64,000 bases of DNA. It comes from Streptomyces sp. NBC_01264. GTDB lineage: Bacteria > Actinomycetota > Actinomycetes > Streptomycetales > Streptomycetaceae. Numbering within the stretch: position 1 is the stretch's first letter; each line of letters starts with the position of its first letter. The notes under the pieces are model-generated. The model searched no databases and was not told where the DNA came from. It worked only from the letters and a program-made list of their open reading frames with translations. Positions 1 through 64,000 of the stretch are shown piece by piece. Made by a program: the position numbers and the translations under genes. The stretch is from the NCBI RefSeq assembly GCF_026340675.1, contig NZ_JAPEOX010000002.1, positions 930,001 through 994,000 of the forward strand, written 5' to 3'.

Positions 1-801
1 GAGGCGCTGCGGCAGTGGCGCCGACGGCGGACGCTGGTGATGGGCGGGATCCTGGCCGCGCTGCCCTTCATCCTGATGATCGCCTTCGCGGTCGGCGGCG
101 GCCCCGGCAGCCGCGGCGGCGACGACGGCCGGATCACCCTCATCGACACGGCGACGGCCTCGGGCGCGAACTTCGCGGCCACCTGCCTGTTCGTGTCGGC
201 CGGGTTCCTGCTGGTGGTGCCGGTGGCGCTGTTCTGCGGGGACACGGTGGCCTCCGAGGCGAGCTGGTCCTCGCTGCGCTACCTGCTGGCCTCCCCCGTG
301 CCCAGGGCACGACTGCTGTGGAGCAAGCTGGTGGTGGCCCTCGGGTTCAGCCTGGCCGCGATGGTGCTGCTGCCGCTGGTGGCGCTCGCCGCGGGTACGG
401 CGGCCTACGGATGGGGTCCGCTGGAGCTCCCCGCGGGCGGCTCGCTGCCGGCCGGGGACACGGTCGGGCGGCTCGCGATCGCCGTGGCCTTCGTCTTCGT
501 GTCGCAGCTGGTCACGGCCGGGCTGGCGTTCTGGCTGTCGACGCGGACGGACGCGCCGCTGGGTGCGGTGGGCGGGGCGGTCGGGCTGACGATCGTCGGG
601 AACGTGCTGGACGCGGTGACGGCCCTGGGCTCCTGGCGGGAGTTCCTGCCGGCGCACTGGCAGTTCGCCTGGGCCGACGCCTTGCAGCCGCAGCTCGAAT
701 GGGGCGGGATGATCAAGGGAACGGTGGTGTCGGTGTCGTACGCCGTGGTGCTGTTCGCGCTGGCGTTCCGCGGGTTCGCGCGCAAGGACATCGTGTCCTG
801 A
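1..801 (+). CDS. ABC-2 type transporter permease, 5' end outside the window
   Basis: The frame is open from the first base and ends with TGA at 799-801, leaving 266 visible residues. About six hydrophobic segments alternate with short polar loops. The first is near residues 13-32, and others lie near 55-75, 110-135, 155-175, 180-200 and 232-255. This layout, together with a charged start rich in Arg and Gln, fits ABC-2 permeases that export drugs, lipids or polymers or serve as bacteriocin/antibiotic-resistance pumps. The ATPase partner would be expected upstream, outside the window. The substrate cannot be told from the sequence. The C-terminus (KDIVS) is complete and runs straight into a 14-bp tandem repeat. 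Confidence 0.75.
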   Translation, partial: EALRQWRRRRTLVMGGILAALPFILMIAFAVGGGPGSRGGDDGRITLIDTATASGANFAATCLFVSAGFLLVVPVALFCGDTVASEASWSSLRYLLASPVPRARLLWSKLVVALGFSLAAMVLLPLVALAAGTAAYGWGPLELPAGGSLPAGDTVGRLAIAVAFVFVSQLVTAGLAFWLSTRTDAPLGAVGGAVGLTIVGNVLDAVTALGSWREFLPAHWQFAWADALQPQLEWGGMIKGTVVSVSYAVVLFALAFRGFARKDIVS

Positions 802-867
802 GGCTGCGGGACTGCGGCCGCGGGACTGAGGCCGCGTGCCTGAGGCTGCGCGCCGGAGGCCGCGGCT
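798..867. repeat. 14-bp tandem repeat, five copies, beginning at the permease stop codon
   Basis: Five consecutive 14-bp units start at 798, 812, 826, 840 and 854. The first is CTGAGGCTGCGGGA; the others differ from it at a few positions (for example CTGCGGCCGCGGGA and CTGAGGCCGCGTGC). The TGA in the first unit is the stop codon of the permease. The units lie downstream of the gene and do not extend the protein. No function is visible. Confidence 0.75.
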
Positions 868-1032
868 ACCGCCGAACGGGACCGTGCTCCGACGCGCGGT
901 CCCGTTCGGCCGTCGGGTGCCAACTCGGACGGCCCCGCGTGAGCCTGCCGCCCCTGCGGCCCGTACCCCCCAAGAATCGCCCTCGGTCAGGACGTACGGA
1001 CGCGTCCGAACGGCACCGAGGGGTACGACCCG

Positions 1033-1881
1033 ATGGACAGAGCAGGACTTCCGCCTCGCAGGTTCGTGCTGACGGGAGGCCTCACGGCCGCCGCGGCCCT
1101 GCTCACGGGATGCTCGGCGAAGAGCACCCCGAAGCGGACGACGACGGCCGCGCCGGAGCCCAGGCCGAGCACCCCCGAGGGCGCGTACAGCCGCCTGATG
1201 GAGGGCAACAAGCGCTGGGTGAGCGGCAGCCTCAACCACCCCGACCGGGATCCGGACCGCCGTGAGCTGGTGGCGCAGGCGCAGGATCCGTACGGCGTGA
1301 TCCTGGCGTGCATCGACTCCCGGGTGCCGCCTGAGCTGCTCTTCGACACCGGGCTCGGCGACCTGTTCGTCCTGCGTACGGGCGGGCAGGCGGTCGGCCC
1401 GGTGGTGACCGGGTCGGTGGAGTTCGGGCCGATGACGGCGGGCACTCCGCTGATCCTGGTCCTCGGGCACCAGCGCTGCGGGGCCATCGACGCCTCGTAC
1501 AAGGCGTTGCGGGACGGCGACCCGCTGCCCGGCAACCTGCGGGCGATCGAGAAGGCGCTGGTGCCGGCGTACGAGCTGACGGTCAAGGACCCGGGCTCCG
1601 ACCCGGTCGACACGATGATCCGCAACCAGATCAAGGTGACGGCGGACGAACTGCGGGCCAACGCGGATCTGGCCCCCCTGGTGGCGAAGGGCTCGCTGGC
1701 CGTGGTCGGCGGCTACTACTCGCTGGACACCGGCCAGGTGGAGGTCCTGTCCGGGGCGCCGACGGGCACGGCTTCCGCCAGCCCGTCGGCGAGTACGTCG
1801 GCCTCGGCATCGGCGTCCGCGTCCGGATCCGCGTCCCCGTCGGAGTCCGCTTCCGGGAGTCCGTCGCCCGACGCGTCCTGA
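1033..1881 (+). CDS. Exported (Tat/lipoprotein-type) beta-carbonic anhydrase
   Basis: This 282-residue protein has the beta-class carbonic anhydrase zinc signature: Cys93, Asp95 and Arg97 in CIDSR, then His146 and Cys149 in HQRC. The family interconverts CO2 and bicarbonate. The N-terminus has a twin-arginine start (PRRFVLTG), a hydrophobic stretch and a lipobox-like LLTGC with Cys27. That predicts an exported, lipid-anchored enzyme rather than the usual cytosolic form. The last 40 or so residues are almost all Ser, Ala, Pro and Gly, an unusual tail for the family and possibly a cell-wall spacer. The ATG at 1033 follows GAGGGG by about ten bases. A perfect CGGACGCGTCCG palindrome at 997-1008 may be an operator. 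Confidence 0.88.
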   Translation: MDRAGLPPRRFVLTGGLTAAAALLTGCSAKSTPKRTTTAAPEPRPSTPEGAYSRLMEGNKRWVSGSLNHPDRDPDRRELVAQAQDPYGVILACIDSRVPPELLFDTGLGDLFVLRTGGQAVGPVVTGSVEFGPMTAGTPLILVLGHQRCGAIDASYKALRDGDPLPGNLRAIEKALVPAYELTVKDPGSDPVDTMIRNQIKVTADELRANADLAPLVAKGSLAVVGGYYSLDTGQVEVLSGAPTGTASASPSASTSASASASASGSASPSESASGSPSPDAS

Positions 1882-1906
1882 AGGCGGGACCGAGGCAGGA
1901 CTCCGG

Positions 1907-2857
1907 TCAGCCGGCGGTAGCCGCCGCGACGGCGTCGACCTCCGCGAGGAGTTCGGCGTCGAGCGGCCGGTCGGCGACGGCCGCGTTGGCCCGTACCTGC
2001 TCGGCGGAGGTGGCGCCCGCGATGACGGAGGCGCAGCCGGGCTGGGCGGAGAGCCAGCCGATGGCGAGTTCCAGCACGGTGCGGCCGTGCTTGTCGCCGA
2101 GCGCCACCAGGGCTTCCACGATGTCGAGGCGCTCGTCGGTGAGGTAGGCGTCGCGGCCTTCGAGGCGGGAGCCCGCGGGGACGGGCGCGCCCCGGCGGAT
2201 CTTTCCGGTCAGCAGCCCGTTGGCCAGCGGGAAGTACGGCAGCACGCCCACTCCGTAGTGGAGGGCGGCCGGGACGAGCTCGCGCTCCGCCGACCGCTGG
2301 AGCAGCGACCATTCGTTCTGGGCCGACACGAAGGGCGCCGCGCCGGTCTCGCGGGCCACGTGGGCGGCTTCGGCGAGCTGCCATCCGCTGAAGTTGGAGT
2401 GCCCGATGTAGCGGATCTTGCCCTCGGTGACGAGATCGGTGAGCGCCGCGAGCGTCTCGGCCATGGGAACGTCCGGGTCGGGGCTGTGGAGTTGGTAGAG
2501 GTCGATGTAGTCGGTCCCCAGGCGGGTCAGGGACGCTTCGACCGCGCGCCGGATGTAGGCGCGGCCGGCGCGGGAGCCGGCGGCGGGTCCGTAGCCCATG
2601 TCCACGCCGGCGAAGCCGAACTTGGTGGCGAGGACGACCTGGTCCCGGCGCCCCTTGAGGGCCTCGCCGAGATGGCTTTCGGAGCCTCCGGCGCCCCCGT
2701 AGATGTCGGCGGTGTCGAGGAGGGTGATGCCCGCGTCCAGTGCGGCGTCGACGACGGTACGGGTGGCCCTGGCGTCGAGGCGGCCGCCGAAATTGTTGCA
2801 GCCGAGCCCGATCGCCGAGACCTTGAGACCTGAACTGCCCAGGGTGAGATGGCGCAT
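1907..2857 (-). CDS. Aldo/keto reductase
   Basis: This is a 316-residue NADPH-dependent aldo/keto reductase with the standard (beta/alpha)8 motif order. It starts MRHLTLGSSGLKVSAIGLG. The catalytic tetrad is readable as Asp and Tyr in DTADIYGG, Lys in VLATKFG and His in YQLHSPD. The cofactor-binding end is seen near SVIAGATSAEQV. It most resembles the AKR family that includes YajO/Tas-like and Kv-beta-like proteins. The substrate is unknown, though such enzymes reduce aldehydes and sugar carbonyls. The ATG at 2857 was chosen because homology begins there; the frame continues far upstream without family features. The gene converges on the carbonic anhydrase and is probably monocistronic. Confidence 0.9.
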   Translation of the reverse strand: MRHLTLGSSGLKVSAIGLGCNNFGGRLDARATRTVVDAALDAGITLLDTADIYGGAGGSESHLGEALKGRRDQVVLATKFGFAGVDMGYGPAAGSRAGRAYIRRAVEASLTRLGTDYIDLYQLHSPDPDVPMAETLAALTDLVTEGKIRYIGHSNFSGWQLAEAAHVARETGAAPFVSAQNEWSLLQRSAERELVPAALHYGVGVLPYFPLANGLLTGKIRRGAPVPAGSRLEGRDAYLTDERLDIVEALVALGDKHGRTVLELAIGWLSAQPGCASVIAGATSAEQVRANAAVADRPLDAELLAEVDAVAAATAG

Positions 2858-3009
2858 TCTTTCGTTCCTCCGCAGTCGTCCGGCACGTGATCGGCAGGAC
2901 GGCAGTGTAGATCGCCGCAGGGCCCCGGAACGGGAGCGGGCATCCGCGGGGGCTCCTCCAAGCTCCGCCTCCAGCGCCGGGGAAGGTCCCGGGCGGGTGC
3001 CTTCAGAAG

Positions 3010-3155
3010 AGGTCGGCGAGCCGCTTTCCGATGGCCCGGCCCCTCGTCCACGGAGCAGACCGCGAGGTCCCGGTCGGCCGCGACGGCCGCCTCGCCCGGT
3101 TCGGGGGTGGCGTAGAAGTTCACGCGATCGCAAAAGACCTCGCGGATGTCGGCGC
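3010..3155 (-). pseudogene. Possible remnant of a MerB-like (organomercurial lyase family) C-terminus
   Basis: On the minus strand this intergenic stretch encodes DIREVFCDRVNFYATPEPGE, then AVCSVDEG. It resembles the closing Cys-x-x-x-N-F-(F/Y)-A-(S/T) segment of alkylmercury-lyase-like proteins, which is followed by a VLSxDEA motif. No start codon, N-terminal domain or further family sequence is seen around it, so I read it as a relic. The match is from memory of the family and is short. Chance similarity in GC-rich DNA is possible. Confidence 0.3.
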
Positions 3156-3198
3156 CGGTGGCCGGAGATCGAGGAACCGGGCGAGGCCACGTCGACCG

Positions 3199-3212
3199 GA
3201 TTCGATCGAATC
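3199..3212. promoter_or_regulatory. Palindromic operator (core TTCGATCGAA) before the DeoR/LacI hybrid regulator
   Basis: GATTCGATCGAATC is a perfect 14-bp palindrome and is AT-rich against a GC-rich background. It lies about 87 bp before the TTG start of the regulator gene, overlapping the end of the 441-nt gap at 2858-3298. The same 10-bp core recurs at 4488-4497 and 61476-61485. Autoregulation by the downstream regulator is inferred. Confidence 0.55.
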
Positions 3213-3298
3213 GATCGTTTCGGCTTTCTGTGGTGGAATCGAGCGGCACGCGCACCACGGACCAGGCACCACGGACCAGGCACACCGCAGGGGGATCC

Positions 3299-4417
3299 TT
3301 GAGACCACATGTCGACCAGCGCCAGGCCCGGGTGCTCGCCCTCGTCCGGGCGCGGGGCAGTGCCCGGGTGGCTGAACTCGCCGGGGAGCTGGGCATATCC
3401 CCCGTGACCCTGCGGCGGGACGTCGAGGCGATGGCGGCGCGGGGCGAGATCCGGCGGATGCACGGGGTGATCAGCCGACTGGAGGCCGACCCGGCGGGCG
3501 CCGAGCTCCGGACCCCGGCTGACGTGAAGACCGGCGCCGCGGACACGGGCACGGAACGGGGCGCCGCCGGGCTGGTGATCGGGATGGTCGTGCCGACCAC
3601 CGAGTACTACTTCGCGGACGTGGTCCGGGGGGCCCGCGAGGCGGTCGAGGCAAGGGGCGCGCGGCTCACCGTAGGACTGACCCGGTACCTCGTGGGCGAG
3701 GACCGCACGCAGGCGGACCGGTTGCTGTCGACGGGGGCCGACGGGCTGCTCCTGACCCCGAACTGGCAGGCCGGATCGCCCGGCCCCGGCGAAGGGGCGT
3801 GGACGGCCGAACTGCCGGTGCCCACCGTCCTGGTGGAGCGGTGGGCACCGCCTGGGCATCCGGCGGCCTCCCTGGACCGGGTCGCTTCCGACCACGCGGA
3901 CGGCGCGGCGCGAGCCGTACGGCACCTGTCGGAACTGGGCCACAAGCGGATCGCGCTGGCCAGCCGCGAGACCCCGACGTCGGGGCGGCTGCGGACGGGC
4001 TTCGCGGCGGCCGTGGCCACCCTCGGGCTGGAGCCGGCCCCTGCCTGGCCCGCCGCCGGGACGGCGCCGCTCGCCGAGGCCGAGGCCTTCGCGCGGACCC
4101 TTGACTACTTGTGCGCGGCGGTGGCCGAGGGTGGTGTGACCGCCGCCCTGATCCACAGCGACACGGACGCGATCATGCTGATCCCGCGGCTCCAGGCACG
4201 GGGGGTGCGGGTGCCGGAGGACCTGGCGGTGATCACGTACGACGACGAGGTGGCCGAGCTGGCCGACGTCCCGCTGTCGGCGGTGGCTCCGGCCAAGCGC
4301 GAGGTGGGGGCTCGGGCGGCCGGAATGCTGCTGGACCGGCTGGAGGACCGCGGGGCGGGGCGCGAAGGGCCGCGGCAGCATCTGGACCTGCTTCCCCGGC
4401 TGACCGTCCGCCCGTAG
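3299..4417 (+). CDS. Transcriptional regulator with DeoR-type HTH and LacI-type sugar-sensor domain
   Basis: This is a 372-residue regulator. Residues about 8-60 form a DeoR-like winged helix (QARVLALVRARGSARVAELA, then SPVTLRRDVEAM). Residues about 90-370 are a periplasmic-binding-protein-like sensor of the LacI/GalR class, with GMVVPTTEYYFADVVRGA, DGLLLTPNW, SDHADGAARAVRHLSELGHKRIA and the closing ITYDDEVAEL. The combination of DeoR HTH with a LacI effector domain is known in actinobacteria and suggests a sugar or sugar-phosphate effector. TTG at 3299 was chosen because an AGGGGG Shine-Dalgarno stands six bases upstream and the HTH starts right after it; upstream residues look non-coding. 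A TTCGATCGAA palindrome upstream suggests autoregulation. The adjacent dehydrogenase gene carries the same box. Confidence 0.85.
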   Translation: MRPHVDQRQARVLALVRARGSARVAELAGELGISPVTLRRDVEAMAARGEIRRMHGVISRLEADPAGAELRTPADVKTGAADTGTERGAAGLVIGMVVPTTEYYFADVVRGAREAVEARGARLTVGLTRYLVGEDRTQADRLLSTGADGLLLTPNWQAGSPGPGEGAWTAELPVPTVLVERWAPPGHPAASLDRVASDHADGAARAVRHLSELGHKRIALASRETPTSGRLRTGFAAAVATLGLEPAPAWPAAGTAPLAEAEAFARTLDYLCAAVAEGGVTAALIHSDTDAIMLIPRLQARGVRVPEDLAVITYDDEVAELADVPLSAVAPAKREVGARAAGMLLDRLEDRGAGREGPRQHLDLLPRLTVRP

Positions 4418-4487
4418 CCCGGGATCCGCATCGGATCCTGCGCTGGTTCCCCTCTCCCCTTGCCAGATGTGCGTTTTGAGTGTGCGT

Positions 4488-4539
4488 TTCGATCGAATCA
4501 TCGATGCGCCCTTGACGACATGATCGTCCGAGCAAAAGG
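4488..4539 (+). promoter_or_regulatory. Second TTCGATCGAA operator and candidate promoter for the hydroxyacid dehydrogenase
   Basis: The core palindrome is at 4488-4497. A TTGACG element resembling a -35 hexamer follows at 4512-4517. A weak -10-like AAGGAT lies at about 4534-4539, giving a spacing of roughly 16 bp. The 310-nt gap 4418-4727 otherwise holds only this and the stem-loop downstream. Promoter assignment is by inspection only. Confidence 0.4.
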
Positions 4540-4558
4540 ATGAGGCTCGCGAACAACT

Positions 4559-4592
4559 CCGGGGCCGCCTCTTTGGGGAGTGGCGGCCCCGG
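4559..4592 (+). promoter_or_regulatory. Strong stem-loop in the leader of the hydroxyacid dehydrogenase gene
   Basis: CCGGGGCCGCC (4559-4569) pairs perfectly with GGCGGCCCCGG (4582-4592) across a 12-nt loop. It sits between the candidate promoter and the GTG start at 4728. It could be an attenuator, an mRNA stabiliser or a terminator of upstream transcription; no U-tract follows. Confidence 0.45.
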
Positions 4593-4727
4593 GGCCCTTC
4601 GCCCGTGGGGCCCGGCTCGCTCCCGCCCGCGTACCGTCCCGCCCCGTGGCGCCCCCGTGTCGTTCCCGGCGCCGCGGCCGGGGTTTGTGACCATCGGGAC
4701 TCCGGATCTCACCGCAGGAGCCGTCAA

Positions 4728-5807
4728 GTGACCCACCCCGCACCCGACTCCGCCCCCTCCTCCCCCTCCTCTCCTCTCTCCGCGCCGCCCCGCCGGCCGG
4801 TCACCGTGCTCGCCATGAGCTCCGGTACCCGGGCCGCCGTCCTGGGCGACCGGATCCTTCCGGAGCTGGTCCGCGTCGCCGATGTGGACCCCGCACTCCT
4901 CGTCACCGACTTCGGCCCGGCCTGCTCCGAGGAGGCCCTGCGCCGGCGGCTGGCCGTGGCGGAGGTTCTGTTCACCGGGTGGGGTTGCCCTCCCCTGGAC
5001 GCGCGGGCGCTGGAGCTGATGCCGGAGCTCCGGGCGGTCGTGCACACCGCCGGAAGCGTCAAACACCATGTCACCCCGGCCTGTTGGGAACGTGGGCTGC
5101 TCGTCTCCAGCTCGGCCGCCGTGAACGCGCTACCGGTCGCGGAGTACACGCTCGCCGCCATCCTCTTCTCCAACAAGCGCGTACTGGACTCCGCACACGC
5201 CTACCGGGTGGACCGCGGCCACATCGACCCGCTGCGCCACTACCCCGCCGTCGGCAACTTCCGCCGTACCGTCGGCCTGGTCGGCGCCTCCCTCATCGGC
5301 CGGCGCGTGCTGGAACTGCTGCGCCCCTTCGACCTCCGGGTGCTCGTGCACGATCCGTACGCCGATCCGGCCGGGCTCGACGCCCTCGGTGCCGAGGCCG
5401 TCACCCTGGACGAACTGCTCTCCCGCAGCGACGTGGTGAGCCTGCACGCCCCCGAACTGCCGCAGACCCGCCATCTCCTGGACGCGTCCCGCCTGGCCCT
5501 GATGCCGGACGGGGCCACCCTGGTGAACACCGCGCGCGGCTCGCTCGTCGACACCGCGGCGCTGACCGCGGAGCTGGTCTCCGGCCGGCTGCACGCCGTG
5601 CTCGACCACACCGAGCCGGAGGTGCTGCCCGCCGACTCTCCGCTGTACGACCTGCCCAACGTGCTGCTCACCCCGCACATGGCCGGTTCCCTGGGCGGAG
5701 AACTGGACCGACTGGCGGCATCGGCCGTCGAGGAACTCGCCCGCTACGCCCGGGGCCTCGACTTCCACCACCCCGTCGACCCCACCCGGCTCACCTACTC
5801 CGCCTAG
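4728..5807 (+). CDS. D-isomer-specific 2-hydroxyacid dehydrogenase
   Basis: This 359-residue protein belongs to the NAD-dependent D-2-hydroxyacid dehydrogenase family, which interconverts 2-hydroxyacids and 2-ketoacids. The nucleotide-binding segment is TVGLVGASLIGRRVLELLR, with Asp of VHDPY ending the second strand. The catalytic Arg is in NTARGSLVD, Glu in DHTEPEV and His in TPHMAGS. An Ala/Ser/Pro-rich lead of about 20 residues precedes the domain. GTG at 4728 is preceded by GCAGGAG at proper spacing and is preferred over upstream starts in non-coding-like sequence. The TTCGATCGAA box upstream links it to the adjacent regulator. Its stop overlaps the convergent isomerase stop in a shared CTAG. 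The exact substrate is unknown. Confidence 0.87.
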   Translation: MTHPAPDSAPSSPSSPLSAPPRRPVTVLAMSSGTRAAVLGDRILPELVRVADVDPALLVTDFGPACSEEALRRRLAVAEVLFTGWGCPPLDARALELMPELRAVVHTAGSVKHHVTPACWERGLLVSSSAAVNALPVAEYTLAAILFSNKRVLDSAHAYRVDRGHIDPLRHYPAVGNFRRTVGLVGASLIGRRVLELLRPFDLRVLVHDPYADPAGLDALGAEAVTLDELLSRSDVVSLHAPELPQTRHLLDASRLALMPDGATLVNTARGSLVDTAALTAELVSGRLHAVLDHTEPEVLPADSPLYDLPNVLLTPHMAGSLGGELDRLAASAVEELARYARGLDFHHPVDPTRLTYSA

Positions 5808-6604
5808 GCCGTCTCGCACTCCGCCGCGCGGACCAGTCGCTCCAAGTGCTCCCGGCCCGGCCCGAGCCGCTCCGGGAGGTCGGTGGCGCCGGGGTACCAG
5901 CGCTTTTCGTACTCCCAGCAGAGCCAGCCGTGCCGCGGTGCGAGGGCCGCCGCCTCGGCGAGCGGTAGTGCGCCCTCGCCGAGCCCCAGCGGGGTCAGCT
6001 CCTGCGCTGACGCCACGTCCTTGACCTGTACGTACCCCAGGTGCCCGGCCAGGGCTCCGCTCGACTCGGCCGGGGACTCGCCCCCGAGCCAGGTGTGCAG
6101 TACGTCCCACAGTGCGCCCGCGCCCGGATGCCCGACCCGGTCGAGGACCCGGGCCGTGGCGGCCGCGGTGCGGTGCGAGTCGTGGGTCTCCAGCAGGATC
6201 CGCACCCCGTGCCGCTCGGCGAACGGCGCGGCGGCCCGGAGCCTGCGGACCGCGTGGTCGTCGGCGTCGGCCGGGGGCTGGTCGCCGCCGCCGGGGAAGA
6301 CCCGTACGTAGGGGGCTTCGAGGTCGGCGGCGAGCTGGACCAGCGCCTGGATCTCGGCGAGGACGGGCTCGTCGGGGCCGGGCGCGGCCACCCGGGCGTA
6401 GCCCGCGACGCCGAGGACGGCGACGCCCGCGGAGGTCAGGGTGCGCAGGCCGGCGGCACGGTCGGCGGCGGAGCTGGCGGGGTGCAGGGGCTCCTCGGGG
6501 TGGGCCCGCAGTTCGAGGCCCTGGTAGCCGTGCGCGGCGGCGAGGCCGGCGCTGCGCTCCAGCGGGGTGCCGGGCAGGCCGAGGGTGGAGAAGGCGTACC
6601 TCAC
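5804..6604 (-). CDS. Sugar phosphate isomerase/epimerase (AP-endonuclease-2-like TIM barrel)
   Basis: This 266-residue TIM-barrel protein is of the xylose isomerase-like/AP endonuclease family 2 group. Metal-ligand strands can be followed: LLETHDSH (Glu, His), GALWDVLHTW (Asp, His), YVQVKDV and WEYEKRWYPGA (Glu). It starts MRYAFSTLGLPG, typical of the family. These enzymes isomerise or epimerise keto-sugars and inositol derivatives. It overlaps the stop of the upstream LacI gene by four bases (ATGA), so the two form one minus-strand operon. The divergent operon holds another member of the same superfamily, suggesting linked steps of one pathway. Confidence 0.85.
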   Translation of the reverse strand: MRYAFSTLGLPGTPLERSAGLAAAHGYQGLELRAHPEEPLHPASSAADRAAGLRTLTSAGVAVLGVAGYARVAAPGPDEPVLAEIQALVQLAADLEAPYVRVFPGGGDQPPADADDHAVRRLRAAAPFAERHGVRILLETHDSHRTAAATARVLDRVGHPGAGALWDVLHTWLGGESPAESSGALAGHLGYVQVKDVASAQELTPLGLGEGALPLAEAAALAPRHGWLCWEYEKRWYPGATDLPERLGPGREHLERLVRAAECETA

Positions 6605-7689
6605 GGGCGGCCCCCTTCGGCGGTGACGGCGGGCGGCGGCGCGGTGGAGGCGCGCACCGTCAGTTCGGCGGGGAGCGTGGTGATGCCGCCCGGGGGCAGC
6701 GCTCGGCGGCCCGTGACGAGCTGGGCCGCGAGCACCCCGGCTTCGCGCAGCGGCAGCCGGACGGTGGTGAGGGCGGGGGCGGTGTCGACGCAGACGGGCA
6801 GGTCGTCGAAGCCCGCGACGGAGACGTCCTCGGGTATCCGCAGGCCGGCCTCGCGCAGGGCCGCGGCGACGCCGGTGGCGACGGTGTCGTTGGCGGCGGC
6901 CACGGCGGTGAAGGGCGCTCCGCGGCGGAGCAGTTCACGGGTGGCGTCGTATCCGGCGGAGCGCTCGAACCCGGCGTGCACGGTGAGCCCGGCGCAGTGC
7001 GCGGGCAGCGCGGGGTCGTGCTCGCGCAGGGCGTCCTGGTGTCCGGCGAGGCGCTCCCGTGTGGTGCTCAGTCCGGGCGGGCCGGCCACGTAGGCGATGT
7101 GCCGGTGGCCGAGCGTGAGCAGGTGTTCGGTGAGCCGGAAGGCGCCGCCCCGGTCGTCGAACATGACGGTGGCGACGGGGAGTCCGGCGGGCATGGGCAG
7201 CGGGGGCCGTCCGCACAGCACCACCGGGGCGCCGGTGGCCGCGATGCGGGCCAGGCGGGCGGCGAGCGCCCGGGTGTGGTCCGGCTCCTCCACGGCGCCG
7301 CCGGTCAGGACGACCCCGCCGGCCCGCTGGCCCTCCAGGAGGGCGAGGTAGTCGAGTTCGGCGGCGGGGGCGCCCTCGGTGTTGCAGACGACGGCGAGCC
7401 GGCGCGGGCCGCCCTGTCCGCCGGGGGCCAGTGCGCTCTGCAGGGATCCGGCGAGGATCCCGAAGAAGCTGTCGGCGACGTCGTGGACGAGGACGCCGAT
7501 CAGGTCCGAGGTCGCGGCGGCGAGGGCCCGCGCGGGGCCGTTCGCGATGTAGCCGAGGTCTTCGACCGCCCGCTCCACCCGGGTCCTGGTGCCGCCCGCC
7601 ACCGGGTATCCGCCGTTGAGCACGCGCGAGACCGTGGCGGGCGATACGCCCGCGTGCGCCGCCACTTCGGCGAGTGTGACCGCCATCAT
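6601..7689 (-). CDS. LacI-family transcriptional repressor
   Basis: This is a 362-residue LacI/GalR regulator. The N-terminal HTH reads VTLAEVAAHAGVSPATVSRVLNG, followed by the hinge. The sensor domain follows: LIGVLVHDVADSFFGILAG, VVLTGG, DDRGGAFRLTEHLLTLGHRHIAYVAGP, FTAVAAANDTVATGV and VSVAGFDDLPV. A sugar or sugar acid would be the expected inducer. Two perfect GAAAGCGCTTTC palindromes, the classical LacI/GalR operator type with central CG, lie between it and the divergent Gfo/Idh operon, so it very likely represses both directions. The start is uncertain between two adjacent ATGs at 7689 and 7686. Confidence 0.93.
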   Translation of the reverse strand: MMAVTLAEVAAHAGVSPATVSRVLNGGYPVAGGTRTRVERAVEDLGYIANGPARALAAATSDLIGVLVHDVADSFFGILAGSLQSALAPGGQGGPRRLAVVCNTEGAPAAELDYLALLEGQRAGGVVLTGGAVEEPDHTRALAARLARIAATGAPVVLCGRPPLPMPAGLPVATVMFDDRGGAFRLTEHLLTLGHRHIAYVAGPPGLSTTRERLAGHQDALREHDPALPAHCAGLTVHAGFERSAGYDATRELLRRGAPFTAVAAANDTVATGVAAALREAGLRIPEDVSVAGFDDLPVCVDTAPALTTVRLPLREAGVLAAQLVTGRRALPPGGITTLPAELTVRASTAPPPAVTAEGGRP

Positions 7690-7757
7690 CCCCTCCTTCC
7701 GATCCGTCCCGGGTCATCGTCTCACCCGGTGGGTGCATCTCCATAGTCGCCGAGGAG

Positions 7758-7769
7758 GAAAGCGCTTTC
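7758..7769. promoter_or_regulatory. LacI-type operator O1, GAAAGCGCTTTC
   Basis: A perfect 12-bp palindrome with the central CG typical of LacI/GalR operators lies 69 bp upstream of the repressor's start. It is followed by the same CTAT sequence that flanks the second copy. Confidence 0.8.
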
Positions 7770-7824
7770 TATCACCCGTTAGAGTCTTGCGACCCGGCTG
7801 GCGGCGGCTCTAGCCTGATCTCAG

Positions 7825-7838
7825 AGAAAGCGCTTTCT
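7825..7838. promoter_or_regulatory. LacI-type operator O2, AGAAAGCGCTTTCT
   Basis: A 14-bp perfect palindrome lies 59 bp before the GTG of the Gfo/Idh gene. It is centred 68 bp from O1, about six and a half helical turns if a turn is 10.5 bp, so looping between two repressor dimers is possible but would need some twist. Confidence 0.8.
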
Positions 7839-7896
7839 ATCCGTTTTCTCGGCAGCTCAGCACAGGAACACGCAACAAGACGAAGGAGGGGACACC

Positions 7897-9048
7897 GTGC
7901 AGCGCAGGACGATCAAGATCGCCATGAACGGCGTCACCGGGCGGATGGGATACCGCCAGCACCTGGTCCGCTCCCTGCTCGCACTGCGCGAGCAGGGAGG
8001 GCTCGACCTCGGCGACGGCACGGTGCTGTGGCCGGAGCCGGTGCTGGTCGGACGCCGCGAGGAGGCCCTGCGGGCCATCGCGGAGCGGCACGGCCTGGAG
8101 CACGTGAGCACGGACCTGACCGCGGTGCTGGCCGATCCCGAGGTCGAGATCTACTTCGACGCCCAGGTCACCAGTGCCCGCGAGGCGGCCGTGCGGCAGG
8201 CCGTGGCGGCCGGCAAGCACGTGTACTGCGAGAAGCCCACCGCCCTGACCTTCGAGTCCTCGCTCGAGATCGCGCGACTGGCCGACGCGGCCGGCGTCAA
8301 GCACGGGGTGGTACAGGACAAGCTGTTCCTGCCGGGCCTGCTGAAGCTCAAGCGGCTCATCGACGGCGGCTTCTTCGGCGAGATCCTGTCCGTGCGCGGG
8401 GAGTTCGGCTACTGGGTCTTCGAGGGGGACTGGCAGTCCGCCCAGCGTCCCTCGTGGAACTACCGCTCCCAGGACGGCGGCGGCATCGTCGCCGACATGT
8501 TCCCGCACTGGGAGTACCTGCTGCACGAGCTGTTCGGCCGGGTCCGCACGGTGCAGGCGCTGACGCGCACCCACATCGGCCGCCGCTGGGACGAGGAGGG
8601 CAAGCCGTACGAGGCCACCGCGGACGACGCGGCGTACGGGATCTTCGAGCTGGAGGGGGGCGCCGTCGCGCAGATCAACTCCTCCTGGGCGGTGCGGGTC
8701 AACCGTGACGAGCTCGTGGAGTTCCAGGTGGACGGGACGCACGGCTCGGCGGTCGCCGGGCTGCGCGGCTGCCGGATCCAGCACCGCGCGGCGACTCCGA
8801 AGCCGGTGTGGAACCCGGACCTGCCCCTGACCGAGACCTTCCGCGACCAGTGGCAGGAGGTCCCGGACAACACCCCCGCCGACAACGGCTTCAAAGCCCA
8901 GTGGGAGCTCTTCCTGCGCCATGTCGTACGGGACGAGCCCTGGCAGTGGGACCTGCTGGCCGGGGCCCGCGGCGTGCAGCTGGCCGATCTCGGGCTCCGC
9001 TCCTCGGCGGAGGGCCGGCGGCTCGAGGTCCCGGAGGTGGCGTTGTGA
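7897..9048 (+). CDS. Gfo/Idh/MocA-family oxidoreductase
   Basis: This is a 383-residue NAD(P)-dependent sugar/inositol dehydrogenase-type protein. The Rossmann start is IKIAMNGVTGRMGYRQHLVRS, with G-x-x-G-x-x-G character, and the conserved CEKPTAL motif (Glu-Lys-Pro) is near residue 111. The C-terminal alpha/beta half carries the long sheet with DGGGIVADMFPHWEYLL, where the His is a likely active-site residue. GTG at 7897 has a strong AAGGAGGGG Shine-Dalgarno. It is the first gene of a tightly coupled operon (GTGA overlaps) with a DUF993 protein and an isomerase, under LacI-type operators. Oxidation of a sugar or cyclitol released outside the cell is likely; the substrate is unknown. Confidence 0.9.
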   Translation: MQRRTIKIAMNGVTGRMGYRQHLVRSLLALREQGGLDLGDGTVLWPEPVLVGRREEALRAIAERHGLEHVSTDLTAVLADPEVEIYFDAQVTSAREAAVRQAVAAGKHVYCEKPTALTFESSLEIARLADAAGVKHGVVQDKLFLPGLLKLKRLIDGGFFGEILSVRGEFGYWVFEGDWQSAQRPSWNYRSQDGGGIVADMFPHWEYLLHELFGRVRTVQALTRTHIGRRWDEEGKPYEATADDAAYGIFELEGGAVAQINSSWAVRVNRDELVEFQVDGTHGSAVAGLRGCRIQHRAATPKPVWNPDLPLTETFRDQWQEVPDNTPADNGFKAQWELFLRHVVRDEPWQWDLLAGARGVQLADLGLRSSAEGRRLEVPEVAL

Positions 9049-10202
9049 GCATCCGGCTCCCCTCGGCGGACGGCGGGCTGCGCCTCCACGCGCCGGTCAC
9101 CGCTCCGCTGGCGCCGCTCACCTGCGGCCCGGCCCGCAGCCGCACCTTCTACTCGGCCGCGCACGTGGTGGCCGACCCCCTCGCCGCCTCGGCCGAATCC
9201 GGACCGGTGATCGACTGGGAGTCCACGCTGGCCTTCCGGCACACGCTGTGGGCGCAGGGGCTCGGGGTCGCCGAGGCCATGGACACGGCGCAGCGCGGGA
9301 TGGGCCTGGACTGGCCCGGCGCGGCGGAGCTGATCCGCCGTTCGACCGCCGAAGCCCGGTCGGTGGGCGGCCGGATCGTCTGCGGGGCGGGCACCGACCA
9401 GCTGGCTCCGGACACCACGCATTCCCTGGCCGCCGTCACCGCGGCGTACGAGGAGCAGCTGGCGCACGTGGAGCAGTGCGGAGCGACGGCCGTGCTGATG
9501 GCCTCCCGGGCCCTGGCCGCGGCGGCGCGCGACCCGGAGGACTACCTGGAGGTGTACGGGAGGCTGCTGCGGCAGAGCTCCCGGCCGGTGGTCCTGCACT
9601 GGCTGGGGCCGATGTTCGACCCCGCGCTGGAGGGGTACTGGGGGCACGCCGATCTGGACGAGGCCACGGACGTCTTCCTGAAGATCATTTCGGAGTGTCC
9701 GGAGAAGGTCTACGGCATCAAGGTCTCGTTGCTCGACGCGGGGCGCGAGGTGGACATCCGGCGGCGGCTACCCTCGGGCGTGCGCTGCTACACGGGCGAC
9801 GATTACCACTATCCGGAGCTGATCGCCGGGGACGGCGAGCTGGCCAGCGACGCCCTGCTGGGGATCTTCGACCCGATCGCCCCGATCGCGGCGCGGGCGG
9901 CGCTCGCCCTCGACCGGGACGACACGGCCGGATTCCGGGAGCTGCTGGATCCGACGGTGGCGCTGTCCCGGCACCTGTTCGCTCCGCCCACCCGGTACTA
10001 CAAGACGGGTGTCGTGTTCCTGGCCTGGCTCGCGGGACACCAGGAGCACTTCGCGATGGTGGGCGGGCTGCACTCGGCCCGCTCGCTCCCCCATCTGGCC
10101 ACCGCCTACGAACTGGCGGACGACCTCGGCCTGTTCCCTGACCCGGAGCTCGCCGAGGCCCGGATGCGACAGCTGCTGGCGCTGCACGGGGTCTCCTCGT
10201 GA
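9045..10202 (+). CDS. DUF993 family protein, dihydrodipicolinate-synthase-like
   Basis: This 385-residue protein matches the DUF993 family, uncharacterised proteins with a class I aldolase/DapA-like barrel. Features include FYSAAHVVADPL, DWESTLAFRHTLWAQGLGVAEAMDTAQRG, CGAGTDQL, VLHWLGPMFDPALEGYWG, YGIKVSLLDAGREV with a possible Schiff-base Lys in GIKVS, CYTGDDYHYPELI and the closing YYKTGVVFLAWLAGHQEHFAMVGG. GTG at 9045 overlaps the preceding stop (GTGA). Placement between a sugar dehydrogenase and an isomerase suggests retro-aldol cleavage of an oxidised sugar. That role is inferred only. Confidence 0.8.
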   Translation: MSIRLPSADGGLRLHAPVTAPLAPLTCGPARSRTFYSAAHVVADPLAASAESGPVIDWESTLAFRHTLWAQGLGVAEAMDTAQRGMGLDWPGAAELIRRSTAEARSVGGRIVCGAGTDQLAPDTTHSLAAVTAAYEEQLAHVEQCGATAVLMASRALAAAARDPEDYLEVYGRLLRQSSRPVVLHWLGPMFDPALEGYWGHADLDEATDVFLKIISECPEKVYGIKVSLLDAGREVDIRRRLPSGVRCYTGDDYHYPELIAGDGELASDALLGIFDPIAPIAARAALALDRDDTAGFRELLDPTVALSRHLFAPPTRYYKTGVVFLAWLAGHQEHFAMVGGLHSARSLPHLATAYELADDLGLFPDPELAEARMRQLLALHGVSS

Positions 10203-11038
10203 GCCCGGCGCCGGCGCCCGCCCGGTTCAGCCTGAACCAGGAGACGATCCGCCAGTGGTCGCTTCCCGAGCTGGTGGCCGGGTGTACCGCGGCCGGGGTC
10301 GGCGCGGTCGGGCTGTGGCGCGATCCCGTCCAGCGGTTCGGGGTGCGGGAGACCGCGAAGCTGGTCGCCGGGGCCGGACTGCGCGTCAGCTCGCTGTGCC
10401 GGGGCGGCTTCTTCACCGCCGCCGATCCGGTCGGGCGGGCGGCCGCCCTCGAGGACAACCGCCGTGCCGTGGAGGAGGCAGCCGAGCTCGGCGCCGACAC
10501 GCTGGTCCTGGTGTCGGGCGGCCTGCCAGACGGCGACCGGGACCTGGTGGGTGCCCGGCGGCGGATCGTCGACATCCTGGGCGACCTGGTCCCGTACGCC
10601 GCCGGGCTCGGGGTGCGTCTGGGGATCGAGCCGCTGCACCCGATGTACGCGGCGGACCGCTGCGTGGTCTCCACCCTCGGTCAGGCCCTGGACATCGCCG
10701 AGGAGTTCCCGGCGTCGCGGGTGGGCGTGGTCGTCGACTCCTACCACCTGTGGTGGGACGAGCGGCTGCCCGCCGAGGTCCGGCGGGCCGGAGAGGCCGG
10801 GCGGATCGTGTCCGTCCAGGTGGCCGACTGGGTGACCCCCCTGCCCGAGGGCGTGCTGCTGGGGCGGGGGCAGCTGGGCGACGGCTCGATCGATCTGCGG
10901 GCCTTCCGGGAGCTGACCGACTCCGCGGGGTACCAGGGGCCGGTCGAGGTCGAGATCTTCAATCCCGGACTGTGGGCCCGCGACGGCGCAGAGGTGCTGC
11001 GGGAGGTGATCGACCGCTACCGCGAGCACGTCGCATGA
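10199..11038 (+). CDS. Sugar phosphate isomerase/epimerase (TIM barrel)
   Basis: A 279-residue second member of the xylose isomerase-like TIM-barrel superfamily. The metal-binding strands are GIEPLHPMY (Glu), VVVDSYHLWW (Asp, His), SVQVADW (Asp) and VEVEIFN (Glu). It begins with GTG at 10199, overlapping the stop of the DUF993 gene. It probably isomerises or epimerises the intermediate made by the Gfo/Idh enzyme. The paralogue in the divergent operon (5804-6604) is clearly different in sequence, so the two probably act at separate steps. The family does not fix the exact substrate. Confidence 0.85.
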   Translation: MSPAPAPARFSLNQETIRQWSLPELVAGCTAAGVGAVGLWRDPVQRFGVRETAKLVAGAGLRVSSLCRGGFFTAADPVGRAAALEDNRRAVEEAAELGADTLVLVSGGLPDGDRDLVGARRRIVDILGDLVPYAAGLGVRLGIEPLHPMYAADRCVVSTLGQALDIAEEFPASRVGVVVDSYHLWWDERLPAEVRRAGEAGRIVSVQVADWVTPLPEGVLLGRGQLGDGSIDLRAFRELTDSAGYQGPVEVEIFNPGLWARDGAEVLREVIDRYREHVA

Positions 11039-11138
11039 GGTGAAGGGGGGGTGCGTGACCGAAGTAACCGAAGTAGCCGAATTACACGGGGGCCGCCGCG
11101 TTTCGGGCGAATCAGCGTTTCAGTCAAAGGAGACTGTG

Positions 11139-13535
11139 ATGACAGATGTGTGGAGCCGTCGTGCCTTCCTCACGGCGGTCGGCGGCAGCGTCGTGCTGCT
11201 CGGTAGCCCCGTCCTCCCGGCGACCGCCGGGACGGTGACCTCGGTGCACGCCGCCATGCGCGCGGTGTGGCAGGGCCTCGTCCTGGGGACCGTGTCCTCC
11301 CCCACCGCGGAGCCGTTCCGCACCCGGCTGGCCGCGCTGGGTGCGCAAGCCGGGCAGTGGCGTTCCTCGATGGCCCCGGCGACCGGTTCGCTCTGGCCCG
11401 ACCAGGTCTTCACCACCGACCCCGAGTGGATGGCCCAGAGCTACTACCGGCTGCGGACCATGGCCGAGGCCTACGTCAGACCGGGGACGGGGCTCACCGG
11501 TGACGCCGCGCTGCGTACGGCCGTGCTGACCGGGCTGGACCATCTCCACGCCCAGGTCTACAACGCCAACCAGACGCGGTACGGAAACTGGTGGTGCTGG
11601 CAGATCGGCGCCCCCCAGGCGCTGCTCGACACCGTCGTCCTGATGTACGGCCAGCTCTCGGCGGCCCAGCTCACCGCCTACTGCGCGGCCGTGGACCACT
11701 TCGTACCGGATTCCTCGGTCGGCTCGTACACGGGAACCAGTACGGGAGCGAACCGGGTGGACCTGTGCCGGGTGCTCGCGCTGCGCGGTGTGGTCGGCGG
11801 CGACGACGACGCGAAGATCGCCCTGGCCCGGAACGCGCTCACGCCGGTGTTCCCGTACGTCACCTCAGGCGACGGGCTCTACTGGGACGGCTCCTTCATC
11901 CAGCACACCTACGTCGCGTACACCGGCTCGTACGGCTCGGTCATGCTCGGCGGACTGGGCATGCTGTTCGGCCTGCTGAAGGGAACGGCCTGGGAGGTGA
12001 CGGACCCCGGCGCTCAGATCGTCTTCGACGCGGTGGAGCACGCGTGGGCGCCGTTCCTCTACAACGGGCTGATGATGGACGCCGTATCGGGGCGGGCCCC
12101 CAGCCGGGGGGTCCAACTGGCCGATCCCCTGCAGGCGCAGCTCGACGACCACACCCGCGGGCACTCGGTCCTCGCCGCGATCCTGCTCCTCGCCGAGGGT
12201 GCGTCCGCCGCCGAGCGGACGCGCTGGCGCGGACTGGTGAAGGGCTGGACGGCGCGGGACTACTACAGCCCCCCGCTGACGGACGTCACCCAGAGCCTGT
12301 CGGCCCTGGCCCGCCTCGCGGAGGTCGCGGCGGACGGCACGGTCGCGGCGGCGCCCGAGCCGGTGGCGCACCGGCTGTTCCCCTCGATGGACCGGGCCAC
12401 CCACCGCAGGCCGGCGTGGGCGGCCTCCCTGTCCATGGCCTCGAAGCGGATCACGCACTACGAGACGGGCAACGGGGAGAACCTGCGCGGCTGGCACACG
12501 GGCAGCGGCATGCTCTCCTGGTGGGGCTCCACGTCCGGGAACGGCCAGTACTCGGACGCGTTCTGGCCCACGGTCAACCCCTACCGGCTGCCCGGGACCA
12601 CCGTCTCCCGCAAGGCACTGGCCGACGGAGCCGGGGGCGACTGGGGCGCCTCCCGGCCGGACGCCACCTGGGTCGGCGGCACCACCGACGGGGAGTTCGC
12701 CTCGGTGGGCCAGCACCTGAAGGGGCTGGGCAGCACCCTCACGGCCCGCAAGTCCTGGTTCTTCCTCGACGACACGGTCGTCTGCCTGGGCGCCGGGATC
12801 AGCTCCACGGACGGCGCCGCGGTCGACACGGTCATCGACAACCGGAATCTGGGTGCGACGGGCGCCCACGCCCTGACCGTGGGCGGCACGGTCCAGCCGG
12901 CCACCCTGGGCTGGACCGCCTCCTTCCCCGGGCCCGGCTGGGCACATCTGGCGGGCTTCGGCGGCTATGTGATGTCGGGTTCGGGCACCTTCCGGGCGCT
13001 GCGCGAGGCCCGCACCGGCCGGTGGAGCGACATCAACCGGAGCGCTTCCACCACGGCCCTCACCCGGCGCTATCTGACCCTCTGGTACGACCACGGGACG
13101 AACCCGACCGCCGGCGGCTACGTCTACCAGCTGATGCCGGGCGCCTCGGCCGCCCAGACCTCGGCGCGGTCCGCCGCGACGGGATGGCTCACGGTGCTCG
13201 CCAACAACACGACCGCCCAGGGGGTGACGGTGGGCTCGCTCGGCTTCACCGGGGTGAACTTCTGGCAGCCCGCGACGATCGGCGCCCTGCAGGCGAGTGC
13301 GCCGTGTTCGGTCACGGTGCGGGAGCCCGGCGACGGCACGGCCGTGGTCTGCGTCTCGGACCCGACGCGCACCCTGTCGGGACTGACCCTCGTGTGGAAC
13401 CGGCCCGTCACCCAGGTGCTGTCCCAGCCGGGGAGCGTGGTCTCGGCGAGCACCGGGGCCTCGCTCCAGCTCGGCTTCGGCAGCCTCACCGCCCTGGAGG
13501 GGGCGAGCCAGGTGGTGAGGGTGAAGCTGGGGTGA
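11139..13535 (+). CDS. Secreted polysaccharide lyase family 8 enzyme (hyaluronate/chondroitin/xanthan lyase type)
   Basis: This 798-residue secreted enzyme has a Tat-type signal (SRRAFLTAVGGSVVLLG) ending near PATAG. An alpha/alpha-toroid domain follows at about residues 40-380, then beta-sandwich domains to the end. PL8 hallmarks are visible: NWWCWQIGAP (catalytic Asn) and DGSFIQHTYVAYTGSYG (catalytic His and Tyr), followed by GRAPSRG. PL8 enzymes cleave uronate-containing polysaccharides by beta-elimination, leaving unsaturated uronates. ATG at 11139 has GGAG seven bases upstream, and the twin-Arg motif starts right there. It follows the isomerase by 100 bp and is probably co-induced through the LacI operators. 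Hyaluronate, chondroitin and xanthan cannot be told apart here. Confidence 0.92.
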   Translation: MTDVWSRRAFLTAVGGSVVLLGSPVLPATAGTVTSVHAAMRAVWQGLVLGTVSSPTAEPFRTRLAALGAQAGQWRSSMAPATGSLWPDQVFTTDPEWMAQSYYRLRTMAEAYVRPGTGLTGDAALRTAVLTGLDHLHAQVYNANQTRYGNWWCWQIGAPQALLDTVVLMYGQLSAAQLTAYCAAVDHFVPDSSVGSYTGTSTGANRVDLCRVLALRGVVGGDDDAKIALARNALTPVFPYVTSGDGLYWDGSFIQHTYVAYTGSYGSVMLGGLGMLFGLLKGTAWEVTDPGAQIVFDAVEHAWAPFLYNGLMMDAVSGRAPSRGVQLADPLQAQLDDHTRGHSVLAAILLLAEGASAAERTRWRGLVKGWTARDYYSPPLTDVTQSLSALARLAEVAADGTVAAAPEPVAHRLFPSMDRATHRRPAWAASLSMASKRITHYETGNGENLRGWHTGSGMLSWWGSTSGNGQYSDAFWPTVNPYRLPGTTVSRKALADGAGGDWGASRPDATWVGGTTDGEFASVGQHLKGLGSTLTARKSWFFLDDTVVCLGAGISSTDGAAVDTVIDNRNLGATGAHALTVGGTVQPATLGWTASFPGPGWAHLAGFGGYVMSGSGTFRALREARTGRWSDINRSASTTALTRRYLTLWYDHGTNPTAGGYVYQLMPGASAAQTSARSAATGWLTVLANNTTAQGVTVGSLGFTGVNFWQPATIGALQASAPCSVTVREPGDGTAVVCVSDPTRTLSGLTLVWNRPVTQVLSQPGSVVSASTGASLQLGFGSLTALEGASQVVRVKLG

Positions 13536-13625
13536 CCCGCAGGCCCGGGCCACCTGACCCCCGGTTCGGTCTGATCCCCGGGCGCCCGCGGGGCGGCAAA
13601 AGCTGAGCCCACAGGGTGACATAGC

Positions 13626-15270
13626 GTGCCCTGTATGGATCAGGAGCACATATCCGGGGACGGCGAAGGCGCGGGAAGGCGGCGGTTCCTCGCTCTGGCG
13701 ACGGGGGCCGCGGCCACCGCCGCCGGGCTGGGGGCCGTGGCCGGCTGCGCGAACGGGGACGCCGGGAAGCCGGACGGAGCGGGCGGTACGGACGGGGCGG
13801 GGCCCGGCGGGAGCCGGGAGCCGTCCGGCCCCCCGGGGGAAGAAGGAGGGGCCGCACGGCTTCGATGTCCGGGCCGAGAACGCCCGCCCGGGGAACGCCG
13901 ACTGGCAGGTCTCCAAGGCCGGCCCGGCCCGCGCCGTCGAGGGCTTCGCCGACCGGGTCAGCGTGCTGCCCGGCGAGTCCTTCGGCCTGTACGTCTCCAC
14001 CACCGCGCCCCGGTTCACCGTCTCCGCGTACCGCATGGGCTGGTACGGCGGCGCCCGGGCCCGCCTGATCTGGCGCTCCGAGGCCCTGCCCGGGGTGCGC
14101 CAGCCCGACCACACGGTGGACGCCTCGACCCGTACGGTCCGCACCCGGTGGGCCCGTAGCACCACCGTGGAGACCAAGGACTGGCCCGAGGGCTGCTACC
14201 TGCTGCGCCTCGACGCACAGGGCGGCGAGGGCCAGCGGTTCGTCCCGGTCACCGTGCGGTCCGCCGCCACGGCCGGACGTACCGTCGTGGTCAACGCGGT
14301 GGCGACCTGGCAGGCGTACAACCGCTGGGGCGGCTAAGGCAGTTACGACGGCCCCAGCGGCGGATACGCCTCGCGCTCGCTCGCCGTGACCTTCGACCGG
14401 CCCTACGAGTACGACGACGGCGCAGGTCTCTTCCTGGTGTACGAGGCTCCGCTGCTCGCGCTCGCCGAGCGGCTCGGCATCCCCCTGGCGTACACGACGA
14501 CCACCGACGTGGCCCGCGAGAAGCGGCTGCTGGAGGGCGCTTCGGCGGTCCTCTCCCTCGGCCACGACGAGTACTGGTCGCCGGAGCAGCGGGCCCACGT
14601 CACGGCGGCCCGGGACGCGGGCACCAACGTCGCGATCCTGGGCGCGAACTGCTGCTACCGCCGGATCCGGCTGGAGGCCTCCGAGCTCGGGCCGGACCGT
14701 ACGGTGGTCTGCTACAAGTCCTCCTACGCGCAGGATCCCGGCGTCAAGCGCGGCCACCCCGCCACCGTCGACTTCCGTTTCCCGCCGGGCGCCGACGCGG
14801 AGAGCTCGCTGCTCGGCGTGATCTACGACGGCTACCCGGTGGACGCCCCGTACGTGGTGACCAACCCGGGCCACTGGCTGTTCGAGGGCACCGGCGCGAA
14901 GGCCGGCGACAGCTTCCCGCACCTGGTCGGCGTGGAGTACGACAAGGTCGACACCGGTTTCACGACTCCGCGCCCGATCGAGATCCTGGCCCACTCCCCC
15001 GTGGTCTGCGAGGGCCGTCCCAGCCACCAGGACACGGCGTACTACACGACGCCGAACGGCGCCGCCGTCTTCGCGACGGGGACGATGCGCTGGGTGGAGG
15101 CACTCGACGCGAAGGGCGACGGGCGCAGCGGAGCCAACCACGGTCTGGACGCGCGCTCGGGCGCCCTGACCACCCGGGTGACGGAGAACCTGCTCCGCGC
15201 CTTCGCGGCCGGCCCGGCGGGGCGGACGCATCCGGCGCGGGACAACGTGAAGGCGGTGTACGGGGGGTAG
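13626..15270 (+). pseudogene. Disrupted DUF6605-like (dimethylformamidase beta-subunit-like) Tat-exported protein
   Basis: The gene begins with a Tat/lipoprotein leader (RRRFLALATGAAATAAGL, then AGC). After a Gly-rich linker the reading frame shifts by one base at about 13800-13856, most likely in the C6/G5 run near 13829-13839. The correct continuation is GPHGFDVRAENARPGNADWQ. The frame then meets TAA at 14335-14337, where WGG-Tyr is expected (TAC to TAA). It continues in the same frame with GSYDGPSGGYASRSLAVTFD to the real end at 15270. The C-terminal core (SLGHDEYWSPEQR, LGANCCYRRIR, NPGHWLFEGTG) is intact. The whole would be about 545 residues. Two separate lesions argue for decay, but sequencing error could explain the frameshift. 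Confidence 0.8.
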
Positions 15271-15410
15271 ACCCGGACCCGGACCCCGCGCCGAACGCAC
15301 TGGACTCCACCCGTAAGGGATGTTTAGGATCATGTCGCGGCATCGCGTGTCGGTCACCGGCCGGGTGAGGCATGGAGGTGCCGAGATGTGCCTTTCGGAG
15401 GCATCCATTC

Positions 15411-15800
15411 ATGACGGTTCAGCTCAACCACACGATCATCCAGTCCCGTGACCGCCGGGAGTCGGCCGAATTCCTGGCGTACCTCCTCAATCTGGAGGTC
15501 GGAGCCCCCTGGGGCCCCTTCATCCCGATCGAGATCGCCAACGGCGTCACCCTGGACTTCGCGAACATCCCCGCCGAGTCCATCACCCCGCAGCACTACG
15601 CGTTCCTCGTCTCCGAGGCCGAGTTCGACGAGGCCTTCGAGAAGATCAAGCGGGCGAGGATCACCTACTTCGCCGACCCGCACGGGCAGCGCCTCGGCGA
15701 GATCAACCACAACGACGGCGGCCGCGGCGTCTACTTCGAGGACCCCTCGGGCCACGGGATGGAACTGATCACCGTCCCGTACGGCGGCTTCAAGAAGTAG
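15411..15800 (+). CDS. VOC (glyoxalase/dioxygenase-fold) family protein
   Basis: This 129-residue single VOC-fold protein has paired beta-alpha-beta-beta-beta halves. The first half begins VQLNHTIIQSRDRRESAEFLAYLLNLEVG. The second includes HYAFLVSEAEFDEAFEKIKR and the closing GVYFEDPSGHGMELITVPYG. A His in LNHTII and Glu in MELIT are the usual metal-ligand positions. The family covers glyoxalase I, ring-cleavage dioxygenases and antibiotic-binding proteins; the exact role is unknown. ATG at 15411 follows GGAG at about ten bases. It stands alone between two disrupted genes. Confidence 0.85.
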   Translation: MTVQLNHTIIQSRDRRESAEFLAYLLNLEVGAPWGPFIPIEIANGVTLDFANIPAESITPQHYAFLVSEAEFDEAFEKIKRARITYFADPHGQRLGEINHNDGGRGVYFEDPSGHGMELITVPYGGFKK

Positions 15801-15830
15801 GCCCGCCCCGCCCAGCCCCCGGCGCTCCGT

Positions 15831-17368
15831 TCAGTCGAGCATGCGCCGCATGACCCACTCCGGCAGCGCCGGGTTCCGGGCCGCCGCCCGGGCCGTCTCC
15901 TCGTCGGCGAGCAGCCCGGCCAGCGCGGGCACGGGGAGCCACGGATGTTCCGCGGCTTCCCGGCGCACCGACGGGGACGGGTCGCCGAGCAGCCGCAGCG
16001 CCGACTCCCCGGACAGCCGGGGGTCGGTCGCCGCCCGGGCCCGGACCTCCTCGTCCTCGTCCCGGCTGAAGCGTTCCACCAGCTCCGCCGTGGAGTCGGG
16101 GTCGTCCAGCGCCAGCTGCCGCAGCCGCCGGTCGGGGTCCTCGGTGTAGCGGAGCAGGTTCCGGCCGGGGAAGTTCGGGTGGCCGTAGGGGCGGTTCGGC
16201 GTCGAGAAGCTGCCGGTCCACCAGGTGAACACCTCCAGCAGCATGTCCGCCGGGGCGTCGTCGCACCGCTCGGCGAGGAACAGTCGCACGGTCCGGTCCT
16301 CGTCCCGGGCCAGCCGTTCCACCACGTCGGCCGGCAGCCGCCGGGCCATCGCCACGCTGCCGCGCAGCACGGGGTGGACCGAGCCGGCGAGCCGCCGCAT
16401 GGCCTCGGGATCACCGTGCAGGGCCGTCACCCACGGGGCCGGGCGGAGCATGCCGTCCGGTTCCAGTCCCGCCAGGAGGCCGGCCCGCTCCTCCTCTGTC
16501 AGCTCGGGCCTCACCGATACGGCGAGGCGTACGGCGTGCTCCGGATCGGCGGCGAGTGCGGCGACCTGCCCGGGGTCAGGTACGGGTTGCGCGCGAGGCA
16601 GCAGCGCCAGGTGGTGTCTTTGTCGGCGCCGAGGCGGAGCACCAGTTCCGGTGCCAGCCTCCGGGTCTGCACGAGTTCGAAGGTCAGCCGTGCCCGGTCG
16701 AAGAGCGCGCAGGTGACGGGGATCTCCTCGTGCCGGGCCAGGCCCACCGCGGTCCGCACGGCTTCCGCGGGGTCCGCGGCCAGGCGGGCGCGGACCCCGT
16801 CGTCGAAGCCCGCCCAGCCGGCCTCCACCGCCGCCGCGCGCACGCCGGCCGCCGGGTCTTCGGTCAGGGCCCGCAGCAGCCGCTGCGGCATCGAGGCCAG
16901 GCTCGCGGCGGCCGCCCGCACCTCGTCGGAGCCGGCCGCGGCCAGCGCCTCGTAGACATCCGGCGCGGGCCGTCCCCCGGCGGCCTCCGCCGCGTACGCC
17001 AGCTGGTACCGGCGCCGCTCGGACGGCTCTCCCCGTACGAGCCGGGACCACTGTTCGGTGGTGAGCGTGACGCAAGTCCGGGTGCCGGTCCGGGAGAAGC
17101 GCAGCGTGGTGCCCCGGTGCTCGGCCAGGCCGGCGCGCACGCCCCAGGCGGGGTGTGCGATCGCCGCCTCCACCACCGCCTGCGGCAGGTCCGCCCGGTA
17201 CAGCAGCTGGTCACTGATGCCGAGCATCGCCACCAGGATCCCGTCGGGCGCGGCGCGGTTCATGCTCAGGCCCTCCAGGCGCTCCTGGCGCAGCCGTGGG
17301 CCCACGGCCTCCCCGAACTCCAGCCCGTCCCGGCCCGCCGTCACGCCACTACCCCGTTCGCTCCCCAT
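15831..17368 (-). pseudogene. HEAT/LRV-like alpha-solenoid protein, frameshifted
   Basis: Read from 17368, the first frame gives about 265 residues of helical repeats (LGISDQLLYRADLPQAVVEA, then HPAWGVRAGLAEHRG and RCCLARNPYLTPG). It then loses sense near 16560-16580. The continuation lies in another minus-strand frame (QVAALAADPEHAVRLAVSVRP) to the end VMRRMLD at 15831. The intact product would be about 511 residues of 30-40-residue repeats with motifs such as DPEAMRRLA, HPVLRGSVA and DPSPSVRREAAEHPWL. These are typical of leucine-rich-variant/HEAT scaffolds. A one-base change near a CCCGGGG-type run explains the break. Its start overlaps the end of the ABC ATPase gene by 20 bp. No enzymatic function is evident. 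Confidence 0.75.
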
Positions 17369-18188
17369 CCTCAGGAAGGTAGACGATGTTCGGCGCGCCC
17401 GTCGTCGGGTGGGTGCCGATGCGGGTGCGGACCCCGTAGACCTCGGCCAGCAGGGATTCCGTCAGCACCTCCGCCGGGGTGCCGGAGGCGACGACGCGGC
17501 CGTCCGCCAGGACGTACAGGCGGTCGCAGTACATCGCCGCCAGGTTGAGGTCGTGCAGGACCAACAGGGCGGTGGCCGGCAGGGCACGGACCAGGCCGAG
17601 GATCTCCAGCTGGTAGCGGATGTCCAGGTGGTTGGTCGGTTCGTCCAGGGCGAGCAGGCCCGGGTCCTGGACGAGGGCGCGGGCCACCAGGGCCCGCTGG
17701 CGCTCGCCGCCCGAGAGCCCGTCGAAGCGGCGGCCCACGAGGGCGGCCGCGCCGACGGTCTCCAGGGCCCGCGCCACGCGGCGTACGTCGTCGGGTCCGT
17801 CCTGCTCCCAGAACCGTTTGTGCGGGCTGCGCCCCATGGCCACCACCTCGCGCACGGTCAGCCCGAAGGTGCCGGCCGCGTCCTGGGGCACCACCGCCAC
17901 CCGCCGGGCGCGGTCCTTGACGCCCAGCGAGGCGGCGTCCACCCCGTCCAGCAGGACGCGTCCGCCGGTCGGGCGCAGGGTTCCGTAGACGCAGCGCAGC
18001 AGGGTCGTCTTGCCACTGCCGTTGGGGCCGACGACTCCGACCGTCTCGCCCGGGCGGGCGGTGAGGTCGATCCCGTGCAGCAGCGGCCGTCCGTCGATCT
18101 CGTACCGCACGCCCTCGACGGCGAGGTCCGTCGCCTCCGCCTCCATCCTTGCCCCCGCCATCGGACCGGCCGGCCGTCGCGCCCTCAT
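17349..18188 (-). CDS. btuD: ABC transporter ATPase, cobalamin-type importer
   Basis: This is a 279-residue ATPase with all motifs: Walker A GPNGSGKT, Q-loop VVPQDAAG, signature LSGGERQR, Walker B LLALDEPT and switch His in VLHDLNLA. It belongs to the FecE/BtuD/FhuC class that energises metal-chelate and vitamin B12 importers. ATG at 18188 overlaps the permease stop (ATGA) and has AAGGGG upstream; internal ATGs at 18161 and 18146 are alternatives. With the permease and binding protein it forms a three-gene operon behind a cobalamin riboswitch, so B12 or cobinamide is the likely substrate. The gene symbol is inferred from this context. Confidence 0.88.
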   Translation of the reverse strand: MRARRPAGPMAGARMEAEATDLAVEGVRYEIDGRPLLHGIDLTARPGETVGVVGPNGSGKTTLLRCVYGTLRPTGGRVLLDGVDAASLGVKDRARRVAVVPQDAAGTFGLTVREVVAMGRSPHKRFWEQDGPDDVRRVARALETVGAAALVGRRFDGLSGGERQRALVARALVQDPGLLALDEPTNHLDIRYQLEILGLVRALPATALLVLHDLNLAAMYCDRLYVLADGRVVASGTPAEVLTESLLAEVYGVRTRIGTHPTTGAPNIVYLPEDGERTG

Positions 18189-19240
18189 CCCACGACCCCT
18201 TCGGTACGGGTGGACCTGCGCAGCATCCACAGGAAGAACGGGCCGCCGACGAGCGCCGTGACCACGCCCACCGGTATCTCCTCCGGTGCGGCGGCGGTAC
18301 GGGCGATCAGGTCGGCCAGGGTCAGGAACACCGCCCCGCCCAGCGCGGCCACGGGCAGCAGCGCCCGGTGCCCGGCGCCGACGACCATCCGGGCTGCGTG
18401 CGGGACCATCAGCCCCACGAAGCCGATGGCCCCGCTGTAGGCCACCAGTACGCCGATGACGAGCGAGGCGAGGACGAAGACGGCGGCCCGGAACCGGGCC
18501 GTGTCCAGGCCGAGCGTGCGGGCGCCCTCCTCCCCCGCGAGCAGCAGGTCCAGCGGCCGGGCCAGGGCGACGAGCAGTCCGGTGCCCAGGAGCAGCGCCC
18601 CGGCGGGCAGGGCCAGTTCGCTCCAGCGTGCCCCGCCGAGCCCGCCGAGGGTCCAGAACAGCACGGTGCGCACCTGGTCGGGATGGGCGGCCAGCACCAG
18701 GACCAGGCTGGTCAGGGCGGACAGCACGTACTGGACGGCGACTCCGGCGAGGATCAGCCGGCCGGTGGTCATGGTGCCGCCGCGCCGGGCCATCGCGTAG
18801 ACGGCGACGAGTGCGCCCATCGACCCGGCGAACGCGGCGAGCGGTACGGCGCTCCCGCCCGCGAAGCCGAGGAATCCGGCGCCGAGGACGATCACCAGCA
18901 CCGCCCCGGCCGAGGCCCCGGAGGAGGCCCCGAGCAGGAACGGGTCGGCGAGCGGATTGCGTACGAGTGCCTGCAGCACGGTTCCCGCGACGGCGAGCCC
19001 CGCACCGACGACGGCCCCGAGCAGGACGCGCGGTATGCGGACGTCCCACACGATCGCCCCGAAGGCGCCCGATCCGGCCCGGGGCCCCGGGCCGGCGAGC
19101 ACGATGTCGAGCACCCGGCCCGGGGGGATCCGTACGGGCCCGAGGACGAGCCCCGCCAGGGCCGACGCGGCCAGGGCGGCGGCGAGCAGGGCCAGTACGA
19201 CCGGGGTACGGGTGAACGCGCGGGCGGCCCGGAGCCTCAC
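18185..19240 (-). CDS. btuC: FecCD/BtuC-type ABC permease
   Basis: This is a 351-residue permease of the FecCD/BtuC family with about ten transmembrane helices. Family motifs include RIPRVLLGAVVGAGLAVAGTVLQALVRNPLADP near residues 70-100, LGASSGASAG, a GGxG-type FWTLGGLGGARW and the coupling region ARTLGLDTARFRA, with GFVGLMVPHAARMVVG near the end. GTG at 19240 overlaps the upstream stop codon (GTGA). The product pairs with the ATPase encoded just downstream and with the lipoprotein encoded just upstream. The riboswitch in front of the operon points to corrinoid import. Confidence 0.9.
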   Translation of the reverse strand: MRLRAARAFTRTPVVLALLAAALAASALAGLVLGPVRIPPGRVLDIVLAGPGPRAGSGAFGAIVWDVRIPRVLLGAVVGAGLAVAGTVLQALVRNPLADPFLLGASSGASAGAVLVIVLGAGFLGFAGGSAVPLAAFAGSMGALVAVYAMARRGGTMTTGRLILAGVAVQYVLSALTSLVLVLAAHPDQVRTVLFWTLGGLGGARWSELALPAGALLLGTGLLVALARPLDLLLAGEEGARTLGLDTARFRAAVFVLASLVIGVLVAYSGAIGFVGLMVPHAARMVVGAGHRALLPVAALGGAVFLTLADLIARTAAAPEEIPVGVVTALVGGPFFLWMLRRSTRTEGVVG

Positions 19241-20235
19241 GCGGCGTCGGGGTGGAGCTGGCCGCCCAGCGATTCGACGGCGTCGGCGACGCGTACGCCG
19301 AGCACGGCGGAGGACAGCGGCAGCACGACGAACCGCCGGTTCCTGACCGCGGGCACCTGCGCCAGCGCCGGGTCGTTCAGCAGGCGCTGCTTCTTGGCTT
19401 CGACGGTGGTGCCGCCGTAGTCGTAGATGAGGACGACCTCGGGCTTGCGCTCGATGACCTTCTCCCACGACACGTCGCCGAAGGTGTCGTCGAGATCGGC
19501 GAACACGTTCGTCCCGCCCGCGAGCGCGACGATCTCGTTGCCGATGCCGTTGCCGCCGGAGGTGAAGGCGGAGGCCTCGCCCGAGTCGTAGACGAAGACG
19601 GTCGGCCTGGCCTTATCCTTCACGCGCGCGCTGACGGCGTCGATGCGGCGCCGTTCGTCCGCGATGAGCTTCTCGCCGCGCTCGGGCACGCCGAAGGTCC
19701 GTGCCACCTCGGTGATTTCGGTCCTGAGCTGGTCGAGGCCGACCTTGCCCTTGGTGCAGTACTCCACGCTGAGGCGGGAGTTGATGCCGGACTGCGCGAG
19801 TCCCTCGCGATCGCGGCCCTGCGCCTTGTCGAAGGCGCTGGAGTAACCCCCGTACACGAAGTCGGGGTTGGCGCCAAGGAGGACCTCCTTGGAGGGGTAC
19901 TCCTTCGCCAGCACCTTGATCTTGTCGTACGCGGGCCGGTAGGCGGGCAGTACGGCGTCGTCCAGGTAGGCCGTCCCGACCGTCCTCCCCTCCAGCCCGA
20001 GGGCCAGGAGGATCTCGGTGGCGTGCTGGTTCATCGCGACCGCACGCTGCGGCGGTGCCTGATAGGTGCTGGTGACACCGCAGTTGGTGACCGAGTACGG
20101 AAATCCGGGCGCGGAGCCCGCGCCGGCGTTCGCCTTCGCGTCCTGCGCCGCGGGGGATCCTCCGCACGCGGCCAGCGGTATCAGGAGGGGGACGGGCACG
20201 AGCGCGCGCAGCAGCGCACGGGGGTACGAAGGCAA
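19237..20235 (-). CDS. btuF: Substrate-binding lipoprotein of a cobalamin-type ABC importer
   Basis: This is a 332-residue class III binding protein. The signal peptide ends in a lipobox (LIPLAACGG, Cys near 24). The mature part has two lobes joined by a helix: RAVAMNQHATEILLALGLEGRTVGTAYLDD, then DFVYGGYSSAFD, TVFVYDSGEASAFTSGGNGIGNEIVALAGGTNVFAD and PEVVLIYDYGG. The fold is that of BtuF/FecB proteins. It is the first gene of the operon and lies directly behind the riboswitch. Corrinoid binding is inferred from that riboswitch, because the sequence alone would also allow a siderophore. Confidence 0.88.
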   Translation of the reverse strand: MPSYPRALLRALVPVPLLIPLAACGGSPAAQDAKANAGAGSAPGFPYSVTNCGVTSTYQAPPQRAVAMNQHATEILLALGLEGRTVGTAYLDDAVLPAYRPAYDKIKVLAKEYPSKEVLLGANPDFVYGGYSSAFDKAQGRDREGLAQSGINSRLSVEYCTKGKVGLDQLRTEITEVARTFGVPERGEKLIADERRRIDAVSARVKDKARPTVFVYDSGEASAFTSGGNGIGNEIVALAGGTNVFADLDDTFGDVSWEKVIERKPEVVLIYDYGGTTVEAKKQRLLNDPALAQVPAVRNRRFVVLPLSSAVLGVRVADAVESLGGQLHPDAA

Positions 20236-20284
20236 GGTGGAGCCTCTCCGGGGGATCCGCGTCCCCTGGTCGAACCGAAAGAGG

Positions 20285-20405
20285 CGGTGCGTCAGTGTCT
20301 GACTCCCGGGTCCCCGCGCGGGGACGTCCGGTCACAGTGGCGGGACCGCACCGGATTCGCACCGGTTTCCTGTCCTGCACCGCCTGGATGACCCGGCCCA
20401 GTCTG
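20285..20405 (-). promoter_or_regulatory. Cobalamin riboswitch controlling the ABC importer operon
   Basis: Read on the minus strand, the leader contains the conserved core GGTGCGAATCCGGTGCGG, directly followed by CCCGCCACTGTGAC. The B12-box GCCACTGTGAC lies at 20331-20341. The closing element GGGAGTCAGACACT ends at about 20294. These are the diagnostic pieces of a cobalamin riboswitch, in the correct order. It ends about 50 bases before the binding-protein start, so control is probably at translation start or by early termination, lowering importer synthesis when B12 is plentiful. Confidence 0.93.
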
Positions 20406-20419
20406 CCAGACGGGTGAGG

Positions 20420-21403
20420 TCAGTGTTTCGCGCGCGACGCGCCGGCCGTCCGGGAGGCGAGGGCCCGCAGCGCCTCGTCCGAGGGGGATCCGGGCTCCGC
20501 CGTGTAGAGGTAGAGGGTCTGGGTGGGGTCGTCCGGGAAGGTGAGGTTTTCGTATTCCAGGGCCAGTTCGCCGACGAGGGGGTGCCTGAACCGCTTGGTT
20601 CCGTGGGTGTGTTCGAGCACGTCGTGGCCGGCCCACCAACGCCGGAAGTCCCTGTCGAGCGCGCTGAGTTCCTCGACGAGCGGACCCAGCCCGGGATCGT
20701 ACGGGTGCCTGCCCGCGTAGAACCGCAGCGCGGCGACGGCTCCGCGCGCGGCGCCCTCCCAGTCGGCGAGGAGCTCGCGTGCGGCGGGGTCGCGGAAGAG
20801 GAACCGCGCCAGATTGCGGCCGCGCCGATCCGGCGCGCCCGGCTCCGGGGTTGGGGGCTCCGGAGTGTGGGGCTCCGGGGTGTGGGGCTCTGCCGCGCCG
20901 AAGCCGGTGTACAGGGCCTCGGCGAGCCGGTTCGCGGCCAGGACCTCGAGCCGGCGCCCCACGATCATCGCCGGAGTGCCGTCGTCCAGGGCGTCCAACA
21001 CCCGGTGCAGCCCAGCCCGCACCAGCTGCGGGCCGACGGCCTCAGCGGGGCCGCGGGCGCCGTCCGGCTCACCGGCCGCACGCCCGGGACCGGGGGCCGG
21101 CGCCCGCTGGGACCGCGCCAGGTCGAAGAGGTGGGACCGCTCGGTGGCATCGAGCCTGAGCGCCCGCGCCACGGCGTCGAGGACCTCGTCGGAGACGTGC
21201 AGGGTGCGCCCCTGCTCCAGCCGCGTGTAGTAGTCGACGCTGACCCCCGCAAGCTGCGCGACCTCCTCGCGCCGCAGCCCGGGCACCCGCCGCCTTCCCG
21301 GGTGGGAGGCGGCCCCCACCTCCTCGGGACCGATCCGGGCGCGCCGGGAACGCAGGAAGTCCCGCAGGTCGGAACGGGGCTCGCGCCCAGCGGTAGCGGT
21401 CAT
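20420..21403 (-). CDS. XRE-type HTH regulator with MmyB-like ligand-binding domain
   Basis: This is a 327-residue regulator common in Streptomyces. The N-terminal HTH is LRDFLRSRRARIGP, followed by VPGLRREEVAQLAGVSVDYY and TRLEQGRTLHVSDEVLDAVA. The C-terminal MmyB-like PAS-related domain (from about residue 135) reads PAMIVGRRLEVLAANRLAEAL, NLARFLFRDPAARELLADWE, DFRRWWAGHDVLEHTHGTKRFRHPLVG and LYLYTAEPGSPSDEAL. Such domains may bind fatty acids or other small ligands. An insertion of Thr-Pro-Glu-Pro-His repeats near residue 180 is encoded by a 15-bp tandem repeat and probably forms a surface loop. The target is unknown; typical partners are divergent oxidoreductases, and none is seen here. 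Confidence 0.9.
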   Translation of the reverse strand: MTATAGREPRSDLRDFLRSRRARIGPEEVGAASHPGRRRVPGLRREEVAQLAGVSVDYYTRLEQGRTLHVSDEVLDAVARALRLDATERSHLFDLARSQRAPAPGPGRAAGEPDGARGPAEAVGPQLVRAGLHRVLDALDDGTPAMIVGRRLEVLAANRLAEALYTGFGAAEPHTPEPHTPEPPTPEPGAPDRRGRNLARFLFRDPAARELLADWEGAARGAVAALRFYAGRHPYDPGLGPLVEELSALDRDFRRWWAGHDVLEHTHGTKRFRHPLVGELALEYENLTFPDDPTQTLYLYTAEPGSPSDEALRALASRTAGASRAKH

Positions 21404-21567
21404 CCCCCCAGGCTAGGCCTTCTCCCCGGCTTCCTCCGGCACCTCCGGCACCTCCGGCCCCTCCGCACCGGGCCGCCACCACCCGGCGGCCCCACGCCCG
21501 CTGCGCACCGTGTCACAGCCCGGTCACAGCGGCCCCACAGGACCCGGCCCCGGGCCACCATGGCCCG

Positions 21568-22014
21568 ATGCGCAGACACCACGTGATCATCGCCCTCTCC
21601 GCCGCCGGCATCCTCGCCCTCACCGGGTGCGGCAGCGACTCCGGGGCACCGAACGCCGACAAGCCCTCCGCCTCGACCGTGCCGAGCGCCGCCCCGAGCA
21701 GCAGTCCCAGCGCCGATCCCAGCGCGGCCCGCCCCGACAGCGGCCTCCCGCCGAGCCCCGCACCCGCGCAGCGCGCCGCCTACCTGGCCGCGCTGAACGC
21801 CATCGACCCCGAGATCGTCAACGGCAAGGACGACAAGGCCGTCTCGCGCGGCCTCGACCAGTGCCAGTCCATGAAGGGCGAGAAGGACCCGGCCGAGCGG
21901 GTGTCCGGCGCGAACCAGCGCTTCATCGGCCCCAACCACCCGAACGGCTTCGGCCCCGTGAAGTCCGGCCTGATCGTCGCGGCCGTCCAGACCAACCTCT
22001 GCCCCACGTACTGA
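21568..22014 (+). CDS. Small secreted lipoprotein of unknown function
   Basis: This 148-residue protein begins MRRHHVIIALSAAGILALTG, followed by Cys in a clear lipobox (ALTGC). It continues with a Ser/Ala/Pro-rich spacer of about 40 residues. The remaining 80 residues form a small domain with two Cys (QCQSMKGEK and NLCPTY-end), probably one disulfide. The pattern AYLAALNAIDPEIVNGKDDKAVSRGLDQC resembles DUF732-like small exported actinobacterial proteins (named from memory). It stands alone between a divergent regulator and a Nudix gene. No function can be assigned. Confidence 0.75.
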   Translation: MRRHHVIIALSAAGILALTGCGSDSGAPNADKPSASTVPSAAPSSSPSADPSAARPDSGLPPSPAPAQRAAYLAALNAIDPEIVNGKDDKAVSRGLDQCQSMKGEKDPAERVSGANQRFIGPNHPNGFGPVKSGLIVAAVQTNLCPTY

Positions 22015-22117
22015 GCCCTCCTGCGGCGCGCACCCCGAACGGGCCCGAGGAGCCACAAGGGGCCGGAGCTTGGCCCGGACCTGTCCCGTTGTCAGACCCC
22101 CGCCCTAGGTTGCTCAG

Positions 22118-22648
22118 GTGATGATTCCCGATGCGTTCAGCCGCCGGGTCGCAGAGGCCGCGGCTGCCGATGTCCGGCTGGCGAGGGTTCGGCTCGACGG
22201 TGCCGGTCAGTGGTTGACCACCATCGGCCAGGTGGCCACGGCGCCGCTCGCCGCGGAGGTCTGGGTCTTCGACGAGGATCTCGCCCGGGTGCTCCTGGTT
22301 CGTCACCGGTGGCGCGGCTGGGTTCCGCCGGGCGGGCGCGTCGAGCCGGGTGAAACGCCCCGGGAGGGAGCACGTCGCGAGCTCTTCGAGGAGACCGGCA
22401 TCGCGGTGGAGCTGCTGCCCGAACCCGCGGCGGCGACGGTGCGTTCCTACGGTACGGAGTGGGCGGCGACTCTCGGGCTGTCGTTCGCCGCGATCGCGAG
22501 TGCGGCAACGCCTCTGGTCACGGAGCGCGGACAGCCGGCGGCCTGGACGCCCTTGAAGGAGGAGTGGTCCGGCTACTTCCCCGGGGACGCGTCACGGGTC
22601 CGGCAGCATGCCCGATGGCTGAGCGGGACGACAGCCATCGGGCATTGA
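22118..22648 (+). CDS. Nudix hydrolase
   Basis: This 176-residue protein carries a complete Nudix box, GGRVEPGETPREGARRELFE followed by ETGI (residues about 70-93), which binds Mg and hydrolyses nucleoside diphosphates linked to other groups. The strands around it (VWVFDEDLARVLLVRHRWRGWVPPGG and ATVRSYGTEWAATLGLSFAA) fit the fold. The substrate is unknown. The start is either GTG at 22118 or ATG at 22121. There is no Shine-Dalgarno, but TAGGTT at 22106-22111 lies where the -10 of a leaderless transcript would be. It ends base-to-base with the convergent GNAT gene (TGATCA). Confidence 0.87.
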   Translation: MMIPDAFSRRVAEAAAADVRLARVRLDGAGQWLTTIGQVATAPLAAEVWVFDEDLARVLLVRHRWRGWVPPGGRVEPGETPREGARRELFEETGIAVELLPEPAAATVRSYGTEWAATLGLSFAAIASAATPLVTERGQPAAWTPLKEEWSGYFPGDASRVRQHARWLSGTTAIGH

Positions 22649-23131
22649 TCAAGGCGTGTCCGAATCCGACGTGTCTTCTTCGGCCTTGAAGGTACGAAAC
22701 CCACGGCGGTGGTAGTTGGGCAGCGCGTTCGGGCTGTCCGCCGACGACGTGTGCAGCCACACCCGGCGCACGCCCGGCACCAGATTCCAGCCCTGCCGGA
22801 TCGCGAGCGTCAGCGCATGACCGCCGAGCCCCTTCCCGGTGAACTCAGGCAGGAGCCCGAACGACCTGATCTCGACGTCGGCACCCGGGTGGAGGTCGTA
22901 GCAGACCATGCCGGCCGGCTCGTCGGCCAAGGTCAGCAGCCAGCAGGTCCGGTCCGGACGCTCGGTGAACCACGCCTGCCACTCCTGTGGGCTCCGGCGG
23001 GCGCTGCGCCACTGGTACGGCGCGCCGATCCTGGCCATCAGGCCGGGAACCAGCGACAGGTCCGCGCCCACCGCGGCGAGCGCGAGTTCCGGTACCGGAA
23101 CACCGGGCACGAGTTGACCGGGGTCCGTCAT
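22649..23131 (-). CDS. GNAT-family N-acetyltransferase
   Basis: This 160-residue protein starts with MTDPGQLVPG and contains a GNAT core. The beta4 strand is ADVEIRSFGLLPEFTGKGLG, where the acetyl-CoA loop Gln/Arg-x-x-Gly-x-Gly is represented by TGKGLGGHAL. It is followed by VRRVWLHTSS and NYHRRGF, the typical end of the fold. The acceptor is unknown. Several starts are possible: GTG at 23158 would add nine residues, and the frame also runs to 23251, but that would cross the tRNA-Trp terminator. No Shine-Dalgarno decides the start. It lies downstream of tRNA-Trp on the same strand. Confidence 0.8.
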   Translation of the reverse strand: MTDPGQLVPGVPVPELALAAVGADLSLVPGLMARIGAPYQWRSARRSPQEWQAWFTERPDRTCWLLTLADEPAGMVCYDLHPGADVEIRSFGLLPEFTGKGLGGHALTLAIRQGWNLVPGVRRVWLHTSSADSPNALPNYHRRGFRTFKAEEDTSDSDTP

Positions 23132-23186
23132 CGCTACATACGTCACGGTCTTCGTCACCCGAGGCAGGCTACGCGCGGGAAAGACG

Positions 23187-23222
23187 AGAGGGACCCCCGG
23201 AGCGTTCTCCGGGAGTCCCTCT
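23187..23222 (-). terminator. Terminator hairpin after tRNA-Trp
   Basis: Two 16-nt arms (23187-23202 and 23207-23222) pair at 15 of 16 positions around a 4-nt loop. On the minus strand the hairpin is followed by CGTCTTTC, a weak pyrimidine tract. It lies 24 nt after the tRNA 3' end and before the GNAT start, so it most likely ends the tRNA transcript. Confidence 0.75.
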
Positions 23223-23245
23223 TCCATGAAGTACCTGGTCAAGCT

Positions 23246-23321
23246 TGGCAAGGGTGGCAGGGCTCGAACCTACGACAACCGGTTTTGGAGACCGGTGCTC
23301 TACCAACTGAGCTACACCCCT
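23246..23321 (-). tRNA. trnW: tRNA-Trp (anticodon CCA)
   Basis: The reverse strand folds into a 76-nt tRNA. The acceptor stem is AGGGGTG/CACCCTT with discriminator G and an encoded CCA tail. The D-arm contains AGCTCAGTTGGTAGAGC. The anticodon loop is CTCCAAA within a CCGGT/ACCGG stem, with anticodon CCA at 23286-23288. The T-arm contains GGTTCGAGCCC. This decodes UGG tryptophan. A terminator hairpin follows. Confidence 0.97.
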
Positions 23322-23459
23322 TCGGTGAGACCAACCATGCCACGGCGTACATCGAAGATCCACTGAATTCGGTGGTCAACCGCCGGGAATCTCGTCCCGG
23401 GTCCGCCCCGGCCGCCCCGGCCGCGGTGCGGGTCGCGAGCGGCGCGTGCGCGGAGGATC

Positions 23460-24068
23460 GTGGAGGGGGTGAGGAAGGGTGCGGCGTCATCAGGTTCGGT
23501 CCGGCGCCGACCGGCACGACCGGCCGGGCGGCGCCCGCGCGGGCTCGCCGCGCTCGCCGTGCTGACGGCCGCGCTGCTCCTCGGGCCCGCCCTCCCCGGC
23601 GCCGGCGCAGGTCCGGCCGTCGCCCCGAGGCCGGGGGCCTCCGGCGAGACCGTGTCCCTCACCGGGAGCGACCCCGGCGAGCGGCTCGACGTGACGCTGA
23701 CCGGGGTGGCCGACCCGGCGGGGCCCGCGCCCGGCGGCGCGGACCGGCTGGTCTCCGTAGAGCTGCGTCTGGAGAACACCGGGACCGCCGTGTACGAGGA
23801 CTCCCCGGCCGCCGCGACTCATCTGCTGGACTCCGAGGGGCGCCGGTTCACCGGCCTGAGCGCGTCGGCGGAAGCCGGTGCGGCCGGGGCACCCGACGCG
23901 GCCGACGCGGCCGGGGCCGTCTTCCCCGACACCGTCACCCTCGACCCCGGCTCCACGGCGACCGGATCCGTCGCCTTCCGGGTACCGGGGGACGCGGGCC
24001 TCGCCGCGGTCCAGTTCGCGCTCGACGGCGGCCTCGCCAACGATGTCGGGCAGTGGAGCCTGTCCTGA
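23460..24068 (+). CDS. Exported DUF4352-like protein
   Basis: The protein has about 202 residues. An Arg-rich N-terminus is followed by a hydrophobic segment (LAALAVLTAALLLGPALPGA), which suggests secretion or a single membrane anchor. The mature part is an immunoglobulin-like beta-sandwich of the DUF4352/telokin type: ERLDVTLTGVADPA, DRLVSVELRLENTGTAVYEDSPAA, LLDSEGRRFTG, VTLDPGSTATGSVAFRVPG and AVQFALDGGL. Such domains are extracellular and of uncertain role. The start is ambiguous between GTG at 23460 and GTG at 23469, since AGGAGG-like sequence precedes both. No operon partner is evident. Confidence 0.7.
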   Translation: MEGVRKGAASSGSVRRRPARPAGRRPRGLAALAVLTAALLLGPALPGAGAGPAVAPRPGASGETVSLTGSDPGERLDVTLTGVADPAGPAPGGADRLVSVELRLENTGTAVYEDSPAAATHLLDSEGRRFTGLSASAEAGAAGAPDAADAAGAVFPDTVTLDPGSTATGSVAFRVPGDAGLAAVQFALDGGLANDVGQWSLS

Positions 24069-24126
24069 TCCGGGCGAGTCGAACACCCTCCCGTCCGGAC
24101 CGAGTTGCCCCACCCCCTTGACCCGC

Positions 24127-24142
24127 TGTGGTCCAGACCAAT
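24127..24142. promoter_or_regulatory. DasR-type operator (dre) upstream of the chitinase
   Basis: TGTGGTCCAGACCAAT matches the known 16-bp dre consensus (A/C)(C/G)TGGTCTAGACCA(G/C)(T) at its core, TGGTCYRGACCA. The same element is known as the 12-bp chitinase-promoter repeat in Streptomyces. It lies 61 bp before the ATG. GlcNAc-responsive control by DasR is expected; the dasR gene itself is not in this window. Confidence 0.8.
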
Positions 24143-24203
24143 AGTTTCCGCATGCACAGCGCACGCGCCCCGGCACCACTCACCGCATCCGCAAAGGAAG
24201 CCC

Positions 24204-25520
24204 ATGCGCCGCAGCATGCTCGGCAGGCTGGCCGTCGCCGCCTGCTCCCTCTCCCTGCTGACCGCCTTCGCCCCCGCCCATGACGGATCCGGGCACGGAC
24301 GCTCGTACAAGAAGGTCGGCTACTTCACCCAATGGGGCGTCTACGGACGGGACTTCCAGGTCCAGGACCTGGAGAAGAACGGCAGCGCGAGCAAGCTCAC
24401 GCACATCAACTACGCCTTCGGCAACATCAGCGCGGACGGCAAGTGCTTCACCGGCAACATCCCCGGTGAGGCCGACGCGTGGGCCGACTACGTCCGGCCG
24501 CTGGACGCCGAGAACTCGGTCGACGGCGTCGCCGACGACTGGGTGCAGCCGCTCGCCGGCAACTTCAACCAGCTCCGCGAGCTCAAGGCCAAGCACCCCG
24601 ACCTCAAGGTCCTGCTCTCCCTGGGTGGTTGGAGCTGGTCCACGCACTTCTCGGACGCCGCGCTCACCCCGGCCTCCCGCAAGGCCCTCGTGTCCTCCTG
24701 CATCGACCTGTACATCAAGGGCAACCTCCCGCAGGACGGCACCCGCGGCGGTGCGGGTTCGGCCGCCGGGATCTTCGACGGGTTCGACATCGACTGGGAG
24801 TGGCCCGGCTCCTCGGGCGACACCGACACCACCTACCGCCCCGAGGACAAGAAGAACTTCACCGCGCTGGTGAGCGAGTTCCGCACGCAGCTCGACGACT
24901 ACGCGCGCAGCCAGAAGCGGAAGGCGAAGTACGAGCTGTCCGCCTTCGTCCCGACCGCCCCCGCCAAGATCGACGCGGGCTTCGACGTCCGCCGGATCAT
25001 GCGCGACCTGGACTTCGTGACCCTCCAGGGCTACGACTTCCACGTCTCCGGCGAGGCGACCACCGCCCAGCAGTCCGCGCTCTACGCGAGGAACGACTTC
25101 AGCGTCGACGGCACCGTGGACGCCTGGGAGCGGCGCGGCGCGCCCGCGCACAAGCTCGTGATGGGCATGCCGTTCTACGGACAGGGCTGGACCGGCGTCA
25201 GCGGTGGCGGGGACGGCATGGGGCAGCCCGCGACAGGGCCGGCTCCGGCCGCCTGGGCCAACGGGTACGCGGACTACAAGGAGCTCAAGCAGCTCGCGGC
25301 TTCGGGTAGTTACAAGCTCCACCGGGACCGCCGCAACGGCAGTGCCTGGCTGTTCGACGGCACCACCCTGTGGACGTACGACGACCCGCAGGTGCTGCGC
25401 ACCAAGACCCGGTACATCCGCGAGGAGGGCCTCGGCGGCGCGATGTTCTGGTCGCTCGACGCGGACACCGCCGACGGTGAGCTGATGACCGCGGTCGACG
25501 AGGGCCTGCGCGGCCACTGA
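24204..25520 (+). CDS. Secreted family 18 chitinase
   Basis: This is a 438-residue secreted enzyme. The signal peptide runs MRRSMLGRLAVAACSLSLLT to about residue 28. The GH18 barrel follows: KVGYFTQWGVYGRDF, LTHINYAFGNI, VLLSLGGWSWSTHF and the catalytic DGFDIDWEW at residues about 192-200, with the acid Glu near 199. Then come FVTLQGYDFHV, KLVMGMPFYGQGWTG and the closing GLGGAMFWSLDADT. It hydrolyses chitin internally. No carbohydrate-binding or fibronectin domain is attached, so it acts as a bare catalytic domain. ATG at 24204 has AAAGGAAG at proper spacing. The DasR-type operator upstream indicates induction by chitin breakdown products. Confidence 0.95.
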   Translation: MRRSMLGRLAVAACSLSLLTAFAPAHDGSGHGRSYKKVGYFTQWGVYGRDFQVQDLEKNGSASKLTHINYAFGNISADGKCFTGNIPGEADAWADYVRPLDAENSVDGVADDWVQPLAGNFNQLRELKAKHPDLKVLLSLGGWSWSTHFSDAALTPASRKALVSSCIDLYIKGNLPQDGTRGGAGSAAGIFDGFDIDWEWPGSSGDTDTTYRPEDKKNFTALVSEFRTQLDDYARSQKRKAKYELSAFVPTAPAKIDAGFDVRRIMRDLDFVTLQGYDFHVSGEATTAQQSALYARNDFSVDGTVDAWERRGAPAHKLVMGMPFYGQGWTGVSGGGDGMGQPATGPAPAAWANGYADYKELKQLAASGSYKLHRDRRNGSAWLFDGTTLWTYDDPQVLRTKTRYIREEGLGGAMFWSLDADTADGELMTAVDEGLRGH

Positions 25521-25538
25521 CGTCCCCGCTCCCGAACA

Positions 25539-25578
25539 GCGCCGCCGGACCGCGGAAAACGACCCGGTCCGGCGGCGC
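25539..25578 (+). terminator. Terminator hairpin after the chitinase
   Basis: GCGCCGCCGGACCG (25539-25552) and CGGTCCGGCGGCGC (25565-25578) form a perfect 14-bp stem with a 12-nt loop, beginning 19 bases after the chitinase stop. There is no U-tract, as is common for Streptomyces terminators. Confidence 0.75.
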
Positions 25579-25587
25579 CCCAACCCT

Positions 25588-25593
25588 TACGCT
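25588..25593 (+). promoter_or_regulatory. Candidate -10 element (TACGCT) for a leaderless serpin transcript
   Basis: TACGCT lies exactly seven bases before the ATG at 25601, and no Shine-Dalgarno is present. The second serpin has the identical hexamer at the identical distance. Confidence 0.5.
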
Positions 25594-25600
25594 CCCCCGA

Positions 25601-26845
25601 ATGAAGACGAAAACGGTAGGGGCGGTCAACGCGCTCACCTCCCGCTGGGCCGGACACGCGGCGGCGGACGGCACGGACACGGTGTTCACCGCCGCCGGGG
25701 TCTGGCCGCTGCTGGCCCTCCTCGCGGACGGCGCCGCCGGCCCCGCCCGGACCGAGCTGGAGCAGGCCCTCGGCATACCCGCCGACACCGCGGCCGAGGC
25801 CGCCCGGGAACTGCTGACCGCCCTGGACAGCGTACGGGGCCTGCGCGCGGCCACCGGCCTGTGGACGCGGCGGGACCTTCCGCTGGAGGCGGCCTGGTCG
25901 GCCCGGCTGCCCGCCGGGACCCGGGCCACCCTCAGCGGAGACGAGGACACCGACCGCAAGGCCCTGGACGCCTGGGCCACCGAACGCACCGACGGCCTGG
26001 TCGAGAAGATGCCGGTCCCCGTCGACGAGGAGACGCGCTTCGTGCTCGCCTCCGCCCTCACCCTGCGCACGCGGTGGATCCAGCCCTTCGAGGCCTGGAC
26101 GACCGAGATCGGCGAAGGCCCCTGGGCTGGGCGGGAGGTGCAGGGCCTGAGCCGCAGTACGACCCTCCTCGACCGGGTCCGCGTGGCCCGGGCGCCCGGC
26201 GGCCCGGTGACCCTGCTGGAGGTGGTGGGCGACGGCGGGGTGGACGTCCACCTCGTCCTGGGCGAGCCGCAGGCCCCGCCGGGCCCCACCCTCCAGGCGG
26301 GCATCGCGGCCGTCACCCGGGCGATCCCGTCCACGGGCGCGAGCCTGCTGCCCGAGGGGAACCCGGGGCCGGGACTGCACATCCGGAGCGTCCGTTCGGA
26401 GAGCCGCGAACACCGGCTGCGGATCCACACGGTGGCCTTCGAGGTGGAGGCGGACAACGATCTCCTCGACCCGGCCCGGCTGTTCGGCCTGGAGAGCGCC
26501 CGCTCCACTCGGACCGGCCACTTTCCGGGCATCAGTGGCGAACCGCTCGCCGTCGGCTCCGCCGGGCAGTCGGCCGTGGCGCGCTTCCACTCCGAGGGTT
26601 TCGAAGCCGCCGCCGTGACGGCGTTCGCGGCGGCCGCCGGCTGCGCGGAGCCCCGGCTGAGGTACCGGGTCAGGCAGGCTCAGGTGGCCTTCCACCGCCC
26701 CTTCGGCTTCCTCGCCGTCCACCGGACCTCGCGCCTGGTGCTCGCCGCGGGCTGGGTGGCGGACGCCCTGCCGCCCGAGGAGTGGGACCACGAGGCGGAG
26801 GAGGCTGCGTACTGGGCGAACCTCGATGCCGAGAAATCGGATTGA
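25601..26845 (+). CDS. Serpin-family protease inhibitor, first of a tandem pair
   Basis: This 414-residue protein follows the serpin fold order. The helix A region (VNALTSRWAGHAA) is followed by TVFTAAGVWPLLALLADGA and the helix D/E region with LRAATGLWTRRDLPLE. Strand 3A is FVLASALTLRTRWIQPF. The hinge before the reactive loop is FHSEGFEAAAVTA, and the closing strands are VAFHRPFGFLAVHRTSRLVLAAGW. The reactive loop is probably EPRLRYRVRQ, with Arg candidates for P1, which would favour trypsin-like proteases. No signal peptide is visible, so it would act in the cytoplasm. It is adjacent to a second serpin with long stretches of near-identical DNA. Confidence 0.85.
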   Translation: MKTKTVGAVNALTSRWAGHAAADGTDTVFTAAGVWPLLALLADGAAGPARTELEQALGIPADTAAEAARELLTALDSVRGLRAATGLWTRRDLPLEAAWSARLPAGTRATLSGDEDTDRKALDAWATERTDGLVEKMPVPVDEETRFVLASALTLRTRWIQPFEAWTTEIGEGPWAGREVQGLSRSTTLLDRVRVARAPGGPVTLLEVVGDGGVDVHLVLGEPQAPPGPTLQAGIAAVTRAIPSTGASLLPEGNPGPGLHIRSVRSESREHRLRIHTVAFEVEADNDLLDPARLFGLESARSTRTGHFPGISGEPLAVGSAGQSAVARFHSEGFEAAAVTAFAAAAGCAEPRLRYRVRQAQVAFHRPFGFLAVHRTSRLVLAAGWVADALPPEEWDHEAEEAAYWANLDAEKSD

Positions 26846-26905
26846 GGAACAGGATGGACGGGACGGACGGGACGGAACGGTCCCGCTCCGCCCCGCCCTT
26901 CCCCG

Positions 26906-26911
26906 TACGCT
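26906..26911 (+). promoter_or_regulatory. Candidate -10 element (TACGCT) for the second serpin
   Basis: The hexamer and the seven-base distance to ATG 26919 are the same as at the first serpin. It suggests separate, leaderless transcription of each copy. Confidence 0.5.
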
Positions 26912-26918
26912 CCGTTCC

Positions 26919-28133
26919 ATGGACAACTCGACGGTGGAGGCGGTCAACCGCCTGACGGCACGGTGGGCGGCACAGTGGTCCGCGCGGTCCGAGGACGGGG
27001 CCGCGGCCGAAGGCACGGTCTTCACCGCCGCCGGGGTCTGGCCGCTGCTGGCCCTCCTCGCGGACGGCGCCGCCGGCCCCGCCCGTACCGAACTCCGGGA
27101 AACCCTCGGCATCCCCGCCGACACGGCGGCCGAGGCCGCCCGCGCGCTGCTGACCGCCCTGGACGGCGTACGGGGCCTGCGCGCGGCCACCGGCCTGTGG
27201 GCGCGGCGGGACCTTCCGCTGGAGGCGGCCTGGTCGGCCCGGCTGCCCGCCGGGACCCGGGCCACCCTCAGCGGAGACGAGGACACCGACCGCAAGGCCC
27301 TGGACGCCTGGGCCACCGAGCACACCGGCGGCCTCGTAGAGCGGATGCCGGTCGAGGCCGGTCCGCACATCCAGCTGGTCCTCGCCTCCGCGCTCGCGCT
27401 GAACCTGACCTGGGAACAGCCCTTCTCCGAACGGCAGGTGCGGCCGGCGCACGGCCCGTGGAGCGGGCGCGACCTGCGCGGGCTGGCCGTCACGCACGCC
27501 TTCCCCGAGCGGCTCCGGGTGGCCCGGGGGCCCTCCGGCCCGGTCACCCTGCTCCGCGTTCCCGGCGGTCCCGGCGCGCACGGCGCCCTCGGCGTGGACG
27601 TGCACCTGTTGCTCGGGGAGTCCGGGGCCGCGCCCGGGGACGTTCTGACGACCGGGATAGCCGAGGTCACCGGCGCGCTCGCCGCCTCGACCGCGAGGGA
27701 GCTTCCCGACGGCGCCGCGGGTCCCGGACTGTCGCTCAGCACCGTGGACTCCACCAGCCCCGACCCGGTGGCTCGGATCGCCACGGTGGCCTTCGACATC
27801 CGCGCCGAACACGATCTGCTCCTCCACTCCGAGCTGTTCGGGCTCACCTCCGCGGCCGCCCGCCCCGGCCACTTCCCCGGCATGTCCGCCGTCCCGCTCG
27901 CGGTCGGCTCCGCCCGCCAGTCGGCCGTGGCCCGCTTCCACGCCGAGGGGTTCGAGGCCGCGGCCGTCACCGCCGTCGGCATGTTCCGCGGGGCCGCGCG
28001 GGTGCGCTCGTACCGGGTCCGGCAGGCCGAGTTCGAGGTGGACCGGCCCTTCGGCTTCCTCGCCGTCGACCGGCGGTCCGGTCTCGTGCTGTTCGCGGGC
28101 TGGATCACCGACCCCGATATCCTCACCCGATGA
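26919..28133 (+). CDS. Serpin-family protease inhibitor, second of a tandem pair
   Basis: This 404-residue paralogue of the preceding gene has the same fold order: VNRLTARWAAQWSARS, TVFTAAGVWPLLALLADGA, LALNLTWEQPFSE and the hinge FHAEGFEAAAVTA. Its reactive loop differs (GMFRGAARVRSYRVRQ) and it closes VDRPFGFLAVDRRSGLVLFAGWI. The different loop suggests a different target protease. ATG at 26919 was chosen because similarity to the first serpin begins there. The stop overlaps the start of the aldo/keto reductase gene (ATGA), so the last two genes are translationally coupled. It lacks an obvious secretion signal. Confidence 0.85.
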   Translation: MDNSTVEAVNRLTARWAAQWSARSEDGAAAEGTVFTAAGVWPLLALLADGAAGPARTELRETLGIPADTAAEAARALLTALDGVRGLRAATGLWARRDLPLEAAWSARLPAGTRATLSGDEDTDRKALDAWATEHTGGLVERMPVEAGPHIQLVLASALALNLTWEQPFSERQVRPAHGPWSGRDLRGLAVTHAFPERLRVARGPSGPVTLLRVPGGPGAHGALGVDVHLLLGESGAAPGDVLTTGIAEVTGALAASTARELPDGAAGPGLSLSTVDSTSPDPVARIATVAFDIRAEHDLLLHSELFGLTSAAARPGHFPGMSAVPLAVGSARQSAVARFHAEGFEAAAVTAVGMFRGAARVRSYRVRQAEFEVDRPFGFLAVDRRSGLVLFAGWITDPDILTR

Positions 28134-29014
28134 CTTCCGACAAGATCACCGCAGCCGACTCCGGCACCTGGCTCCTCGGCGACCTCCCGGTCCGCCGCAT
28201 CGGGTTCGGAGCGATGCGTCTCACCCACCTCGCCGACGGCTCCCCCAGCGACCGGGACCGGGTGACCGGGGTGCTGAGGCGGGCGGTCGAGCTGGGCGTC
28301 AACCACATCGACACGGCCGCCTTCTACTTCTCCGCGACCCGCTCCGCCAACGAGCTCATCAACCGGGCCCTCGCCCCGTACGGCGACGAGCTGGTCATCA
28401 CCACCAAGGTCGGGCCGGGCCGCGATGCCGCCGGCGACTGGTGGTGGGCCGCGCCCGGGCAGCTGCGCGGGCAGGTCGAGGAGAACCTGCGCCAGCTCGG
28501 CCGCGACCACCTGGACGTGGTCAACCTGCGCGTCCCGCGCCAGGCGGAGACCGGTTCGATCGCCGAGCACTTCGGCGCGCTCGCCGAGCTGCGCACCGCC
28601 GGGCTGATCCGGCACCTGGGCGTGTCCAACGTACGGCCGGACCACCTCGCCGAGGCGCGGGCCATCGCGCCCGTGGTCTGCGTGCAGAACGCGTACGGGA
28701 TCGGTTCGCCGGCCGAGGAGCACGCCTTCCTCGACGCGTGCGGCGAGCAGGGCATCGCGTTCGTCCCCTTCTTCGCGATCGCGGGCGCGGGCAAGGAGGC
28801 CGGAGGGGTCACCGAGGAGGGTCCGGAGGTACGGGATCTCGCGCGGGCCCACGGGGTGTCCCCGGCCCAGCTCCGCCTGGCGTGGACGCTGAGCCGGGGC
28901 GCGCACGTCCTCGCCATCCCCGGCACCGGGAACCCGGACCACCTGGCCGAGAACGTCGCCGCCGGCGCCCTGCGGCTGTCCGCCGAGGACACCGCCCGGC
29001 TCGAAGCCGCGTAG
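28130..29014 (+). CDS. Aldo/keto reductase
   Basis: This 294-residue aldo/keto reductase has Asp and Tyr in DTAAFYFSA, Lys in VITTKVGPG and a start IGFGAMRLTH typical of the AKR family. At the usual active-site His position the sequence reads VVNLRVPRQ, not a clear His. That substitution is also found in some AKR subgroups and weakens inference about activity. The cofactor end is VLAIPGTGNPDHLAEN. ATG at 28130 overlaps the serpin stop. A possible link to serpin function is unknown. A TATCCT element upstream could also give an internal leaderless transcript. Confidence 0.87.
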   Translation: MTSDKITAADSGTWLLGDLPVRRIGFGAMRLTHLADGSPSDRDRVTGVLRRAVELGVNHIDTAAFYFSATRSANELINRALAPYGDELVITTKVGPGRDAAGDWWWAAPGQLRGQVEENLRQLGRDHLDVVNLRVPRQAETGSIAEHFGALAELRTAGLIRHLGVSNVRPDHLAEARAIAPVVCVQNAYGIGSPAEEHAFLDACGEQGIAFVPFFAIAGAGKEAGGVTEEGPEVRDLARAHGVSPAQLRLAWTLSRGAHVLAIPGTGNPDHLAENVAAGALRLSAEDTARLEAA

Positions 29015-29053
29015 GCCGTCCCTTTCGGATCCTGCCGGGCGGCGTCCCGCTCC

Positions 29054-30091
29054 CTACCGCTCGTGGACCGAGCCGTCGGCGAGGGTGTCGGCCCGGTGGG
29101 CGGCCGCCAGGGCGGCCGTCTCGGTGAAGTGCGGGACGCGGCCGGTGCCGCCGCGGCCGGACACGGAGAGGGAGGCGGCCGCCATCGCGTACGCGACGGA
29201 GTCCGCGAGGCTGTCGCCGAGGGCGAGCCGGGCGGTGGCGGTGCCGGTGAAGCAGTCCCCGGCGCCGGTCGCGTCGACCGGATCGGGATTGACCGGAACG
29301 GGGAGGTACGCCGCCCGCGTGCCGTCGTCCAGCAGCAGCCGGTCGGCGCCCGCGGTGACCGCGACGGTTCGGGCGCCCAGGGCCCGGTAGCGGGCGGCGG
29401 CCTCGGCCGGGTCGTCGGTGTCGACCATGGCCAGCGCGTCGGCCGGGCAGGAGGTCTTCAGCAGCCCGGCCAGCGGGGCGATGCGGGCCAGCAGTGTCCG
29501 GGCGTCGTCCCGACCGGTCAGCCGGGAGCGGAAGTTGGGATCGTAGGAGAGGTGCCCGCCGGCCGCGTGCACGGTCTCGGCGGCGAGCAGGACGGCCTCG
29601 CGGCTGCTGGGCGACAGGGCGCCGGTGATGCCGCTGGTGATGAGGGCCTTGGAGCTCGTCAGCAACTCCCGCCAGGACTCCACGTGTTCCACCGAGAGGG
29701 TGGATCCGGCGCTGCCGGTGCGCCAGTACACGAACTCGCGGTCGCCCTCGGTGTCGGCGCACAGCAGATAGGCGCCGTTCGGGCGCGGGGAGCGGCGTAC
29801 GTGGGAGACGTCCACGCCCAGTTCGGCGGCGCGGGCCAGCAGCGGGACGCTCAGCTCGTCCTCGCCGACCACGGCGAGCAGGGCGGTGCGGGCTCCGGCG
29901 GCGACTGCGGCGGCCGCGGCGTTGAGGGCGTCCCCGGAGAAGGAGACACGGGCGGGGGTTCCGTCGGCGGCGTCCCGCAGGGCCGTCCCGGTGTGGATCT
30001 CGACGAGGACCTCGCCGAGGACGAGGACGTCGTACCCCTGCGTCCCGCTCGTGGCCACGGCGGCCCCGGTCCCGATGCCGGCCCCGCTCAC
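29054..30091 (-). CDS. kdgK: PfkB-family sugar kinase, probable 2-keto-3-deoxygluconate kinase
   Basis: This 345-residue ribokinase-type kinase starts near YDVLVLGEVLVEIHTGT. The PfkB signatures are FSGDALNAAAAAVAAGARTALLAVVGEDELS at the N-terminus and the catalytic DATGAGDCFTGTATARLA near residue 290, with Asp as base. GTG at 30091 overlaps the stop of the upstream aldolase gene (GTGA), so the genes are cotranscribed. Pairing with a KDPG aldolase strongly suggests it phosphorylates 2-keto-3-deoxygluconate. The first 14 residues are poorly conserved, and the true start could be slightly later. Confidence 0.87.
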   Translation of the reverse strand: MSGAGIGTGAAVATSGTQGYDVLVLGEVLVEIHTGTALRDAADGTPARVSFSGDALNAAAAAVAAGARTALLAVVGEDELSVPLLARAAELGVDVSHVRRSPRPNGAYLLCADTEGDREFVYWRTGSAGSTLSVEHVESWRELLTSSKALITSGITGALSPSSREAVLLAAETVHAAGGHLSYDPNFRSRLTGRDDARTLLARIAPLAGLLKTSCPADALAMVDTDDPAEAAARYRALGARTVAVTAGADRLLLDDGTRAAYLPVPVNPDPVDATGAGDCFTGTATARLALGDSLADSVAYAMAAASLSVSGRGGTGRVPHFTETAALAAAHRADTLADGSVHER

Positions 30092-30744
30092 GGCCGGGGC
30101 TCCGTGCCCGCGCAGGAGCCGCAGCAGGGCTGGGCGAGGTCGGTGAAGACGGCGGCCAGTTCGCCCGGGTCGGCGGGCAGGCCGCTGCCTATCCCGACGG
30201 CGGCGGCCCCGGCGGCGAGCCAGTCGCGGACCTCGCCCGGCGCGATCCCGCCGGTCGGGATGATCAGGGCGTCGGGGAGGACCGCCTTGAGGGAGCGGAT
30301 GAAGGCGGACCCGCCCACGTGGGCAGGGAACACCTTCGCCGCGCCGCCCGCACGGACCGCGGAGGCGATCTCGCCGGGGGTGAAGCCGCCCTCGATGAAG
30401 ACGGCCCCGCGCTCCAGGGCGACCTCGCGGACCTCGGGAGCCGGGTACGGGGAGATGAGGAAGGCGGCGCCCGCGTCGAGCGCGGTCCGCGCGGCCACCG
30501 CGGTGGTGACGGTGCCGACTCCGATGACGGCGGGCCGTCCCCGCGCGTCGGTGAGCGGCACGGTGCGGGCCACGGCCTCGGCCCAGCCGGGGGTGGAGGT
30601 GGTGAGTTCCACGGCGCGGCAGCCCGCGGCGAGCAGGGCGGTGGCCTGGCGGACGGCCTCGTCCGCGTCGGCGTTGCGCAGGACCGGCAGCAGGCGCTGC
30701 GCGGTGATGGCCGCATACGGGTGACAGGACAAAGCAGCCTCCAT
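30088..30744 (-). CDS. eda: 2-keto-3-deoxy-6-phosphogluconate (KDPG) aldolase
   Basis: This 218-residue class I aldolase is of the KDPG/KHG type. It splits KDPG into pyruvate and glyceraldehyde 3-phosphate. Key features are RLLPVLRNADADEAVRQATA, CRAVELTTSTPG (catalytic Glu), VIGVGTVTT, AAFLISPYPAPEV, the Schiff-base Lys in AAKVFPAHVGGS and the phosphate loop IPTGGIAPGEV. ATG at 30744 is preferred over the in-frame GTG at 30753 because AGGTGG stands six bases before the ATG. It heads the eda-kdgK operon, transcribed away from the IclR gene. A GTTCCA-N5-TGGAAC inverted repeat overlaps the leader. Confidence 0.9.
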   Translation of the reverse strand: MEAALSCHPYAAITAQRLLPVLRNADADEAVRQATALLAAGCRAVELTTSTPGWAEAVARTVPLTDARGRPAVIGVGTVTTAVAARTALDAGAAFLISPYPAPEVREVALERGAVFIEGGFTPGEIASAVRAGGAAKVFPAHVGGSAFIRSLKAVLPDALIIPTGGIAPGEVRDWLAAGAAAVGIGSGLPADPGELAAVFTDLAQPCCGSCAGTEPRP

Positions 30745-30746
30745 TT

Positions 30747-30763
30747 GTTCCACCTAATGGAAC
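30747..30763. promoter_or_regulatory. Inverted repeat operator between eda and the IclR regulator
   Basis: GTTCCA (30747-30752) and TGGAAC (30758-30763) are perfect inverted copies separated by five bases. A further GGAAC half-site follows near 30779. IclR-type repressors such as KdgR bind GGAAC/TTCC palindromes, so this is a good candidate for joint control of the divergent genes. Confidence 0.65.
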
Positions 30764-30785
30764 TTGGTATCGTGTAACGGAACTT

Positions 30786-31622
30786 ATGATGCAGACCATA
30801 CCCACCTCGGGAGACCCGTTGTCCATGGATGGAAGGCCCGAGAACCCGGAGGGCGAAAGCCCGGCCCGCGGAGGCCGGACCTCCGCGGCGGGTACGGCGC
30901 TCGAGAAGTCGATGCGGATCCTGGAGGCCGTGGCCGCGCCCGGCGGCCCGCACCGGCTCACCGATGTCATGGCGGCGGCGGCCGTGCCGAAGTCGAGCAC
31001 CTTCCGCATCCTGGCCTCGCTGATCGAGCAGGGCTTCGTACGCTCCGAGGGCGAGAGCCGCTACGGCGTCGGCCCCCGGCTGCGCGGGCTGTCCGCCCTG
31101 GTCAGCGGCGGGGAGCCGGCCAGCATCGAGCAGATCCTGCGGGAACTGCAGGAGGCCACCGGACAGGCGGTCCACCTCGCGCTGCACAGCGGGGAGACCA
31201 TCACCTACATCCGGAAGCTGGAGAGCGAGCAGCAGCCCTTCCAGACGACCTCGCGGATCGGCATGCGGATGCCGCTGCACACGACCGCGATCGGCAAGAG
31301 CATCCTGGCCGCGCTCCCCGCGGCCGAGGCCCGCGAGCTGGTCGCGGCGGCCGGGCTGCCCCGGCGCACGCCCCACACGCTCACGACGCGGCGGGCCCTG
31401 GAGGCGGAGCTGGAGGGGGTGCGGGGGCGGGGTTTCGCCGTGGACGACGAGGAGAACGAGGCGACCATCCGCTGCATCGGCGCCGCGATCCTCGACACCG
31501 GCGGCCGGCCGATCGGCGGAGTCAGCATCACCACCGTCACGTTCCTGGTCTCCCGCACGGAGATCGAGGCCTACGCGCCCGCCCTGCTCGCCGCCACCCG
31601 GGCACTGGCCCCGCTGCTCTAG
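30786..31622 (+). CDS. IclR-family regulator, KdgR-like
   Basis: This is a 278-residue IclR regulator. The winged-helix domain at about residues 40-100 reads ALEKSMRILEAVAAPGGPHRL, then AAVPKSSTFRILASLIEQGFVR. The effector domain follows, with VHLALHSGETITYIRKLES, RIGMRMPLHTTAIGKSILAALP, DDEENEATIRCIGAAILD and GGVSITTVTFL. These are typical of regulators for sugar acids or aromatic acids. Divergence from eda-kdgK and the GTTCCA-N5-TGGAAC box point to KDG as effector (inferred). The start may be ATG 30786 or ATG 30825; the latter is nearer a GGGAG element. The stop overlaps the opposite gene in CTAG. Confidence 0.88.
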   Translation: MMQTIPTSGDPLSMDGRPENPEGESPARGGRTSAAGTALEKSMRILEAVAAPGGPHRLTDVMAAAAVPKSSTFRILASLIEQGFVRSEGESRYGVGPRLRGLSALVSGGEPASIEQILRELQEATGQAVHLALHSGETITYIRKLESEQQPFQTTSRIGMRMPLHTTAIGKSILAALPAAEARELVAAAGLPRRTPHTLTTRRALEAELEGVRGRGFAVDDEENEATIRCIGAAILDTGGRPIGGVSITTVTFLVSRTEIEAYAPALLAATRALAPLL

Positions 31623-33751
31623 GCCCGGTCGGCGGTACGAGCCCGGCCGGCGGCCCGGTCCAGCAGTTCCCGGGCCGTCCGCAGGTGCCGGTGGCCCGGT
31701 TCCAGGACGGACTCGGCCCGCGCCAGGGCGCCGGTCAGTACCTCCGCGGCCTCGGGAGCCCGGTCCCGGGCGAGCAGGGCGCGGGCCCATTCCAGGCGGG
31801 AGTAGAACGCGTGCGGGTGGTCCTCGCCGAGCACCCTGGTCCGGTCCGCGGTGAGCTCCGCCCAGGCCTGCGCCGCCTCGGCGGTGCGCCCAGCACGGGC
31901 AGCCAACGCCGCCATGCTGCTCCGGACGGCGAGGGTGTGCGGATCGTCGGGCCCGATCCCCTCGGCGGCCTCCGCCTCGGCCAGCAGCTCCCCCAACGCG
32001 GCTTCCGCGGCAGCCGGTTCCCCCGGCCGGAACCAGATCAGACTGCGCCGGGTCGCCAGCACCTGCGGGTGCCCGGCGCCCTGGACCCGCAAGCGGTCGG
32101 CCAGCAGCCCTTCCAACTGCTGGGCTGCCGCGCGGGGGTCGCCGCCCTCTCCGGTGAAGTAGGCGAGCTGGTGACGCGCCGCCAGGGTGTCCGGGTTGTC
32201 GGGCCCCAGTACCTCCAGGGCATCCACGAGCAGCTCCGCGAACTGGGCCGCCGCGGCCAGGTGGTTCCCGGACTCTCCTACGAAGAAGGCCAGTTGATGC
32301 CGCGCTGCCAAGGTGTCGGGGTGCGTGGGCCCGAGCCGGCCGGCACGCCGGCGGGCGATCCCGGCGAGATCTGCGGCGGCCCGGCGCGGTTTCCCGGAGT
32401 CCCCGATGGCGGTGGCGAGCGGGAGTTCGGCGCCGGGGACGCCGCCGCGCGAGGCGAGGCCGAGGGCCTCGACGGCCCGCGCGAGGCGGCCGTCCTGATG
32501 GGCGACGAGCCCCATGTCGTAGGCGTCGGCCGGTTCCACCAGGGCGAGCAGCCCGCGCCACAGGTGGTCGGGCACCGGACCACTGCCCGGCGCGTTCAAC
32601 AGGTAGTCGAACGCGGTGAATCCGGCTCCGAAGTTGCCGATGAGCAGTCCGCTCGTGGCGTAGGCGGCGGCGCAGGCCCACTCCATGGCCTCGGCGAACG
32701 GCTCGGGCTGGAGGTCCCCGCCGCCGCGGGCCGCCAGGTAGGGGGCGTGCAGCTCGCGCAGCCACGCGCGGCTCACCGGGCGGCGCAGTCCGGCCCGGCG
32801 GCAGTCCACCGCCGCCGCGACCACGGCCGCGCCGCGCGGATTGGCGCCCGGGGCCCAGGCGTTCTCCCAGGCCGCCAGGAGTTCCGGTCCGGCCGCCAGC
32901 ACCTCGGCGACCCCGAACCGCTCGCCCGCGCGCAGCGCGGCCCCGATGCGCGGATCGCCCCGGTGGGCGGCGGCCCGGCCGCGCTCCGCGCTGGACCAGT
33001 GCCGGGGCAGCCGGATGACTGCCGCCTGGTGGAGCAGGTCGCGCTGGGCCCGCCAGGCATCCCGGTCGGATCCGGTGAGCCGGCTCTCCTCGCGGGCGTC
33101 GTAGCGCCGGTACTCCTGGACCCGCATGGTCGCGATGACCACCGCCGTGCGCAGGGAGGCCAGTTGCGCGGCGTTGAGGCCGCCCGCGCCGAGGTGGTCC
33201 TCCAGGTCGTCCAGCCACAGCACGGCGCGGCGCCGCCGCCCGGCGATCCGTACGGCTTCGGGCAGTGCGGCGCGGGAGAGCGGGCGGACGAAGGCGTGCC
33301 GGGGGTAGCGGGTGCGGGCCACCTCGTAGGCGAGCCGCGTCTTGCCCGCCGTGGACTCCCCCACCACGAGGACGAACCGCGTCCGGTCCAGGGCCGCGCG
33401 CAGCCCCGGTTCGGCGTCGCGCCGGATGTACGCGGGCGGGTCCGCGGGGGCCTCCGCCGGGTGGGCTCCGGCCAGTTCGGGGCGGTCCACCTGGCGCAGC
33501 AGCGGAATCCGGCCCGCCGCCGTGCGCAGCAGCTGCCCGGCGGCCCGGGGGTCGGCACCCTCGCCGGGAGGCCGCATCCGCTCGGCGGCGAGTCCGGACA
33601 GCGTGGTGACGGCCGCGCCGATCCCGGCGGCCCAGGGCCCCGAGGTCCACACCGCCGCCAGCGCCACCGCACCTGCTCCGAGCCCTACCGAACCGAGGTA
33701 TCCGGCCCAGCCCCTCGCCCGGCCGGATCCCCTCAAGAGCAACGCCGACAT
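31619..33751 (-). CDS. Membrane-associated P-loop NTPase with C-terminal tetratricopeptide repeats
   Basis: This 710-residue protein has two N-terminal hydrophobic segments (residues about 15-52). The P-loop domain has Walker A GESTAGKT near residues 129-136 and Walker B AVLWLDDLED near 174-183. A helical middle follows (AGERFGVAEVLAAGPELLAAW). The C-terminal 270 residues are about five 43-residue TPR units with HPDTLAARHQLA, NPDTLAARHQLAYF and DPHTLAVRSSMAAL, as in NB-ARC/kinesin-light-chain-like proteins. This order fits STAND-type signalling ATPases. Partner and trigger are unknown. It is monocistronic, converging on the IclR gene with a shared CTAG stop. Confidence 0.75.
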   Translation of the reverse strand: MSALLLRGSGRARGWAGYLGSVGLGAGAVALAAVWTSGPWAAGIGAAVTTLSGLAAERMRPPGEGADPRAAGQLLRTAAGRIPLLRQVDRPELAGAHPAEAPADPPAYIRRDAEPGLRAALDRTRFVLVVGESTAGKTRLAYEVARTRYPRHAFVRPLSRAALPEAVRIAGRRRRAVLWLDDLEDHLGAGGLNAAQLASLRTAVVIATMRVQEYRRYDAREESRLTGSDRDAWRAQRDLLHQAAVIRLPRHWSSAERGRAAAHRGDPRIGAALRAGERFGVAEVLAAGPELLAAWENAWAPGANPRGAAVVAAAVDCRRAGLRRPVSRAWLRELHAPYLAARGGGDLQPEPFAEAMEWACAAAYATSGLLIGNFGAGFTAFDYLLNAPGSGPVPDHLWRGLLALVEPADAYDMGLVAHQDGRLARAVEALGLASRGGVPGAELPLATAIGDSGKPRRAAADLAGIARRRAGRLGPTHPDTLAARHQLAFFVGESGNHLAAAAQFAELLVDALEVLGPDNPDTLAARHQLAYFTGEGGDPRAAAQQLEGLLADRLRVQGAGHPQVLATRRSLIWFRPGEPAAAEAALGELLAEAEAAEGIGPDDPHTLAVRSSMAALAARAGRTAEAAQAWAELTADRTRVLGEDHPHAFYSRLEWARALLARDRAPEAAEVLTGALARAESVLEPGHRHLRTARELLDRAAGRARTADRA

Positions 33752-33838
33752 GCCGCCCCCAACACGTCCCGTGGGACCACATTGTGCCCCGGACCCGGCC
33801 GGGGGAACCCCAACGGGATGACGGGCGGCGGATGTTCG

Positions 33839-34300
33839 TCAGTACGTGACGAAGACGCGGCGGGCCGGGCCGTCCACCCGGACCCGGCCCCCGACGGGGA
33901 TCACGAGCTGCGGGTCGGTGTGCCCGAGGTCCACGTCGAAGACGGCCATGGTGCCGGGGGCGTAGTCGGCGAGGGCCCGCAGGACGGCCTCGCGCTGTTC
34001 GCGGCGGTAGCGCTCCCGCTCCTCGGCCCCGTGGGGCTTCTCGAAGGACCAGCTCTTCGCCCGGCCCATCAGAAGGGCGGGGAACTGCCGGAGCAGTCCG
34101 CGCTCCCCCATGCCGCGCAGGATCCAGTAGACCTCTTGGGCGCGCGGCATGTCCTCCGAGGTCTCCAGGAACTCCTCCCGGAGTCGGCGCAGCCCCAGTT
34201 CGTAGGGCTGCGGGAAGAGCCCGGGCAGACCGGCCGAAGGCGAGAGCACCGCGACGCGGTCTCCGGGGCAGGGCTTGGCGGGGTAGCGGGGATCCTTCAT
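33839..34300 (-). pseudogene. LD-carboxypeptidase (S66/MccF-like) with a large internal in-frame deletion
   Basis: The first 45 residues (GDRVAVLSPSAGLPGLFPQ, then YELGLRRLREEF) match the N-terminus of S66 LD-carboxypeptidases. The next residues (LETSEDMPRAQEVYWILRGM, then GRAKSWSFEKPHG and FDVDLGHTDPQLVIP) match the C-terminal third. About 180-190 residues normally lying between them are missing, including the GYSD nucleophile Ser and the catalytic Glu. The His in GHTDP remains. The join is in frame, giving a 153-residue product that cannot be an active S66 peptidase. The family normally has about 340 residues and trims peptidoglycan tetrapeptides or inactivates microcin-C-like toxins. Confidence 0.8.
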
Positions 34301-34430
34301 CCGATGATCCTACGAGGGGTCCCGACCGCAGCCGAACCGGTCTTCCCGGGGCCATGGCCCCTCTCGCCCTCTCACCCCCGCGCCCCCTCGCCCCTCTCAC
34401 CGGAGGCGGCCGTGTGATCGAATCGGTGGC

Positions 34431-35240
34431 ATGACCACCGAGTTGATACCCGTCGCCGATGGAGGCCGCATCTGGGCCGAGCGGGCCGGCGACGGCCCCC
34501 CGCTCGTCCTGCTCCACGGATCGGTCCACGACAGCCGCCTGTGGGACCGCGTCTTCGCCACCTTGGCACGACACCGCACCGTGGTGCGTTACGACGCCCG
34601 CGGCCATGGCCGCTCGACGCCTCCGACCGGGCCCTTCCGTTACGAGGACGACCTGCTGGCGGTCCTGGACCGGTTCGACTTCCGGACCGCGGGGCTCGTC
34701 GGGTTGAGCATGGGGGGCGAGGTCGCGCTCGACTTCGCCCTGGAACACCCGGAGCGGGTCCGGTCGCTGACGCTGATCGCGGCGTCCGCCGGTGGGCACG
34801 AGTGGCCCCGGAGTCCCGAGACGGACGCGTACGCCGCGGCACGCCGCGGATCGGTCGGCCGTCGCACCGCCGAGCTGGAGCTAGCGCTCTGGGCGAGCCT
34901 GGGCGACCGGGCCCCCGGTTTCGAGGTCATCGAGCCCATGGTGCGGGAGAACGCCGAAGCCGGAGCCGCCGCGGAGAAGGGACACGCCCTCGACCCGGCC
35001 GAGGACGCGGTCGGCGGTCTGGACCGGATCGGGGTTCCGACCGTGGTCGCCGTCGGTGATCACGACCACCCCGAGATCCGCGTCATCGCCGATCGCCTCG
35101 CCGACGGCATCCCCGGCGCGCGGCTGGAGGTGGTCGTCGGCGCCGATCACTACCTGCCGCTGCGGGCTCCCGGGCGACTCCTCGAACTCCTCCTCCGGAT
35201 TCCCCAAACTTCCCTATCAGAAGGCATCCTCACCTCTTAG
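34431..35240 (+). CDS. Alpha/beta hydrolase
   Basis: This 269-residue alpha/beta-hydrolase has an oxyanion start LVLLHGSVHDSRLWD, YDARGHGRS, the nucleophile elbow GLSMGGEVALDFA with Ser near residue 93, acid Asp in VGDHDHPE and His near the end in VVGADHYLPL. The arrangement fits small esterases, lactonases or haloperoxidase-like enzymes. The substrate is unknown. A short C-terminal tail precedes the HTH gene by 16 bp; that gene has its own promoter-like TAGGAT, so the two may be separately transcribed. Confidence 0.87.
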   Translation: MTTELIPVADGGRIWAERAGDGPPLVLLHGSVHDSRLWDRVFATLARHRTVVRYDARGHGRSTPPTGPFRYEDDLLAVLDRFDFRTAGLVGLSMGGEVALDFALEHPERVRSLTLIAASAGGHEWPRSPETDAYAAARRGSVGRRTAELELALWASLGDRAPGFEVIEPMVRENAEAGAAAEKGHALDPAEDAVGGLDRIGVPTVVAVGDHDHPEIRVIADRLADGIPGARLEVVVGADHYLPLRAPGRLLELLLRIPQTSLSEGILTS

Positions 35241-35256
35241 GGTAGGATCCGGATGT

Positions 35257-35766
35257 ATGAGTGACGAAGGACGCGAGCTCTACTCGGTCGGCGAGGTCGC
35301 CGAGCTGCTCGGGCTGCACGTGCGCACCGTCCGGAACTACGTGCGCGACGGCCGGCTCAAAGCCGTCCGGATCGGCAAGCAGTACCGGATCAGCCGGGCG
35401 GACTTCGAGGCCCTGACGAGCCGCCCCGCCCCCGCCGCCGCCGAGGATCCCGGTGCCACCGGGGAGACCCCGCGGCGGCACGTGGAGGTGTCGAGCATCG
35501 TGCAGATCGACGCGATCGGCCCCGACGCGGCGAGCCGGCTCGCGAACCTCGTCACGGCGAGCGCGCAGTCCCCGCGGGCCACCCCGGCGGCCCTGCGCGT
35601 CCAGACGGTCTACGACAAGGAGCGGGCCCGTATGAAGATCGTGATCCTCGGCGACGCCGCCACCACCGCCGATCTGCTGAACCTGGTCGATGGGGTGCTC
35701 GGCCCGGGCAACGGCATGGGGAACGACCTCGACACCCACGACGCGGCGGGGGCGCACCATGGCTGA
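35257..35766 (+). CDS. Excisionase/MerR-type helix-turn-helix protein
   Basis: This 169-residue protein has an N-terminal HTH_17 (excisionase-like) domain: ELYSVGEVAELLGLHVRTVRNYVRDGRL and VRIGKQYRISRADFEAL, at residues 5-55. After a Pro/Ala linker comes an unrecognised domain (HVEVSSIVQIDAIGPDAASR, YDKERARMKIVILGDAATTADLLNLVDG). It is probably a DNA-binding regulator of the overlapping DUF4180 gene. ATG at 35257 lacks a good Shine-Dalgarno, but TAGGAT lies eight bases upstream, as in leaderless transcripts. The stop overlaps the next start by eight bases (35759-35766). Confidence 0.8.
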   Translation: MSDEGRELYSVGEVAELLGLHVRTVRNYVRDGRLKAVRIGKQYRISRADFEALTSRPAPAAAEDPGATGETPRRHVEVSSIVQIDAIGPDAASRLANLVTASAQSPRATPAALRVQTVYDKERARMKIVILGDAATTADLLNLVDGVLGPGNGMGNDLDTHDAAGAHHG

Positions 35767-36181
35767 CCTCCTCGTGGAACACCACGGCGTGCCGGTCCTG
35801 GTCTGCGCCGCCGACGGCCCGCCGGTCGCCACCGAGCAGGACGCGCTCGACCAGCTCATCGGCGGCGCCTTCTACCGGACCGACATCGTCGCCGTCCCGG
35901 TGGAACGCCTGGACGCCGGCTTCTTCGACCTGCGCAGCGGGCTCGCCGGGGCCATCATGCAGAAGTTCGTGAACTATCACGTCCGCCTGGTGGTCGTGGG
36001 CGACCTCTCGCACCACCTGGAGGCCAGTACGGCCCTGCGCGATCTCGTACGGGAGTCGAACGAGGGCCGCCACATCTGGTTCCTGCCCGACCTGGACGCC
36101 CTGGCCGCCCGCCTCGCCCCGGCCGGCGAAACGGGCCCGGGCACTCCGGATTCCGCATCCGCGGAATCGTTCGGCGGATAA
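35759..36181 (+). CDS. DUF4180 domain protein
   Basis: This 140-residue small protein matches the DUF4180 family: HGVPVLVCAADGPPVATEQD, then ALDQLIGGAFYRTDIVAVPVERLDAGFFDLRSGLAGAIMQKFVNYHVRLVVVGDLS and ALRDLVRESNEGRHIWFLPD. The pattern is a compact alpha/beta fold, and the function is not known. It overlaps the HTH gene by eight bases, so translation is coupled. The two-gene arrangement suggests a regulator with its cognate partner. Confidence 0.85.
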   Translation: MADLLVEHHGVPVLVCAADGPPVATEQDALDQLIGGAFYRTDIVAVPVERLDAGFFDLRSGLAGAIMQKFVNYHVRLVVVGDLSHHLEASTALRDLVRESNEGRHIWFLPDLDALAARLAPAGETGPGTPDSASAESFGG

Positions 36182-36257
36182 GCGTTATCGAAGTCCCCCT
36201 CGACGGTCTCCCAGGTATTGGGCATCATCGAGCGCCGGTACGGACAGGGACTTTTCT

Positions 36258-37934
36258 ATGAGCACTCAGCACACGGCAGCGCTGGTCGCCGCGGCCCGCG
36301 CGGGCGACCCCCGCGCGCAGGACGACCTGGTCAGCGCCTATCTGCCGCTGGTCTACAACATCGTCGGGCGGGCCCTGAACGGGTCCGTCGACGTGGACGA
36401 CGTGGTCCAGGACACGATGCTGCGGGCACTCGACGGGCTGGGCGGCCTGCGCGACGACCACAGCTTCCGGTCCTGGCTGGTCGCGATCGCCATGAACCGG
36501 GTCCGCGCCCACTGGCAGGCCCGGCGCAGCGCCCCCGGCGAAAGCGGCCTCGAAGCCGCCTGGGAGCTCGCCGATCCGGGCGCCGACTTCGTGGACCTGA
36601 CCGTCCTACGGCTCCAGCTGGAGGGCCAGCGGCGCGAGACGGCCCGTGCCACGCGCTGGCTGGAGCCCGACGACCGGGCGCTGCTGTCCCTGTGGTGGCT
36701 GGAGTGCGCCGGGGAGCTGACGCGCGCGGAGATGGCGCAGGCCCTGGAGCTGTCCCCGCAGCACACCGCGGTACGGGTGCAGCGGATGAAGGCACAGCTG
36801 GAGGCGGCCCGGGTGGTGGAGCGGGCGCTGGGCGCCCAGCCGCCCTGCGAGGAGCTGCGGGCGATGGCGGGGAGCTGGGACGGCCTGCCGTCGGCCCTGT
36901 GGCGCAAGCGAATAGCCCGCCACGCCCGAGAGTGCCTGCACTGCGCCGGTCTGTGGAACGGCCTGGTCCCGGCCGAAGGGCTGCTGGCCGGGCTGGCGCT
37001 GCTGCCGGTCTCGGCGGCGCTGGTCGCGGGCGTACGGGCCGCCCTGGACTCCGGCTTCACCTCCGCGGGCCTGGCCACCACGGCTTCGGCGTACGGCGCT
37101 GGCGGTGGAACGGGCGGGGACGGGACCAGTGGCACAGGCGGTGACGCGAGCGCCGGAGGCGGCGAAGCGCAGTTCGCCGTCACCCCCGGCCCCGGCGACG
37201 GGCGTGCCTCGCTGCGCAAGTTGCGGCGCACCCGCGGCCGGCGCCGGGTGATCGGCGGGGCGGTGCTCGCCGCCTGTGTCGTGGGAGGCGGGCTGACCTA
37301 CCTCGGCACCCGGCCCGGCACCGACCCCGTCGAGGCACCTCCGGCCGCGCTCGTGGCACCGGAATCGGGGACCGCGCTGTCCCCGGAGCCGGCCTCCCCC
37401 ACCCCGAGCCTCTCGGTGTCCGCCTCCCCGAGCACCTCGGCGAGCCCCGGCCCGAGCCCCACGCCGACGCCGAGTCCGACGCCCACGCCCACCCCGAAGC
37501 CCAGCCCGAAGACCACCCCGCCGAAGAAGCCCGCTCCCGCCCCGCCGGGCGGCAGCACCGCCGCCCAGGTGATATCCCTGGTCAACTCCGAGCGCGCGAA
37601 GGCCGGCTGCGGGCCGCTCAAGGAGGACGCGCAGCTGCGTACGGCCGCCCAGGGACACTCCGACGACATGGCGCGGCGGGACTTCTTCTCGCACACCAAC
37701 CCGGACGGCGCGGACCCGGGCAAGCGGACCACCGCCGCCGGGTACCGCTGGTCCACCTACGGGGAGAACATCGCCCTGGGCCAGCGGACCGCGGCCCAGG
37801 TGATGGATTCCTGGATGAAGAGCCAGGGCCACCGCGAGAACATCCTCAACTGCTCCTTCAAGGACATCGGCGTGGGCATCCACCAGGGCGCCGGCGGCCC
37901 GTGGTGGACGCAGAACTTCGGCGCCCGGATGTAG
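36258..37934 (+). CDS. ECF sigma factor fused to a zinc-finger, membrane anchor and extracellular CAP domain
   Basis: This 558-residue fusion has the following order. Region sigma-2 at about 13-85 (DDLVSAYLPLVYNIVGRALN, then DDVVQDTMLRAL and SFRSWLVAIAMNRVRAHW). Sigma-4 at about 118-190 (DRALLSLWWLECAGELTR, then AQALELSPQHTAVRVQRMKAQ). An anti-sigma-type His-x3-Cys-x2-Cys in RHARECLHC near 225. A hydrophobic stretch at about 234-262. A clear transmembrane helix at about 329-350. A Ser/Pro/Thr wall-spanning spacer at about 385-435. A CAP/SCP domain at 437-555 (VISLVNSERAKAGCGPL, FSHTNPDG, TYGENIALG, SQGHRENILNC). It looks like a sigma factor held at the membrane until an outside signal frees it. 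ATG has GGACAGGGA upstream. Confidence 0.88.
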   Translation: MSTQHTAALVAAARAGDPRAQDDLVSAYLPLVYNIVGRALNGSVDVDDVVQDTMLRALDGLGGLRDDHSFRSWLVAIAMNRVRAHWQARRSAPGESGLEAAWELADPGADFVDLTVLRLQLEGQRRETARATRWLEPDDRALLSLWWLECAGELTRAEMAQALELSPQHTAVRVQRMKAQLEAARVVERALGAQPPCEELRAMAGSWDGLPSALWRKRIARHARECLHCAGLWNGLVPAEGLLAGLALLPVSAALVAGVRAALDSGFTSAGLATTASAYGAGGGTGGDGTSGTGGDASAGGGEAQFAVTPGPGDGRASLRKLRRTRGRRRVIGGAVLAACVVGGGLTYLGTRPGTDPVEAPPAALVAPESGTALSPEPASPTPSLSVSASPSTSASPGPSPTPTPSPTPTPTPKPSPKTTPPKKPAPAPPGGSTAAQVISLVNSERAKAGCGPLKEDAQLRTAAQGHSDDMARRDFFSHTNPDGADPGKRTTAAGYRWSTYGENIALGQRTAAQVMDSWMKSQGHRENILNCSFKDIGVGIHQGAGGPWWTQNFGARM

Positions 37935-38069
37935 CACCTCCCGGCCCGGCCCCGCTGCCCCGCACCGCGCTCCACCGCGTCCACCACCCCCGCCCACCCG
38001 ATCTCCCCGCAATGATTCAAAATGGGGGCAAGATAGGAGCTGGAAGCAAACCGGCAGATCACGGCGGAG

Positions 38070-40625
38070 GTGGGGCGCATCAGCAGGCAGAAGCTCCGTC
38101 CGCACCAGCGCGAGGCCGTCGACGCCGCCGTGCGGGCGCTGGAACTGCCCGCCGGGCGCAGGGTCCCACGGACCGGGCTCCGTACGCAGGTCATCATGGC
38201 GACGGGCTCCGGCAAGTCGCTGGTCGCCGTGCACACGGCCGAGGAACTGCGGGCCGGCCGGGTGCTGGTGCTGGTGCCCTCGCTGGACCTCCTCGTGCAG
38301 ACCGCGGCGGCCTGGCGCGAGGGCGGCCGCACCGGCCGCGCCTTCGCCGTGTGCTCGCTGCGCGCCGAGGACGCGGGGGTGCCCACCACCACCGACCCGG
38401 CCGAACTGGCCGGCTGGGCGGGCCCGCCCGTCGTCCGGGTCACGGTGTACGCCACCTACGCCTCGCTCGGCCTGGGCACCATCGAGCGCGCGCACCGCGA
38501 GGGGCTGCCCGGCTGGGACCTGGTCGTGGTCGACGAGGCGCACCGGACCTCGGGACGCATCGGCAAGCCCTGGGCGGTGGTGCACGACAACGTCCGGATC
38601 CCCTCGGTCCGCCGGCTGTACATGACGGCCACGCCCCGGGTCTGGCAGGACGGCGAGGATCCCGGGTCCGCCGAGGGCGAGGAGCCCGGCGAGGGCTCCG
38701 ACCGGCCGGAGGCGGTGCGCGGCCGGGGCGACCTGGTGGCCTCCATGGAGGACGATCCGGACGGGCCGTTCGGCGCGCGCTGCTACACCCTGACCCTCTC
38801 GGAGGCCGTCGACCGGGGCATCTGCGCGCCCTATCGGGTGGTCTGCGTGGACGTCAGCGATCCGGAGTTCCAGGCGGCCGTGCTGCTCGGCCCGGACGGG
38901 CGCTCCGACGCCGTGCGCGGGGTGCGGCTCGCGGCGCTCCAGACGGCGCTGGTGACGGCGGCCGTGAAGCAGGGGTTCCGGCGCACGCTGGTCTTCCACC
39001 ACCTGACCAAGGAGGCCGAGGCCTTCGCGGCCGGTCTGCCGGCGGTCGCCGACCGGCTGCGCACGGCGAGTTGGGCCCCGCGGCCGGTGTACCCCCGTAC
39101 CGTCTGGGCGGACTGGCTGTGCGGGCAGCACACCGCGGCGCACCGGCGCCGGGTGCTGGGCGCCTTCGCGGACGAGCGGATCGCGGACAAGGCCTTCCTG
39201 GGCAGCGTCCGGGTGCTGGGCGAGGGGGTGGACACCAAGGAGTGCGACTCGGTCTTCTGGGCCGACGTGCGGGGTTCCATGCCCGACCTGGTGCAGGCCG
39301 TCGGCCGGGCGCTGCGCATCCGGCCCGGGGAGGGCAAGGTCGCCTCGCTCGTGGTGCCGGTGCTGCTGGGGCCGGGCGAGTCCCCCGAGACGATGCTGAC
39401 CTCACGGGCGTACGGGGACCTCGCGCGGCTGCTGGAGGCGCTACGGGCCCACGACACCCGGCTCGTCGAATCCCTGGCGCAGCCCCAGGCCCCGAGCCGG
39501 CGCACGGCGCAGGGCGCGGCGGAGGCCGTGGGCGGTTCCGGTCTGCGCGGCGGCGCGCAGTCCCTGCTGAGCTTCTCCACCCCGCGCGACCCGGCGCTGC
39601 TGGCCGCCTTCGTCCGGCTGCGCGTCCTGCACCCGGAGCACGAGCACTGGCGGCGCGGGGTGGAGGCCGCCCGGATCTACGCCGGGCTCGCCGGTGACCT
39701 CAAGGTGCCGTTCGCGTTCAAGGTGCCCGCGGACGGGGGCGCGGGGGCCGACACGCCCGCGCCCGCGGACGGGGGCACGGAGGCCGAGACGCCCACGCCC
39801 GCCGCGGAGGACCGGGAAGCCGGGGCCCTGTGGCCGCCGGGGCTGGCCCGGTTCCCGCTCGGCCAGTGGATCGCGGATGCCCGGCGCACGTACCGCCGCG
39901 GGGCGCTCGGCCACCGCCGGGTGGCGCAGCTCGACGAACTGGGCATGGTGTGGAGCCACTTCGACGTGGCGTTCGAGGGGGGGCTCGCGGCGGCGAGCGG
40001 CTGGGCGGCCGAGCACGGTCACCTGCTGCCTCCCGTGGACGCCACCTGGCGCGGCGCCCCGGTCGGGGTCTGGGTCAAGAACCAGCGGGCGGCGGCCCGC
40101 CGAAAGGGCCCGGGCGCCCTGTCCGAGGAGCGCCGGGAGGCCCTGGAGGCCGTCGACGCCTCCTGGTGTCCGTCCTGGGAGATCTCCTGGCAGCGGGCCT
40201 TCCACCTGACCCGGGTCCACCTGGACGCGGGCGGCCGGCTCCCGGCGCGCCCCGGGGAGGCCGTGGTCCAGGGCGAGGACCTCGGCGTGTGGCTGCGCGG
40301 CCAGCGCGCGTCCTGGGAGCGCCTGGCCTGGGCCCAGCGCTGGCTGCTGGAGCACACCCTCGGGGTGGTCCCGGCCGAGGGCGCGGACCGGCCGAAGCCC
40401 CGGGTGGCCCATGCCGACGCGTGGGCCGCCCATCTGGAGGCGGCCCGGCGGTTCCACGAGCGCGAGCGGCACCTGCGGGTGCCCCGTACGCACGTGGAGC
40501 GGGTCGGCGACCGGGACCTGCGGCTCGGCTCCTGGATCGCCAACCAGCGCTCCCGCGCCGCGTCCCTCACCCGGGAGCGGACGGCGGCGCTGACGGAGCT
40601 GGGGATGCGCTGGTCGGCGTCCTGA
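38070..40625 (+). CDS. Superfamily 2 DEAD/DEAH helicase with helicase-associated repeats
   Basis: This 851-residue SF2 helicase has Walker A MATGSGKS at residues about 45-52, motif II VVVDEAHR near 153, motif III YMTATPR and a C-terminal RecA lobe with TLVFHHLTKEAEAFAAGLP, GEGVDTKECDSVFW and QAVGRALRI. An Ala/Thr/Pro-rich linker near 555-575 is followed by at least four helicase-associated (HA) repeats: GQWIADARR, GVWVKNQRAAARR, GVWLRGQRASWERLA and GSWIANQRSRAASL. Such helicase-HA proteins are common in Streptomyces and of unknown role; the HA repeats probably bind DNA. GTG at 38070 is the only upstream start seen, with no clear Shine-Dalgarno. Confidence 0.88.
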   Translation: MGRISRQKLRPHQREAVDAAVRALELPAGRRVPRTGLRTQVIMATGSGKSLVAVHTAEELRAGRVLVLVPSLDLLVQTAAAWREGGRTGRAFAVCSLRAEDAGVPTTTDPAELAGWAGPPVVRVTVYATYASLGLGTIERAHREGLPGWDLVVVDEAHRTSGRIGKPWAVVHDNVRIPSVRRLYMTATPRVWQDGEDPGSAEGEEPGEGSDRPEAVRGRGDLVASMEDDPDGPFGARCYTLTLSEAVDRGICAPYRVVCVDVSDPEFQAAVLLGPDGRSDAVRGVRLAALQTALVTAAVKQGFRRTLVFHHLTKEAEAFAAGLPAVADRLRTASWAPRPVYPRTVWADWLCGQHTAAHRRRVLGAFADERIADKAFLGSVRVLGEGVDTKECDSVFWADVRGSMPDLVQAVGRALRIRPGEGKVASLVVPVLLGPGESPETMLTSRAYGDLARLLEALRAHDTRLVESLAQPQAPSRRTAQGAAEAVGGSGLRGGAQSLLSFSTPRDPALLAAFVRLRVLHPEHEHWRRGVEAARIYAGLAGDLKVPFAFKVPADGGAGADTPAPADGGTEAETPTPAAEDREAGALWPPGLARFPLGQWIADARRTYRRGALGHRRVAQLDELGMVWSHFDVAFEGGLAAASGWAAEHGHLLPPVDATWRGAPVGVWVKNQRAAARRKGPGALSEERREALEAVDASWCPSWEISWQRAFHLTRVHLDAGGRLPARPGEAVVQGEDLGVWLRGQRASWERLAWAQRWLLEHTLGVVPAEGADRPKPRVAHADAWAAHLEAARRFHERERHLRVPRTHVERVGDRDLRLGSWIANQRSRAASLTRERTAALTELGMRWSAS

Positions 40626-40649
40626 GCGCCGGACCCGTCCCGTCGGCCG

Positions 40650-42041
40650 TCAGTGGTGGAAGCCGGACCGGGGCGGCGCCGCGGGCGTGGGCTGCGGGTG
40701 CGCGACCAGGTGTTCCACGGCGCCCCGCAGGTCGGAGACGAGCAGTGCGATCTGGTCCCGGGTCACCCCGTGCCGGATCAGGACCCGCTGGATGACCGTG
40801 TCGTCGCGTTCGGCGGGCAGCGGGTACGAGGGCACCTGCCAGCCGCGCATGCGGAGCCGGTCGGAGAGGTCGTAGAGGGTGAAGCCCGCTCCCTGCGGAT
40901 CGGTGAGCCGGTAGGAGACGGCGGGCAGCGCGCCCTGGCCGTCGTAGAGGAGGGTGAAGGGGCCGATGGTCTCGATCTCCCGGGCCAGGTACTGGGCGGT
41001 GTCGGCGCAGGCCTGCTGGACCCGGCGGTAGCCGCCCCGGCCCAGTCGCAGGAACAGGTAGTACTGGGCGATGATCTCGCCGCCCGGCCGGGAGAAGTTG
41101 AGGGCGAAGGTGGGCATGTCCCCGCCGAGGTAGTCCACGGAGAAGACGAGGTCGGCCGGCAGCAGATCGGCGGTGCGCCAGACGATCCAGCCGACGCCCA
41201 GCGGGGCGAGGCCGTACTTGTGCCCGGAGGTGTTGACGGAGGCCACGCGCGGCAGCCGGAAGTCCCAGACCACGTCGGGGTGGAGGAAGGGGGCCACGAA
41301 GCCGCCGCTGGCGGCGTCCACGTGGATCGGGATGTCCCAGCCCCTCTCGGCCTGGATCCGGTCGAGTTCGGCGGCGATCTCGGCGACGGGCTCGTAGACG
41401 CAGGTGTAGGTGACCCCGAGGATGGCGACGACGCCGATGGTGTTCTCGTCGACGTTCGCGGCGAGCTGCTCGGGGCTCAGGCCGGTGGCTCCGGGCAGCA
41501 GGGGGAGCTGGCGGAGCTCGACGTCGAAGTACCGGGCGAACTTCTCCCAGCAGACCTGGACGGGCCCGCACACCAGGTTCGGCCGGTCGGTGGGCAGTCC
41601 GGCGGCGCGTCGGCGCTCGCGCCAGCGCCACTTGAGGGCGAGGCCGCCGAGCATGGCGGCCTCGCTGGAGCCTGTGGTGGAGCAGCCGGTGCCGGTGGTG
41701 CCGGAGGGGGCGTTCCACAGGTCGGCCAGGATGTTGACGCAGCGGGCCTCGATCTCGGCCGTCTGCGGGTACTCGTCCTTGTCGATCATGTTCTTGTCGA
41801 GGCACTCGTTCATCAGCCGGTGGACCCCGTCGTCCGACCAGGTGGTGCAGAAGGTGGCCAGGTTCTGGGCGGCGTTGCCGTCGAGGAGCAGCTCGTTGTG
41901 GAGGAGCTCGTAGACCACCTCGGAGGGCGAGTGGTCCTCGGGCATCCGGTACTTGGGGAGGATCTCGCCGCTGAGGACGGACGCGAACACGTCCGTCTCG
42001 GCGTCGCGGGCACGCAGGTCCTTCGTCTCATGGAGAGCCAT
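40650..42041 (-). CDS. gad: Glutamate decarboxylase (PLP-dependent)
   Basis: This 463-residue group II PLP decarboxylase closely follows bacterial GadA/GadB. Features are YRMPEDHSPSEVVYELLHNE, TGSSEAAMLGGLALKWRW, the cofactor Asp in PIHVDAASGGF and the Schiff-base Lys in NTSGHKYGLAP (near residue 275). Then come WRTADLLPADLVFSVDYLGG and the C-terminal dimer region. It makes GABA from glutamate, consuming a proton. No glutamate/GABA antiporter is adjacent, so a link to acid resistance is unclear. TATAGT lies six bases upstream of the ATG and there is no Shine-Dalgarno, which points to a leaderless mRNA. Confidence 0.94.
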   Translation of the reverse strand: MALHETKDLRARDAETDVFASVLSGEILPKYRMPEDHSPSEVVYELLHNELLLDGNAAQNLATFCTTWSDDGVHRLMNECLDKNMIDKDEYPQTAEIEARCVNILADLWNAPSGTTGTGCSTTGSSEAAMLGGLALKWRWRERRRAAGLPTDRPNLVCGPVQVCWEKFARYFDVELRQLPLLPGATGLSPEQLAANVDENTIGVVAILGVTYTCVYEPVAEIAAELDRIQAERGWDIPIHVDAASGGFVAPFLHPDVVWDFRLPRVASVNTSGHKYGLAPLGVGWIVWRTADLLPADLVFSVDYLGGDMPTFALNFSRPGGEIIAQYYLFLRLGRGGYRRVQQACADTAQYLAREIETIGPFTLLYDGQGALPAVSYRLTDPQGAGFTLYDLSDRLRMRGWQVPSYPLPAERDDTVIQRVLIRHGVTRDQIALLVSDLRGAVEHLVAHPQPTPAAPPRSGFHH

Positions 42042-42047
42042 ATCGGG

Positions 42048-42053
42048 ACTATA
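42048..42053 (-). promoter_or_regulatory. Candidate -10 element (TATAGT) for leaderless gad mRNA
   Basis: On the minus strand TATAGT is separated from the ATG at 42041 by six bases. No clear -35 sequence is seen. Confidence 0.45.
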
Positions 42054-42084
42054 ACGGGATGGATAGGGATCTAACCTGACAGAT

Positions 42085-42126
42085 CATCCTGAAGTCGTCT
42101 TCAGGATGCTTCAGGGAGGATTCAGG
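42085..42126 (+). promoter_or_regulatory. TTCAGG direct repeats and inverted repeat upstream of the PepSY/two-component operon
   Basis: CATCCTGAAG and CTTCAGGATG form a perfect 10-bp inverted repeat with a 4-bp spacer (42085-42108). TTCAGG recurs at 42100, 42110 and 42121, that is at 10- and 11-bp steps on one face of the helix. That is the pattern bound by OmpR-type response regulators, and one is encoded by the same gene cluster. The gene begins at 42185. Confidence 0.65.
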
Positions 42127-42184
42127 AGGGCCTCCGAGAGTGGAGTCATCACCAGCCGGTGAGACAGCCGCTCGGGAGGGCCCC

Positions 42185-42883
42185 ATGAACGTCCGCACGA
42201 CCGCCACCGCGAAGACCCCGGCCACCGCCCGCCGCCGCCTGCCGGCCGCCGCCCTCGTGGCCGGGGCCCTCGTCCTCTCACTGACCGCCTGCGGCGGCGC
42301 GGGCTCCGACCCCGGCGTGGACAAGGCCCGCGCCGCCGGCAACGCGGCCCCGGCCGCGGCCGCGGCCGCCGTACCCCCCACCGCCCCCGAATCGCCCGCG
42401 ACGGCTCCGGAGCGGGGCCCCGCCGAACAGGGCGGGCCCAAGACCTCCCGCGCCCAGGCCATGGCGACCGCCGAGAAGGCGGTGCCCGGCGGCAGGATCA
42501 CGGACGTGGAGCTGGAGACCGAGGACGGCACCCAGGTCTGGGAGATCGACGTCATGACCGCCGAGCCCCGCGTGCACAACCTCACCGTGGACGCGGCCAC
42601 CGGCGCGCTGCTGGGCAACCGGGCCGACCGGATGCCGGATCGCGCGCGCCAGTACCTGGAGATCCCGCTCGCCGAACTGGACGCCGCGAGCGTGGACCGG
42701 GAGGACGCCGTCCGCACCGCCGTGGCGAAGGCCGGCGGGGGCTTCGTCCGCGAACTGTCCATCGAGGGCACCGAGGCCAGGCCGCTGTGGCAGATCGAGG
42801 TCAGTGACGGCTCCGTCCGGCACGAGATCGACATCGACGCGAAGACGGGCGAGGTGACCAGCCACCAGAAGGAGTCGAAGTGA
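42185..42883 (+). CDS. PepSY-domain lipoprotein
   Basis: This 232-residue lipoprotein has a signal ending in LVLSLTACGG (lipobox) and an Ala/Pro-rich spacer. Two PepSY domains follow. The first reads SRAQAMATAEKAVPGGRITD, then VWEIDVMTAEPRVHNLTVDAATGALLG. The second reads DREDAVRTAVAKAGGGFVRE, then RPLWQIEVSDGSVRHEIDIDAKTGEV. PepSY domains inhibit proteases or sense the cell surface. The gene sits directly before a two-component system and behind candidate OmpR-type boxes, so it is probably both a target and an accessory sensor of that system. ATG at 42185 has GGGAGG upstream. Confidence 0.85.
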   Translation: MNVRTTATAKTPATARRRLPAAALVAGALVLSLTACGGAGSDPGVDKARAAGNAAPAAAAAAVPPTAPESPATAPERGPAEQGGPKTSRAQAMATAEKAVPGGRITDVELETEDGTQVWEIDVMTAEPRVHNLTVDAATGALLGNRADRMPDRARQYLEIPLAELDAASVDREDAVRTAVAKAGGGFVRELSIEGTEARPLWQIEVSDGSVRHEIDIDAKTGEVTSHQKESK

Positions 42884-42923
42884 CCCCTCACCAATAGGTA
42901 GGATCCGGACAATAGGCAGCATA

Positions 42924-43605
42924 TTGATCGTCGAGGACGAGGTCTCCCTGACCTCCGTCCTGCGCCGCGGATTCGAGGCCGAGGGGCTCCGGGTCGACGT
43001 GGCCCACGACGGGCACGAGGGCCTGCGGCTCGCGCTCACCGGCGCCCACGACGCGATCGTCCTCGACGTGATGCTGCCCGGCCTCGACGGACACCGCGTG
43101 TGCCGGACCGTACGGGCCGCCGGTCTCTGGACGCCGATCCTGATGCTGACCGCCCGGGACAGCGAGTACGACGAGGCCGAGGGCCTCGACACCGGCGCCG
43201 ACGACTACCTCACGAAGCCCTTCTCCTACCTGGTGCTCCAGGCGCGCCTGCGCGCCCTGCTGCGCCGCGGGGGCGCCGCCCGGCCGGCCGTCGTCGAGGC
43301 GGGCGACCTCGTCCTGGAGCCCGACAGCAAGAGGTGCACGCGGGCCGGGCCGAGATCCCGCTCACCGCCAAGGAGTTCGACCTCCTCGCGGTGCTCGCGC
43401 GGCGTCCGGGGGTCACGGTCTCCAAGGGCGCACTGCTGGAGGAGGTCTGGGACCTGCCCGCGGACAGCGATCCGAACGTGGTGGAGGTGCACGTGAGCGC
43501 GCTGCGCCGCAAGCTCCAGGACCCCTTCGGGGACACCGCGCCGCCCCTGCTGCACACCGCCCGCGGGATCGGCTACCGCCTCGTCCCGCGGCCCGCCGCG
43601 ACCCC

Positions 43606-43609
<4 letters not shown>
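42924..43609 (+). pseudogene. OmpR-family response regulator with a one-base frameshift
   Basis: The receiver domain starts with TTG (LIVEDEVSLTSVLRRGFEAE), has the phosphorylated Asp in AIVLDVMLPG and ends normally with TKPFSYLVLQARLRALLRRG. Sense is lost after LEPDSKRCTRAG near 43340-43352. The winged-helix domain resumes in another frame (EIPLTAKEFDLLAVLARRPG, then DPNVVEVHVSALRRKLQ and GIGYRLVP). Inserting one G in the GGG run at about 43346-43350 restores a normal 229-residue protein. As read, the DNA-binding domain is lost. A real lesion or a homopolymer base-call error are both possible. The stop overlaps the kinase start (GTGA). Confidence 0.85.
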
Positions 43610-45150
<1,541 letters not shown>

Positions 45151-45213
45151 CCCCTCCCATAGCCACCCCGTGCGACCGAAGGATTTCCGGTCAGTTAAGC
45201 TTTTTCACGCAGG

Positions 45214-45254
45214 TCTTCCCGTCCGGGTGGTTGGAGCCAGTCCGGACGGGAAGA
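45214..45254. terminator. Inverted repeat, probable terminator after the histidine kinase
   Basis: TCTTCCCGTCCGG (45214-45226) and CCGGACGGGAAGA (45242-45254) are perfect 13-bp arms with a 15-nt loop. No T-run follows, so an operator for the mel operon is an alternative. Confidence 0.5.
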
Positions 45255-45279
45255 TCATCCAACTAGTTCGACCGGCAAC

Positions 45280-45301
45280 TTATCCGCGCATGTCTGGATA
45301 A
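45280..45301. promoter_or_regulatory. Inverted repeat TTATCC-N10-GGATAA upstream of melC1
   Basis: TTATCC at 45280-45285 and GGATAA at 45296-45301 are perfect inverted copies about 40 bp before the melC1 ATG. The AT-rich sequence stands out locally and may be the promoter or operator region. Confidence 0.4.
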
Positions 45302-45340
45302 CAGCCCTCCGTTCTCCGCGCCCTGATACCTCTTCAGGCC

Positions 45341-45745
45341 ATGAACAAGATCACCCGCCGACAGGCCTTAAGCGCCACCGCCGGCGCACTCACCGCCCTC
45401 GGCCTCGCCGGCGCCACCGCGCACGCAGCCGTCACCGGATCCCGTACCGCCGGCCCCGCAAGCCCCGCGGGCACCATCGACGAGGTCTACCAGGGCCGCC
45501 GCATACGGATCGTCCCCACCTCGGGCGGCGGGGACGGCCACGGTGGCCACCACGGCGGCCACCAGTCCCCCGGCCAGCCGACCGTCCTCATAGACGGCCG
45601 CGAACTGCACGTGATGCGGAACGCCGACGGCAGCTGGATCAGCGTGGTCAACCACTACGAGACCTTCTCCGGCCCGCTCCCGCTCGCCCGCGCCGCCGTG
45701 CGCGAGCTCCAGGGCGCCACCCTCGTCCCGATGGGCGGCATGTGA
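45341..45745 (+). CDS. melC1: Tyrosinase cofactor/copper chaperone MelC1
   Basis: This 134-residue protein has a Tat signal ([20 protein letters not shown], cut after about residue 30). It continues as the MelC1 fold with [11 protein letters not shown], the His-rich GHGGHHGGH copper-binding stretch and [20 protein letters not shown], then [18 protein letters not shown]. MelC1 binds tyrosinase, delivers copper and carries it out by the Tat route. The stop overlaps the melC2 start region, and the gene pair forms the classical melanin operon. Confidence 0.94.
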
Positions 45746-46608
45746 TGACGATCCGCAAGAACCAGGCCACGCTCACCCCCGAGGAGAAGCGGGCGTTCGT
45801 CGCGGCGCTCCTCGAACTGAAGCGCACCGGCCGCTACGACCGCTTCGTCACCACGCACAACGGCTTCATCATGAGCGACACCGACTCCGGTGACCGGGTC
45901 GGCCACCGCTCCCCCTCCTTCCTGCCCTGGCACCGCCGGTTTCTGCTGGAGTTCGAGGCCGCGCTGCAGGCGGTGGATCCGTCGGTGGCCCTGCCCTACT
46001 GGGACTGGACGGCCGACCGGACCGCCCGCTCCTCCCTCTGGGCCGCCGACTTCCTCGGCGGCACCGGACGGGCCCGGGACGGGCAGGTGCTCGACGGACC
46101 GTTCGCGTACGCGGCGGGCAAGTGGGAGATAGCCGTACGGGTGGACGGGCGCTCGTACCTGCGCCGCGCACTCGGCACCGGCGTGGCCCAACTGCCGACC
46201 AGGGCCGAGGTGGACTCCGTCCTCGCGATGCCGGTGTACGACGCGGCCCCGTGGAACAGTTCCTCCGGCGGCTTCCGCAACAACCTGGAGGGCTGGCGCG
46301 GGGCCAACCTGCACAACCGGGTGCACGTGTGGGTGGGCGGCCAGATGGCCACCGGGGTCTCCCCCAACGACCCGGTGTTCTGGATGCACCACGCCTTCAT
46401 CGACAAGCTGTGGGCCGACTGGCAGGCACTGCACCCGCAGTCGGCCTACCTGCCGGCCGCGGGCACCCCGAACGTCGTGGACCTGAACGACACCATGCGG
46501 CCGTGGAACGACGTGACCCCGGCCGACATGCTGGACCACCGGAAGTTCTACACCTTCGACACCGAGCCGGCGGCGGCGGCCGCCGGGGCCGCAGCCAGCC
46601 AGCGGTAG
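45745..46608 (+). CDS. melC2: Tyrosinase MelC2
   Basis: This is a 287-residue type-3 copper enzyme without its own signal. The CuA site is HNGF and RSPSFLPWHRRFLLEFE. The CuB site is LHNRVHVWVGGQM and FWMHHAFIDKLWADWQ. The conserved WDWTADRT is also present. It oxidises tyrosine to dopaquinone, giving melanin, and is exported with MelC1. The ATG at 45745 starts within the melC1 stop (TGATG) and gives the family-typical [11 protein letters not shown]; the GTG at 45742 is in frame but less likely. Its last 61 bases overlap the end of the opposite-strand response regulator gene, so the C-terminus PAAAAAGAAASQR lies in an antisense coding overlap. Confidence 0.95.
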   Translation: MTIRKNQATLTPEEKRAFVAALLELKRTGRYDRFVTTHNGFIMSDTDSGDRVGHRSPSFLPWHRRFLLEFEAALQAVDPSVALPYWDWTADRTARSSLWAADFLGGTGRARDGQVLDGPFAYAAGKWEIAVRVDGRSYLRRALGTGVAQLPTRAEVDSVLAMPVYDAAPWNSSSGGFRNNLEGWRGANLHNRVHVWVGGQMATGVSPNDPVFWMHHAFIDKLWADWQALHPQSAYLPAAGTPNVVDLNDTMRPWNDVTPADMLDHRKFYTFDTEPAAAAAGAAASQR

Positions 46609-47270
46609 TGCAGTTCGGGGCGGCCGACCTGGCCGTACCGGGGGGTGCGGTCCGCGCGGCCGGTGTCCACCAGGTGCTCCAGGTACCGGCGGGCGGTGAT
46701 CCGGGAGATCCCGGCCGCCTCGGCCGTCCCGCCCGCGGTCAGCCCCTCGGGGGCCGCCCGCAGCAGCGCGGCGACCCGCTCCAGGGTCGGGCCGCCGATC
46801 CCCTTGGGCAGTTCGGCCGGCCGGGGTGAGCGCAGGGCCGCCATCGCGCGGTCCACATCGTCCTGGCCGGCCGCCTCGCCCGCCGCGGTCGCGCGGAACT
46901 CCGCATAGCGCAGGAGCCGTTCGCGCAGGGTGGGGAAGGCGAAGGGCTTCAGTACGTACTGCACCACCCCGAGCGAGACGCTCTCGCGGACGACCCCCAG
47001 GTCCCGCGCCGAGGTCACCACGATCACGTCCGCCGGGTGCCCGGCGGCGCGCAGGCCGCGCGCGAAGCGCAGCCCGTGCCCGTCGGGCAGGGTCAGGTCG
47101 AGCAGCAGCAGGTCGATCCGGGTCCGGTCCAGGACGCGGGTGGCCTCGGCGAGGGAGTGCACGACCGCGACGGCGGTGAAGCCGGGCACCCGCCCGACGT
47201 ACAGCGCGTGCGCGTCGGCGGCCACCGGATCGTCCTCGACGACGAGGACCCGCACCTCGGGCGTGCTCAT
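46548..47270 (-). CDS. CitB/DpiA-family response regulator
   Basis: This is a 240-residue regulator with receiver VRVLVVEDDPVAADAHALYV and phosphoacceptor Asp in LLLLDLTLPDGHG (near residue 55), then TSARDLGVVRESVSLGVVQYVLKPFAFP. The C-terminal winged helix is GLTAGGTAEAAGISRITARRYLEHLV, then GRADRTPRYGQVGRPELHYRW. This is the CitB class that controls citrate and C4-dicarboxylate uptake. The ATG overlaps the kinase's stop codon (ATGA), the kinase lying downstream. The divergent DctA-type gene is the probable target. The final residues lie antisense to the melC2 end. Confidence 0.92.
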   Translation of the reverse strand: MSTPEVRVLVVEDDPVAADAHALYVGRVPGFTAVAVVHSLAEATRVLDRTRIDLLLLDLTLPDGHGLRFARGLRAAGHPADVIVVTSARDLGVVRESVSLGVVQYVLKPFAFPTLRERLLRYAEFRATAAGEAAGQDDVDRAMAALRSPRPAELPKGIGGPTLERVAALLRAAPEGLTAGGTAEAAGISRITARRYLEHLVDTGRADRTPRYGQVGRPELHYRWLAAAPAAAAAGSVSKV

Positions 47271-48880
47271 GCCTCCCCTTCCCCGCGCGGCTCCCTGCGC
47301 GCCGGCAGCCGTACGGTGAACCGCGCGCCCCCGTCGGGCAGTTGCTCGGCGTCCGCACTTCCGCCGTGCCGGTGGGCCACCTGCCGCACCAGCGCGAGGC
47401 CCAGGCCCCGCCCCTCACCCTTGCCCGACCAGCCGCGCCGGAACACGTCGGCGCCCTCGGGAAGTCCGGGACCGTTGTCCGCCACGCCGATCAGCACCCC
47501 GCGCCCGTGGGGGCCGGTGGGGCCGTCGGGGCCGATGGTGACGGAAATCCGGCCGCCGGGCACGCCGGTGAGAGCGTCGACGGCGTTGTCGACGAGGTTC
47601 CCCAGCACGGTGACCAGGTCCCGAGCGGGCGGGCCGCCGGGCCCGGCGTCGATGGCTCCGCTGTCCGGGGTGACGACCAGCTCGACCCCCCGCTCGTGGG
47701 CCTGAGCGGCCTTGCCGAGCAGCAGGGCGACGAGCACGGGCTCGCCGACGGCGGCGATCACCTCGTCGGTCAGGGCCTGGGCGAGGGACAGTTCGGCGGT
47801 GGCGAACTCCACCGCTTCGCGGCTGCGGCCGAGTTCGATGAGCGAGACCACGGTGTGCAGCCGGTTGGCCGCCTCGTGGGCCTGCGCGCGCAGCGCCCGG
47901 GTGAATCCGCGTTCCTGGTCCAGTTCCCCGGTCAGCGACAGCAGTTCGGTGTGGTCGCGCAGGGTGATCACGGTGCCGCGGCGGCCACCGCCGGCGACGG
48001 GCGCGCTGTTGAGCACGAGCACCCGGTCCGCCGTCAGATGGACCTCGTCCACCCGGGGCCGGTCGGCGAGCAGGGCCCCGGTGAGCGGGGCGGGCAGGCC
48101 GAGGTCGGCGACCCCGGTCCCCTTGATCTCCCCGCGCAGGCCGAGGAGTTCGCGGCCGGCGTCGTTGACGAGGGTGATCCGGCGGCGGCCGTCGAGCATC
48201 AGCAGCCCTTCGCGGACCCCGTGCAGGGCCGCCTGGTGGTAGTCGTACATCCGGCTCAGCTCGGCGGCGTTCATCCCGTGGGTGTGGCGGCGCAGCCGGG
48301 CGTTGATGACGTAGGTGCCCGCCCCGCCGAGGGCCAGGGCCCCGCCGGCCATCCAGGCGAGGGCGGAGAGCCGCGCGGCGAGGCGGGCGCTGACCGCGCG
48401 GACGGTGATGCCGGCGGCGACCATGCCGATGACCCGGCCGTCGTCGGTGATCGGGGTGACCACGCGGAGGGAGGGGCCGAGGGTGCCGGTGTAGGTCTCG
48501 CTGAAGGTCTCGCCCCGCAGGGCGGGGGCGGTGTTGCCGAGGAAGCGTTCGCCGATGCGCATCGGGTCGGGGTGGGTCCAGCGCCGTCCGTCCGGAGCCA
48601 TGATCGTCACGAAGTCCACGCCCGCGTCCACGCGGACCCGCTCCGCGTAGGGCTGCAGGACCTCGCGACCGCTCCCCCGCGCCGCGTCCCGGACCGACGG
48701 GGAGTCCGCGACCGCGCGGGCCACCGCTCCGGTCTGGCGCCGGGCGGCCTCCTCGGCCTGGTCGCGGGCGGTCGCGTAGGCGAAGACGGCGCACCCGGCG
48801 ACGACCGCGGCGACCAGCACCACCTGCATGGCGAAGAGCTGGCCGGCGAGGCTGCGCGGCGGCCGGAGGAAGCGGAACAT
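47267..48880 (-). CDS. CitA/DcuS-family sensor histidine kinase
   Basis: This is a 537-residue kinase. TM1 near 12-35 is followed by a PAS-type extracellular sensor with DFVTIMAPDGRRWTHPDPMRIGERF, then VVTPITDDGRVIGMVAAGI, then TM2. A cytoplasmic PAS domain (MYDYHQAALHGVREGLLMLD, then DGRRRITLVNDAGRELLG) precedes the H-box QAHEAANRLHTVVSLIELG (His near 332). ATP-site motifs LVTVLGNLVDNAVDAL and VADNGPGLP lead to GRGLGLALVRQVAHRHGG. The architecture is that of citrate/C4-dicarboxylate sensors. ATG at 48880 starts right before the first membrane segment. The adjacent DctA-type transporter fits a dicarboxylate signal. Confidence 0.92.
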   Translation of the reverse strand: MFRFLRPPRSLAGQLFAMQVVLVAAVVAGCAVFAYATARDQAEEAARRQTGAVARAVADSPSVRDAARGSGREVLQPYAERVRVDAGVDFVTIMAPDGRRWTHPDPMRIGERFLGNTAPALRGETFSETYTGTLGPSLRVVTPITDDGRVIGMVAAGITVRAVSARLAARLSALAWMAGGALALGGAGTYVINARLRRHTHGMNAAELSRMYDYHQAALHGVREGLLMLDGRRRITLVNDAGRELLGLRGEIKGTGVADLGLPAPLTGALLADRPRVDEVHLTADRVLVLNSAPVAGGGRRGTVITLRDHTELLSLTGELDQERGFTRALRAQAHEAANRLHTVVSLIELGRSREAVEFATAELSLAQALTDEVIAAVGEPVLVALLLGKAAQAHERGVELVVTPDSGAIDAGPGGPPARDLVTVLGNLVDNAVDALTGVPGGRISVTIGPDGPTGPHGRGVLIGVADNGPGLPEGADVFRRGWSGKGEGRGLGLALVRQVAHRHGGSADAEQLPDGGARFTVRLPARREPRGEGEA

Positions 48881-49006
48881 GGCGCTCAGTGTGCACCCGG
48901 GCGTGAACTCAATGAACGCAAGGGTGACCGGGGTCACAGGGCGGGCGATGGTCCTCCCGGGACGCCTTCGCCATCAGGGAGGCGAAGGGCACTACCAGGA
49001 GGCATC

Positions 49007-50359
49007 GTGGCCGCCAGACGCGACAAGACGCATTATCTGTACATCGCGGTGATCGGGGCGGTGCTGCTCGGCATCGCCGTCGGCTTCGCCGCACCCGGCA
49101 CGGCCGTGGAGCTCAAGCCGCTGGGCACCGGGTTCGTCAACCTCATCAAGATGATGATCTCGCCCGTGATCTTCTGCACGATCGTGCTGGGCATCGGCTC
49201 GGTGCGCAAGGCCGCCAAGGTCGGCGCGGTGGGCGGGCTGGCGCTCGGCTACTTCATGGTGATGTCCACGGTGGCGCTGGCCATCGGGCTGCTCGTGGGC
49301 AACCTGCTGGAGCCCGGCAGCGGGCTGCACCTGACCGAGGCGGCCCGGCACGCCGGTGAGGCGCAGGCGAAGGCGGGCGGAGCGGAGAGCACGGTCGAGT
49401 TCCTGCTGGGGATCATCCCGACCACGCTGGTGTCCGCCTTCACCGGGGGCGAGGTGCTCCAGACGCTGCTGGTGGCACTGCTCTGCGGGTTCGCGCTCCA
49501 GGCCATGGGCACGGCGGGCGAGCCGGTGCTGCGCGGGATCGGGCACGTGCAGAAGCTGGTGTTCCGCGTGCTCGCCATGATCATGTGGGCGGCGCCGGTG
49601 GGCGCCTTCGGCGCGATCGCGGCGGTGGTCGGGGCGACCGGGATGGACGCCCTCACCTCCCTCGCGGTCATCATGATCGGGTTCTACACGACCTGCCTGC
49701 TGTTCGTCTTCGTGGTCCTGGGCACGCTGCTGCGCCTGTGTACGGGGATCAGCGTCTTCTCCCTGCTGCGCTACCTGGGCCGGGAGTTCCTGCTGATCCT
49801 GTCCACCTCCTCCTCGGAATCGGCGCTGCCCCGGCTGATCGCGAAGATGGAGCACGTGGGCGTCTCGCGGCCGGTCGTCGGCATCACGGTCCCGACGGGC
49901 TACTCCTTCAACCTGGACGGGACCGCGATCTATCTGACGATGTCCTCGCTCTTCGTCGCGGAGGCGATGGGCAAGCCGCTGGCGCTGGGCGAGCAGATCT
50001 CCCTGCTGCTGTTCATGATCGTGGCCTCGAAGGGTGCTGCCGGGGTCACGGGCGCGGGACTGGCCACGCTCGCCGGAGGACTGCAGTCGCACCGGCCTGA
50101 ACTCGTCGACGGCGTCGGCCTGATCGTGGGCATCGACCGGTTCATGAGCGAGGCCAGGGCGCTGACGAACTTCGCCGGCAACGCGATCGCGACCGTGCTG
50201 ATCGGCACCTGGACGAAGGAGTTCGACCGGGCCCGGGCCACCGAAGTCCTCGCGGGACGCCTGCCGTTCGACGAGAGCACGCTCACCGACGACGGGCACG
50301 AGCAGGCCGCGGACCTGCCCGCCCAGCCGGGCGTCGCCAAGGACGGCGTCCCCGTCTGA
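49007..50359 (+). CDS. dctA: C4-dicarboxylate:cation symporter, DctA family
   Basis: This is a 450-residue DAACS-family transporter with eight or so membrane helices. Diagnostic segments are FVNLIKMMISPVIFCTIVLG, the Ser-rich re-entrant loop ILSTSSSESALPRL, GYSFNLDGTAIYLTMSSLFVA and IASKGAAGVTGAG-like VASKGAAGVTGAGLATLA, then LIVGIDRFMSEARALTNFAGNAIATVL. It imports succinate, fumarate or malate. GTG at 49007 has a strong AGGAGG. It is divergent from a CitA/CitB two-component system, which probably activates it in response to external dicarboxylates. Confidence 0.94.
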   Translation: MAARRDKTHYLYIAVIGAVLLGIAVGFAAPGTAVELKPLGTGFVNLIKMMISPVIFCTIVLGIGSVRKAAKVGAVGGLALGYFMVMSTVALAIGLLVGNLLEPGSGLHLTEAARHAGEAQAKAGGAESTVEFLLGIIPTTLVSAFTGGEVLQTLLVALLCGFALQAMGTAGEPVLRGIGHVQKLVFRVLAMIMWAAPVGAFGAIAAVVGATGMDALTSLAVIMIGFYTTCLLFVFVVLGTLLRLCTGISVFSLLRYLGREFLLILSTSSSESALPRLIAKMEHVGVSRPVVGITVPTGYSFNLDGTAIYLTMSSLFVAEAMGKPLALGEQISLLLFMIVASKGAAGVTGAGLATLAGGLQSHRPELVDGVGLIVGIDRFMSEARALTNFAGNAIATVLIGTWTKEFDRARATEVLAGRLPFDESTLTDDGHEQAADLPAQPGVAKDGVPV

Positions 50360-50420
50360 CGGGAACGTCCGGCGGACCGGCCGGACAGGGCTCGCCCCCA
50401 CGGTGCCCAGCCCGGCCGGT

Positions 50421-50448
50421 CCCGACACCTCGGGCGGGAGTCTTTTTT
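50421..50448 (+). terminator. Rho-independent terminator after dctA
   Basis: CCCGA (50421-50425) pairs with TCGGG (50430-50434) and is followed, after a short G-rich stretch, by six T residues at 50443-50448. The stem is short but the T-run is striking in this GC-rich DNA. Confidence 0.6.
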
Positions 50449-50537
50449 CAGCCAAGATCGCATCAACCGTCTAGCTGTAAAAGGTACTTCCATATCGGGG
50501 CACGCTTCTGACATCTTGCGTCCACCACTCGTTTCGT

Positions 50538-50573
50538 ACGGCCCGGTAGGTGCCACCCGCACCGCCGGGCCGT
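50538..50573 (+). promoter_or_regulatory. Leader hairpin immediately before the subtilase ribosome binding site
   Basis: ACGGCCCGG (50538-50546) and CCGGGCCGT (50565-50573) form a perfect 9-bp stem only five bases before the GGAGG at 50578-50582. Refolding or protein binding here could control translation. Confidence 0.45.
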
Positions 50574-50587
50574 CTTCGGAGGACGCA

Positions 50588-52393
50588 TTGATACCCCACA
50601 TATCCAGCCGACCTCGACGCACCCTCGTACTGGCGGCCGCCCTGGCCGCCCTGGCCTTCGGGGCCCCGGCCGCGATCGCCGGCACGGCGCCCGTCTCCCC
50701 GGCGGGCATCCCCGGCACCTCCGCCCCCGCCAAGGCTCAGGCCCCGGCGCCGACTTCCCAGAGTGCGACCTGGGCTGCCGGCACCCGCGCCTACGTGGTG
50801 ATCACCGCCGCGGGTGACAGCTCCGCGGTCCGTTCGGCCGTCACGGCGAACGGCGGCACGGTCTTCTCGTACTACGACCAGATCGGCGTGATCGTCGCCC
50901 ACTCGACCTCCTCGACCTTCGCCGCCACCATGCGCGGGGTCAGCGGGGTCCAGAAGGTCGGCGCGACGCGCACCTCGGACGTACCGGCCGACGCCTACAA
51001 CCCGGCGCTGCCCGCCAACCCGTCCCAGTCGACGACCCCCGCGGGCGAGCCCGTACGGGCCGACATGAGCCAGATCAAGGCCGACCAGGCCTGGGCCGTG
51101 ACCACCGGCTCGGCCTCCGTCAAGGTCGGCATCCTGGACACCGGCGTCGACGACCAGCACCAGGACCTGGCGCCGAACTTCAACGCCGCGGACTCGGCCT
51201 CCTGCGCCTACGGCAAGGCCGACACCCGGGCCGGCGCCTGGCGCGACGTGGACACCCACGGCACGCACGTGGCCGGCTCCGTGGCCGCCGCGAAGAACGG
51301 CAAGGGCGTCGTCGGCGTGGCCCCGGGCGTGAAGATTTCCTCGGTCCGCGTGGCCGAGCCGGGCACCTCCTTGTTCTTCGCAGAGAACACCATCTGCGCC
51401 TTCGTGTGGTCCGGCGACCACGGTTTCAAGGTCACCAACAACAGCTATTACACGGACCCGTGGCAGTTCAACTGCCCGGACAACATCGACCAGGCCGCGA
51501 TCATCGAGGGCGTCAAGCGCGCCCAGGAGTACGCGGAGAGCAAGGGCTCGCTCCAGGTCGCCGCGGCGGGCAACGAGAACTACGACCTCGCCAACAAGAC
51601 CACCGACTCGGCGAGCCCCAACGACTCGACGCCGACCACCCGGACCATCACCAACGCCTGCCTCGACATCCCGACCGAGCTTCCGGGCGTGGTCACGGTC
51701 GCGGCCAACGGCACCGGGACCACCAAGGCCTCGTTCTCCAACTTCGGCCAGGGCGTCATCGACGTCGCGGCGCCGGGCAGCAACGTCTACTCCACCGCTC
51801 CGGGCGGCGGTTACAGCACCAAGAGCGGCACCTCGATGGCCACCCCGCACGTCGTGGGCGTCGCGGCGCTCATCGCCAGTGCCAACCCGACCTTCACCCC
51901 GGCGCAGATCCGCACCGCGCTGGCCACCCAGGCCAACGACACCGCCTGCCCGTCGGACACGCGCTGCAAGGGCACCACGGCCAACAACGGGTTCTTCGGC
52001 GAGGGCCAGGTCGACGCGCTGAAGGCGGTCGGCGGCTCGACCCCGCCTCCCGGCAAGTACTTCGAGAACCTTAACGACGTCGCGATCACCGACAACGCGA
52101 CCGTGAACAGCGCCATCACCGTCAGCGGGGTGACCGGCAACGCGCCGGCCACCCTCAAGGTGGGCGTGGACATCAAGCACACCTACATCGGTGACCTCAA
52201 GGTCGACCTCGTGGCTCCGGACGGTTCCGTCTACGTCCTCAGCAACCGGGCCGGCGGCAGCACGGACAACATCATCCAGACCTTCACGGTCAACGCCTCC
52301 TCCGAGGTCGCGAACGGCGTCTGGACCCTCCGTGTGAACGACAACGCCAACTCGGACACCGGCAAGATCGACGCCTGGAACCTGACCTTCTGA
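50588..52393 (+). CDS. Secreted S8 subtilisin-like protease with C-terminal P-domain
   Basis: This 601-residue secreted protease has a signal (RPRRTLVLAAALAALAFG, cut near AIAG). A propeptide follows to about residue 150 (TRAYVVITAAGDSSAVRSAV, an inhibitor I9-like segment). The catalytic domain has Asp in GILDTGVD near 183, His in DTHGTHVAG near 224, Asn in AAAGNENY and Ser in SGTSMATPH near 416. The C-terminal 100 residues form a P/proprotein-convertase beta-sandwich (VTGNAPATLKVGVDIKHTYI, then GDLKVDLVAPDGS and WTLRVNDNANSDTG). TTG at 50588 is taken because GGAGG lies five bases upstream and the signal peptide follows directly. A leader hairpin stands just upstream. Confidence 0.94.
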   Translation: MIPHISSRPRRTLVLAAALAALAFGAPAAIAGTAPVSPAGIPGTSAPAKAQAPAPTSQSATWAAGTRAYVVITAAGDSSAVRSAVTANGGTVFSYYDQIGVIVAHSTSSTFAATMRGVSGVQKVGATRTSDVPADAYNPALPANPSQSTTPAGEPVRADMSQIKADQAWAVTTGSASVKVGILDTGVDDQHQDLAPNFNAADSASCAYGKADTRAGAWRDVDTHGTHVAGSVAAAKNGKGVVGVAPGVKISSVRVAEPGTSLFFAENTICAFVWSGDHGFKVTNNSYYTDPWQFNCPDNIDQAAIIEGVKRAQEYAESKGSLQVAAAGNENYDLANKTTDSASPNDSTPTTRTITNACLDIPTELPGVVTVAANGTGTTKASFSNFGQGVIDVAAPGSNVYSTAPGGGYSTKSGTSMATPHVVGVAALIASANPTFTPAQIRTALATQANDTACPSDTRCKGTTANNGFFGEGQVDALKAVGGSTPPPGKYFENLNDVAITDNATVNSAITVSGVTGNAPATLKVGVDIKHTYIGDLKVDLVAPDGSVYVLSNRAGGSTDNIIQTFTVNASSEVANGVWTLRVNDNANSDTGKIDAWNLTF

Positions 52394-52431
52394 TCCTCGG
52401 GCCCTCCGGCCTTCCGATCAGTGGCGCCACG

Positions 52432-52471
52432 GGGGCCATCGGGGAGCGGTACGCCGCACCCCGGTGGCCCC
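52432..52471. terminator. Bidirectional terminator hairpin between convergent subtilase and FhuF-like genes
   Basis: GGGGCCATCGGGG (52432-52444) pairs with CCCCGGTGGCCCC (52459-52471) at 12 of 13 positions plus one G-T pair. It lies between the two convergent stop codons. Confidence 0.7.
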
Positions 52472-52488
52472 TTGGGCCCGTCGGCGGC

Positions 52489-53169
52489 CTACGTGGTCCG
52501 CAGGACGCAGTCCCCGCACAGTCCGCCGCCGGGCACCTTGTAATAGAGGCAGCAGCTGCGGCGCACGAACGCCACCCCGAGGCCGGGTTCGTGGACGAAG
52601 GTGCCGGTCCCTCCGAGCGGACCCCCGTCGGCGAGCAGCCCGGCGGCCAGCAGCGCGGCCGTCTCCCCCGGCACCCGGTCCGTGAGCACCCGGACGGCGC
52701 CGACCAGCCCGGAGGCGGCATTGCCGCGCAGCACCTGCGGCGAGACGCCGAACCGCTCGCGCAGCGCCGTGTCGAGCACCGCGAGGTTGCCGAGCACGGA
52801 GTCCGCGAGGGCCCGCTCCGGGGTTTCCCCGGGGAACTCGGCGGGCTCGGGCAGCCACAGCTCCAGCGACCCCGCGCCGGGCAGCCGCCACCACAGGCCG
52901 CCGGGCCCGAGGTCCGGCACCCGCCCCGACAGCACGGCGCAGCCGAGGGCGAGCGACCAGAGCCGCGGGACGATCCCGAACTGCGCGGTCGAAGCCGCCA
53001 CCCGGCCGGGTCCGGTCCCGATCCGCCGCCCGACCTCGCCGACGTAGGCCTCCAGCTGGTCCCCGTACAGCTCGTCGAGGGGCCGGAAACCGGGCCCGGG
53101 CGGTTCCTTCCCGTACGCCACGGTGAAGAAGGGGCCGACGGAGCGCAGCTCCCGCAGTACGCCGTCCAC
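52489..53169 (-). CDS. FhuF-like protein with C-terminal [2Fe-2S] motif
   Basis: This is a 226-residue protein of the ferric-iron-reductase-like FhuF class. The diagnostic C-terminus is RRSCCLYYKVPGGGLCGDCV, giving Cys-Cys-x10-Cys-x2-Cys, a known [2Fe-2S] ligand set for reducing ferric siderophores. The upstream helical body (LGCAVLSGRVPDLGPGGLWW, then ADSVLGNLAVLDTALRERFG) fits the family. GTG at 53169 has GGAG six bases ahead and begins one base after the stop of the preceding gene, indicating coupling. No siderophore cluster is adjacent, so the iron source is unclear. Confidence 0.85.
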   Translation of the reverse strand: MDGVLRELRSVGPFFTVAYGKEPPGPGFRPLDELYGDQLEAYVGEVGRRIGTGPGRVAASTAQFGIVPRLWSLALGCAVLSGRVPDLGPGGLWWRLPGAGSLELWLPEPAEFPGETPERALADSVLGNLAVLDTALRERFGVSPQVLRGNAASGLVGAVRVLTDRVPGETAALLAAGLLADGGPLGGTGTFVHEPGLGVAFVRRSCCLYYKVPGGGLCGDCVLRTT

Positions 53170-53170
53170 C

Positions 53171-53719
53171 TCAGGCTCCGTAGCCGTCGTCGGGCAGGCT
53201 CGGGTCCGGCTCCGGACAGGAGCGGTGGTGCAGTCCGTACGTGCCCGCCTTCTCCATGGGCCAGTCCGCCGTGGCCGGATCCTCGTCGTCGGGCGCGAGG
53301 AAGACGAACTCGGCGACGATGCCGGGAGCCGGGTCGGTCAGGAGGGTGCGCTGGTCCGGCAGTGTGGGCGACCACTGCGTGCGCCAGGTGATTCCGGCGG
53401 CCGTGAGGGCGGCGGTGAACCGCGATTCGGTGACCGGCGCGGTCACGCCGTATCCCGGTGCGCGGCCGGTCCCCGGGATCTCCAGCCCGTCGCGCCAGAC
53501 GGGTACGAACATCCGGTCCAGCAGCCGGCACCGGCAGAAGACGATCTCCAGACCGCCGTAGCCGAACCAGTGGGGCCAGCGCTGATCGGCCTGGATCCGC
53601 CCCGACCACTCGGGCTCCCCCTTCGCCGCGATGAGATCGGGCAGCCGGGCACCGACGAAGAAGTCGCCGAACCTGCCGGTGGCGGCGAGGCGGGCGAGGT
53701 CGGTCGACAAGGGATCCAT
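53171..53719 (-). CDS. Protein of unknown function
   Basis: The 182-residue protein starts MDPLSTDLARLAATGRFGDF. It has a hydrophilic, mixed alpha/beta pattern (PHWFGYGGLEIVFCRCRLLD, RMFVPVWRDGLEIPG, TAAGITWRTQWSPT, GIVAEFVFLAPDDED). No signal peptide, membrane segment or known catalytic motif is visible. The small size, aromatic content and acidic C-terminus resemble SUKH/SMI1-like immunity proteins, but only loosely. The stop is one base before the FhuF-like start, so the two genes are coupled. ATG at 53719 was chosen; the frame extends 28 codons upstream without clear protein character. Confidence 0.55.
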   Translation of the reverse strand: MDPLSTDLARLAATGRFGDFFVGARLPDLIAAKGEPEWSGRIQADQRWPHWFGYGGLEIVFCRCRLLDRMFVPVWRDGLEIPGTGRAPGYGVTAPVTESRFTAALTAAGITWRTQWSPTLPDQRTLLTDPAPGIVAEFVFLAPDDEDPATADWPMEKAGTYGLHHRSCPEPDPSLPDDGYGA

Positions 53720-53799
53720 CCGTGCATGATCCCAGGCCGCCCGCGCGCGTCCCGGGCCGGGGAGCGGTGGGGTCCTGCGGGGGCGGCGGTGCGCACATG

Positions 53800-53837
53800 C
53801 CACGGCCCGCGGGATCCGGAGGATCCGCGGGCCGTGG
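53800..53837 (-). terminator. Strong terminator hairpin after the SIS isomerase gene
   Basis: The arms 53800-53817 and 53821-53837 form a 17-bp stem with one bulged G and a 3-nt loop. It lies 17 bases after the SIS stop codon on the minus strand. Confidence 0.8.
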
Positions 53838-53854
53838 GGTCGGCTTGCCGGGGC

Positions 53855-54907
53855 TCAGGCCTGGGTGAAGGCCGCGACCTCGAAGTCGGACATGTCGAGG
53901 CCGCCCTGCTTGGTGTCGTCGTTGGCGAAGACGAAGGACTCGATCGGGACGTCCCGCTCGGCGCTGAGCTGGGCCACCAGCTCCTGGAGGACCACCGTCT
54001 CCAGGACCACCCGGACCGCGTCCGGGACCTCGGGGAGGCGGACGACCGACAGGCTGTCCGCGGGCTCCACCTCGGCCGTGGTCATCAGCAGCGTGAGGTG
54101 GCCGGCGCCCGCCAGCGAGCGGGCCAGCTCGATCTCGCGGCCGTCACCGTAGACGAGGTGGAGGGTATTGCCCGCCGACTCCATCTCGCCGTGCAGGTAG
54201 TTGCGGGTCGCCGAGTGCGCCGCGGTCATCCGCACCACCTCGCGCAGCAGCAGCGAGCCCTCCTCGGCGGAGGCCCGGGAGGCCCCGGCCGCCACGCCGT
54301 CGGAGGCGATGCAGCGGGCGCCGCGCTCCCGCAGGCCCGCCACCACCTCGGTGGCCTGCGAGTGGATCGCAGTGGTCTGCTCGGCGATCTCGCCCCACGG
54401 GTCGCCCGCGCGGCCCGCGACGGCCCCGGCGATCAGGTCGAGGGCGACGATGGTGCCGGTGTAGCCGATGGTCGAGGCGTACGAGTCGGGCTCGTTGCCG
54501 AGGTCCACGGTGAGGTCCGCGAGGTCGCCGAGCGGCGAGGGGACCACGTTGAGCAGCGCGGTCTTCGTGATGCCCGGGGCGGCGCACTCGAAGGCGGCGA
54601 TGGTCTCGGAGCTGCGGCCGCCCTGGGAGACGGCGATCAGGCAGTCGGTGTCGAAGCCGGCGGTGCCGGTCTCGATCTCGCTGGACAGCACGCGCTGGGT
54701 GACGATCCCTGCTTCGCGGAGCTGCTGGACGGGGACGGCGAGGGCGGCGTACGAGGCTCCGATGCCGGTGAACAGGGGGCGCTCGGCGGCGCGCAGCCCG
54801 GCGAGCTCCGGGGAGGCGAGCTGGGTACGGACGCGGTCGGCGATCCGGGCGAGGGCTGCGCCCTGGTCGGCCTGGCCTTCGAGGAACGTGATGCGGGATC
54901 CGGACAT
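53855..54907 (-). CDS. SIS-domain sugar isomerase/deaminase-like protein
   Basis: This 350-residue protein has two SIS domains, as in the isomerase half of GlmS. The first has PLFTGIGASYAALAVPVQQL, TDCLIAVSQGGRSSETIAAF with the Ser-rich phosphosugar loop, and SPLGDLADLTVDLGNEPDSYASTIGY. The second has CIASDGVAAGASRASAEEGS and LLLREVVRMTAAH, then NYLHGEMESAGNTLHLVYGD. Such proteins isomerise or deaminate amino-sugar phosphates or fructoselysine-type phosphates. The adjacent PTS permease gene would supply a phosphorylated sugar. The two genes are separated by a 5-copy tandem repeat. The substrate could be GlcNAc-6-P-like but is not proved. Confidence 0.85.
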   Translation of the reverse strand: MSGSRITFLEGQADQGAALARIADRVRTQLASPELAGLRAAERPLFTGIGASYAALAVPVQQLREAGIVTQRVLSSEIETGTAGFDTDCLIAVSQGGRSSETIAAFECAAPGITKTALLNVVPSPLGDLADLTVDLGNEPDSYASTIGYTGTIVALDLIAGAVAGRAGDPWGEIAEQTTAIHSQATEVVAGLRERGARCIASDGVAAGASRASAEEGSLLLREVVRMTAAHSATRNYLHGEMESAGNTLHLVYGDGREIELARSLAGAGHLTLLMTTAEVEPADSLSVVRLPEVPDAVRVVLETVVLQELVAQLSAERDVPIESFVFANDDTKQGGLDMSDFEVAAFTQA

Positions 54908-55046
54908 GGTGGGGGGTCCTTAGCGGAGTGTGCGGGTCGCGGGCCCCCGCCGGTTCGGGCGGGCGGGGGCGGGCGATCGGGCGGGGCGGTCGGGCGGAGC
55001 GGGGCCGGTCGGCCGGCCGGCCGGCCGGGGGGAACGGCCGGCCCCG

Positions 55047-55143
55047 GCTCAGGAGGCGTGGGCCTTGCTCAGGAGGTGCGGGCCTTGCTCAGAGGCGTGG
55101 GCCCTGCTCAGGAAGTGGGCCCTGCTCAGGAGGCGTCGGCCTT
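55047..55143. repeat. 18-20-bp tandem repeat, five copies, copying the end of the PTS EIIC gene
   Basis: Units are 55047-55066, 55067-55086, 55087-55105, 55106-55123 and 55124-55143. The last one on this strand is the coding copy: read on the minus strand it is the final five codons (Lys-Ala-Asp-Ala-Ser) and TGA of the EIIC gene. The other four lie after the stop with small changes and length variation of one or two bases. Confidence 0.85.
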
Positions 55144-56379
55144 GGTGAGCGGATTGCCTTCCTCGTCGCGTTCGCGGCCCGGGGTGGGAAGGTCGAACTT
55201 CACGATCGCCCAGCGGAAGAGCACGTAGTAGATGGCGGCGAAGGCCAGGCCGATCGGGATGAGCATCCAGGGCTTGGTGGCGATGCCGTAGTTCACGATG
55301 TAGTCAATGGCGCCGGAGGAGAAGCCGAAGCCGTCGCGGATGCCGAGGGCGTAGCAGACGGCCATCGAGACGCCGAAGAGGAAGGCGTGGATCGCGTAGA
55401 GGAGGGGAGCCACGAACATGAAGGCGAATTCGATGGGCTCGGTCACGCCGGTGACGAAGGAGGTCAGGGCGACCGAGATCATCATGCCCTTGACCATGGT
55501 CCGGTTCTCGGGGCGGGCGGTGTGCGCGATGGCCATGGCGGCCGCCGGGAGCGCGAACATGTAGATCGGGAAGCCGCCGGTCATGAACTGGCCCGCGGTC
55601 GGGTCGCCGGCGAGGAAGCGGGCGATGTCCCCGTGCACCTCGGTGCCGGTGGTCGGGTTGACGAAGGAGCCCGCCTCGAACCAGGGGAAGACCGAGAAGA
55701 AGTGGTGCATGCCGATCGGGATGAGGGCCCGGACGACGAGGCCGAAGAGGCCCGCGCCCCAGGCGCCGGTGCCGACCAGCCACTCACCGAAGTGGAAGAA
55801 CCAGCCGCCGACGGTCGGCCAGACCACTCCGAATACCACTCCCATGCCGACACCCGCGAAGGCGCTCAGGATGGGGACGAGGCGGCGGCCGCCGAAGAAG
55901 CCGAGCCACTCGGGCAGCTTGGTCCGGCTGAAGCGCTGGTAGAGGAGGGCCGCGACGATGCCCATCACGATGCCGCCGAGGACCTTGGCGTCGAGCGGCT
56001 CGCCGTCCACGCCCTTGGGGAAGGCGGGGCTGGCGAGTACCGCCTTGAAGACCAGGTAGCCGACCACGGCGGCGAGTGCGGTGGAGCCGTCCGACTTCTT
56101 GGCGAAGCCGATGGCCACGCCGACCGCGAAGAGCAGGGGCAGGTTGGCGAAGACGGTGTCGCCGGCCGCCGCCAGGACCATGGCGAGCTTCTGGATGAGC
56201 ACGGGGAAGTTCTCCCGGCCCAGCAGGTCGGCGCCGCCGAGCCGGGTCAGCAGGGCCGCGGCCGGCAGCGTGGCCACGGGCAGCATGAGGCTGCGGCCGA
56301 TGCGCTGCAGGACCGGCATGACCCGGCCCGGCTTCTTTCCGGCTGCCGGCGCGGTGGCCGGGACTGTGGCCGTACTCAT
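55126..56379 (-). CDS. PTS EIIC permease, GlcNAc/glucose (NagE-like) family
   Basis: This is a 417-residue EIIC domain with about ten membrane segments. Family signatures are RSLMLPVATLPAAALLTRLG near residue 30, NLPLLFAVGVAIGFAKKSDG, IPIGMHHFFSVFPWFEAGSF (the GxHxFF sugar site region), GGFPIYMFALPAAAMAIAHT and GVTEPIEFAFMFVAPLLY with the conserved Glu. No EIIB or EIIA domain is fused or adjacent, so these must come from elsewhere, as in the NagE2/NagF split system of Streptomyces. It imports and phosphorylates a hexose or amino sugar. The gene is divergent from a GntR regulator, with TGGTC repeats between. Confidence 0.88.
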   Translation of the reverse strand: MSTATVPATAPAAGKKPGRVMPVLQRIGRSLMLPVATLPAAALLTRLGGADLLGRENFPVLIQKLAMVLAAAGDTVFANLPLLFAVGVAIGFAKKSDGSTALAAVVGYLVFKAVLASPAFPKGVDGEPLDAKVLGGIVMGIVAALLYQRFSRTKLPEWLGFFGGRRLVPILSAFAGVGMGVVFGVVWPTVGGWFFHFGEWLVGTGAWGAGLFGLVVRALIPIGMHHFFSVFPWFEAGSFVNPTTGTEVHGDIARFLAGDPTAGQFMTGGFPIYMFALPAAAMAIAHTARPENRTMVKGMMISVALTSFVTGVTEPIEFAFMFVAPLLYAIHAFLFGVSMAVCYALGIRDGFGFSSGAIDYIVNYGIATKPWMLIPIGLAFAAIYYVLFRWAIVKFDLPTPGRERDEEGNPLTKADAS

Positions 56380-56440
56380 CTGGTGCTCCTCGTCGAGCGG
56401 GGTGGTGGGGACGACTCGAAGGTAACCAGTGGTTTTGGAT

Positions 56441-56465
56441 TGGTCAACGGTGGTCTCTTGTGGTC
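56441..56465. promoter_or_regulatory. Three TGGTC direct repeats at 10-bp spacing, EIIC promoter side
   Basis: TGGTC begins at 56441, 56451 and 56461, exactly 10 bp apart. An AACCA-G-TGGTT inverted repeat at 56424-56434 precedes them. They resemble half-sites of a GntR/HutC regulator and lie about 60-85 bp upstream of the EIIC start. Confidence 0.6.
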
Positions 56466-56526
56466 TTTAAGAAAATATCAAGATGAGGTCGTAGGTCCCG
56501 GATCAGCAGGGACTGAAGCCGAATCA

Positions 56527-56548
56527 AAGTGGTAGTAAGTGGTATGGT
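56527..56548 (+). promoter_or_regulatory. AAGTGGTA repeat and -10 element at the GntR gene
   Basis: AAGTGGTA occurs at 56527-56534 and 56537-56544, again 10 bp apart. The second copy overlaps a TATGGT -10-like element at 56543-56548, which stands seven bases before the ATG at 56556 with no Shine-Dalgarno. Autorepression of a leaderless transcript is suggested. Confidence 0.55.
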
Positions 56549-56555
56549 TTGCCCC

Positions 56556-57335
56556 ATGACCGACGACGCTGCCATCGCCGACGCTTCCTCCTCGATCGCG
56601 GCGAACTCCCGCGCCGCGGACCCCCTGTGGGCCCAGGCCGCGGACCGCATCCGCGAGGAGATCGCCCGCCGCGGGCTGTCCGAGGGCAGCAAGCTGCCGC
56701 CCGAGCGCGAGCTGTGCACCCGGCTGGACGTCTCGCGCGTCACCTTGCGCCGCGCGCTCGCCCGGCTCGTCGAACAGGGCCTGGTCACCGCGTCCCACGG
56801 GCGCGGCTGGTTCGTCGCGGCGCCGGTGGCCCCCACACCCGCCCGCGAGTGGCCCAAGGACCTGGAGTCCTTCACCGCCACCGCGCGGCGCAAGCACATG
56901 CGCGCCAGCTCGGTGGTCCTGCGCCACGACACCGTCACCGCGTCCCTGGACGACGCCGACCGACTCGACGTGCCCGCCGGCACCCCGCTCCTGCGCCTGG
57001 AGCGGGTCCGGCTGCTCAACGACGTCCGGATCGCCGTCGACCGGACCCTGGTCGTCGCCGAACTCGCGCCCGACCTCGCCCGCGCCGACTTCCGCGAGAC
57101 CTCCCTCTTCGAGGAACTGCGCCGCTGGGGCGTCGAACCCGACCGCGCCGAGGCCACCATCGAGGCGCGCAACGCCGACGGGGAACTCGCCGACCACCTG
57201 GGCATCGCCGAGGGCGCGCCCGTACTCGTACTCGACCAGACGGTGTACACCAAGGACCAGCGGCCGCTGCTGCTGTCCACGGTGGAGTACAGCGGGGACC
57301 GCTACCGGCTGCGCACCACCCTGCAGACAGACTGA
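56556..57335 (+). CDS. GntR/HutC-family transcriptional regulator
   Basis: This is a 259-residue regulator. The winged-helix domain at residues about 24-95 reads PLWAQAADRIREEIARRGLS, then SKLPPERELCTRLDVSRVTL and RRALARLVEQGLVTASHGRGWFV. A UTRA effector domain follows (LESFTATARRKHMRASSVVL, RLDVPAGTPLLRLERVRLL, AVDRTLVVAELAP, LVLDQTVYTKDQRPLLLSTVEYSGDRYRLR). The HutC/UTRA class includes DasR and NagR and senses phosphosugars, but this sequence is not DasR itself. It is divergent from the PTS EIIC gene and probably controls that gene and the SIS gene. ATG at 56556 is preferred because the transcript seems leaderless. Confidence 0.92.
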   Translation: MTDDAAIADASSSIAANSRAADPLWAQAADRIREEIARRGLSEGSKLPPERELCTRLDVSRVTLRRALARLVEQGLVTASHGRGWFVAAPVAPTPAREWPKDLESFTATARRKHMRASSVVLRHDTVTASLDDADRLDVPAGTPLLRLERVRLLNDVRIAVDRTLVVAELAPDLARADFRETSLFEELRRWGVEPDRAEATIEARNADGELADHLGIAEGAPVLVLDQTVYTKDQRPLLLSTVEYSGDRYRLRTTLQTD

Positions 57336-57364
57336 CACCGTCCGGCCGGCACGCGGTAGCCCCG

Positions 57365-57435
57365 TTCGTCACCCACCGGGAGCCCCCTTCGGCACCCCCC
57401 CGGGAGCCCCGTTCGACACCCGTCGGGGCAGCCGA
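57365..57435. repeat. 23-24-bp imperfect tandem repeat, three copies
   Basis: Similar units starting at about 57365, 57388 and 57412 share TTCG-n-CACCC, then a CCGGGAGCCCC-type end, with the third copy most changed. It lies 30 bases after the GntR stop in the 181-base gap before the next gene. GGGGC and GCCCC at its edge could form a terminator-like stem. Confidence 0.5.
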
Positions 57436-57516
57436 AAGCCCCGGCCCGGGGCGGTCGTCCGCCCCCGTCCGGGGCCCGGTGGTGCCGCGGGTCCGCTCCC
57501 GGCCCGCGCGTGCCGG

Positions 57517-58323
57517 TCAGATCCCCGCGAGGAACTCCAGCAGCGCCCGGTTGAAGGCCTCCGGCTGTTCCACGCCCGGCAGGTGCCCGGCCCGCTCCAC
57601 CACGGCGAGCACCGAGTGCGGGACCAGCGCGTGCAGGGACTCGGCCTCGGCCACCGGGGTGTAGACGTCGTCCCGGCCGACCACGATCAGGCAGGGCACC
57701 TCGGCCGGCAGCCCCGCGAGCACCGGGGCGTAGTCGGGCCGCTCGGCCCGCCCGCGCAGGGCGGCGGCCGCGCCCTCGGGGTCGGTGGCGTACATCATCG
57801 CGGCGACCCGGGCCGCGGCCTCCGGCAATCCGGTCACGTTGTACGGGGCGAGCATCTTGTCGATGACCTCGTCGGTATAGGGCTTCATTCCCTCCGCGAG
57901 GAGCCTCTCGGCGAGTCCGAGTCGGAAGATTTTGCCGTCTTCCGTTTCCGGCGGGGCGGAGGTGTCGGAGAGGACGAGGGCCCGCACGCGACCCGGGTGG
58001 CCGAGCCGCATCTCCATGGCGATCTGGCCGCCCATGGACACACCGCCGACGACCGCTTGTTCGACGTCCAGATGGTCGAGGAGAGTCACCAGATCGTCGG
58101 CGAAGTCCGCGAGCAGCGTCTTGCCCGGGAGCACCGGGCTTTCCCCGTATCCCCGCAGGTCAGGGGTAATCACGCGGTAACCGGCCGTGGTCAGTGCGGC
58201 CGTCTGGGGGGCCCACATCGAGTGGTTGAACGGATGTCCGTGGATCAGGATTACGGGGGTCCCGTCGCGGGGACCCAAGTCCTCGAAAAAGAGTGTCACG
58301 CCATTGCCAATTTGGGGGTTCAT
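57517..58323 (-). CDS. Alpha/beta hydrolase
   Basis: This is a 268-residue alpha/beta-hydrolase with VILIHGHPFNHSMWAPQ, VITPDLRGYGES, the nucleophile elbow GGVSMGGQIAMEM (Ser near 98), acid Asp in VGRDDVYTP and His in ERAGHLPGVEQP. It fits the broad group of 3-oxoadipate enol-lactonase or haloperoxidase-like enzymes. Substrate and pathway are unknown. ATG at 58323 starts MNPQIGNGVTLFFED. It is monocistronic, with a tandem repeat between it and the convergent GntR gene. Confidence 0.88.
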   Translation of the reverse strand: MNPQIGNGVTLFFEDLGPRDGTPVILIHGHPFNHSMWAPQTAALTTAGYRVITPDLRGYGESPVLPGKTLLADFADDLVTLLDHLDVEQAVVGGVSMGGQIAMEMRLGHPGRVRALVLSDTSAPPETEDGKIFRLGLAERLLAEGMKPYTDEVIDKMLAPYNVTGLPEAAARVAAMMYATDPEGAAAALRGRAERPDYAPVLAGLPAEVPCLIVVGRDDVYTPVAEAESLHALVPHSVLAVVERAGHLPGVEQPEAFNRALLEFLAGI

Positions 58324-58463
58324 GGAAGGACTCTAAGGGGCTACATTGAGCCACTCGCGTTCACCTGACAGCCCGTTGCCTTTCACCCGTGTTTTGCACT
58401 GGGGGCGACGTCAGGGACGCAGACTGTGCAACCACCCCACCGCCTAGAAGGACCGAAGGCTCC

Positions 58464-59150
58464 GTGCCCGTACCCGTACTCCTCGCCGGCCGCTCCGTGC
58501 GGCTTGAGCCCCTCGCCCCCCACCACACCGAGGCCTTGGCCCTGGCCGGGGCCGAGGATCGTACGACTTACGCCTTCACCCCCGTACCGCACGGGTTGCA
58601 GGCGTCACACGAGTACATCGACCGTGCCCTCGCCGATCAGGCGGCGGGTCGATCGCTCCCGTTCGTGGTGGTCAGAGCCGCCGACGGCCGGGTCGTCGGT
58701 TCGACCCGGTTCCTGGAACTCGACTACTGGCAGGGGCCGCTGGTGTGGCCCGCCGTGCCGGGAGTCCCGTTCGGCGATCCGGCGACGGCGATCCCCGATG
58801 CCGCCGAGATCGGCAATACCTGGCTGTCCCCCGCGGCCCAGGGCACCGGCATCAACACCGAGGCGAAGCTGCTCATGCTCCGCCATGCCTTCGAGACCTG
58901 GGGGGTCCGGCGGATCTCGCTCCGCGCGGACGCCCGCAACGGACGCTCGCGCGCCGCGATGGAACGGCTCGGGTTCACCAGCGAGGGGGTCCGCAGGGCC
59001 CATTCGCGGGGTCTGGACGGTGCCGTGCGCAGTACGGCCTTCTACTCGATCCTCGACGAGGAGTGGCCGACCGTGCGGTCGGTCATCGAGCTGCGGATGT
59101 CGGCCGCGGCGCAGCGCAAGCGGCGCCGCAAGACCCTCATCCCGGCGTAA
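58464..59150 (+). CDS. GNAT acetyltransferase, RimJ/RimL type
   Basis: This is a 228-residue RimJ/RimL-like acetyltransferase with GRSVRLEPLAPHHTEALALA at the start, DGRVVGSTRFLELDYWQGP, then EIGNTWLSPAAQGTGINTEA, where the acetyl-CoA loop is QGTGIN, and KLLMLRHAFETWGVRRISLR. The closing NGRSRAAMERLGFTSEGVRR is typical. It acetylates an amino group of a protein or small molecule. GTG at 58464 has GAAGG four bases ahead. A basic C-terminal tail (RKRRRKTLIPA) is unusual and may contact nucleic acid. Confidence 0.88.
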   Translation: MPVPVLLAGRSVRLEPLAPHHTEALALAGAEDRTTYAFTPVPHGLQASHEYIDRALADQAAGRSLPFVVVRAADGRVVGSTRFLELDYWQGPLVWPAVPGVPFGDPATAIPDAAEIGNTWLSPAAQGTGINTEAKLLMLRHAFETWGVRRISLRADARNGRSRAAMERLGFTSEGVRRAHSRGLDGAVRSTAFYSILDEEWPTVRSVIELRMSAAAQRKRRRKTLIPA

Positions 59151-59157
59151 CGCTCCT

Positions 59158-59178
59158 TCTCGGGCCTTCCCCGAGAAT
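59158..59178. terminator. Short terminator hairpin between convergent GNAT and beta-propeller genes
   Basis: TTCTCGGG (59158-59165) and CCCGAGAA (59171-59178) are a perfect 8-bp inverted repeat with a 5-nt loop, in the 62-nt gap between the two stops. Confidence 0.7.
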
Positions 59179-59212
59179 CCGAGCGCCCCTGCCCCGCCCC
59201 CTCTTCCCGGTG

Positions 59213-60241
59213 TCAGCCGAGGAAGGCGGGGGCGAGGGCCGAGGTCATCAGCCGGGCCGGGGCCCCGCCGCCGTCGGCGGGCAGGGAGTACAGGTCGGCG
59301 CCGAAGTCCCCGGGCAGCGAGTAGACGACCGTCTTGTCGTCGGCCCACACCACCTGGTCGTCGACGCTGCGCTCCTCGGCGAGCGGTGCCTCGGCCATCG
59401 TGGCGAGGTCGAGGACGTACAGCCGCCACGGAGCGTCCGGCGACAGGCCGGGCACCCGCTTCTTGAACACCAGCCGGGTCCCGTCGGGCGACAGGGACGG
59501 GCATTCCAGGTTCTCGCGCAGCGTGGTCACCGTGCGCGCCGCGAGGTCGCCGCGGACCAGGTGGGTCCGGCCGCTGGTGGCGAGCGTCGCGTAGAAGGTC
59601 CGCTCGTCGGCGGCGAAGGTGACGCCCCAGAAGTTGACGTCCGCGTTGCGGTACGTCTTGCCGTCCTTGTGAATGGTGAAGTCCTCCAGCGAGGCGTCGT
59701 ACGTCCCGCTGCGCAGGTCCAGCAGGGAGGTCCGGGTCGAGAAGTTCGTGCCGGCGTAGGAATCCCCTCCCACGAACACGGTCCAGGCGACCAGGTGGCC
59801 GCCGGGCGAGACCCGGGCCCGGGTCGGGATGCCGGCCAGCGGGCGGGAGGCGACCTCCTCGAGCCGGGAGTCGAGGACCACCGCCTTGTAGCCGTCCTGC
59901 ACCCCGGCCTTGTCGGCCTGGAGGCAGATCCCGGTGCCTGCCGCCGCGTGGAGGCGCAGGCAGCTCACCCCGGAGGCGGTACGCGGACCTTCGGGTGCGC
60001 CGGCCGCCGCGGTGGCGAGCTCGTCGCGGTGCGGCCCCCAGGCCATGTTCCGGAAGACGATCCGGCGGCCTGCGCCACCCGCGGCGAGGGACACCTCGCC
60101 GCGGGTGATCGCCGGCCCGCCGGTCTGGACCCGGTCCTTCTCCCCGGCCCGCGCGGAGGCCCGTACGACGGCGAGCGCACCGACGGCGGCGAGCAGGACG
60201 ACGGCGGAGACCAGGATCAGGATCCGGCGCTGGAGGGGCAT
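59213..60241 (-). CDS. Membrane-anchored or secreted TolB-like beta-propeller protein
   Basis: The 342-residue protein begins MPLQRRILILVSAVVLLAAV, a single signal-anchor helix. It continues as beta-propeller blades of the WD40/TolB type: RVSPGGHLVAWTVFVGG, VNFWGVTFAADERTFYATLA, LECPSLSPDGTRLVFKK, DDQVVWADDKTVVYSLPG and LYSLPADGGGAPARL. The recurring SPDGTR/ADDKT signature is typical of TolB-like propellers. It has two Cys in CLRLH and GICLQ that may form a disulfide. The role is unknown, perhaps a surface sensor or binding scaffold. The phosphoesterase gene upstream is on the same strand, separated by a tandem repeat. Confidence 0.8.
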   Translation of the reverse strand: MPLQRRILILVSAVVLLAAVGALAVVRASARAGEKDRVQTGGPAITRGEVSLAAGGAGRRIVFRNMAWGPHRDELATAAAGAPEGPRTASGVSCLRLHAAAGTGICLQADKAGVQDGYKAVVLDSRLEEVASRPLAGIPTRARVSPGGHLVAWTVFVGGDSYAGTNFSTRTSLLDLRSGTYDASLEDFTIHKDGKTYRNADVNFWGVTFAADERTFYATLATSGRTHLVRGDLAARTVTTLRENLECPSLSPDGTRLVFKKRVPGLSPDAPWRLYVLDLATMAEAPLAEERSVDDQVVWADDKTVVYSLPGDFGADLYSLPADGGGAPARLMTSALAPAFLG

Positions 60242-60304
60242 GGGTGGGGGCCCTTTCGGAGACGGCGGGGGACGGGGGATCGGCGCGGCGGCGGTTGCCG
60301 CGCG

Positions 60305-60400
60305 GTCAGGACGTGACGACGTCAGGACGTCACCACGTCACGACGTCACCACGTCACGACGTCACGACGTCACGACGTCACGACCTGAGGACGTCAGGAC
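60305..60400. repeat. 8-bp tandem repeat (GTCACGAC), twelve copies, beginning at the phosphoesterase stop codon
   Basis: Twelve consecutive 8-bp units run from 60305 to 60400, five of them exactly GTCACGAC and the rest with one to three changes. The unit at 60393-60400 contains the TGA stop codon of the phosphoesterase gene (minus strand, ACG TCC TGA). The other eleven lie downstream of that stop. Overlapping ACGTCACGACGT-type palindromes result. Confidence 0.9.
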
Positions 60401-61284
60401 GTCCAGATCCCCGTGATGTCCTTGGCGGTGGCCGCGTTCCCGGCGTGGGTGGTGAGGCCGGCCAGGCCTTCCAGCGTGCGCAGCACGTCGTAGTGGTTGT
60501 AGGTGGTGGAGGTGCTGGAGCCGGGGGTCACGGACTGGCCGTAGAACACGGTCGGGATCTTGTTGCCGGCCAGCCGGTTGTCCTCGTCGAAGGTGACGAC
60601 GAGCAGGCTGTTGTGGGTCTTGGCCCAGTCCGCGTAGGCCTTGACCTTGTTCTTGAGCCAGGTGTCTCCGGTGCCGACGGAGCAGTCGTGCATGTCGTTG
60701 CAGAGGTCCGGGACGACGAAGGACACCCGGGGCAGGGTGGTGAAGTCCGTGGGGAACTGGGTCATCGTCTTGGCGGTGCCGGTGGGCACGTTGGAGAACG
60801 CGAACCAGGGGTTGTGCTTGCGCGCGTACTTGCCGCTGGAGCAGGTGGTGGAACCCGCGCTGGGCAGACCCTCGTTGTAGCTGCCCCAGGTCTTGCCCGC
60901 GGCGATCAGCTCGGAGGCCAGGTTGGGCGCGGAGCTGAAGCCTGGCGTGTAGCAGCTGTCGCCGGTCACGCCCTGGTTCGAGCCCGAGAAGAGCTGGAGG
61001 TAGTTGGGCTGGCTCGGGTGCGTGATCCCGTACGAGGCGCTGAGGTTGGCTCCCCCGGCCTTGAGGGAGTTGATGTACGGGGCGCTGGAGCTGCCGATGA
61101 CCTGGCTGTAGGCGTGGTTCTCGAAGACCACGACGACTATGTGGTCGGGTGTGGGCAGACCGGCCGCGTGGGCGGGCTGGGCGGCGCCGATGCCCGCCCA
61201 CAGGGCGGCGCCGGCGGCGGTGACGCCCAGGGCGGTGGCGAGGGCCGTCTTGCGGCGGAACCGTAAACGGGACATGCCGGACAC
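60394..61284 (-). CDS. Secreted phosphoesterase (PF04185, acid phosphatase/phospholipase C-like)
   Basis: This 296-residue protein has a signal peptide (RRKTALATALGVTAAGAALWA to about residue 40) and the phosphoesterase-family core: DHIVVVVFENHAYSQVIGS with the first metal-ligand Glu-Asn-His, ITHPSQPNYLQLFSG, VVPDLCNDMHDCSVGTGD and LLVVTFDEDNRLAGNKIPTV with ligand Asp/Glu. It would remove phosphate from organic phosphoesters outside the cell. GTG at 61284 follows GGAGG by eight bases and is preferred; ATG 61275 is an alternative. The stop codon TGA is the first unit of an 8-bp tandem repeat. Confidence 0.9.
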   Translation of the reverse strand: MSGMSRLRFRRKTALATALGVTAAGAALWAGIGAAQPAHAAGLPTPDHIVVVVFENHAYSQVIGSSSAPYINSLKAGGANLSASYGITHPSQPNYLQLFSGSNQGVTGDSCYTPGFSSAPNLASELIAAGKTWGSYNEGLPSAGSTTCSSGKYARKHNPWFAFSNVPTGTAKTMTQFPTDFTTLPRVSFVVPDLCNDMHDCSVGTGDTWLKNKVKAYADWAKTHNSLLVVTFDEDNRLAGNKIPTVFYGQSVTPGSSTSTTYNHYDVLRTLEGLAGLTTHAGNAATAKDITGIWTS

Positions 61285-61473
61285 GGAATGTACCTCCGGG
61301 TGGGGGGTCTGGGGGCTGCGCGGAGGTACCGTACCGAGCGGCATGTGCACAGGCCAGGGATAGTCGGCGAACAGATCGGGAACTCCGCGGACCCATCGCG
61401 CGCCGGGCAACGTGCTCCCCTCCGGAACACCAAGAGACGTAAAAATCGGGAACCCTTGAGCACGTACGCTCAT

Positions 61474-61487
61474 CTTTCGATCGAAAG
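61474..61487. promoter_or_regulatory. Palindrome CTTTCGATCGAAAG upstream of the membrane esterase
   Basis: A perfect 14-bp palindrome with the same TTCGATCGAA core as at 3201-3210 and 4488-4497, lying 51 bp before the ATG at 61539. It may bring this gene under the same regulator. Confidence 0.5.
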
Positions 61488-61538
61488 CAGTCCCAACCCC
61501 GCCCCCACGGGGCAGCACCAGCCGGAGAGCAACCGCAC

Positions 61539-62765
61539 ATGTCGCACGCACCCGACGGACAGCAGCAGCCGTACCGTTCGGAAGGGCCTTACCAGCAGCC
61601 GTACCGCTCGGAAGGGCCTTACCAGCAGCCCTACCAGCAGCAGTACCGCCCTCCGCAGCCCGAGGAGCCGCGGCAGCCCGAGGAGCCGCGCCGGCCGTCC
61701 CGGGTCCGGCGGTGGGTGATCGCGGGTGCCTCCGTGCTCGCACTGGCGGCCGTCGCCTCGCTCGTGATGAGCCACTACGAGATACCGCCCTTCACCGACA
61801 AGGGCGAGTCCGTCTCCTTCGGGCAGCTCCCGCCGTCCGGCTCCGCCGGGGGCGACACTGGTGGAGCGGCGCTCCCCACGCCCCCGCCGCACTCGAAGAT
61901 GTCGATGCCCACCGGACCGGCGGCCGACTTCAAGAACGCGATGACCCTGCCCGACGGCACGCACGTCGCCGTCACCACGATCACCGGCAAGAAGTCCGGG
62001 TTCAAGGGCAAGGTCTGGGTGTGGGCGCCCAAGGAGTACGGCGACCCGAAGTTCGCCAAGAGCGGCTTCCCGGTCATGATCGCGCTGCCCGGCGGCGCCG
62101 GTTACCCGAACAACTACTGGATGGGCACCGACCTGGGCCTCCAGAGCAGCATCAGCAAGTGGTACGCCGCGGGGAAGAGCAAGCCCTTCCTCCTGGCCAT
62201 GCCGGTGCTGAACCCGGGCCCGGACGACAAGGGCATCTACTGGGACGCCTCCGACATCCCGGGCCAGCCCAAGATGGACACCTGGCTCACCGACGACGTC
62301 CCCGACCTGATGCGGCAGAACTTCCGCACGGTCAAGTCCCGTGACGGGTGGGCCTACATGGGCTCCTCCACCGGCGGCTTCGCCAGCCTCAAGGCCGTGC
62401 TGAAGTACCCGGAGAAGTTCAAGGCCGCGATCTGCTCCGGCCCGGACATCCTGCCCGACTCCCCCCTGTGGAAGGGTCACGACAAGGAGAAGGCGGAGAA
62501 CAACCCCGAGCTGCTCGCCAAAGCGCTGATCGCCAAGAAGGGCAGCCCGGACGTCTACCTCGCCTTCCAGGTCGGCACCAACGAGAACAACAAGAACACC
62601 CTGCCGAACGTGAAGAAGTTCGTCGCCACCTACGGCAAGGGGCCGATCCACACCGACCTGAAGATCATCCAGGGCGGCCAGCACAACGCCAAGACCTACG
62701 TGCCCAACATGGGCGAGGGGCCCATCCAGTTCATCAGCAAGGTCATGGAAGGCCCCGTCGAGTAG
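61539..62765 (+). CDS. Membrane-anchored esterase-like alpha/beta hydrolase
   Basis: The 408-residue protein has an intracellular N-tail of about 55 residues made of Gln-Pro-Tyr-Arg-Ser-Glu-Gly repeats, one transmembrane helix (RRWVIAGASVLALAAVASLVM) and an extracellular esterase domain of the EstA/antigen-85-like type. That domain carries FPVMIALPGGAGYPNNYWMG, the nucleophile loop GWAYMGSSTGGFASLKAVLKYP (Ser in GSSTGG) and a late His in IQGGQHNAKTYV. The domain resembles mycolyl-transferase-like esterases; the substrate is unknown. The N-tail is encoded by a 30-bp direct repeat. ATG at 61539 has GGAGAG upstream. A TTCGATCGAA palindrome lies in the promoter region. Confidence 0.83.
   Translation: MSHAPDGQQQPYRSEGPYQQPYRSEGPYQQPYQQQYRPPQPEEPRQPEEPRRPSRVRRWVIAGASVLALAAVASLVMSHYEIPPFTDKGESVSFGQLPPSGSAGGDTGGAALPTPPPHSKMSMPTGPAADFKNAMTLPDGTHVAVTTITGKKSGFKGKVWVWAPKEYGDPKFAKSGFPVMIALPGGAGYPNNYWMGTDLGLQSSISKWYAAGKSKPFLLAMPVLNPGPDDKGIYWDASDIPGQPKMDTWLTDDVPDLMRQNFRTVKSRDGWAYMGSSTGGFASLKAVLKYPEKFKAAICSGPDILPDSPLWKGHDKEKAENNPELLAKALIAKKGSPDVYLAFQVGTNENNKNTLPNVKKFVATYGKGPIHTDLKIIQGGQHNAKTYVPNMGEGPIQFISKVMEGPVE
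61561..61630 (+). repeat. 30-bp direct repeat in the esterase coding region (N-tail)
   Basis: Two 30-bp units (61561-61590 and 61591-61620) differ at two positions, and a 10-bp third copy follows. Each unit encodes Gln-Gln-Pro-Tyr-Arg-Ser-Glu-Gly-Pro-Tyr. Confidence 0.9.
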
Positions 62766-62772
62766 TCACCCC

Positions 62773-64000
62773 TCAGGTCGCCCCGCCGACCTGGACGGGC
62801 TCCTCGGGCTTCTGCCCCTCGCGCCCCGGCTCCTCGTGCCCCGGCCCGCCGAACACCTTCGGCGGGCCGTCGCCGTTCCAGGGCGACCAGCCGGGATCCC
62901 CGTCGACGGCGAAGCGCACCCAGGCCGCGTGCATCTCCCCGGCGAGCTCCCGCGGGGCGTCCGGCCCGGCCAGCCAGGAGGCCTCGGGCACCTCCAGGGT
63001 GTCGAAGACGAAGCCCAGTTCCAGGGCGTGGCAGGACCCGAGGCCCGGTACGCCGGAAGGCCAGGCGAACTCGTACACGAAGCTCGGCGCGCTCCGCCCG
63101 GCGGCGCCCGCCAGCGCCCGCAGCGGATCGCGCAGCAGCCGGTCGGTGAGCAGGTGGCCGAGGAGGTCGGCCGGTCCCGCGCCGGGCCGCTCGGCGCGCA
63201 GGGCCCGTACGGCGGCCCGGTCCTTGCCGGACCGGATCCGGCCCAGGGCCACGGACAGCGGTCCCAGCCGGTCCAGCAGCCGCATCGCGCCGGTCGGGGC
63301 CAGCCAGAGCCGGTACTCCTCGGCGGTCCAGCCCAGGAGCAGCGGTACGTCGCCCCGCGCGGCCGCCGCTCCGAGCGGATCGGGCCGCAGCGTCCCGGGG
63401 TCCGCGACCAGGCCGAAGGCGGGGCCGCCGAGCAGCGGGGAGGAGCGGCGCAGTACGGCCGCCTGGGCGGCGAGCAGATCGGGCAGGGCGGCCCCGGTGA
63501 AGGCCTCGGCGGTGGCGGGGATCCTGAGCAGTGCGGCCATCCGCCGGACCATGGTGCGCACCCGGTCCCGCGCCAGCACCTCGGGGGCTCCGCTCTGCAG
63601 GACGGCCTGCCGGAAGAGGCCCGCCGCACGGGGTGCGGCGAGCAGGGCGCCGATGCTGATGGCCCCGGCGGACTCGCCGAAGACGGTGACCCGGCCGGGG
63701 TCGCCGCCGAAGGCCGCGATGTTGTCCCGTACCCAGGCCAGGGCGGCGATCTGGTCGAGCAGCCCGCGGTTGGCGGGTGCGTCGGGGAAGAGGCCGTAGC
63801 CGAGGACGCCCAGGCGGTAGTTGACGGAGACGAGCACCACGCCATCACGGGCGAAGGCGGAGCCGTCGTAGACGGGGACGGCCGAGGAGCCACAGGTGAG
63901 GGCGCCGCCGTGGATCCACACCATGACCGGCAGCCGGGCTCCGGGCGCCGGCTCGGGGGTCCACACATTGAGGTTCAGGCAGTCCTCCCCGGGGACCTCG
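62773..64000 (-). CDS. Carboxylesterase type B, 5' end outside the window
   Basis: This is a type-B carboxylesterase (para-nitrobenzyl-esterase-like); more than 400 residues are visible and the N-terminus runs off the right edge. Motifs are [26 protein letters not shown] (oxyanion hole), [12 protein letters not shown] and [21 protein letters not shown], with the nucleophile Ser in GESAG. The C-terminal half has [15 protein letters not shown], where His and acid residues are expected, and [14 protein letters not shown]. It hydrolyses carboxylic esters or amides. No signal can be judged because the start is missing. It converges on the membrane esterase gene, leaving a gap of only seven bases. 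Confidence 0.92.

Follow-up and report, generated by a model that had tools for sequence, protein, structure and literature searches.

Does an open reading frame that joins a sigma factor to a CAP domain encode one protein, and what would such a protein do? The question is raised by the gene at positions 36258-37934 of a 64,000-nucleotide stretch of Streptomyces sp. NBC_01264 (contig NZ_JAPEOX010000002.1), which is called the window here. A sequence-only reading had proposed that a single polypeptide carries a cytoplasmic sigma factor, an anti-sigma-type motif, a transmembrane segment, a long spacer and an extracellular CAP domain, and that it converts an outside signal (protein, sterol or wall ligand) directly into sigma release without a separate anti-sigma factor. 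The analysis described here partly supports that interpretation. It goes further in three respects, namely a shared promoter, varied ectodomains on one chassis, and candidate targets that match the sensor. With a probability of roughly 0.64, we read the protein as a one-piece transmembrane receptor sigma factor with predicted self-activation and, in relatives, with targets that fit the sensor.

Table 1. Features of the sigma-CAP gene and its product in the window, and of the RNA element found in genus g24 (coordinates of the latter are those of the fetched loci).
Feature	Position	Strand	Basis or remark
Predicted autoregulatory ECF promoter, CGTTATC (-35)-N16-GTCTCC (-10), 75 bp upstream of the ATG	36183..36211	+	
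Purine-rich ribosome-binding-like site (ggacaggga)	36242..36250	+	by reading; similar in most orthologues by eye
Sigma-ZAS-TM-spacer-CAP receptor sigma factor (putative receptor), 558 aa, ATG start	36258..37934	+	ORF, Pfam, NCBIfam
Sigma region 2, residues 24-90	36327..36527	+	Pfam PF04542 (Sigma70_r2), 3.2e-14; model resembles sigma-E region 2
Sigma region 4, about residues 131-185	36648..36812	+	TIGR02937 reaches residue 182; model helices 137-192
Zinc anti-sigma motif, C197-x24-H222-x3-C226-x2-C229	36846..36944	+	sequence, homologues
Conserved hydrophobic stretch 3' of the zinc motif, residues 238-262	36969..37043	+	hydropathy peak 2.15; two short helices in the model
Transmembrane helix (predicted), residues 331-349	37248..37304	+	hydropathy, peak 1.93
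Pro/Ser/Thr-rich spacer, residues 351-435	37308..37562	+	composition
CAP domain, residues 440-554	37575..37919	+	Pfam PF00188, 1.3e-22
RNA element copies	L264:196-389, L266:192-386, L267:219-398, L288:204-367, L302:205-391, L304:233-418		
RNA element copies	L269:2707-2897, L279:2643-2820, L283:2650-2837	-	

The protein is an ECF sigma factor by its profile matches. The NCBIfam model for the ECF core (sigma70-ECF, TIGR02937) covers residues 20-182 at 1.1e-18, together with the Pfam region 2 family. Sigma region 4 finds no Pfam match in the 558-aa protein, which returns only an AsnC-type HTH at 0.037. The zinc motif conforms to the class I zinc anti-sigma pattern of H-x3-C-x2-C with an upstream Cys or His, and is fuller than the His-x3-Cys-x2-Cys that the sequence-only reading had noticed. 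The features expected of ECF52/ECF53-type fused sigma factors are found, including a C-terminal zinc finger, a membrane helix recognised by hydropathy only, and a proline-rich extension, which is the long Ser/Pro/Thr spacer already described. At the C-terminus, the PF00188 profile places the protein in the CAP superfamily, and H479, E503, H525 and the Cys pair 451/532 are invariant in an alignment of 45 sequences. We take H479, E503 and H525 to be the His/Glu cavity residues of CAP proteins.

The structure model of the full-length protein is poor (pLDDT 57.6), and that of the chassis reaches pLDDT 84 with pTM 0.53. Compared domain by domain, the chassis model is similar to ECF sigma factors whose structures were solved together with class I anti-sigmas. 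Its structure matches include sigma-E, AlgU and SigW, with whole-model TM-scores of only about 0.3. The matches listed cover mainly residues 1-197, and few of them extend into the zinc part. The gene is flanked just upstream by a MerR/HTH_17-type regulator gene (window 35251-36178), which overlaps a DUF4180 gene, and downstream by a DEAD/ResIII helicase gene with helicase-associated (HA) repeats (window 38070-40625).

The fusion itself is seen directly in the window and in its relatives. A homologue search scored 7993 candidates, of which 4463 proteins fell under E 1e-3, and the best-listed 120 of these all contain both Pfam domains. The zinc motif is present in 121 of 121 proteins when the window protein is added, and in 244 of 244 proteins of a wider set. 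From GTDB contigs, the best 80 of 409 relatives were fetched, 78 titled Streptomyces and 2 titled 'Actinobacteria bacterium'. The zinc motif is present at all 80 loci, and the CAP end can be seen at 74 of them. The remaining six comprise four cuts at a contig end, one broken frame (L053) and one run of N (L073). Since the domains and the zinc motif are kept together across homologues and loci, the sigma and CAP halves are one protein, as had been claimed, and not two proteins made separately. The fusion is not a chance read-through and is conserved in Streptomyces. Conservation, taken as the mean share of the 121 proteins that have the residue of the window, is 0.91 and 0.94 in the two sigma regions and 0.87 in the CAP domain. 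In the own genome, the sigma part has seven other matches, with a best E of 2.5e-5; two of the seven were read (L119 and L120), and both were ruled out as fused receptors.

A promoter-like motif is directly seen upstream of the gene. A pair of boxes near YGTTATC-N16/17-RTCYCC is found in 80 of 80 upstream regions tested, the accepted variants having been picked by eye after looking. These regions come from the window and 79 loci; L026, with less than 350 bp, was omitted. The distance from the first six bases to the second box is 17 bp in 78 regions and 18 bp in 2. Among the 78, YGTTAT is present in 75 and the following C in 72. In 64 of the 80, the distance from the beginning of the first box to the start codon is 75 or 76 bp. 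When a fixed form, [TC]GTTATC-N15/17-[GA]TC[TC]CC, is counted over the 776,435 bases of the window and 80 loci, it is found 73 times, in each case ahead of the sigma gene; the mirrored form is absent. Across 121 Streptomyces genomes, the extended motif is found within one mismatch in 43 genomes at 50 places, and the reversed control is found nowhere. Of 30 motif loci fetched from this Streptomyces set, 27 precede a gene of this sigma type. Since the motif stands before the own gene across relatives, the sigma-CAP gene probably activates itself.

In the own genome, the window site (36183-36211) is the only exact copy of YGTTAT-N17-RTCTCC outside a gene. The other exact copy (C1:2920247, L086) lies inside a gene on the opposite strand. 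The TGTTAT form has no occurrence in this genome, and it misses even the own gene because the window reads CGTTATC. Near matches, such as one before a lactonase-like frame (L094), were not convincing. The four other CAP genes of this genome all lack the motif, even when two mismatches are allowed, so that only self-regulation is predicted in this strain.

The same chassis carries several kinds of sensor. When the sigma/zinc part of a relative (P0122) was used as the query, 1957 proteins fell under the cut. Among the best 120, the ectodomain is a right-handed beta-helix, a PF11790 glycosyl hydrolase, DUF4185 (often with PF16396) or CAP, or has no Pfam name. Plasmid records hold AbfB ectodomains, recognised by Pfam in L206:3450-5036 and L207:3501-5066 and by eye in L205:3492-5075 and L211:3477-5051, as well as a GH99-like ectodomain (L209). 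Arabinofuranosidase genes adjoin the AbfB-sensor genes of L207 and L211, and a gene annotated as beta-helix adjoins that of L206. A quick tree of 117 chassis, for which long branches were flagged, requires 8 changes among the seven ectodomain labels; the least possible number is 6 and the shuffled mean is 63. The sensor ectodomains thus seem mostly to have been gained once and then kept. The promoter motif is found before genes with CAP, beta-helix, PF11790 and unnamed sensors. Within two mismatches, it is absent before the genes of the four AbfB types, the GH99 type and the S. anulatus sigma-CAP protein. The unnamed ectodomain (FHVASGG..RM) occupies about residues 350-558 of P0123, is also seen in L315, L340 and L350, and has no Pfam match. 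Some genomes possess two motif-bearing sigma-CAP genes, namely L273/L274 (G298), L275/L276 (G216) and L299/L300 (G252).

What else stands behind the motif was read from a wider set of genomes. The exact form TGTTATC-N16/17-GTCTCC is present in 124 of 297 genomes of the family, and the reversed control has 2 matches. A subset of these sites was fetched as 120 stretches from 76 genomes with 140 sites, and an ORF was assigned to 128 of the sites by length and codon-position GC. Sigma-receptor genes follow 58 of the 128 (44 with CAP, 6 with PF11790, 6 with the unnamed domain and 2 cut at a contig end). The other 70 precede 25 CAP genes without sigma, 12 thaumatin-like, 10 alginate-lyase-like, 10 ricin-lectin and 6 beta-helix-like genes, and 7 ORFs without a class. 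These classes were set by our own sequence motifs, with Pfam run on representatives only. There it returned Thaumatin at 7.5e-52 and 8e-65, Alginate_lyase at 1e-12, CAP at 8.1e-13, RicinB_lectin_2 at 1.4e-26 and PF11790 at 2.5e-49. The representative of the beta-helix-like class (L316) gave no convincing Pfam match.

A hydrophobic segment lies at the N-terminus of most of these candidate target products (59 of the 70). The remaining 11 consist of 8 alginate-lyase-like proteins, which show a twin-arginine-like start, one wrong frame at L261 and two ORFs without a class. In the motif-bearing free CAP proteins, a single hydrophobic segment near the N-terminus follows an Arg-rich stretch, as judged by eye. 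The 12 sites that received no ORF in the first pass include 1 sensor gene, 4 starts or remains of target-class genes (by look) and 7 positions before an RNA element, which is described below. In genus g24, long proteins stand behind the exact motif (L272, L280, L281, L282, L285, L289, L293, L296, L297 and L301). They mostly end in a WYYGGWLLELQ stretch, with L285 running off the fetched end, and in L272 and L281 Pfam finds ricin-B lectin and fn3 together with a weak M12-type metallopeptidase match. Another ORF behind an exact copy (L305:252-2936) combines ricin lectin, pectinesterase and GH28.

Sensor and target types tend to go together across genomes. Of the 76 fetched genomes, 30 have both a typed sensor and a typed target with the exact motif; in the other 46, one or the other was not seen behind an exact copy. 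Among the 30, free CAP genes are confined to genomes with CAP sensors (19 genomes), thaumatin-like genes to those with PF11790 sensors (3 genomes), and alginate-lyase-like genes to those that possess the unnamed sensor (5 genomes from three genera). This pairing holds in 27 of 27 cases, compared with a shuffled mean of 15.7 and a maximum of 23 in 20,000 shuffles, under a rule fixed after seeing the data and with L261, L263 and the classless ORFs excluded. It is also confounded with genus and not significant within two of three genera. Shuffles within a genus reach the observed pairing in 1267 of 5000 (g1), 998 of 5000 (g17) and 233 of 5000 (g24), in a run that included L261. Outside the rule, ricin-lectin genes are found in 7 genomes, all with CAP sensors, and beta-helix-like genes in 3, all with the unnamed sensor. 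For half of the alginate-lyase-like sites (5 of 10) and most thaumatin-like sites, the genome yielded no typed sensor.

Gene order also speaks for the pairing. Of the stretches fetched from genus g24, twenty contain a pair of motif copies at a distance of 1.06-1.35 kb. The second copy precedes the sigma-CAP gene in 20 of 20, and the first precedes a CAP gene without sigma in 18. The other two first copies precede a frame with a free-CAP N-terminus (L261) and a short frame of 141 aa (L251). In Kitasatospora NBC_00039, exact motifs stand before a free CAP gene and the adjoining sigma-CAP gene. S. anulatus has a two-mismatch copy at the CAP gene that immediately precedes its sigma-CAP gene. G058 has a free CAP gene and a convergent neighbouring sigma-CAP gene with a one-mismatch copy each. 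In G039 and G042, an exact copy lies at the sigma-CAP gene and a one-mismatch copy before a free membrane CAP gene elsewhere.

In genus g24, nine motif sites are followed by an element of 164-195 nt that folds into several branches with a strong last hairpin. The element was cut, by our choice, from 6 nt after the -10 box. In the alignment of the nine copies, 95.6% of cells pair, as against 34-48% in slid controls. Ten pairs change on both sides, compared with 5.6 in shuffled alignments, and the covariation score is 0.224 versus 0.149 (0 of 500 shuffles). Further pair types are not beyond shuffles (148 of 500), and Rfam gives no match to the element up to E 0.1. Sigma E of enterobacteria has sigma-dependent small RNAs. 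The g24 element may be a similar, sigma-dependent small RNA.

From these observations we infer topology, release step, transcription and signal or ligand for the sigma-CAP protein as follows. At rest, the intramolecular zinc anti-sigma domain would hold the sigma core at the membrane, as its motif suggests. When the extracytoplasmic CAP domain meets a ligand or partner, this hold would give way; SCO4117 and IutY suggest by analogy that regulated proteolysis, in the membrane or close to it, is the likeliest route. Once free, the sigma part would drive promoters near the consensus given above, including that of its own gene, which would form a positive feedback. In relatives, its further targets would be genes whose secreted or membrane products fit the sensor; for the CAP class, these products would chiefly be free membrane-anchored CAP proteins. 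Some other ectodomains on the same chassis would use the same promoter with other candidate targets. A free CAP protein sharing the ligand could, speculatively, provide further feedback.

The placement of the sensor depends on how many times the chain crosses the membrane. At a hydropathy cut of 1.4, two stretches of the window protein stand out, residues 241-259 with the invariant Pro250 and residues 331-349 with an Arg-rich flank before them. If both were membrane helices, the CAP domain would be cytoplasmic and there would be no outside sensor; the first stretch has in fact the higher peak (Table 1), and at a cut of 1.5 both stretches appear in 7 of the 17 relatives printed. However, the later stretch is found in 17 of 17 and is the only one above the cut in 10 of 17. 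Because of this last count, residues 331-349 are taken as the membrane helix. Residues 238-262 are read as a part of the anti-sigma domain, though they are as hydrophobic as that helix. The Arg-rich flank before 331, the proline in the first stretch, the spacer, the invariant Cys pair of the CAP domain and the single N-terminal hydrophobic segment of free CAP proteins (by eye) all speak against two helices, an arrangement we regard as quite improbable. A location of the CAP domain outside the cell, as proposed in the earlier reading, is probable. Still less credence is given to the idea that the sigma part no longer transcribes and the protein chiefly anchors and displays CAP at the membrane. 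The weak region 4 in Pfam would fit that idea, but the sigma regions are the best conserved parts of the protein, and motif and sigma gene go together.

The motif could instead belong to another regulator (a sigma factor, a repressor or an activator), the sigma-CAP gene being merely one of its targets. In part of the orthologues, the first box forms a near palindrome, GATAAC-T-GTTATC, as for a dimeric regulator, and many target sites lie in genomes where the exact pattern caught no sensor, with both present in the 30 genomes counted above. However, the palindrome is gone in other clades (AAGAACTGTTATC), where the boxes stay 17 or 18 bp apart, as for -35 and -10 elements, and the sigma gene follows the motif more often than any other gene class, both in the Streptomyces set and among the family sites with an ORF. 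This explanation appears improbable to us. A further alternative keeps the receptor and changes only its activation: ligand binding would alter the conformation, no proteolytic release would take place, and the tethered sigma would work in place. Six neighbouring genes in the window were scanned and no protease is among them, and the report on SCO4117 leaves both ways open (PMC5826349). On the other hand, cleavage is expected for the fused systems that have been reviewed, and IutY does undergo it (PMC8999054). Activation in the tethered state is unlikely, yet it is the alternative to which we give the most weight.

The preferred reading, a receptor sigma factor released from the membrane, can be widened to the family. 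We lean slightly towards the view that Streptomycetaceae possess one-piece receptor sigma factors with a shared chassis and, for several sensors, one promoter, in which the ectodomain predicts the regulon; in one genus, a structured small RNA would be under that promoter too. The pairs in this view would be CAP with CAP proteins, the glucanase-like PF11790 with thaumatin-like proteins, and the unnamed domain with alginate-lyase-like proteins. Since the sensor is fused to the sigma factor and the promoter is readable in the DNA, signal, sigma factor and regulon can be tested together. If the rule is true, the ectodomain alone would name the signal and response of an orphan sigma factor, a route would open to what bacterial CAP proteins bind, and simple parts for one-protein transcription switches would become available. 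The clostridial SigI/RsgI biomass sensors would also have a counterpart made of a single protein, whose range takes in non-carbohydrate domains, CAP among them.

The fused sigma/anti-sigma plan is by itself not new, because sigma factors fused to their own anti-sigma and a membrane part are already known from ECF48, ECF52, ECF53 and IutY (PMC8999054; for ECF52, PMC5826349). In the open-licence literature searched, the main ECF classification papers aside, we found neither a member with a CAP ectodomain nor the promoter motif nor targets matched to the sensor. In IutY of Pseudomonas putida, sigma and anti-sigma also share one polypeptide that is activated by proteolysis, whereas its role is in iron-siderophore cell-surface signaling (PMC8999054). 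In Clostridium thermocellum SigI/RsgI, the sensor domain likewise resembles the target enzymes and the sigma gene is autoregulated, with a GH10 domain in RsgI6 and xylanase genes under the control of SigI6 (PMC4711584; SigI promoters in PMC6056542). The logic of a sensor that resembles its target thus has a tested precedent in this two-protein system (PMC4711584). In contrast to the single ORF here, SigI and RsgI are separate proteins, SigI lacks region 4 and the targets are cellulosomal.

The closest likeness is to ECF52 and its relatives. SCO4117 of Streptomyces coelicolor shares with the window protein an ECF sigma factor, a zinc finger, a membrane region, a proline-rich extension and an extracellular module, and its sigma domain alone is reported to activate its own gene (PMC5826349). 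That module is a carbohydrate-binding one, whereas in the window protein Pfam finds only CAP outside the sigma part; the two are likened by architecture. The motif proposed for SCO4117 in the same source is CSGYN-17bp-SRHA, as against TGTTATC-N16-GTCTCC here. ECF53 and ECF48 share the fused zinc anti-sigma and membrane part and a predicted proteolytic activation (PMC8999054, PMC10766802); this likeness again concerns architecture. Where ECF53 has a glycosyl hydrolase ectodomain, the window protein has CAP, and chassis relatives carry PF11790. The glycosyl-hydrolase and carbohydrate-binding domains of some ECF52 and ECF53 members are given as predictions without experimental validation (PMC10766802). 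We consider the window protein most plausibly a variant of the ECF52/53 kind with a CAP sensor, for which a regulon matched to that sensor is predicted.
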